A stretch of DNA of 29,275 nucleotides, taken from the IMG/VR virus record IMGVR_UViG_3300042691_025691, positions 1 through 29,275 of that record; one strand, 5' to 3'. Below are positions 1 to 29,275 of this stretch, piece after piece. Under the pieces are notes generated by a model. It was not told the DNA's origin, did no database searches, and saw only the letters and a list, made by a program, of their open reading frames with translations. Each line of letters opens with the position of its first letter. Position 1 is the stretch's first letter. Source of the DNA: a virus. Both the position numbers and the translations under genes were made by a program.

Positions 1-581
1 CAGGTCCAACAGGTCCTGCTGGTTTGGACTCAACTGCTATTGGTGCAACTGGCCCAACAGGAGCTACAGGTGCACAAGGACCAACTGGCCCAACAGGAGC
101 TGCGTCAACAGTAACTGGCCCTACTGGTGCAACGGGACCTACTGGATCGTTTGCTATCTCTGCATGGACCACATACACACCAAGCTTGATTGGAAGCACA
201 ACCAACCCAACAATTGGAAATGGAACTATTTCTGGTCGTTATATCAGCTTAGGCGCAATGGTTTTTGGAGAAATTAGAATTGTTGCTGGAACTGCAGGCT
301 TCAATCGTGGAGCTGGTACTTATTCGGTAACTCTTCCAACAAATGCTGTCTTTGAGGCATATCAACCTATTGGTCAAGTAGTAATGCGAGACGAAGGCCC
401 AGGTATTACATATTTTGGAACTGCAATCTTTACTACATTTGCCAACAGAGTCGAGCTTTATATGCACTCACAAAGCGCAATTTTTGACGAAGGAGTTTCT
501 GTAACAGAGAGCAGTCCATTCCTTTTCAGCGCAAACGACAAAATTCTGATTCAATTCTGCTACGAAGCGAATCTAAGTTAG
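1..581 (+). CDS. Collagen-like tail fibre protein, C-terminal part (5' truncated)
   Basis: The reading frame is open from the left edge, reading G-P-T-G-P-A-G before the TTG at 24, so the true start lies outside the window and TTG 24 is not the start. About 45 visible residues are Gly-X-Y repeats dominated by GPT and GAT. A non-collagen C-terminal domain of about 140 residues follows, beginning near AWTTYTPSLIGSTTNPTIGN and including GNGTISGRYISLG. Similar TYTP...GNGTI.GRY domains occur at the ends of actinophage minor tail or fibre proteins, where they probably form a beta-rich trimeric tip. Likely role: a receptor-contacting or accessory fibre with a triple-helical stalk. The next fibre gene starts 13 bases downstream behind an AGGAG site, so the two are probably co-transcribed. 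The collagen and tip architecture is clear; the exact virion position is inferred. Confidence 0.8.
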   Translation, partial: GPTGPAGLDSTAIGATGPTGATGAQGPTGPTGAASTVTGPTGATGPTGSFAISAWTTYTPSLIGSTTNPTIGNGTISGRYISLGAMVFGEIRIVAGTAGFNRGAGTYSVTLPTNAVFEAYQPIGQVVMRDEGPGITYFGTAIFTTFANRVELYMHSQSAIFDEGVSVTESSPFLFSANDKILIQFCYEANLS

Positions 582-594
582 GAGATGATGACAG

Positions 595-2499
595 ATGCCT
601 GCAATTGATTTTCCTAACTCACCGCAAGTAAATGACACATTTACTTCTGGTTCTCAGACTTGGGTATGGACTGGTACCGCATGGAACCTTGTTATTTCTC
701 AGGTTGTAGGCCCTACTGGACCTACAGGTCCTCAGGGAGCGGCTTCTACAGTTACTGGTCCTACTGGTCAACAAGGTCGTTTTTCAGTTGTTTCCGATAC
801 TCCACCAGCAGACCCAATTGCTGGCGATTCTTGGTTTAACTCAAGCACTGGTCGAATTTATGTTTACTATGACAGCTATTGGGTTGAGTCTGCTTCTTCA
901 AACGTAGGACCTGCTGGTCCTACTGGTGCGACAGGTCCAACTGGGGCTGCATCCACTGTTCAAGGTCCAACAGGTGCTGTTGGTCCAACTGGTGCAACAG
1001 GTCCTCGGGGACAAACAGGTCCAACAGGAGCTTCTATTACAGGAGCAACAGGTGCAACTGGTGCACAAGGACCTACTGGTCCACAAGGTGCAACTGGCGC
1101 TGAGGGAGATAGAGGTCCAACAGGTGCTTCAGGTCCTGCAGGCCCAACTGGTTCACAAGGACCCGCTGGGGATACTGGTCCTGCTGGTCCTACTGGTGCT
1201 CAAGGAGCTCCCGGTCCTACAGGTCCTCGTGGATTCGTTGGACCGACTGGTCCTGCTGGAACTCCAGGCGCTACTGGTCCATCGGTAACAGGTGCTACAG
1301 GTCCTATCGGACCAACTGGTCCTTCTGGTGGTCCTACAGGTCCAACTGGTGCGACTGGTCCCACAGGTGCGACAGGTGCCCAAGGAGACGTAGGACTTCG
1401 TGGTGCTACTGGACCTACGGGTGCGACAGGTTCTGCTTCAACAGTTCCGGGACCTACAGGTCCTCAAGGTGTTGCTGGTCCAACTGGACCAACTGGAGCG
1501 ACTGGTGCGACAGGAACAATTGGTCTTACTGGACCAACTGGAGCGACTGGTGCCACTGGTTCACAAGGAGTTGCTGGTAGCGATTTCAACAACACAACAT
1601 CTTCAACTTCTCGAACAATGTCTGCTGGAAACTTGCTTTTCACAGTCAATGCAATTCGTGCATATGCAGTAGGCAATCGAGTTCGTGTATACAACACTGG
1701 CGCTCCAACAATTTTTGTTGAAGGTGTAATTCTTTCAGTTGTTGGAAACGATGTAACAGTAAACGTAGATCTTGTAAATGGTTCTGGAACATATAACACA
1801 TGGAAGTTCTCTCTTGCTGGAGAACGAGGACCTACTGGTCCAACAGGTGCACAAGGTGTTTCAATCACTCTTAAGGGAAGTCGAGCAACTTCAGCTCTTC
1901 TACCTACAAGCGGAAATACTGTAAATGACGCATACATCGTTGATGCAGACGGTGATTTATATGTCTGGACTGGAACTGCTTGGAACAATGTAGGACAGAT
2001 TGTTGGTCCAACTGGTGCTACTGGCGCTACAGGTCAAACTGGTTTACAAGGTAATTCAATAACTGGTCCAACAGGCCCTACTGGGGCAACGGGTCTTCAA
2101 GGTGTTACTGGACCTACTGGTGCAACAGGTAGCTCAATTACTGGTGCGACAGGGCCTACTGGTGCAACAGGTCCAGCGTTTTTCAATTTGACTGGTAACC
2201 AGTATCTATCATCACAAACGCTTACTCAAGTAGACGCTGCGACACTGGTTCGAATTAACAGCTCAAGCTCTACAACTGTAACAATTCCTGCTGACGGAAC
2301 TGATGGCTACACATTCCCAACAGGAACTCAGATTGTGCTTACCCAACTAGGAACAGGTCAAGTAACCATTTCTGGAGCTGGAGGCGTTTCTGTTTTGAGT
2401 GAAGGTGGAAGGTTTATCACCAAGTCTCGTTATGCCGTTGCTTCTTTAATCAAGCTTGGAGCTAATTCATGGCTTCTAAGCGGAAACTTGACGGTGTAA
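595..2499 (+). CDS. Collagen-like modular tail fibre protein
   Basis: A 634-residue protein with alternating collagen stretches and small beta modules. Residues 1-36 form an N-terminal module containing [12 protein letters not shown]. Collagen runs at about 38-60, then a [20 protein letters not shown] module (about 81-101), then a long collagen stalk (about 104-327) rich in GPT/GAT. A beta insert (about 329-408), a DAYIV...[10 protein letters not shown] module (about 427-464) and more collagen (about 470-528) precede a C-terminal domain of about 100 residues. That domain contains [17 protein letters not shown] and [17 protein letters not shown]. It matches the end of the 16,043 fibre, and the N-terminus matches the 3,638 fibre, so the three are built from one module set. 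The ATG follows GGAGATGATGACAG. There are no cysteines or signal peptide. Role inferred: side or tail fibre that adsorbs to the host. Confidence 0.85.
904..1577 (+). repeat. Low-complexity collagen-coding tandem repeat
   Basis: A long run of 9-base units encoding Gly-X-Y, mostly Gly-Pro-Thr or Gly-Ala-Thr, inside the 634-residue fibre gene. DNA units are variants of GGTCCTACTGGTGCAACA. Codon use for Pro and Thr varies from unit to unit (CCT/CCA/CCC, ACT/ACA/ACC/ACG), so the protein repeat is conserved while the DNA repeat is degraded, which should limit slippage. Antisense open frames across it (Cys/Trp/Ser-rich) are by-products of this composition. Confidence 0.85.
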
Positions 2500-2501
2500 C
2501 C

Positions 2502-3416
2502 ATGTTGATTGCCACTCATGCAATGCATGCCACACTTCCATTTCCATTTTTACCTGCTCAATGGACTCAAGTAACTACATCAACATTTGGTACTACAAAT
2601 GTAAATGCCGTTACTTCCAATGGAGACGGTCAATTTATTGCGGTTGGAAGCTCTGGAAAAGTGGCAAGTTCAAATGATGGAATTAGCTGGACATCTGGAA
2701 ATTCTCAGTTTGATGGAAGCAACATCTATGCAGTTGCATATGGGGATGGAATTTATGTAATTGGCGGGAGCTCGGGAAAGATGGCTGTTTCATCAAATGG
2801 AACAACTTGGACAATAGTTCCATCTTCTTTTGGAGCAAGCACAATTCTTGCTATCACATACGCACCATCCGCATCACTGTGGATTGCAGCTGGTGGTTCA
2901 GGAAAACTAGCTACATCAATTGATGGTCTAACTTGGACCCAAAGAACATCTTCATTTGGAACAACATTTATCAATGCTCTTCACTCAACAAGCAGCATTA
3001 TTGTTGCTGTTGGGTATGACGGAAAGCTTGCTACATCGGTAAACGGAACTACTTGGACTCAAAGGTCCTCTTCGTTTGTTACTGGAACCATTTTTTCAGT
3101 TTCATCTACACCAAACGGAAGTCGTTTTGTGGCTGTTGGAGATTCTGGAAAAATTGCATATTCAACAAACGGAACTAGCTGGACTCAAGCTTTTCCAGCT
3201 ACAACATTTGGCGCATCCAGCGTTCGAGCAGTAGATGCCACTCAAGAAGTGTTTATCGCCGCTGGAGCAACTGGAAAATTAGGAACTTCCTACGATGGAA
3301 ATACTTGGTCTCAAAGAACCTCCAGCTTTGGGATTGACAACATCAATGGTATTTGGACTGGATCAACATTTTCATTGGCGGTGGGCAATAATGGAAAAAT
3401 TGCCTACTCGTTCTAG
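2502..3416 (+). CDS. Predicted seven-bladed beta-propeller tail-associated protein
   Basis: A 304-residue protein with roughly 40-residue repeats of the pattern (I/V)xAV...FIAVG.SGK(L/I)A.S.(N/D)G..WTQ..SSFG. Six full repeats plus a split one are visible. The N-terminal strand WTQVTTSTFGTTN would pair with the C-terminal AVGNNGKIAYSF, which is the closure used by seven-bladed propellers. The repeat resembles YCF48-like, BNR or sialidase-type propeller proteins, but I see no catalytic set, so a binding or structural role (perhaps surface glycan) is inferred. Start: the frame extends back to an ATG at 2469 inside the previous gene, but the ATG at 2502, two bases after that gene's stop, gives a cleaner gene and suggests re-initiation. 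A short hydrophobic stretch (TLPFPFLPA) near the N-terminus is not a convincing signal peptide. Confidence 0.75.
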   Translation: MLIATHAMHATLPFPFLPAQWTQVTTSTFGTTNVNAVTSNGDGQFIAVGSSGKVASSNDGISWTSGNSQFDGSNIYAVAYGDGIYVIGGSSGKMAVSSNGTTWTIVPSSFGASTILAITYAPSASLWIAAGGSGKLATSIDGLTWTQRTSSFGTTFINALHSTSSIIVAVGYDGKLATSVNGTTWTQRSSSFVTGTIFSVSSTPNGSRFVAVGDSGKIAYSTNGTSWTQAFPATTFGASSVRAVDATQEVFIAAGATGKLGTSYDGNTWSQRTSSFGIDNINGIWTGSTFSLAVGNNGKIAYSF

Positions 3417-3431
3417 GAGGGGGAAGATACA

Positions 3432-3599
3432 ATGTTTTCATATCTAATCATTGAAGAACCCGTCATGGTTCAAATCATGTACGGAGACAATGTGATTGAT
3501 GAAAGTGGCCCTTGGGAGTCAACTGCTTCAGCCGCAAACTGGGCTTCTGCCTATGTTGCAAAAATGAATGCTGGAATCCCAGAACCGCAGATTTCTTAA
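3432..3599 (+). CDS. 55-residue micro-protein in the fibre cluster
   Basis: A short reading frame of 56 codons including TAA, translating to MFSYLIIEEPVMVQIMYGDN followed by a Trp- and Ala-containing segment (SGPWESTASAANWASAYVAK) and ending in EPQIS. It has one of the strongest ribosome binding sites in the window: AGGAGGGGGAAG at 3415-3426 ahead of the ATG, overlapping the stop of the propeller gene. It fills the otherwise empty gap between the propeller gene and the next fibre gene and runs in the same direction. I do not recognise the family. Small proteins in this position can be fibre chaperones or adaptor subunits, but that is only a guess. Confidence that it is a gene comes from the Shine-Dalgarno sequence, the tight fit and the ordinary amino acid composition. 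Confidence 0.7.
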   Translation: MFSYLIIEEPVMVQIMYGDNVIDESGPWESTASAANWASAYVAKMNAGIPEPQIS

Positions 3600-3637
3600 C
3601 AGTACTATGAGCACAAGACCAGAAAGGAGTGACCTAA

Positions 3638-4288
3638 GTGGCAGCAATTGATTTTCCAACGCCTGTAGTTGTAGGCGAAGAATTTACAGTTGGCAGTCAA
3701 ACCTGGGTTTGGACTGGTGTCGTTTGGGAAGCCAAACGAGTAACTCCTACTGGTCCTACTGGTCCACAAGGACCGCAAGGCGCAACTGGACCGACTGGAG
3801 CTACAGGTGCGACTGGTCCACAAGGAATTATTGGTCCTACTGGTCCAGATTCTGATGTAGCTGGTCCTACTGGACCTACTGGTCCGCAAGGTGTTATCGG
3901 TCCAACTGGTCCGCAAGGTCTTCAAGGAGAGCAAGGACCTAGAGGTTTCACTGGTCCTACTGGTGCAGACTCATATGTTCCAGGTCCTCAGGGTCCTACT
4001 GGCCCTCGTGGACAGACAGGTCCTACAGGCCCAACTGGAGCTCAATCTGAAATTCCAGGTCCTACAGGCCCAACAGGTCCAGTAGGAAAATTTACTGTTG
4101 GACCCAACCAACCAGCTCTTGAATCATCGGTAAACGGTGACGTTTGGTTTAACACACAGAATGCTAAAACATTTGTTTTCTATGAAGGAGTTTTCGTAGA
4201 AACTTCAAGTGGAGCGCAAGGAGTTACTGGACCTACTGGGTCTGGCGGTTCATATAAGATAACTACGTCTTGGTGGCTTGGTGTATAA
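3638..4288 (+). CDS. Short collagen-like fibre protein
   Basis: A 216-residue protein starting at GTG (GTGGCAGCAATTGAT) behind a good AAAGGAG site. The N-terminal module [11 protein letters not shown]...[12 protein letters not shown] is a clear paralogue of the start of the 634-residue fibre. Residues about 38-148 are collagen-like Gly-X-Y with interruptions such as [11 protein letters not shown] and [32 protein letters not shown] module (about 160-185) again matches the larger fibre. The protein then ends abruptly after a short GPTG stretch with [14 protein letters not shown], lacking the roughly 100-residue C-terminal tip of its paralogues. It may be a short fibre, or a stalk whose tip is supplied by another gene product. 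It might also be a remnant of a longer fibre gene cut by recombination; the neat end and the following gene's own site argue for a functional short form. Confidence 0.8.
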
Positions 4289-4289
4289 T
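4284..4289 (+). promoter_or_regulatory. Possible -10 element (TATAAT)
   Basis: A perfect TATAAT overlaps the TAA stop of the preceding fibre gene, about 70 bases before the 825-residue structural gene. No convincing -35 box lies 16-18 bases upstream (AACTAC at 4261-4266), so this is only a candidate. The 72-base spacer that follows is the largest non-coding gap inside the + strand structural block, which makes a promoter here more plausible than elsewhere in the block. Confidence 0.3.
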
Positions 4290-4360
4290 TACAAGAAAAA
4301 TGATGCATCGGTTCTGCCCGAGATGATAACGACACGACCTTTTGAGAGAGGTAATCACTA

Positions 4361-6838
4361 ATGCCAGGTTTTCTAGGTGGTAGCTCAGGTGGTAGCAGCG
4401 GCGTTGGTGGCGAAATCCAGTTCCCCAAGGAATTCATTGACCCAGTAACAAAACTTCGTGTCTCTGAACCTGAGAACCTAATTGACACCGACTTTGAGTA
4501 TGGCACGCAGCCAACCAAGTGGGAAACAGTCGAGCTTATTAATAACACCCCTTCGTTCTTCTCGAAGTCGGGTGATACGACTATCCCAAATATCACTTCA
4601 ATCACCACTATCACTGGCTCTCGTGAAATTACTGTCAAAACAGGTCTAGCTCATGGTCTTTCTGTTGGTGTACCTATTAACGTAAGCGGTACTAAATCGA
4701 TTACCGCAGATGGTGCCTACATCATCAACTCAATCCCTAACGCCACCACATTTACTTACTTGGCTAAAGAAAACCAGTTTGCTACTGGAAGTATTGAAGA
4801 CCTTTACACTTCTATTATTTCAGGAGAATTCTTCCAAGGTTCTCAAATTAAGATTTCAGATGCTCGCGGTATCGAGACCAATGCTCAAACAACATCTCTT
4901 CTAACAGTTAAGACAGATAGCCCTCACGGGTTTGGTCCCAATACTCCTCTCTACTTCCTGAACCTAAACTCAACAATTACTCAGGAATTTGACTCAACAA
5001 ACACTGAAGCTAAGTCTTTTGATGCTTCTAACAACGTAACAGCTCGAACATTTGACGGTTCAAACACCACATCGACTGTTTCATTTAACTTTGGTAATAG
5101 AGCTACAACTAACCCATCAAGCGTTGGAAGTTTAGTTGTAGGTGTGAACACTAACGACGACACAATCAGCGTTAGCCACACTAGCGAAAACTTCTCTGGA
5201 AGATTTATCGGAACGGCTCTTCAATATGAAGTAGTTGCTGCAGATGGATATTTTGCCACTAACCCCCGTGGTGTGGTCTTTATTAAGACAACCGCAGGGT
5301 TAGGAACTTCATCTTCCACATTTGCGGTAAGTGCTACTCCAGATGGAGACGTAATTGATATTACTTCAAACATTACTGGATACTTCCAACTTGCTAACAC
5401 AGTTGCATCTTTTGCTGGAAATAACCTAGACACAAATAATCAAACAACTATCTCAATGACTCAAGGAACTTCCTACGAGTTTGATGCTGATAACTCAAGT
5501 GGCTCTACTTTTACTATTCAGTCAATTTCTGGTCTAGGCAATATTCAGTTCACTCAAAACACCAACTGGGCAATTGGTCAAATGGTGCTTTACAGCACTA
5601 CAGGAAGCGCAGCTACTGGTCTTACTAATAACACCACATATTGGGTATCAGCTGTAAACGCTCAGACCAATATCATCAATATTTCAGATAGCCCAACTGG
5701 GTTGACTCTTACAGCAATCTCTGGTGGAACTGGCACACAAACTTTCAAAGCAATCAGTGTTTCTCTGGACAGAGACATTATTGCTGTTCCAGGTCACAAC
5801 TTTGAAGAAGCAGACATGCTTCAGTATCAGTTTGATGGAACAACTCGCATGACAACTGCTGACGACAGCAGTACTTATTTCTTTGTCGAGCGTGTCTACG
5901 ATACAACCCACATCGCACTAACCCGCACCCGTGGATTTGTTCTTGACGGAACAACACAAGCTCGTGCAGCTGTTAGTGCTCAAGCAATCCTTGCTGTAAA
6001 TCCATCAGCAACTGATGGTGTTTATTGGATTAAGCCAGCTGGAAGCTCAACCGCATATCAAACATATTGCATTATGTCTCTTGAAGGCGGCGGTTGGACT
6101 CAGATGATGAAGTTGTCTAGTAACACGCTTCTTACCAACTCGTTGCCAGCAGCTACCGCTAACCAGACAACTGCTGGTGCAACAGTCACATTCGGACCCC
6201 ACTGGGACGGGTGGACATGGAACACAGACACTCAATACACAACTCTGTTCCCTCTAGCAAACAATGCAAACTTCAGCGATGTTGACTCATTCAGTCCTCT
6301 GTTTCATCAGCTTCCATTCAACGATGTGATGATTGTTCAAATCACAAACACTGCAAACCGCATTGGATGGCGTCACAACTCAACTATTCCAAATATGCGT
6401 GCAGTGACTGGTGGTACAAACCTTTCTACATATGCCAACACTTGGCTATTCCCATCAGCCTTTACTGGAAACACTGATGAATGGTCAATGGTTCGTCGTT
6501 TAGGTACCCACACAAGTGTTAGCCAGTTAACTCTTCAAACTGGTGGTCGAGTTGGATTCAAGGTTCTTTCAGACTATGCAAACAACTACACCAACCCAGG
6601 TCAGTTCATTGCTGGTGGATACAGCGTTTTGAACTCAGACAACGTAACTGGTCACGGTATTGCAATGATTGGTATGGGTGGTACTGGAACCACGAGCAGC
6701 CGTTGGGGTGGTGGAATTGGTTTCACCTACACTTCCAACTCTCAGTGGCGTGCACACGGTCACTGGTACGGAAACGGCGTTACATCAGGTGGAGCAAGCA
6801 ACCGAACATTCCTTAATTTGGCAGTATTCGTCAGGTAA
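4361..6838 (+). CDS. Virion structural protein with C-terminal fibrinogen-like (GGGWT) domain
   Basis: An 825-residue protein preceded by GAGAGAGG. The N-terminus is Gly/Ser-rich (GGSSGGSSGVGG), followed by ENLIDTDFEYGTQPTKWETV, a segment I recognise from structural proteins of T4-like cyanomyoviruses. Residues about 85-145 hold one His-Gly beta repeat (GLAHGLSVGVPINVSG ... IPNATTFTYLA). Further beta-rich Thr/Ser/Asn segments fill about 180-540. From about residue 546 the sequence DGVYWIKP ... YCIMSLEGGGWTQMMK starts a fibrinogen-C/intelectin-like domain, which runs to the end (NRTFLNLAVFVR). In ficolins and intelectins this fold binds sugars, so a receptor-binding role is plausible but inferred. 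The domain is Trp-rich, including WDGWTWNTD and RAHGHWYGNG. It is likely a baseplate or fibre protein; neighbours are all structural. Confidence 0.75.
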   Translation: MPGFLGGSSGGSSGVGGEIQFPKEFIDPVTKLRVSEPENLIDTDFEYGTQPTKWETVELINNTPSFFSKSGDTTIPNITSITTITGSREITVKTGLAHGLSVGVPINVSGTKSITADGAYIINSIPNATTFTYLAKENQFATGSIEDLYTSIISGEFFQGSQIKISDARGIETNAQTTSLLTVKTDSPHGFGPNTPLYFLNLNSTITQEFDSTNTEAKSFDASNNVTARTFDGSNTTSTVSFNFGNRATTNPSSVGSLVVGVNTNDDTISVSHTSENFSGRFIGTALQYEVVAADGYFATNPRGVVFIKTTAGLGTSSSTFAVSATPDGDVIDITSNITGYFQLANTVASFAGNNLDTNNQTTISMTQGTSYEFDADNSSGSTFTIQSISGLGNIQFTQNTNWAIGQMVLYSTTGSAATGLTNNTTYWVSAVNAQTNIINISDSPTGLTLTAISGGTGTQTFKAISVSLDRDIIAVPGHNFEEADMLQYQFDGTTRMTTADDSSTYFFVERVYDTTHIALTRTRGFVLDGTTQARAAVSAQAILAVNPSATDGVYWIKPAGSSTAYQTYCIMSLEGGGWTQMMKLSSNTLLTNSLPAATANQTTAGATVTFGPHWDGWTWNTDTQYTTLFPLANNANFSDVDSFSPLFHQLPFNDVMIVQITNTANRIGWRHNSTIPNMRAVTGGTNLSTYANTWLFPSAFTGNTDEWSMVRRLGTHTSVSQLTLQTGGRVGFKVLSDYANNYTNPGQFIAGGYSVLNSDNVTGHGIAMIGMGGTGTTSSRWGGGIGFTYTSNSQWRAHGHWYGNGVTSGGASNRTFLNLAVFVR

Positions 6839-6887
6839 ATGGTGAGTTACAATGAACTTTGGATCAAAGCGGAAGGGTCTACTGTAA

Positions 6888-9800
6888 ATGCCTCTTAATC
6901 TCACAGCTCTCGGTGGTTCAGGCACTCACACTCTTCGTAAGACAAACGTCAACATCGATGAGAATTACCTGTATTTCCCTAACCGCACTCAGGCTACTCA
7001 GCGTCCAACTGCTATTACGGATGATACTGCTTTTGTTTATAGAACTGGAACTGGTGACATCACTGGACTAACCAGTGGAACTGTTTATTACACCAACAGT
7101 GATACTTACACTATCGGCTTTGCTTCTTCTGCAGGTGGAGCAAATATCGACTTAACAGGGTTTACAACAGGCTCAGTCACCCTCAACTACCCTACTGTTT
7201 TCCAAAACGCATTTAACATCACCAGCGTAAAATACGAAAATCAGCAAGCTGTTAGGTATCTAACCAACGGCGATGCGGTTACAGGACTTACTTCTGGGAG
7301 CACTTATTTCGTAAGAAATCAGCTTACTGGTTTAGGTGGAAGTGCCCTTTATCAGTTCTCAAACTGGACATTTACAACTGGTGGAGCAACTGGTCAAACA
7401 GGCCCAACCATCGAGTCTCTCCGCTCTGCCTACAGTGCAGCAGATTGGCGAAACACCTACCTAGCTCAGGGGTCTTTCCAAGGCTATCAAGACTGGACAG
7501 TCCCTGAAGACGGTGTGTACGAGTTCACTGCAAAGGGAGCTCCAGGTCGTCAAGGTCGTGCTCTTGATGGCGATGGCGCAATTATTCGAGGTCGTGTCCG
7601 TCTTACTAAGGGTGAAGTTATCACCATTGTTTGCGGTCAGCGAGGCTCACTTCCTACTTCAGGAAACACCTACCCAGGTTCTTCTGGTGCGACATTCGTA
7701 GTCCGTAAGAGCGGAAACATCCCTCTATTTATTGCTGGTGGCGGTGCTTCGTCTTCAGATACAACAAACGGTAACAATGCTGTAACCACTAACCAAGGTG
7801 GTACTTCTAGTCGTGGATTTATCGGTGGTACATCAGGTAACGGCGCTGCTGGTCGTACATCTGGTGGTGGCGGTGGTGGATTCTTCTCCGCTGGAGGAAA
7901 CTCATCATTTGGTTCTGGTGGTCAAGGATTCAACAACGGTCTTCTAGGTGGTAACGGAGCTACAGCTTCTAACTCTGGTAACGGAGGATTTGGCGGTGGC
8001 GGTGGTGCTGACGGTCAGCAAAACGGTAACCCAGGTGGTGCAGGTGGTTACGGTGGTGGTGCTACAAACGACGGTGCTCAAGGTGTTGGTGGTGGCGGAG
8101 GCTCATTCGTCTTTGCAACAGCAACGAACGTAGCTACATCAAACGGTCAATACAACGGCCTTACAAATCTATTCGGCACTCCTATTACAAACCTCAATCA
8201 GTTCAACACAGGTGATATTGAGGGTTCTGTTGATGTAACACTTGTCGAGCGTTCAGTATTCGGATTCAAGCTTTATGCAACAGCAACAGACGCTGCAGGA
8301 GACATTGATGCAATTCCTGTCTCAGCTGCTGGAAACCAATATCACGCTCTTATACCAATCACTGTTGATTTAACAAATGACACTATTAACACCCTCACTC
8401 CGCATGGATTCTCCGAGGGCGAAGCTGTCAACTATTTCTTCACTGGAACAACAGCACTTGGCGGTCTCAACAACACTTCAGTTTATTATGTAGACCGAAT
8501 TGATGACTATTCATTCAGACTAAGTATCACACCAGACCCTGGGTTTACAACTCTCAATCTAACATCTCCTTCAAGTAATACAACAGAAGGTCTTCGTCGA
8601 GTAATTGTCAACACAGCCACAAACGTTATTACGATTCCAAACCATGGCTTCTTGGTTGACCAACCAGTTCGCTACTCGGCTGGAACTGGAACAACAATTA
8701 CTCCACTACAAAACAACGCTACTTACTACATTAAGTCTGTTGTTGACGCTAACCGTTTCACACTGAGCCAGTCTCTACAGGGACCAACCCTTGACATTAC
8801 TGCAGTTGGAACTGGAACAAGCCACAGCTTCATTCTCACAGTTGTAAACGAGCTTGAAGACTCTCTATACATTCCTACACACGGTTATGTGTCTGGTCAG
8901 ACAGTTCGTTACGCAAAGTCTCGTGACCTTGTAATTTCTACAATTTCTACTTCTGGAACTACCAGAACAGTGACCACTACAGAGCCTCACGGTCTGCAAA
9001 CAAACTCACGAGTCACATTCGATAACTTTGCTCGTCCTACAATTTCTACCCCACAAATCACAGTAACTCGTATTGCAAGCTCTGGTCAGACTCGTACCCT
9101 GACATTGGCAAGTAGCCACAACTTGACAACTGGAAACATGATTCAGGTAAGTGGTCTTGTTGGAGCAAACGCTTCTCGATTCAACGGAATCTTTGTAGTA
9201 ACTGGTGTTCCTACTACAAACACCCTTACCTACACAGCCGAGGAAAGCGTAACAATTACTGAACTCATTTTGGCTGATACAAATACCAAAATGCAGCGAC
9301 GTGCTGATTACGAGTACCTAGACCACACTCGTGTTTTAACAGTTCGTTCTATTCAGTCTTCTGGTACTACTCGCACCATTGTCACTAACGAACCTCACTA
9401 CTTCTCCACTGGTTTTCCAGTGTGGATTCAGGGCATTTCTGGAACAGTAACTGCAACTGGTGTAGGAATCCAAGATGACATTGGTGAGTACTTTAATGGA
9501 ATCTACTTCATCAGCTCAATTAACAGCACAAACAGCTTCAGCTATGTGGCTGCATATGAAGGAACTCCTTCCAACCTTAACCCAAGCATCACCTTTGGTC
9601 CATTAGCTGTAGGAACTAACGGAATTGCCAACGCTGGAACTGTCTACCGCGAAGTAGTGGTTAGCGGCATTCCATCATCCACTCAATTCACTTATGTGAT
9701 GCCACATTCAAGCTTCACAACAGGAAACGAAACAGCCACTGGTCGTACATCAAAGATTGGTGTTCGCATCAACAACCGCAACTACGGTGTTAGCCAGTTT

Positions 9801-12800
9801 GGAACTACTGCCAAGATTGGTACGTTGAACCTAGATGTCAACCATGATCTTCAGGTTGGGGACCGATTTACAGTTAGAAGCATTAGCGGAAACAATGCCG
9901 ATGCGTTCAATAGAACATATCGAGTTCTCACTATTCCAAACGCAACAACAATCACCTACACTCCAAACGACATCACTGCAACTGTTGCAAGGCGTCGTCT
10001 TGAGGGAAATACAAACGTAATTCTTGATACAACAACCCCTCACGATTACCTATCTGGAAACTTCTTCTATCACGAGGGTGCTTCTGGTGCTGATTCAGCT
10101 TTCTGGAATCACGATGTAAACATCATCAGCCGCGAGTCCACAACAACAACTCGAACAATTAATACGGATAACCCTCACTTCCTAAGCACAGGTGACCGCA
10201 TCAAGATTGTTTCAATGACTGGTGCAAACGCATCTGATTTCATTGGTGAGTTCACTGTTGCTTCAGTTCCAAACTCAACTCGCTTTACCTACACAGCACA
10301 GACATCCCAGAACCTTGCTCTTCTGTCTGTAACTGGTATAGCTCGCAAGGCTTTCTCTATTGCAACAATCCCATCGTTTACGGTCAGCACCCGCGCTCGT
10401 GCAGCAAACGTTGTATCTATTACAACTACTGCAAACCACACATTTGTTATCGGTGACACTATCCGCATCGACAACATTGGTGGAGCAAACCCAGAAGTAT
10501 TCGTTGGAGAATGGGTAATCACTAGCGTTCCAGCTGCCAACCAGTTCACATTCACTACGCCAACAAGCGGAACAATTACATCTGCTTCAGTGAGCGGAAA
10601 CATTGTTGGTGTAAATCAAATCCGTTACACAATTCCTACTTTCACACGAACAATTACAAACCGTTCCTTGGTTTCTAACACAGTTGCTTCGTTTACAACT
10701 TCATTCCAGCACGACCTAGCTGTGGGAACCACAATCACCACATCTGGTCTATCTGGAAACAACACGGGTATCTTCACTGGAACATTTGTAGTTGCTTCTG
10801 TTCCAAGCTCAACTACATTCACAGTTACCCGTCCTCAAGCAGCAAACGTCACTACATTTACTGCCACAAGTCGTAGCCGCACTACAAACGTTGCAGACGT
10901 TACTTTCAACACCACTCACAACTTGAAGATTGGTGATGTAATCACTATCTCCAACATGAGCGGTATTGATGCTGGTGTATTCAATGGAACTTGGACAATC
11001 GCTTCTGTTCCAGCTACAAACCGTGTCACATTCTTGACACCAACATCTGGAACTATTTCATCTCTCTCAGTAACTGGAGATATTCGAGTTGACCAAGTTG
11101 CAGCTGAAAATATCAGTGGAACTGTAACTCTTAACACAATTCCAAACACAGTTGCAACCAGTGGAACCCTTTCATTGCGCGAAATTCCATCTGCATCTGT
11201 AGTCGGTGAGCTTGTCACAGATACCAAGATTTATGGACTAAACAACCAGCAGATCTACTACATCCAAAGAGTTGATGCCAACACGGTTCGTTTGTTCAAT
11301 GACATTAACTTGACAAGCGCCACAAACATTCAGACTGTTGGTATCGGAACCCACTCGCTTGTTACATTCTCTGTAGACGTAGTTGCAGACACAATTACCA
11401 TTCCAAACCATGGATTTACACTTGGCGAACTTGTTGAGTACGACACTGTTGGTCAAACAGCAATCGGTGGTTTGACATCTGGTGTTCCTTACTATGTCGT
11501 TCCTGTAAACGGAAATACATTCAAACTTGCAACAACATCTCAGAATGCTCAAGACGGTGTAACTATTGACTTGACAACTGCAACGACACCTGTTGGTCGT
11601 CACAAGTTGAAGTCACTTATTCGTACACCAGACGGAACATACACAATCAATTCTGTCGTTGATGCAAACACATTCACCGTTACGGCTTCTGGTCAGGTTC
11701 CAGTAATTGTCAAGACTTTCAATCCACGAACAAGCATTGACCTGACTCAAAACATCATCAAAGTTGTTTCACATGGTCTAAACACTGGAACTGAAATCAC
11801 CTATTCAAATGGTGGTGACACAGACATCGGTGGTCTAACAAACAACGTTCATTACTACGTCATCGTTGTTAATAAAGACTGGATCCGTCTTGCTGCAAGT
11901 GAGCTAGATGCAAACTCTGGTGTACCACTAACACTGACAACATTCGGTGCTGGTGTCGCTCACACTCTAACAACTGTACAAATTAACGGTCAGATTACTG
12001 GTACAGGAACTATTACAACCACTTCAGGCTCTGTGCTTGTTAATGGTTCTGGTACTTCCTTCTCCAAGATTCTCAAAGTGGGAGACCGCTTCCGCATCTT
12101 CCCACCAGACACCACAACAAGTGGATACTTTGCTTCTACAGATGTAAATACAACAAGCAACGAAGTAACTCTTGCCGCACATCCATTTGTTACAGGTGAC
12201 TCAGTTGTATTCTCTCCAGGCAGCGGTGGTCCTCGTCGAGACATCTTCCAAATCTCGAAGTCTGGTCAGACTGTAACCATTAGAACCCGTGAAGCTCATG
12301 GATATTCAACATCAAACACCGTGACAATTTCTGGGCTCAGCTCAAGTCAAGCAGCAACCGAGTTCAATGGAACTTACACAATTACTGGAACCCCAGATGC
12401 TTATCAGTTCACATATACACATCCGAACAGCATTGCTGCAACTTTAACAAACGAAGTTCAAACAGCTGGATTTGCTCAGACAACTGGTGCTGGTGGTGTT
12501 TCTCCAAACCCATTGGTAAGTGGTTTCTATTACTTCGTTCGTTCTATTCCAAACACAACTACTTTCTCAATCAACAGCCGTAACCGAACAAGCAACATTC
12601 TTGACTTCACTACTACGGTTAACCATAACCTCCGTGCTGGAAACCAATTTACTATTTCAGCAATCTCTGGTGTAAACCCAGAAGTATTCAATGGAACATT
12701 CACAGTGGTCCATGTTCCAGCTGTCAACCGAGTACAAGCAATTGCAACTGTTCAAGGAACAGACATTGGAGCAGCGACAGTTACTGGAACACTAACCCCA

Positions 12801-15509
12801 CTTTCAAGCAATACAGTTACTCTGCATGCTTTGAAGTCAGACGCCGAGAGCAACCTTAATCCAGTTGACTTTACGACTCAGGGAAGCGGTTTTGCTCTAC
12901 AGCTAACTAAGACAGTTCCTGCTACACCGATTATCCGCAAAATTGCTGCTATTGGTGGAGATAGTCAAGTAACTGTTGATCGTCCATACAGCACTGGTTA
13001 TGCAGGAATCAACTTCTCTTACCAGACATTCGTATATGTACGTCCTCAAGGATACTCATTGCATCGTCCATTCGACGGTGGCGTTGAGATGTCCACTGGA
13101 TTCGGAACATGGTACGGCACAATTGTTCGCCAGACTCGTAAGTACTTCCGTTACCAGTCAGGTAAGGGTATTCAGACTTCTGCTGGTATCAACTTCAAGC
13201 CTTCAATTGATATTGAATCAGCAGCACGAATTGGTAACTCTCAGACAATCACAGTTCGCACTCGTCGTCCACATGGTCTTATCAATGGTCTATTCGTTCG
13301 AATTGATGATGCTCTTACTTCACAAGGAGTGTTGAGCACTGTTTACAACGGAACATTCCAAGTAACCGTACTTGACTCTTTCAACTTCACATTCATTGCT
13401 ACAAATCCAGTTATTGAATCAACTGCATATGGTTTCCCACGACTCCACGTTACTGCTTGGCAGAACGGTGCCCTTCGTGCTGGAATGTTTGACTTCCAAA
13501 ACGGTATGTTCTACGAATTTGACGGTCAAAAACTATACGCAGTTCGTCGTTCATCTACTCAGCAGATTGCTGGAACTTGTGCTGCTTTGCAAGGCTCAGA
13601 GTTCGTATTCGGAACTAACACAGTATTCACAAAGCAGTTAAATGTTAATGACTACATCGTTCTTCGTGGACAGAGCTATAAAGTAGCTTCTATCGATAGC
13701 GATACTCGTATTACCATCAAGCCAGAATTCAAAGGTAACTCTGGAATTGAAAAAGAATTTAATCCAGGTGATGGTACAAACGGTGTTGTCAAGGTTGCAA
13801 CAGACATAATCAACCTAATTAACCACGGATTCTCTAACAACCTTCCACTTGCATATAACTCAATTGACGGAAGCCCAATTGGAGGTCTAATCAACGGACG
13901 TACTTACTATGTTGATTTGATTGACAGCAATAACTTCCGACTTAAGGCAAGTCCAGATGCAACACAAACAGTTGCGTTCTCAAGCCCAGGAACAGGAACA
14001 CCTCACTCGTTTACTCCAGCAAAAACTGGCATTATCGCCACTTTGACTGAAGACACCCGAGTACCTCAGGAGAATTTCTCAATTGACCCTGTTGACGGTT
14101 CTGGACCTACTGGCTACAACCTTGACCTGTCCAAGATTCAGATGATTTACATGGACTACTCATGGTATGGAGCTGGAAAGATTCGTTATGGATTTAAGAC
14201 AGCAGAGTCTTTGGTTCAGTACACACATGAGTTCATCCACAACAACTTCAAGTATGAGTCTTACTTCCGTTCTGGTAACTTGCCAGCTCGTTACGAAGTA
14301 ACCACATTTGATAATCCAACTTACATCCCATCGCTATTCCACTGGGGTACTTCGGTCATCATGGATGGTCGATTCGATGATGACAAGGCATACCTCTTCA
14401 CAAAGGCCAGCCCATCGTTGAACATTGGTGGAACTACAACTAAGACATTTGGTTCTACTGCTGTAAACATTGTCAACGACATTGTTAACATTCCATCACA
14501 CGGTTTCTCTACTGGAGATGGTGTTGTTTTCACTGGTATTGGTTCTAATGGTCGAGCACAGAACAACGACCAAAACCCACAGATTCAAGTTGTCTCTGGT
14601 GTAAACACCAACAGCTTCTTGACGAACTCAACAACATACTTTATCAGAGCGTTTAATGCAAACAACATTATTCTTCACTACTCTCTTGCAGCTGCTACCG
14701 CAGCAGCTCTCACTGTGAGCAGCAGACAGAAGAGCAACGGAACTGTAACCATTACAACTTCAGCAAACCACGGTTTTAGCACTGGTGACACTGTTTTGAT
14801 TAACTTGGCATCAGATAGCCAAGCAGCTGGCTACAACGGCGTACACACAATCACCGTAACTGGAGCTACAACCTTTACCTACAACAACGCTTTCCAAGGT
14901 GGAATCTTTAACAGCGGTAGTGCTACCCCTCCAGGTACATCAATTGCTGTAAGAAACCCTGTTAACTTCCTCTCTCAAGGAAACTCGACTTCTACCTATC
15001 AGCTAACTCCAGCTGGAGCTCTCAACAACACCTCTGGTGCAAACTACCAGCCGTTGATTTCTCTCCGCTTGAGCCCATCTGTATCTGAAGGTTTGACTGG
15101 TGCTCTTGGCGACCGAGATATTATCAACCGCATGCAGTTGCGCTTGAACGAAATTGGTGTTCAGACCAACCAACTTGTGGACGTTAAGGTTCTACTCAAC
15201 GGTCGTCTTAACAACCTCAACTTTGGTCCTGTGGAAAACCCATCGCTTGTTCAAACAATTGCTCACACATCAAATGACACTATCTCTGGTGGAGTTCTTG
15301 TGTACAACTTCCGAGCCAACGGAAACAACGGAGTTGAGGAAACAACAAACGTTGACATCAGCGAGCTGTTCGAGTTGTCTAACTCAATCCTCGGAGGAAA
15401 CTCGGTCTTCCCAGACGGACCAGACATCATTACAGTTGCTGTTGCTCGTTTGACAGGAAACGAGACACTTGCATCAGCAAGAATTTCATGGGCTGAAGCT
15501 CAGGCATAA
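6888..15509 (+). CDS. Giant virion structural protein with Gly-rich domain and His-Gly repeats
   Basis: A 2,873-residue protein, by far the largest in the window. The ATG at 6888 follows GGAAGGG. Residues about 200-415 form a glycine-rich domain: WTVPEDGVYEFTAKGAPG, then VCGQRG, an IAGGGAS core and long GGGG runs. This is the pattern of the ALK/LTK glycine-rich domain family (PF12810). From about 500 onward come roughly 20 repeats of about 45 residues, starting with (P/S)HG(F/L)..GD.(V/I) and ending either in FNGT(F/W)TVASVP..TFTY or in IGGLTNG..YYV..VD.N.FRL. Residues about 2040-2450 contain blocks such as YSLHRPFDGGVEMSTG, GMFDFQNGMFYEFDGQKLYA and DYSWYGAGKIRYGF...RSGNLPARYEV. The C-terminus contains INRMQLRLNEIGV and ends SARISWAEAQA. 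These blocks resemble T4-like cyanophage structural proteins. A baseplate or long-fibre scaffold is likely; its exact place is unknown. Confidence 0.8.
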   Translation: MPLNLTALGGSGTHTLRKTNVNIDENYLYFPNRTQATQRPTAITDDTAFVYRTGTGDITGLTSGTVYYTNSDTYTIGFASSAGGANIDLTGFTTGSVTLNYPTVFQNAFNITSVKYENQQAVRYLTNGDAVTGLTSGSTYFVRNQLTGLGGSALYQFSNWTFTTGGATGQTGPTIESLRSAYSAADWRNTYLAQGSFQGYQDWTVPEDGVYEFTAKGAPGRQGRALDGDGAIIRGRVRLTKGEVITIVCGQRGSLPTSGNTYPGSSGATFVVRKSGNIPLFIAGGGASSSDTTNGNNAVTTNQGGTSSRGFIGGTSGNGAAGRTSGGGGGGFFSAGGNSSFGSGGQGFNNGLLGGNGATASNSGNGGFGGGGGADGQQNGNPGGAGGYGGGATNDGAQGVGGGGGSFVFATATNVATSNGQYNGLTNLFGTPITNLNQFNTGDIEGSVDVTLVERSVFGFKLYATATDAAGDIDAIPVSAAGNQYHALIPITVDLTNDTINTLTPHGFSEGEAVNYFFTGTTALGGLNNTSVYYVDRIDDYSFRLSITPDPGFTTLNLTSPSSNTTEGLRRVIVNTATNVITIPNHGFLVDQPVRYSAGTGTTITPLQNNATYYIKSVVDANRFTLSQSLQGPTLDITAVGTGTSHSFILTVVNELEDSLYIPTHGYVSGQTVRYAKSRDLVISTISTSGTTRTVTTTEPHGLQTNSRVTFDNFARPTISTPQITVTRIASSGQTRTLTLASSHNLTTGNMIQVSGLVGANASRFNGIFVVTGVPTTNTLTYTAEESVTITELILADTNTKMQRRADYEYLDHTRVLTVRSIQSSGTTRTIVTNEPHYFSTGFPVWIQGISGTVTATGVGIQDDIGEYFNGIYFISSINSTNSFSYVAAYEGTPSNLNPSITFGPLAVGTNGIANAGTVYREVVVSGIPSSTQFTYVMPHSSFTTGNETATGRTSKIGVRINNRNYGVSQFGTTAKIGTLNLDVNHDLQVGDRFTVRSISGNNADAFNRTYRVLTIPNATTITYTPNDITATVARRRLEGNTNVILDTTTPHDYLSGNFFYHEGASGADSAFWNHDVNIISRESTTTTRTINTDNPHFLSTGDRIKIVSMTGANASDFIGEFTVASVPNSTRFTYTAQTSQNLALLSVTGIARKAFSIATIPSFTVSTRARAANVVSITTTANHTFVIGDTIRIDNIGGANPEVFVGEWVITSVPAANQFTFTTPTSGTITSASVSGNIVGVNQIRYTIPTFTRTITNRSLVSNTVASFTTSFQHDLAVGTTITTSGLSGNNTGIFTGTFVVASVPSSTTFTVTRPQAANVTTFTATSRSRTTNVADVTFNTTHNLKIGDVITISNMSGIDAGVFNGTWTIASVPATNRVTFLTPTSGTISSLSVTGDIRVDQVAAENISGTVTLNTIPNTVATSGTLSLREIPSASVVGELVTDTKIYGLNNQQIYYIQRVDANTVRLFNDINLTSATNIQTVGIGTHSLVTFSVDVVADTITIPNHGFTLGELVEYDTVGQTAIGGLTSGVPYYVVPVNGNTFKLATTSQNAQDGVTIDLTTATTPVGRHKLKSLIRTPDGTYTINSVVDANTFTVTASGQVPVIVKTFNPRTSIDLTQNIIKVVSHGLNTGTEITYSNGGDTDIGGLTNNVHYYVIVVNKDWIRLAASELDANSGVPLTLTTFGAGVAHTLTTVQINGQITGTGTITTTSGSVLVNGSGTSFSKILKVGDRFRIFPPDTTTSGYFASTDVNTTSNEVTLAAHPFVTGDSVVFSPGSGGPRRDIFQISKSGQTVTIRTREAHGYSTSNTVTISGLSSSQAATEFNGTYTITGTPDAYQFTYTHPNSIAATLTNEVQTAGFAQTTGAGGVSPNPLVSGFYYFVRSIPNTTTFSINSRNRTSNILDFTTTVNHNLRAGNQFTISAISGVNPEVFNGTFTVVHVPAVNRVQAIATVQGTDIGAATVTGTLTPLSSNTVTLHALKSDAESNLNPVDFTTQGSGFALQLTKTVPATPIIRKIAAIGGDSQVTVDRPYSTGYAGINFSYQTFVYVRPQGYSLHRPFDGGVEMSTGFGTWYGTIVRQTRKYFRYQSGKGIQTSAGINFKPSIDIESAARIGNSQTITVRTRRPHGLINGLFVRIDDALTSQGVLSTVYNGTFQVTVLDSFNFTFIATNPVIESTAYGFPRLHVTAWQNGALRAGMFDFQNGMFYEFDGQKLYAVRRSSTQQIAGTCAALQGSEFVFGTNTVFTKQLNVNDYIVLRGQSYKVASIDSDTRITIKPEFKGNSGIEKEFNPGDGTNGVVKVATDIINLINHGFSNNLPLAYNSIDGSPIGGLINGRTYYVDLIDSNNFRLKASPDATQTVAFSSPGTGTPHSFTPAKTGIIATLTEDTRVPQENFSIDPVDGSGPTGYNLDLSKIQMIYMDYSWYGAGKIRYGFKTAESLVQYTHEFIHNNFKYESYFRSGNLPARYEVTTFDNPTYIPSLFHWGTSVIMDGRFDDDKAYLFTKASPSLNIGGTTTKTFGSTAVNIVNDIVNIPSHGFSTGDGVVFTGIGSNGRAQNNDQNPQIQVVSGVNTNSFLTNSTTYFIRAFNANNIILHYSLAAATAAALTVSSRQKSNGTVTITTSANHGFSTGDTVLINLASDSQAAGYNGVHTITVTGATTFTYNNAFQGGIFNSGSATPPGTSIAVRNPVNFLSQGNSTSTYQLTPAGALNNTSGANYQPLISLRLSPSVSEGLTGALGDRDIINRMQLRLNEIGVQTNQLVDVKVLLNGRLNNLNFGPVENPSLVQTIAHTSNDTISGGVLVYNFRANGNNGVEETTNVDISELFELSNSILGGNSVFPDGPDIITVAVARLTGNETLASARISWAEAQA

Positions 15510-15518
15510 GGGGTCATT

Positions 15519-16043
15519 ATGGCAATCACTCGCTTGGGGATCGCTAGGCCCACAGCTAACGATGCGACTACGCTATACACATTTACTGAGCACTACTTTG
15601 TCTCGGTAATTGCAACTAACGTAGCTCCCACATCCACTCCAGTACCTAGAGCAGCTATTTATGTTGTTCCATCTGGAGCCGTATCCGAGACATCGTATGC
15701 ATACGTCTGTAAGAATCTCAGCATACCTTTTGGTACATCCTTTGAGACTTTCAGATTTGCTGTAAATCCAGGAGACACTCTCAAGGTTCAACCAACTACG
15801 GCAAACGTAGCTTTTGCTGCTTACGGTATTTTGCAAGACGATGCTGTAGGAAACGGAGATTTGCCTCAAACATTTACAAACAAAATTATTCGTGGTGTGA
15901 ATAATACGATTTATCTAGATAAAGGAAACAGCGCTCAGCGAAATCCTGCTTCTGAAATTGGATATGTTCGGTTTAACACTGAATACGACACTTTGGAAGT
16001 CAGAACTGCCGCTGGTTGGAAGAGAGTGACGGTGACTGAGTAA
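15519..16043 (+). CDS. Small tail fibre-associated protein
   Basis: A 174-residue protein, ATG behind AAGGGG, nine bases after the giant gene. It contains [21 protein letters not shown] at about residues 72-92 and ends in a short beta segment, [20 protein letters not shown], of the kind often seen where phage fibre proteins attach or fold back. The first 110 residues are a paralogue of the N-terminal domain of the next gene ([11 protein letters not shown] ... [19 protein letters not shown]), pointing to a tandem duplication of a head or attachment domain. There is no collagen part. Its stop TAA shares a base with the ATG of the next gene (TAATG), so translation of the two is probably coupled. 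Likely a structural component or fibre adaptor; function not known. Confidence 0.7.
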
Positions 16044-17578
16044 TGGCTGTACAAAGAGTAGGTGTTCTTAATCCATTAGCAAACATTGCTACTGGTTTTC
16101 CAGCAGCCACGCTTAGTGGAGTTTCATCTGTAATTGCTGCAAACACTGGAGGTTCTCCAGCAAATGTAACAATTTACATACAACCAGTTGGAACTACTTC
16201 TGCTACAGACAGAGTGTATCTATGCTCCACTCTAGCCCTTGCTGTCGGTCAATCATTCGAAACTTTTAGATTTGGTCTTCAAGTCGGTGACATCGTATAT
16301 GTTCTAGCGGACACTGCTTCTGTTTCTTATTCAATGAACCTTTTGTATGAATCAGAAGGAAACGCAACGGTTTACTACCAAGAAACTCAACCTGGTTTTC
16401 CAGAAGTTGGGTACATGTGGGTAAAAGTAAGCACTGGAGAGGTGTATTTTTACACTGGTTCATCTTGGGAACAGCTTGCTTATGTAGGTCTTGGTCCAAC
16501 TGGACCAGTCGGTCCTACAGGCCCTCAAGGTTCTATAGGAGCAACTGGAGCCCAAGGTTCTGGTGTTCAAGTACTAGGAACCTACGCAACTCTTCAACTT
16601 CTCCAAGCAGATAATCCAACAGGAAACATCGGGGATGCGTACATTGTTCAAAACAACCTCTATGTTTGGTCAGATCTAAATACAGAGTGGTACAACGCTG
16701 GTCCTTTTGTTGGACCAGTAGGACCAACTGGTCCAACTGGTGCTGCTGGAGCTACAGGACCAACTGGAGCCTCTATTACAGGTCCTACAGGACCTTCTGG
16801 CGGTCCTACTGGACCTGCAGGTGCAACTGGAAATACAGGCCCTACAGGGCCTCAGGGAGCTACAGGACCAACAGGTGCTACTGGTGACACTGGACCAATT
16901 GGACCTACTGGACCTTTGGGTCCAACTGGTTCTCAGGGGGCGACAGGTGCTCAGGGTCCTACAGGAGCTACAGGAGCGACTGGTGCTGGTGGACCGACAG
17001 GTCCGACTGGACCAGCCACAACAAACGTAAATCTTTTAGGAAGTGTTGCTAATTTTGCTGCACTTCCAACTGGACCTACAGCTGATGACTCTTACATCAC
17101 TCTCGACACTGGAGACATCTACTTCTGGGACGGAGCTTCTTGGGACAACCTAGGGCCTCTTTATGGACCTACAGGTCCTACAGGGCCATCTGGAACCTCT
17201 GGTTCTGCTGGAGCAACAGGTCCTGCTGGGCCTACTGGACCTACGGGTGCTCAGGGAGATTGGTCTACTTCTCAAACAGTAGTAGAGCAAACAGCCAACT
17301 ACTCACTTCTTCTTTCAGATGCTGGAAAGCTTTTGAAACTCACAAAGTCAACTGGATTTACGTTAACAATTCCTACAGAAGCAGCACAAGCTTTTGGAAT
17401 TGGTCAAAGAGTTGACATTATCCAATACGGTGCTGGTCAAGTAACTGTAACTGGGGACGGTGGGGTTACCCTCCGCGCTACGCCAACCGCAAAACTCAGA
17501 ACTCAGTACTCCACGGCTTCTCTTATCAAGCTTGGCGTAGACGAGTGGGTTTTGGTTGGAGACTTGGCTCTAAGCTAA
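16043..17578 (+). CDS. Collagen-like modular tail fibre protein (second large fibre)
   Basis: A 511-residue protein. Residues 1-146 are a beta domain paralogous to the upstream gene, ending in a [20 protein letters not shown] module. Collagen follows at about 150-172, a [13 protein letters not shown] module at about 195-210, collagen (GPT/GAT) at about 222-325, a second module ([20 protein letters not shown]) and collagen at about 373-406. The C-terminal tip of about 100 residues contains [34 protein letters not shown] and [18 protein letters not shown]. The tip matches that of the 634-residue fibre 14 kb away. TAATG overlaps join it to both neighbours. Role inferred: host-recognition fibre, with a trimerising tip and triple-helical stalk. 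Confidence 0.85.
16711..17018 (+). repeat. Collagen-coding tandem repeat of second large fibre
   Basis: A 9-base periodic region encoding about 100 residues of Gly-X-Y in the 511-residue fibre, interrupted by imperfect units such as [11 protein letters not shown] and [10 protein letters not shown]. Thr is the most frequent residue in the Y position. The strand-shifted open frames here are composition shadows. Confidence 0.8.
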
Positions 17579-18228
17579 TGCCATCAATAGTTGGAGTTGT
17601 AGGCGGAGCATCTTCGCTTAAAAACCCTGCATTTGCTCGGGAGCTTGGGTATAAGCTCAATCCAGTTGTAAATCCTTCAGTAGAAGGCGCTTATACGACA
17701 CCTTGGAGTGATAGAGGTTCTTTAAGTGGTGCTGTAACTACAAGAACCACCGAGGAAAGCTACGCTGGAACATACTCTTGGAAAACTGTAATGGGGACAG
17801 ACACAGAATGCGGTCCTCTTTATGGAAGAGATAATCACAGAATACCTATTCTTGGTAGCACTCAATACACAATTAGTTGCTACGCAAAGCTTCATAGTGC
17901 AGCTACGACTCAAAACTTTCGATTCAGAATATTCTATTACACAGCTCAGGTGGCTGGAAGCATCAGTGCAACGGCTGGAACATCATCTAGTCTTTCTGTA
18001 GCAGATGGCTGGAAACGGTTTTCTTCAACTTTTACATCGCCATCTAATGCTTTATTTTGCGCTTTTTCATTCACTACGGCTGCAGCCATAGATGATGAAA
18101 TCTTCTATTCAGACCATTATTTCTTTGATCGTTCATCATCCCTTCGTGACTATTTTGATGGAAATAGCGTAGGATGTTTCTGGACTGGAACCCCTGAGGA
18201 AAGCTTCAGCGCAACAACACCATACTAA
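17578..18228 (+). CDS. Minor tail protein with predicted carbohydrate-binding-like domain
   Basis: A 216-residue protein starting at ATG 17578, which overlaps the upstream stop (TAATG). The longer frame from 17545 would overlap the fibre gene by 34 bases and is less likely. Visible features are NPVVNPSVEGAYTTPWSDRG near the N-terminus, YTISCYAKLHSA, a DGWKRFSSTFTSPS strand and a closing DYFDGNSVGCFWTGTPEESF. This layout is typical of jelly-roll, CBM4/9-like domains in minor tail proteins of actinophages, where the N-P-S-x-E opening and the YFDG...WTGTP ending recur. Probably a tail-tip or fibre protein binding cell-surface polysaccharide. It is the last structural gene before the methyltransferase and glycosyltransferase genes. 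Confidence 0.7.
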   Translation: MPSIVGVVGGASSLKNPAFARELGYKLNPVVNPSVEGAYTTPWSDRGSLSGAVTTRTTEESYAGTYSWKTVMGTDTECGPLYGRDNHRIPILGSTQYTISCYAKLHSAATTQNFRFRIFYYTAQVAGSISATAGTSSSLSVADGWKRFSSTFTSPSNALFCAFSFTTAAAIDDEIFYSDHYFFDRSSSLRDYFDGNSVGCFWTGTPEESFSATTPY

Positions 18229-18247
18229 AAGACAGGAAAAGAGACGA

Positions 18248-18826
18248 ATGGACATGATTCCTAATTGGTTTGTCAATGATGGCATGAAGAACTTTGCCTA
18301 TAACTTAGGTGAGTTCGCTACAAAACCTTCTAGAATGCTTCAAATTGGTGCCTACTCTGGGGACGCAACAATGTGGTTGGTTGAGAACATTCTCCCCCAC
18401 AATCAAGACTCGATGCTTGTCGATGTTGATACTTGGGAAGGCTCTGACGAGCCATCACATCATCAGATGAATTGGACCGATGTTGAAGGAATCTATGATG
18501 CAAGAACTTTTACTGCTAGGCAGTCAAGAAAAGTAATCAAATTCAAGACAACTAGCGACAACTTCTTCAAGTCAAACTTGGAGACATACGATTTTATCTA
18601 CATCGATGGCGACCACACCGCATATGGTGTAATAAAAGATGCGGTTGCTGCATACGAATGTCTCAATGTTGGAGGCGTTCTTGCCTTTGACGATTATCAG
18701 TGGTCTGCTGGTCTGGGACCGACTCGGGAGCCAAAGTTAGCTATTGATGCTTTTCACTCAATCTATTCGGACAGAATGGTCACACTTGTGGATGGATATC
18801 AGCGCTGGTACCGCAAACTTAGGTAG
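18248..18826 (+). CDS. Class I SAM-dependent methyltransferase
   Basis: A 192-residue protein with a Rossmann-type methyltransferase core. The SAM-binding glycine motif is LQIGAYSGDA (31-40), an acidic residue follows strand 2 (VDVDTWEGSD, about 58-67), and DFIYIDGDHTAYGVIKD with GGVLAFDDYQW marks the later strands. The YIDGDH...GVxxD...GGxxxFDDY pattern is that of Methyltransf_24 or TylF-like enzymes, which often methylate sugars or small molecules; substrate unknown here. The ATG follows AGACAGGAAAAGAGA. It lies 19 bases after the last tail gene and 29 bases before a glycosyltransferase, so all three are probably one transcript. I infer a role in O-methylating a sugar placed on virion proteins or host glycan; a DNA substrate is less likely from the sequence pattern. 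Confidence 0.8.
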   Translation: MDMIPNWFVNDGMKNFAYNLGEFATKPSRMLQIGAYSGDATMWLVENILPHNQDSMLVDVDTWEGSDEPSHHQMNWTDVEGIYDARTFTARQSRKVIKFKTTSDNFFKSNLETYDFIYIDGDHTAYGVIKDAVAAYECLNVGGVLAFDDYQWSAGLGPTREPKLAIDAFHSIYSDRMVTLVDGYQRWYRKLR

Positions 18827-18855
18827 GATATGCACAACAAACGGAAGGACTTAGG

Positions 18856-19929
18856 ATGAAAGTTGCTATCTATACGATTGCTCTTAATGAGCGTCAGTTT
18901 GTAGATACATGGTTTGAATCAGCAAAAGATGCTGACTATCTACTAATTGCAGACACGGGTTCTACAGATGGAACCCCTGAGAGAGCCAGAGAGCTTGGAA
19001 TACATGTTGTAGATATTCGCGTCTCCCCTTGGAGATTCGACGATGCTCGCAATGCAGCACTAGCTGCACTCCCTATTGATATTGATATGTGTATCTCTTT
19101 AGATATGGATGAAGTAATCACACCAAATTGGAGAGAACCTCTACAAAAAGCATGGGAAGAAGGGGTTACTCGTCCTAGATATAAGCATGTTTGGTCATTT
19201 AATGAGGACGGAACTCCTGGACTTGAGTTCAGCTACGACCACATTCATACTCGTAAAAACTACCGTTGGCGTCATCCAGTACACGAGTGTCTTTACGCTT
19301 ATGGCATTGAAGAGAAGCAGTCTTGGATTTCTGAAATAGAGACACACCACCATCCAGACCCAACTAAGAGCCGTTCTCAGTATCTTCCTTTGCTCAAGAT
19401 GTCTGTTCAAGAAGATCCCTACAACGACAGAAACGCTTTCTACTACGGACGAGAGCTTTATTTTTATGGAAGGTATGCAGAAGCTGCTGTAGAACTTAAG
19501 AGACATCTAACTCTTCCAACAGCCACTTGGGCTCCAGAAAGAGCTGCCTCTATGCGGTTTATTGGCAAAAGCGTGCCAGCAGAAGCAGAGATTTGGTTCC
19601 GTAAGGCAATTGACCAAGCACCTGGCCGCCGTGAACCATATGTTGATTTAGCAAAGCTTTACTACGAACGTCAGGCTTGGCATGAATGTTTGCAGGCGTC
19701 TAAAGATGCTCTAGCAATTACAGTCAAACCACTTGAGTATCTATGTGAAGCAGAAGCTTGGGGAGCAGCTCCATACGACTATGCATCAATTGCAGCGTAT
19801 CGACTTGGGCTGTTTGAAGAAGCGCTTGATTACGCTAAGAAGGCTGTTGAGATTGATCCTGAGGACGAGCGTCTTCAGTCAAACTTAAAGTTTTGCGAGG
19901 AAGCTTTTTCGCAGAAGACTTCTTCTTAG
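18856..19929 (+). CDS. Family 2 glycosyltransferase with C-terminal TPR repeats
   Basis: A 357-residue protein. The N-terminal GT-A domain has IALNER (8-13), the nucleotide-binding DTGSTDGT (33-40), and the metal-binding DMD at 83-85 followed by E. The segment RWRHPVHECLYAYG is typical of the GT2 subgroup that modifies proteins or cell surfaces. The last roughly 150 residues carry TPR-like helices (FYYGRELYFYGRYAEAAVEL, then AYRLGLFEEALDYAKKAVEI DPEDE), often used to hold a protein acceptor. ATG follows GGAAGGACTTAGG. Its last 95 bases overlap the end of the WhiB gene on the other strand. With the methyltransferase next door and collagen fibres rich in Gly-Pro-Thr upstream, the likely acceptor is a virion fibre; host glycan modification is the alternative. 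Confidence 0.8.
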   Translation: MKVAIYTIALNERQFVDTWFESAKDADYLLIADTGSTDGTPERARELGIHVVDIRVSPWRFDDARNAALAALPIDIDMCISLDMDEVITPNWREPLQKAWEEGVTRPRYKHVWSFNEDGTPGLEFSYDHIHTRKNYRWRHPVHECLYAYGIEEKQSWISEIETHHHPDPTKSRSQYLPLLKMSVQEDPYNDRNAFYYGRELYFYGRYAEAAVELKRHLTLPTATWAPERAASMRFIGKSVPAEAEIWFRKAIDQAPGRREPYVDLAKLYYERQAWHECLQASKDALAITVKPLEYLCEAEAWGAAPYDYASIAAYRLGLFEEALDYAKKAVEIDPEDERLQSNLKFCEEAFSQKTSS

Positions 19930-20419
19930 AGCGTTTTTCCTTCTCACGAAGTCGTTTCTCTAGTTTGTCTGCTTTTTCTTGTTTGTAAGCCTCTACTGCA
20001 TTTACGCTTGTTCGGCTTCTCCAAGAAAAATCACACACTGTGCATGTAACAATTTTTGCTACCGTCCATCGTCCACCACCAGGCATCTCTTGAGAACTGG
20101 TTTCTAACTTTGATGGTCGAGCTCCGCAATAAGGACAGTTTGGGTATCTACGCCGTCTAGCTTCTTCACCGCTGTAAGAGACAGAGAGTGCTCGACGAAT
20201 TTCCATTTCGTCTTTGCCTCCCCAAACACCCCATATTTGACGGTGCTCTAGAGCCCATTGAATGCATTGACGCCTTACAGGACAGGAGTAGCAGATGTTT
20301 TTTGCGTCGTATCGTTCACGAGGGATTTTAGAGAAAAACCATTCTCTATTCTTTTGGTATTCCTTGCGAGAGCAGAGGGCATCCTTCTGCCAATCAATGC
20401 TGTTCGCTGGTTTCCACAC
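19835..20419 (-). CDS. WhiB-family transcription factor fused to a zinc ribbon and basic tail
   Basis: A 194-residue protein starting at GTG. The N-terminal half is a WhiB domain: Cys16, Cys43, Cys46 and Cys52 (LC ... ICYSCPVRRQC) would hold a [4Fe-4S] cluster, followed by the family's GVWGG turn (64-68). WhiB proteins act with the host housekeeping sigma factor to set promoter choice. After this comes an extra zinc ribbon (CPYC at 95-98, CTVC at 126-129) and a Lys/Arg-rich tail that could bind nucleic acid. Typical WhiB proteins are about 80-130 residues, so the fusion is unusual. There is no clear Shine-Dalgarno site before the GTG; a TACTAT box six bases upstream would give a leaderless transcript. 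The end of the gene lies antisense to the glycosyltransferase gene. Probable role: control of early/late switching or host transcription. Confidence 0.85.
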   Translation of the reverse strand: MWKPANSIDWQKDALCSRKEYQKNREWFFSKIPRERYDAKNICYSCPVRRQCIQWALEHRQIWGVWGGKDEMEIRRALSVSYSGEEARRRRYPNCPYCGARPSKLETSSQEMPGGGRWTVAKIVTCTVCDFSWRSRTSVNAVEAYKQEKADKLEKRLREKEKRSKKKSSAKKLPRKTLSLTEDARPQDQSQQPS

Positions 20420-20480
20420 AAAACCATAGTACTATACAAAACCATAAAAGTAAGGGACTAAACAACTAAAGTTGACTAAA
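20418..20480 (-). promoter_or_regulatory. Repeat-rich regulatory region upstream of whiB-like gene
   Basis: On the + strand, ACAAAACCATA occurs at 20418-20428 and again at 20436-20446, 18 bases apart. A perfect 10-base palindrome ATAGTACTAT (20426-20435) lies across the gap. GACTAAA occurs at 20456-20462 and 20474-20480, also 18 bases apart, with the inverted repeat CAACT-AA-AGTTG between. On the - strand TACTAT (20426-20431) ends six bases before the GTG start, with a weak TTACTT 16 bases further up. The layout suggests an operator-controlled, possibly leaderless promoter for the WhiB gene. Confidence 0.4.
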
Positions 20481-20811
20481 ACTCTATCCAAGTAGTTGGA
20501 AGAGGTTCTTCAACAAAATCTCCGTACTCTGTTTCTGAAGTGTCATCACAAACCGAGTATTCTGTCTCACCTTCTATAATGCCAGAGTAGCCGTGTTCAA
20601 TTGAAGCTTTTTCTATCATATTAAATCCATCTAACAAAGAGTCGCAAATCCCGTCTCTTTGAAGAGTAGAAGCTAAAGCTCTACGAACAATTTCAGTTTC
20701 TAGATCAACGTGATCCAACGTGAAGTAGATAATTTCAGATTTACCACTCTGAGAGTATCCGTTACCGTGCCATTGAACCCAAAGAGATTCGCCTAATCGA
20801 ACATCTTTCAA
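20476..20811 (-). CDS. Hypothetical acidic protein
   Basis: A 111-residue protein that I do not recognise. The likely start is TTG at 20811, giving a four-base TTGA overlap with the stop of the upstream 96-residue gene; there is no ATG close to the N-terminus. The first half (LWVQWHGNGYSQSGKSEIIY, then LDHVDLETEIVRRALAST) looks like a compact alpha/beta domain. The last 35 residues are strongly acidic (EGETEYSVCDDTSETEYGDF). It sits between a zinc protein and the WhiB-zinc-ribbon gene in an apparent operon of small early genes; the acidic tail would fit a host-takeover or DNA-mimic type protein, but nothing proves that. Confidence 0.6.
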   Translation of the reverse strand: MKDVRLGESLWVQWHGNGYSQSGKSEIIYFTLDHVDLETEIVRRALASTLQRDGICDSLLDGFNMIEKASIEHGYSGIIEGETEYSVCDDTSETEYGDFVEEPLPTTWIEF

Positions 20812-21098
20812 TTGTCGTCCTCTTCTAACCTGTTGAGCTCAACGGTTCCTTCGTTTGATTCTGAATGAAAAATTACGGTTGGGTCTTTCATTTCATAAAT
20901 CCCAGACACCGTAATTTTCCCGCAGTAGTGGCAAATCTCAACGCTTCCAGTGTTCACTTTTTCTGGAACATCTACGCCTTTTAGCTTCATAAGGATGTTG
21001 CCAGTATCGTCTATGCTCTCTGGCTCCCAGCGGGCGTGGTCTTTTAGCCAGCACACCTCGCAGACTGGTTCTGGAGTCAGCACTTGCTTGCCACTCAT
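20808..21098 (-). CDS. Small zinc-binding-type protein (two CxxC motifs)
   Basis: A 96-residue protein with CEVC near residue 13 and CHYC near residue 57, spaced to form one zinc ribbon or knuckle pair. The segment ICHYCGKITVSGIYEM is a typical treble-clef/ribbon hairpin. The C-terminus is acidic (NRLEEDDN). The ATG at 21098 lies 15 bases after the stop of the second WhiB gene; the downstream gene starts within its stop. No family is recognised beyond the zinc motif. Together with two WhiB proteins it makes three Cys-rich, probably metal-binding, small proteins in 2 kb, consistent with a transcription-control cluster. Confidence 0.65.
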   Translation of the reverse strand: MSGKQVLTPEPVCEVCWLKDHARWEPESIDDTGNILMKLKGVDVPEKVNTGSVEICHYCGKITVSGIYEMKDPTVIFHSESNEGTVELNRLEEDDN

Positions 21099-21113
21099 AG
21101 AACCAGTTTACAT

Positions 21114-21392
21114 CTACTTAACGACTGTAATAGGTATTCTGATGTTACGTTTAGAACGAATTCTTTGCCGTTCTTTCGGGCTTAGACCGCCCCACATTCC
21201 ATGAACTTCAAAATGAATTCCCCACTCAGCACAATCTGCCCTATGTACACAATCGTGACAGATTCTTCTAGCTGCATCGTAAGTTTGAGGTCTATCACTC
21301 ACTTCATCTTTGTCTGGAGCAAAAAATGGTTCGACACCAATTTCTCTACACAAAGCTTGAGTAAAGGTCCAAGGTCCTTTATCGGTTGTCAT
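21114..21392 (-). CDS. WhiB-family protein (short form)
   Basis: A 92-residue protein starting at ATG 21392 (MTTDKGPWTFTQALC). The upstream in-frame extension to 21488 runs deep into the neighbouring gene and looks like shadow sequence. The four cluster ligands are Cys15, Cys45, Cys48 and Cys54 (ALC ... ICHDCVHRADC), followed by the WhiB signature GMWGGLSPKERQRIR (65-79) and a basic C-terminus (SKRNIRI) of the type that contacts DNA. This is a standard-length WhiB, in contrast to the fused one downstream. The start overlaps the end of the upstream gene by 14 bases. Phage WhiB proteins such as mycobacteriophage TM4 WhiBTM4 act as dominant regulators of host WhiB functions; a similar role is inferred here. 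Confidence 0.85.
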   Translation of the reverse strand: MTTDKGPWTFTQALCREIGVEPFFAPDKDEVSDRPQTYDAARRICHDCVHRADCAEWGIHFEVHGMWGGLSPKERQRIRSKRNIRIPITVVK

Positions 21393-21732
21393 GCAGATTC
21401 TTTGCCACTTCGTAGCCGCACCCTGCGTAACCTGCAATATCAATCCATGTATCTGGTTGGAACCCGTAGTTTGAGACGAACCTAGCAAGCTTTACACCAA
21501 TCATTGCCATGGCTACATCTTCTGTAGTGAACTCTCTTTGAAAAATTACAGACCAAATCTTTGCGATGTTGGTGAAGTTCTCTTCTGGTCCACCGTATTG
21601 TTTGTTTCTATCTCCATTAATAATTCGAGCAGCTTCACGGAGGGCTTGGACTCGAATCGGAGTATCGTCATTTGATGGTGGTACTTCTTTTGCTTGGTTG
21701 TTGTACTGGATACCACTTGTGTCATTGGACAT
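21379..21732 (-). CDS. DUF6378-like phage protein
   Basis: A 117-residue protein. The ATG at 21732 (MSNDTSG) follows GCGAGAATTAAAG and is preferred over a TTG at 21747; it overlaps the upstream gene by 11 bases. The core AARIINGDRNKQYGGPEENF, then IAKIWSVIF, DVAMAMIGVKLARF and DTWIDIAGYAGCGYEVAK matches the small helical family annotated as DUF6378 in many phages. The ordered acidic and Asn/Asp residues recall all-alpha NTP pyrophosphatase-like folds, but that link is uncertain. It is co-transcribed with the WhiB genes. A role in nucleotide house-cleaning is possible; I would leave the function open. Confidence 0.7.
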   Translation of the reverse strand: MSNDTSGIQYNNQAKEVPPSNDDTPIRVQALREAARIINGDRNKQYGGPEENFTNIAKIWSVIFQREFTTEDVAMAMIGVKLARFVSNYGFQPDTWIDIAGYAGCGYEVAKNLHDNR

Positions 21733-21970
21733 CTTTAATTCTCGCAATCACTTCGGCTGAGTATTGATATTCACTTGTCAGTTCAGAGTTTTCATAGACG
21801 ATTAGTTCATAATTGATTCCATGGTTTGAAATCTCTTCTTCTAAATACTCTTCGTCTTCTAAATCGTCCTCTGTACCACCCAAAAATTTAGAGATAGCTA
21901 AATCAGCAGCTTGTTTCAGCTCTTCGTAGTTATCCCCTTGAACAGTAAATTTGAGGGTGGTTGTCCTCAT
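21722..21970 (-). CDS. Hypothetical acidic protein
   Basis: An 82-residue protein, ATG at 21970, joined to the upstream gene by a four-base ATGA overlap, so translation is probably coupled. The N-terminal strand RTTTLKFTVQGDNYEELKQA, a helix (AADLAISKFLGG) and a very acidic middle (EDDLEDEEYLEEE) are followed by a beta stretch (NYELIVYENS) and the C-terminus EVIARIKDVQ. This could be a small ferredoxin-like alpha/beta fold. No family is recognised. It belongs to the early operon led by the 140-residue gene. Confidence 0.6.
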   Translation of the reverse strand: MRTTTLKFTVQGDNYEELKQAADLAISKFLGGTEDDLEDEEYLEEEISNHGINYELIVYENSELTSEYQYSAEVIARIKDVQ

Positions 21971-22389
21971 ACCAGCACAAGTTTCTCAAGCTTCTGAGGT
22001 GGGTAGTGTGCTCCATCAAGAATTGGATCTTTTCCGTCTGTGCTTTTGATAATTACATCGCCGTAGCGAACACCAACTACTACTCCGCGACGACCGTTGT
22101 GAATAGTTCCTAGCTGTCCATCAAAAGCATCAGCCTTGACTCGTACTGTTTCAGTTACTTTGATGTCTCCTGCTTGTACTGGAATCCACTTTTCGTCCTT
22201 CTTTTCTTTGACGACAATGTGGCCCTTAGCAAGAACTGAAAACATCTCAATTGTCTTGTCTTTGTACTCTTTTGTCATTTCAAAAGAGTCGAATAACTCG
22301 ATGAGCTTCATAGTCGCATCACCGACTGGTTTTCTCACCTTTGCTGCCTGAAGCTGGGACTTTACCCAGTTCATATCTAAATCTCCCAT
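21967..22389 (-). CDS. Hypothetical protein, first gene of the early operon
   Basis: A 140-residue protein with an ATG at 22389 behind a strong GAGAGGAG site and a good promoter. The N-terminal half is helical (KVRKPVGDATMKLIELFDSF, TKEYKDKTIEMFSVLAKG). The C-terminal half contains a KOW/SH3-like strand pattern: VRVKADAFDGQLGTIHNGRR, then VVVGVRYGDVIIKS, in which the Gly after the first strand resembles the KOW motif of ribosomal and NusG-type proteins. The end (PPQKLEKLVLV) is basic and hydrophobic. No specific family is recognised. Being first in a strongly initiated operon suggests high early expression. Confidence 0.65.
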   Translation of the reverse strand: MGDLDMNWVKSQLQAAKVRKPVGDATMKLIELFDSFEMTKEYKDKTIEMFSVLAKGHIVVKEKKDEKWIPVQAGDIKVTETVRVKADAFDGQLGTIHNGRRGVVVGVRYGDVIIKSTDGKDPILDGAHYPPQKLEKLVLV

Positions 22390-22410
22390 TGCAGCTCCTC
22401 TCTTTCTCTG

Positions 22411-22439
22411 ATTCTAGTTGTATTTAGTTTTTTAGTAAA
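22411..22439 (-). promoter_or_regulatory. Sigma70-type promoter for the early small-gene operon
   Basis: Read on the - strand: TTTACT (22434-22439, four of six to TTGACA), a spacer of exactly 17 bases, then TAGAAT (22411-22416, five of six to TATAAT). The predicted start near 22404 leaves a short leader containing GAGAGGAG before the ATG at 22389. It sits in the 52-base gap between the glycosyltransferase stop and the 140-residue gene, which is where an operon promoter is needed. Confidence 0.6.
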
Positions 22440-22441
22440 GG

Positions 22442-23476
22442 TTAGATGGTTAGTTTGTTTGACGAAAATAGATGTAATAGATTTTCAACTGCCTCATCCC
22501 AAGTTGGAAGGCTCTTCCGATACAACGTCTTCTGAGCTTCTGCTACAGCAAACCTCTCAACATCACTCATTTCCTCTATAGAAGAACCTAGATAGCTCCA
22601 CTCAGAGCCTAGATAAGAGGTGTTTCTCCAATCAGTAACAACTGGAACACCAGCTGATAGCGATTGAGATAAGGCTGGAGACCACCAAGGCTCGCCAGAC
22701 CTATGAGTAGATACCAGCGTTCCAACTGACTTTTTGATTCTTTCAGTGGTGTCTTCCTCAAGTTCCCACCTATTTAACCGAGTGGGAATTACATCGTATG
22801 AGAGCGTAGAGATGACATCAGAAGCCCATTGTGTCTTCATTGAGTCACAGGTCCAATACTCTTTAGATAAATGAAACTCCTTTGTGGGAGCCTCTGAGTC
22901 AATCAAGTATGAATCTACAAATACAGGAAAGAAGTTTGTTGAATCCAAACCTTCAATAGCCTTAGCTGAGGTTTTTCCAACTGACCAAGGAAATGCTGGG
23001 TACAAAGTTGTAGGCCATTTGTCTGTGTATAGATATGATACAAAACCTTGAACTTCTTCTCGAAAGTTTTTGTCTTCTAAGAGATGCGAATAACTTTTCC
23101 TTCTCTCATAGAAATTCTTTTGCAAATCCGAGTTGTTGAGGTAGCAAGACTTTAATGATGATTGGATTTTGTATGGTTCTGGTGCGTCTATAAACAAAAC
23201 CAGATTCCCGATGTCTTTTGCCTTAGCAGCAATAGAAAACGCTGGATAAATCTTGTTGGCTGACAGACTTGTCGGTGGGGCAATTCCTACCAAGACAGCA
23301 TCGTAGTTTTCTAGCTCTTCTCTAGTTGTGTAAATAGACGGTTCAGCAATAGAAACATCCACACCCGCATCCGAATCGTGAAGACCTTTTGCTATCAAAC
23401 TGGAGAAAGTAGGAGTTCTTGAAGCGGTTCTAGTCGAACACTGCTGGGCAGTTGAGCCTGTAATAAGAACTTTCAT
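22442..23476 (-). CDS. Glycosyltransferase, GT-B-like
   Basis: A 344-residue protein. The start is ATG 23476 (MKVLITGSTAQQ) with AAAAAGG upstream; the open frame continues further to 23830, but that part is antisense-like, Arg/Leu/Gln-rich sequence lying over the neighbouring ssDNA-binding gene. The N-terminal domain has a Rossmann start (KVLITGS), then NYDAVLVGIAPPTSLSANKI and NLVLFIDAPEPYKIQ. The C-terminal domain has GTLVSTHRSGEPWWSPALSQ and SLSAGVPVVTDW, the donor-sugar-binding pattern of GT-B enzymes (acidic residue, then PALxQSLxxGxPVV). It ends in a helix (TWDEAVENLLHLF). It lies among replication genes, not among fibres, so modification of phage DNA bases is an attractive target, but a host or virion glycan is equally possible. 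Confidence 0.7.
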   Translation of the reverse strand: MKVLITGSTAQQCSTRTASRTPTFSSLIAKGLHDSDAGVDVSIAEPSIYTTREELENYDAVLVGIAPPTSLSANKIYPAFSIAAKAKDIGNLVLFIDAPEPYKIQSSLKSCYLNNSDLQKNFYERRKSYSHLLEDKNFREEVQGFVSYLYTDKWPTTLYPAFPWSVGKTSAKAIEGLDSTNFFPVFVDSYLIDSEAPTKEFHLSKEYWTCDSMKTQWASDVISTLSYDVIPTRLNRWELEEDTTERIKKSVGTLVSTHRSGEPWWSPALSQSLSAGVPVVTDWRNTSYLGSEWSYLGSSIEEMSDVERFAVAEAQKTLYRKSLPTWDEAVENLLHLFSSNKLTI

Positions 23477-23500
23477 ATAGACCTTTTTCTGTTTACTAGA

Positions 23501-23530
23501 AAGCCGCCCAGTCCTACGACTGGACGGCTT
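23501..23530 (-). terminator. Intrinsic terminator-like hairpin
   Basis: The two arms at 23501-23513 and 23518-23530 (on the - strand AAGCCGTCCAGTC and GACTGGGCGGCTT) pair over 13 positions with one G-U, around a GTAG loop. On the - strand the hairpin is followed by TCTAG after the closing TT. It lies 32 bases after the stop of the DUF669-like gene and before the glycosyltransferase gene, so it would end or reduce transcription of the replication operon. Confidence 0.7.
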
Positions 23531-23561
23531 CCTACGAACTCTTTCAGTTGTTTCTGACGAA

Positions 23562-24080
23562 TCAGAACGGTGCTGTAGGAGCTGCGCTTGGTGCTGGAGC
23601 TGGCGCAGGAGCTGGTGCAGGGGCTGGTGCAGGAGCAGGAGCTGCTGCAGCCTGAGGAGCCGATGCTGTTGCACCCTTTGCAGGGTAGTAGTTCTTGATT
23701 TCGTTCTTCTTGTTTCCGTTGTAAGTGCGTGAGCCAATCTGACCACGAAACTTACGACCCACAAGCGCCTGCTCAATCTGAGCATTTGTTGGGGCACGGT
23801 CGAAGAAGTCACGACCAAGACCAAGAGCATTCATCTTGCGGAAGAAGATGCCCAATGCTGTCGGGTTGTCTGGAGAAACAACAAGGTTGTCCCAGACGAG
23901 ACGCTTGTTGTGAGCGCCACCCTCTACCTGTGCTTTGATGCTGAACATGGTCTTACCCGACTGGGTGACCTTTGCTGTTCCTTCGAGAACTACGAGCTCG
24001 TAGTCACCGTCTGGCAGCGGTTCATAGCTTGCTGTCTCACCCGCGTCACGGATGAGGTCTGACCAATTGAGTGTACTCAT
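23562..24080 (-). CDS. DUF669-like candidate ssDNA-binding protein with Ala-Pro tail
   Basis: A 172-residue protein. The N-terminal domain of about 130 residues has LPDGDYELVVLEGTAKVTQS, IKAQVEGGAHNKRLVWDNLV and a GRKFRGQIGSRTYNGNKKNE strand, the profile of DUF669 proteins. These accompany phage annealing recombinases and are thought to bind single-stranded DNA through an OB-like fold. From about 135 on the chain is almost only Ala and Pro (APAPAPAPAP), ending in SAAPTAPF. This is a flexible linker with a terminal Pro-Phe like that of bacterial SSB tails, but without the usual acidic residues. The ATG overlaps the stop of the upstream RecA-fold ATPase by four bases. Likely role: coating ssDNA during replication and recombination. 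Confidence 0.7.
   Translation of the reverse strand: MSTLNWSDLIRDAGETASYEPLPDGDYELVVLEGTAKVTQSGKTMFSIKAQVEGGAHNKRLVWDNLVVSPDNPTALGIFFRKMNALGLGRDFFDRAPTNAQIEQALVGRKFRGQIGSRTYNGNKKNEIKNYYPAKGATASAPQAAAAPAPAPAPAPAPAPAPAPSAAPTAPF
23578..23656 (-). repeat. Ala-Pro coding tandem repeat
   Basis: A run of near-identical 6- and 12-base units (on the + strand GCTGGTGCAGGA variants) encoding about ten Ala-Pro pairs in the tail of the DUF669-like protein. Unit number is likely to vary between relatives by slippage. Confidence 0.75.
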
Positions 24081-24862
24081 GCCACTACTTCCTTGTCTTT
24101 CTTGGTGTTGTTGGTTTTCTCGGCCTGCTTAGGACCGAAAATCGTATTTAGCATTACTTCAATTGAAAGCTTGTCTTGTTCGACAATAGCTCCCAATCGT
24201 CCCTGTACTCGCTCTCCAGCTTCATACTCGTTGGTTCGTTCCACATACATGCGACGAACCTTGTATGGAAGCTGTAGCGGGTCTGGATTTGGGATTTGCT
24301 CGATAGTCAATGCACCGAGAATGTCGTAGAAATACGGTGCCTGAATTGCAAGCTGTCCCTGTAGGTATGGACGATGCTTACCATCCTGAGTCACACGAGA
24401 CATAGCCGTAAGAACTACTGCCTCAAGTGGGTTGGTTGGGTGCATCGTGAGGTCACGAAGGTCGCGGAGTAGACCGCCCATGTGGCGAAGAAGTTCGCCC
24501 CATTGCTGCATCTTCATCTGTTCGTTTCCAGCGATGCTGTCCATACATTTGACTTGCAACTCCGAAATGGAGTCGATAATCAAACTCTTGAAGTGGTGTT
24601 TACCGAGCTGCAACCACTGATATGTCTTAATAACAGTGTCGTAGTCCCGTACTGGAACAACTACGGTGTCCCATGTTCCGTCTGCGATAGGTGGTTCCTC
24701 GCGCAATGGGTCCCAGTACTTGACGACGATTGGCAAGAACCTATGTCCGCCTTCGACATCAAGCATGAGCCTTGGGTATGGTGCGGTTACGGCAAAAGTT
24801 GACTTACCAACCTTTGATTCTCCGTAAACCATTACGGTCAACGACCGCTGGATATTACTCAT
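24077..24862 (-). CDS. RecA-fold ATPase, Sak4-like annealing recombinase
   Basis: A 261-residue protein. Walker A is GESKVGKST (14-22), Walker B ends in SLIIDS (about 93-98, Asp97), and the region RLMLDVEGGH follows the first helix. This belongs to the AAA_24 or Sak4-like group of phage nucleotide-binding proteins, shortened relatives of RecA that promote ssDNA annealing. It ends in a Lys/Asn-rich tail (EKTNNTKKDKEVV). It is placed between a Cas4/RecB-like nuclease and a DUF669-like ssDNA-binding candidate, with a four-base overlap to the latter, the usual set for a phage recombination system. A specific RecA-like strand exchanger is less likely, as the protein is short and lacks the DNA-binding loop regions of RecA. 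The start at 24862 follows GAAACGAG. Confidence 0.75.
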   Translation of the reverse strand: MSNIQRSLTVMVYGESKVGKSTFAVTAPYPRLMLDVEGGHRFLPIVVKYWDPLREEPPIADGTWDTVVVPVRDYDTVIKTYQWLQLGKHHFKSLIIDSISELQVKCMDSIAGNEQMKMQQWGELLRHMGGLLRDLRDLTMHPTNPLEAVVLTAMSRVTQDGKHRPYLQGQLAIQAPYFYDILGALTIEQIPNPDPLQLPYKVRRMYVERTNEYEAGERVQGRLGAIVEQDKLSIEVMLNTIFGPKQAEKTNNTKKDKEVVA

Positions 24863-24865
24863 ACG

Positions 24866-25795
24866 TCACTCGTTTCCTTTTGTTTCGTTATCTCCATAGT
24901 ATGCATATGGATCTGATACTTCATACATTTCACTGATGGCCTGCTCAGATGCGCTTCCGTCATCTACGAGCTGACATACAGAGAAAAATTGGCATTTCCA
25001 CTTGCAGTCACGCGATGGGCGTGGATACGCATGGAACGCCGGGCTCTCCCCCTCATCCAAAGCTTTGCGAACACGCATCATGTCCGCAATGGTGCCGTGG
25101 AGGCGGTCCCAGAAGGACCTGAGGGTGAAGATATTGTGTCTGACCTCAATTTGGTCATAGAAAGGAGGACGAGCTGCGGCAGAGCGTCGAACTTTCTTCA
25201 ACATTGTGAAGATTCCACCGTCTGAGCGTTCTGCTTCATCCTTCTTTGTTGATTCTAGAAGCATGTAGGTCAAAATCTGTTCATTCATTGGAGCAAGATT
25301 TGCAAAGTCCCCGAGTGAGCCCCCAACAGTCTTAAAGTCTCGGAACATACGCACACCGTCACCTTTACGACGAACACGCATGTCAAGCTTTCCTGTTAGT
25401 TCAACCTCTCCATTAAAGAGAGGGGCTGTAATAATTTCTTCGGTTGAAATCATCTCAAGCTCTGCGTCAATGCCGTTCTCTTCGACCCACTGAAGATATC
25501 CCTCAAGCATGATGTGACCAAGCTCTGCTTCTTTTTCTAACTCGGAAACATCTTTGAAGTCTGCGAGGAGAAGAGCCTTTTCTGCATCAACAAGGTTTGC
25601 GTGTGCTTTCAGAAGAGGAGTTCCATTGGCGTAGTAATCATCCAAAGCAGCGTGGATTCGTGAACCTAGTGCAAGAGCACCAGTTGCATCTTTATACTTT
25701 GGCTGTAGACGGCGGTAGTAGGTAAACCACCAACGCCTACGACAGTCTTTGAATGTTTGGATTTCTGAGTTTGAAAGTCGGACTACACCGCTCAC
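24866..25795 (-). CDS. PD-(D/E)XK nuclease, Cas4/RecB-like with Fe-S cluster
   Basis: A 309-residue protein. Nuclease residues: His48 in GSRIHAAL, Asp138 in TGKLDMRV, and Asp153-x-Lys155 in FRDFKTVG. Four cysteines fit an iron-sulfur clasp as in AddB/Cas4 nucleases: Cys18 in FKDCRRRW, and Cys264, Cys268 and Cys274 in DCKWKCQFFSVC. It would act as an exonuclease producing 3' or 5' ssDNA ends for the annealing protein encoded just downstream. The start is GTG at 25795, sharing GTGA with the stop of the helicase gene, so translation is coupled. A role in a CRISPR adaptation system is unlikely, because no Cas1/Cas2 or repeats are present in the window. Confidence 0.8.
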   Translation of the reverse strand: MSGVVRLSNSEIQTFKDCRRRWWFTYYRRLQPKYKDATGALALGSRIHAALDDYYANGTPLLKAHANLVDAEKALLLADFKDVSELEKEAELGHIMLEGYLQWVEENGIDAELEMISTEEIITAPLFNGEVELTGKLDMRVRRKGDGVRMFRDFKTVGGSLGDFANLAPMNEQILTYMLLESTKKDEAERSDGGIFTMLKKVRRSAAARPPFYDQIEVRHNIFTLRSFWDRLHGTIADMMRVRKALDEGESPAFHAYPRPSRDCKWKCQFFSVCQLVDDGSASEQAISEMYEVSDPYAYYGDNETKGNE

Positions 25796-27603
25796 AGGAC
25801 ACCTGCCTTATCATCTTTTAGAACCTTAAGAAGCTGCTCGCGGTCACGAACAATCTGCTCGAAGTTATCTGCCTTTGTTTCTAGCACCTGAAGTACTCGT
25901 TCTTCAATGGTTCCTTCAGTGACATAATCAGTGATGATGATTTTGTCGTGCGTCTCGGAGCCAATTCGGTGTACTCGGTCGATGGCTTGCTTGTAATCCA
26001 CCAAAGACCAAGGACGTTGAAGCATAATAAGACGGCGTGCTGCAGTTAAGGTAACTCCTACACCACCAGCTTGAGCAGTGAAAAGAATCCACTTAGTCTT
26101 TCCAGCTTGAAAATCATCAATTGACTTTTGACGCTCGTCTTCTGTTTGAGCACCAGTAATAAGACCATGCTCAATTTTTGCTTTAGTCATTGCGGCACTT
26201 AGAAGTTCAATGAGTTGACGAGATACAGCGCAAACCGCAACTGAGTCATCTCCAAAGTCTCCGTTAGAAATATCATCCATCAGAGCATCGACCTTACAGG
26301 AGGGGTCTGACAAAGTTACTTTCTGCTCACCAGTCTCTTCATTGATTGAGGTTTCTGCATAGGAAGAAGCAAACTGAACAAGTCTGGTTGTTTGGGTCAA
26401 AATGCTTGGTGCAGCCAAGGCATCCCCATTTTCCAACTCAGCAATCATTGTGTCACGCATCTGCTCATAAGCCTTTTTCTGCTTTGTAGACATCTCCACA
26501 TCACGACGCTCGTTCATAACTTCTGGAAGCCAAGGAAGCACCTTTGCTTTCAACATTCGACGCATGTGAGGATTGATGGTGCGATAAAACTCGTCTTGCA
26601 TATGAGGCTTTACACCTACTACAAGCATTCCTCCAAAAGCATTGAGCATCGTGTCAATCATGCGCTCAATCCACTTAGTTTTGCTAGGCCAATCCTTAGG
26701 AGACAGCCAATGAAGGATTGCCCAGAGATCAACTACGTTGTTAGCGATTGGCGTTCCTGTAAGAGCGAATCTAATGTTTGCATCTCCTGTAGCTGACCAA
26801 AGAGCACGAGTTTGCTTGCTTTTAGGTTCCTTAGAACGGTGGATTTCGTCAGCAATAACAGTGTTGAAATTGATTGAGTTGAGTTCCCGCTGGTGAACTT
26901 CGCAGCGGTTCTCACTAACTGACTCATCGTGACCTCCGCAGGCTGAACAACGAGTCAAAGCAACAGAGCCATAAGGAGCAAGTCTTGAGTGAGTCCTCAA
27001 AGACTCCCAATTAATAATGATGATGTCGATGTTGCTTTCTTTGGCAATTTCAAATTGCTTCTTTCGCTGAGCAGCGGTTCCCTTGATGATTTGAACAGTT
27101 CTGTCAGGCCACCACTTCTCAATTTCACGCTTCCAGTTCTTCTTGAGGGTGTTTGGGCAGACAACCAAAGCGGGAAACACTGGTTCACCCTGCTCATGGA
27201 GCTTCTTCATTGCTCGAATGGCTTGAGCAGTCTTACCAAGGCCTGGTTCGTCAGCAAGAAGGGCTCTTTTGGCTGTTGCAAGGTACGCAACGCCTGCACG
27301 CTGGTGCGGGAAGAGGTCTTGGTCACCTTCGTACTCTTCAAGCTCCCTAAGGGCCATAGAAGGCGAAATTCGGGTATTTAATTCATTGGTGGCCCAGTCT
27401 GCAAGACTTGAACCTATTTGAAGGTCGTCTCTAAAAGTTGAGCGTAAAGCTAGGCATGAAGACCAGCTGAGGGGGAGCCTCCATACTTGGTCTTCAGTTG
27501 ACCAAGAGGAGCCAGGGAGCATCTTGCAAAGCTCCTTGTATCGCCATTCGGCGTTAATCAGAATGTGGCTACCTGATTTATCGAGGTCCACTGATACTGG
27601 CAC
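25792..27603 (-). CDS. SNF2-type DEAD/H-box helicase
   Basis: About 603 residues. Positions are counted from the GTG at 27609, but the GTG at 27603 is preferred because AGAAGG then lies five bases upstream. The N-terminal part (1-95) resembles the HARP-like domain of annealing helicases. Motif I is DEPGLGKT (120-127), motif II is DEIH (254-257, a variant of DEAH), and motif III is LTGTPIAN (283-290). The C-terminal lobe has AGGVGVTLTAARRLIMLQRP and motif VI QAIDRVHRIGSE. Between motifs Ia and II there is a Cys/His insertion (CSACGGHDES...CEVH, 221-239) that could bind zinc. This is the SMARCAL1-like family frequent in phages, where it probably remodels forks or supports recombination-dependent replication. 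The downstream nuclease gene overlaps by four bases. Confidence 0.85.
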   Translation of the reverse strand: MPVSVDLDKSGSHILINAEWRYKELCKMLPGSSWSTEDQVWRLPLSWSSCLALRSTFRDDLQIGSSLADWATNELNTRISPSMALRELEEYEGDQDLFPHQRAGVAYLATAKRALLADEPGLGKTAQAIRAMKKLHEQGEPVFPALVVCPNTLKKNWKREIEKWWPDRTVQIIKGTAAQRKKQFEIAKESNIDIIIINWESLRTHSRLAPYGSVALTRCSACGGHDESVSENRCEVHQRELNSINFNTVIADEIHRSKEPKSKQTRALWSATGDANIRFALTGTPIANNVVDLWAILHWLSPKDWPSKTKWIERMIDTMLNAFGGMLVVGVKPHMQDEFYRTINPHMRRMLKAKVLPWLPEVMNERRDVEMSTKQKKAYEQMRDTMIAELENGDALAAPSILTQTTRLVQFASSYAETSINEETGEQKVTLSDPSCKVDALMDDISNGDFGDDSVAVCAVSRQLIELLSAAMTKAKIEHGLITGAQTEDERQKSIDDFQAGKTKWILFTAQAGGVGVTLTAARRLIMLQRPWSLVDYKQAIDRVHRIGSETHDKIIITDYVTEGTIEERVLQVLETKADNFEQIVRDREQLLKVLKDDKAGVL

Positions 27604-27630
27604 TTGCACCTTCTTTCGTCGCTATGTCTA

Positions 27631-27660
27631 ATACTAACACGGTTTGAAGAAAAACTTCAA
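27631..27660 (-). promoter_or_regulatory. Candidate promoter for the helicase-recombination operon
   Basis: On the - strand, TTGAAG (27655-27660, four of six to TTGACA), an 18-base spacer, and TAGTAT (27631-27636, four of six to TATAAT). The predicted start near 27624 is about 20 bases before the AGAAGG site and GTG at 27603. The -35 region overlaps a small inverted repeat (TTGAAG-TTTTT-CTTCAA, 27644-27660) that could serve as an operator or weak terminator for the RuvC-like gene. Confidence 0.4.
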
Positions 27661-27661
27661 G

Positions 27662-28150
27662 TTATGTGTCAGTATTTTTTCTTTGTAATAAGTCTTTTGG
27701 AACCCATCTTGCCTTGACCATATGCAATAAACCATGCCGTATTGCATCATTAGCATGACCTTCTCCGCCTACATGCCATGTCCCGAGGGTCTTTAAGGCT
27801 GGGTTAGGGAACATATTTTTAGCATCTACAGGAGCTTGCATTGTAATTCCGTTTACTGGATAACCGTTGTCCCTGCATAGCTGCTTGAGAACCCCGATTT
27901 GCTCTAATGAAAACGGAGCCTGCGAATTTCGAACTGTCTGGGCGTTGATAATAAACCTCTCACAAACGACCTGAAAGTATCCGTAGGTCTTCCAGCTATC
28001 TAAAAACTGACGAATAATTGGAGCAAACTCGTCAGCGTCTAGTTCACCAGAGTACTTTCTGACTGGATTGTCTTCAGCGTTTCCAGACCATTCTAGAAAA
28101 GCAACTCCGCTTGTTTTTCCAGGGTCAACAGCTAATACGAAATGATTCAT
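27662..28150 (-). CDS. RuvC-like Holliday junction nuclease
   Basis: A 162-residue protein starting at ATG 28150, which gives a four-base ATGA overlap with the deaminase gene; the extension to 28207 is read-through of that gene. RNase H-fold acidic residues: Asp9 in VLAVDPGKTSG, Glu64 in VVCERF, and Asp135 in HANDAIRHG. The N-terminal D-P-G, the middle E and the late H-x-x-D are the RuvC pattern. It would resolve branched DNA before packaging or during recombination. The length is close to that of bacterial RuvC (about 170). The final strand or helix ends in a basic tail (RWVPKDLLQRKNTDT). Confidence 0.8.
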   Translation of the reverse strand: MNHFVLAVDPGKTSGVAFLEWSGNAEDNPVRKYSGELDADEFAPIIRQFLDSWKTYGYFQVVCERFIINAQTVRNSQAPFSLEQIGVLKQLCRDNGYPVNGITMQAPVDAKNMFPNPALKTLGTWHVGGEGHANDAIRHGLLHMVKARWVPKDLLQRKNTDT

Positions 28151-28470
28151 GTAAACACTACTTTCGCAACTCCAAACCTTTCGATAAGGCCCTGACACTT
28201 CTTGCATGGACGAGAAGATGCAGGGTTACCGTGAGCATTGACTCTGGCGACATAGATGATAGACCCGTGGGCTTCGTTTCCAGCTGCTACAAGAGCAGCA
28301 AACTCTGCATGGATATGAGACTTACGCCAATGTGTGCTTGGGTCTGCAACTTTTTTATTTGTTGCAACGGCAATAATTTTGCCTCTCTTAGACACAACAA
28401 TGCAGCCATGCTTGTATCGGCACTTGCTTGTCTTTGCGACTTCAAGTGCCTTACCAAGGTACTTATTCAT
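28147..28470 (-). CDS. Cytidine/deoxycytidylate deaminase family protein
   Basis: A 107-residue protein. The start is ATG 28470, two bases after the polymerase stop, with GGGGAG upstream; an alternative TTG at 28491 would overlap the polymerase. Zinc and catalytic residues are HAE (54-56) and PCKKC (Cys89, Cys92). The first strand HGCIVVSKRGKIIAVATN is the deaminase core. It is shorter than typical dCMP deaminases (about 150 or more), so it contains little beyond the catalytic fold and may act on free nucleotides or a related base. The position between DNA polymerase and RuvC supports a role in dUMP/dTTP supply or in making modified pyrimidines. Confidence 0.8.
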   Translation of the reverse strand: MNKYLGKALEVAKTSKCRYKHGCIVVSKRGKIIAVATNKKVADPSTHWRKSHIHAEFAALVAAGNEAHGSIIYVARVNAHGNPASSRPCKKCQGLIERFGVAKVVFT

Positions 28471-28472
28471 GT

Positions 28473-29275
28473 CTAGTATTTGGCTCCCCAATTCTCCAGT
28501 GGACCGTCTACGTCAGCAGTTAGTGGAACTGCCCAACCTTCCTTAGTTGTCATGCATTGCTGCACGAGTCGTTTAATTTCCTCTGCATCTTTTCTTGGGG
28601 CTTGAAGAACGATTTCATCGTGCACTGGGACGATTAGATAGTCAGTCAAATCTGCTTGGTCCAACTTAACGAGATTGCTTTTGAAAACTTCTGCAGCACC
28701 GCCCTGAATCAGATAGTTGACCAGAGTGTAAGTGCGCTCTTCATCGCAAGGAATACGGCGACCAGTCCATGTGTAGACATAGCCTTGACCTTCCTCACGA
28801 AGTCTACGTTGTCCGATGTTGTCAATCTGTTTCTGGAAACTAGCCATTCCTGGATAGTTGAGGTCAAATGAGTCTGATACGGCTTTCATCTGATGCTCAG
28901 GAACACCAGCAGTCAACGCTTGCTTTGCCACGCCAGCTCCATACAAACGACCATAAACAACGCCCTTAATGAGAGTACGACGCTTGTCAGACTTTTGCAT
29001 TGTTGGGTCTTGATAAACCTGACGACCAATTTCTGTGAACGGGTCTGAACCAGTTTCATCCGCATGATGAAACAGAGTAATCAAGTTTGGGTCCTGAGAC
29101 AAGGAGGCAAACATACGGAACTCAACTTGGTCAAGGTCTGATGTTATGATTACATGGTCCTCATCCTTAGGGATAAACGCACGGCGCACGGTTGCATCAC
29201 CCTTTGGGAGTGTCTGCAAAGCTGGGTCTGTAATAGACATACGGCTTGTCCGTGCGCCTAGCGTCTTGACGGATG
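28473..29275 (-). CDS. polA: DNA polymerase I (family A), C-terminal part (5' truncated)
   Basis: The frame stays open to the right edge, reading L-G-A-R-T-S-R before MSITDPALQTLPKGD, so the gene starts outside the window and the ATG at 29240 is internal. The palm and fingers are visible: motif A SDLDQVEFR, motif B (O-helix) RRTLIKGVVYGRLYG, and motif C VPVHDEIVL with the catalytic Asp. Aligning the O-helix with E. coli (R754, K758, F762) puts Tyr at position 762, codon 28953-28955. The C-terminus (ENWGAKY) is the normal end of the family. It replicates the phage genome; exonuclease domains, if present, lie beyond the edge. Confidence 0.9.
   Translation of the reverse strand, partial: SVKTLGARTSRMSITDPALQTLPKGDATVRRAFIPKDEDHVIITSDLDQVEFRMFASLSQDPNLITLFHHADETGSDPFTEIGRQVYQDPTMQKSDKRRTLIKGVVYGRLYGAGVAKQALTAGVPEHQMKAVSDSFDLNYPGMASFQKQIDNIGQRRLREEGQGYVYTWTGRRIPCDEERTYTLVNYLIQGGAAEVFKSNLVKLDQADLTDYLIVPVHDEIVLQAPRKDAEEIKRLVQQCMTTKEGWAVPLTADVDGPLENWGAKY

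Follow-up and report, generated by a model that had tools for sequence, protein, structure and literature searches.

Several described systems bear on how a phage protein might act on the σ factor of its host. In WhiB7 from Mycobacterium tuberculosis, the Wbl domain sits on region 4 of σA and a C-terminal part of the protein, a short AT-hook (RGRP), contacts DNA (PMC10245118). The residues that mediate binding to the σ factor have been defined in WhiB3, where the complex with σA region 4 is lost when F31, F32 or W76 is changed to alanine; these positions correspond, respectively, to F17, F18 and W60 of WhiB1, whose W3 matters for both the cluster and the σ complex (PMC10245118). Phage WhiB genes serve as a marker for freshwater actinophages (PMC6802176), and according to a 2021 survey the WhiB of phage TM4 was the sole one studied for its function in infection (PMC8612146). 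Outside this family, AsiA and MotA from T4 are phage proteins that bind σ region 4 and upstream DNA and thereby redirect the polymerase (PMC6755090), but they are two separate proteins and serve here by working analogy only, no sequence relationship being claimed.

The stretch of DNA analysed here, hereafter the window, is a virus record of 29,275 bases that contains two WhiB genes. The longer of them encodes a WhiB domain fused to a zinc ribbon. The features of the locus are as follows.

18856-19929, plus strand: convergent glycosyltransferase/TPR gene, overlapping the tail of the fused WhiB gene by 95 nt
19835-20419, minus strand: fused WhiB-zinc ribbon gene, GTG start, 194 aa, intact ORF
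19838-19969, minus strand: variable Lys/Arg/Glu-rich tail, aa 151-194, its 3' part inside the span of the convergent gene
19970-20185, minus strand: Arg-rich linker and zinc ribbon, aa 79-150, cysteines kept across the fused relatives
20192-20392, minus strand: WhiB domain, aa 10-76, PF02467, aligned to the WhiB1, WhiB7 and WhiB structures
20426-20431, minus strand: TACTAT, 6 nt ahead of the GTG start, a candidate -10 element for leaderless transcription
20446-20449, minus strand: conserved T-tract spanning -30 to -27 relative to the start codon, each position being T in 22-24 of 31 sequences
20476-20811, minus strand: up1, a small linked gene (111 aa) and probable partner, directly upstream of the fused gene
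20808-21098, minus strand: gene for a 96-aa protein with two CxxC pairs (CEVC and CHYC), between the two WhiB genes
21114-21488, minus strand: second, short WhiB gene (PF02467, 48.9 bits), with the ATG at 21392 as the likelier start

Read along the minus strand, the order is thus short WhiB, 96-aa CxxC protein, up1 and fused WhiB, the last of which forms the distal end of a minus-strand block of replication genes. The short WhiB carries CHDC and GMWGG motifs. The overlap with the glycosyltransferase/TPR gene (19835-19929) is tail to tail, and on the plus strand a structural gene block encodes several long proteins with collagen-like repeats (1-4288 and 16043-17578).

The first-pass annotation had described a complete WhiB domain followed by a second set of cysteines, and both hold. 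The WhiB domain reaches 60.9 bits in Pfam (PF02467, E 1.7e-16, curated cut-off 23.6). Its cysteines C16, C43, C46 and C52 are invariant in the alignment of relatives, and the beta turn GVWGG (aa 64-68) fits the G[I/V]W[G/A]G of the Wbl family. The second set follows the pattern C95-x2-C98-x27-C126-x2-C129, all four being invariant in the fused relatives aligned. In the AlphaFold2 model (mean pLDDT 80.8) the WhiB helical domain is accompanied by a separate beta ribbon with strands at 104-110, 119-125 and 131-133, continued by a long helix at 135-170 (residue n in the model and in the alignments is n+1 of the full protein, as numbering there begins at the second codon). The two CxxC knuckles lie on this predicted beta ribbon, which is the arrangement that defines a zinc ribbon fold. 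The best solved match of the whole model is WhiB1 in complex with σ region 4 (6ono, Z 5.2, 70 residues, 3.2 A).

The WhiB domain and the ribbon are under equal purifying selection, with hardly any constraint on the tail. Across 36 representatives, pairwise identity averages 0.70 in the WhiB part, 0.73 in linker plus ribbon and 0.30 in the tail, and the median dN/dS is 0.145 (from only 19 unsaturated pairs), 0.144 and 0.91, respectively. The tail, which had been noted as Lys/Arg-rich, is indeed basic (net +8 over 44 aa), but it is a mixture of Lys, Arg and Glu that ranges from 10 to 49 aa among the relatives and varies in charge as well, so that it looks like a variable helix and not like a defining part of the protein. 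In a WhiB-domain tree, which rests on few columns and leaves many inner forks without resolution, a branch with support 98/93 separates all fused proteins from the short WhiB genes that these phages also carry.

The fused proteins are a genuine and widespread subclass of Wbl proteins. The fusion proposed from the window alone recurs in at least 242 IMG/VR contigs found by an alignment-based search, which used the ribbon pattern, so that the presence of the ribbon in those matches is partly by design. A single-protein scan of IMG/VR gave 4 loci. Well beyond what chance would give, the identical architecture is shared by 35 representative contigs, with identities of 53-96%. Among sequenced phages, the closest is the Actinomycetia phage DSL-LC01 (WJZ48551, 58% identity), which shares the small upstream gene up1 and a similar overlap with a convergent glycosyltransferase gene; unlike in the window, its fused gene overlaps the upstream gene, with no separate gap for a leaderless promoter, and neither the 96-aa CxxC gene nor a short WhiB was found beside it. 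The Microbacterium phages Pumpernickel (gp105), Cece, A3Wally, Big4 and Zooman have WhiB with the same ribbon and the same up1, but at 40-46% identity, with a GTRGG or GTRAG turn and without the short WhiB upstream. More distantly, the fused form also occurs in Arthrobacter phages. When the ribbon alone was searched by tblastn against 50,697 phage records, significant E-values were obtained only for DSL-LC01 and the Microbacterium phages, and a ribbon profile additionally picked up the Arthrobacter phages Atuin and Mimi. As a control, this profile recovered five of six phage records and missed Fruitloop alone. Fruitloop gp55, from a cluster F1 mycobacteriophage and noted as 'WhiB/HNH endonuclease', likewise joins WhiB to a small cysteine-rich domain, but its cysteine pattern is different (weak MYND match), it does not match the ribbon profile and it falls outside the fused clade; here WhiB was apparently joined to a metal-binding domain independently.

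The subclass is apparently restricted to phages. Against 394 Actinomycetes genomes, the ribbon profile gave a single weak match without a WhiB domain. This match reads as a methyltransferase-like protein with a zinc ribbon of its own, and a host origin of the ribbon was not retained on its account. What is already known is that relatives in phage records belong to the WhiB family, as they are annotated merely as such (WJZ48551 as a WhiB family transcriptional regulator); the fusion of a phage WhiB with a zinc ribbon is undescribed in the papers searched, and the word 'zinc' is absent from the phage WhiB survey (PMC8612146) and from the Wbl review.

The surroundings of the fused gene are conserved to different degrees. 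Across 107 loci, several of which are contig ends, up1 is present in 102, the 96-aa CxxC gene in 90, a nearby glycosyltransferase in 89 and the short WhiB, about 1 kb upstream, in 85. The linkage of up1 holds in the reverse direction. A search that started from up1, without WhiB or ribbon sequence, kept 80 loci, and in all 75 contigs with enough downstream sequence the fused gene with its ribbon follows 51-80 nt after up1. Additionally, the 50,697 phage records contain up1 in 7 cases, each with the fusion, and Cece is an eighth at weaker similarity. The up1 protein is a probable functional partner of the fused protein. It evolves fast, with L10, W11, W14, Q51, G54 and C88 invariant, and its model is confident (pLDDT 87); structural matches are too weak to assign a fold, the best being ribosomal L23-like (Z 3.8), and PHROG gave no convincing match (best E 0.036). 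In the Arthrobacter phages, a small gene precedes the fusion and might be a distant up1, although BLAST found no similarity between the two, and the fused gene overlaps the gene that precedes it, as it also does in the Microbacterium phages.

A TANNNT hexamer close to the start, without a Shine-Dalgarno sequence, is the pattern of actinobacterial leaderless genes. Such a hexamer lies 6-7 nt before the start of the fused gene in 30 of 31 representatives of the freshwater clade, and no Shine-Dalgarno sequence precedes the gene in the window. Judged from these sequences, the fused gene appears to have its own conserved, leaderless-type candidate promoter. The 96-aa CxxC gene may also have one (TAAACT, 6 nt before its ATG). 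In five large freshwater phage relatives, leaderless-like starts of this kind (TANNNT 6-7 nt before ATG or GTG, no Shine-Dalgarno) are about two- to fivefold enriched over control spacings. A phage-wide promoter element that includes the T-tract near -30 was considered and rejected, as the tract is conserved at the fused gene but not enriched genome-wide, and a genome-wide look at the five relatives found no common promoter element in the phages that the ribbon might recognise, which speaks against the mechanism proposed below.

With regard to the σ factor, alignment to solved Wbl proteins places F28, F29 and W66 of the fused protein at the positions of WhiB1 F17, F18 and W60, and W10 at that of W3. 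All four (W9, F27, F28 and W65 in alignment numbering) show no variation across the 36 sequences aligned from the freshwater set. As the published contact residues for σA region 4 are conserved, binding of the fused protein to the host σ factor is plausible. In the Microbacterium relatives, an Arg replaces W66 within the GTRGG or GTRAG turn, and this change of the beta-turn Trp should disturb canonical σ binding.

These observations can be accommodated in a mechanism that we hold with moderate confidence, in which the protein is a phage Wbl factor with two contacts. The WhiB domain would hold a [4Fe-4S] cluster and dock on region 4 of the principal σ factor of the host via W10, F28, F29 and W66, while the Arg-rich linker and the ribbon, the latter with its zinc, would touch DNA immediately ahead of the promoter, in the way that the WhiB7 AT-hook does. 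Unlike WhiB7, the fused protein would use a folded ribbon; neither RGR nor GRP, parts of the AT-hook that marks the WhiB7 subclass, occurs anywhere in it. Alternatively, the second contact of the ribbon may be with RNA polymerase. In either case, the outcome would be that the host polymerase is directed to phage promoters. In favour of this mechanism are the σ-contact residues, the match of the model to WhiB1 with σ region 4, the equal constraint on WhiB and ribbon, the single clade, the linkage to up1 and the candidate promoter, as well as the fact that weak structural neighbours of the ribbon include zinc ribbons from proteins of transcription and RNA processing.

Less likely is that the protein is a dominant-negative regulator that binds the host σ factor or Wbl promoters and chiefly shuts off host genes, such as those for cell division, or blocks superinfection, with the ribbon merely strengthening the binding. 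The precedents are that TM4 WhiB represses host whiB2 and blocks superinfection (cited in PMC8612146 and PMC10202952), and that the overexpressed WhiB of phage Adephagia inhibits the growth of M. smegmatis (PMC11373665). The ribbon of the fused protein, however, is under the same constraint as the WhiB domain and should therefore have a role of its own. To our knowledge, moreover, TM4 WhiB exerts its effects without any ribbon.

Steering by contact with DNA would also be replaced if the ribbon bound the RNA polymerase core in the manner of TFIIS or RPB9 and acted during initiation or elongation, which we regard as unlikely. Structural searches with the isolated ribbon bring up TFIIS, RPB9-type, RNase P and NrdR ribbons at Z 3-4, with about 42 residues aligned, and viral TFIIS models are also among its weak matches; unrelated ribbons nevertheless tie with them, and at this level the fold is too generic for the matches to discriminate between functions. 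Likewise, the [ED]xPxGGRW loop that is conserved between the two CxxC knuckles would suit a polymerase contact, but it is missing in the Arthrobacter relatives. Sequence searches assign the ribbon no Pfam family above cut-off and only weak matches in PHROG, and its closest solved sequence match is ShdD (E 0.019). The commonest Pfam match of the ribbon alone is Lar (PF14354), found for 8 of 10 members with E 0.0032 at best; searched at full length, one member gives E 0.00089 for Lar, and these matches might suggest an anti-restriction module joined to a WhiB factor. Since every ribbon match falls under the curated cut-off of 28.6 bits and zinc ribbons of many functions score alike, this is very improbable. 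Finally, a frameshift, a misassembly or a short WhiB gene lengthened by chance, for which nothing but the unusual length speaks, is ruled out by an intact ORF with no frameshift and no internal stop codons, and by the recurrence of the fusion in independent contigs numbering in the hundreds and in cultured phages that have been sequenced.

Returning to the two-contact Wbl factor, it is conceivable, if doubtful, that the fused protein and up1 form a two-protein system for σ appropriation, similar in its logic to AsiA and MotA of T4 and conserved in phages of freshwater actinobacteria as well as of Microbacterium. In the Microbacterium branch, the σ-contact Trp would then have been lost and the ribbon or up1 would have taken over the contact with the polymerase. 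The natural change from GVWGG to GTRGG provides a ready-made test of the σ contact, and since cultured members exist in Microbacterium phages, a role in host transcription takeover is directly testable. A WhiB subclass defined by its additional ribbon and its constant partner gene is a concrete target for study, and a fused regulator of this kind may help the virus to take over the transcription of its host.
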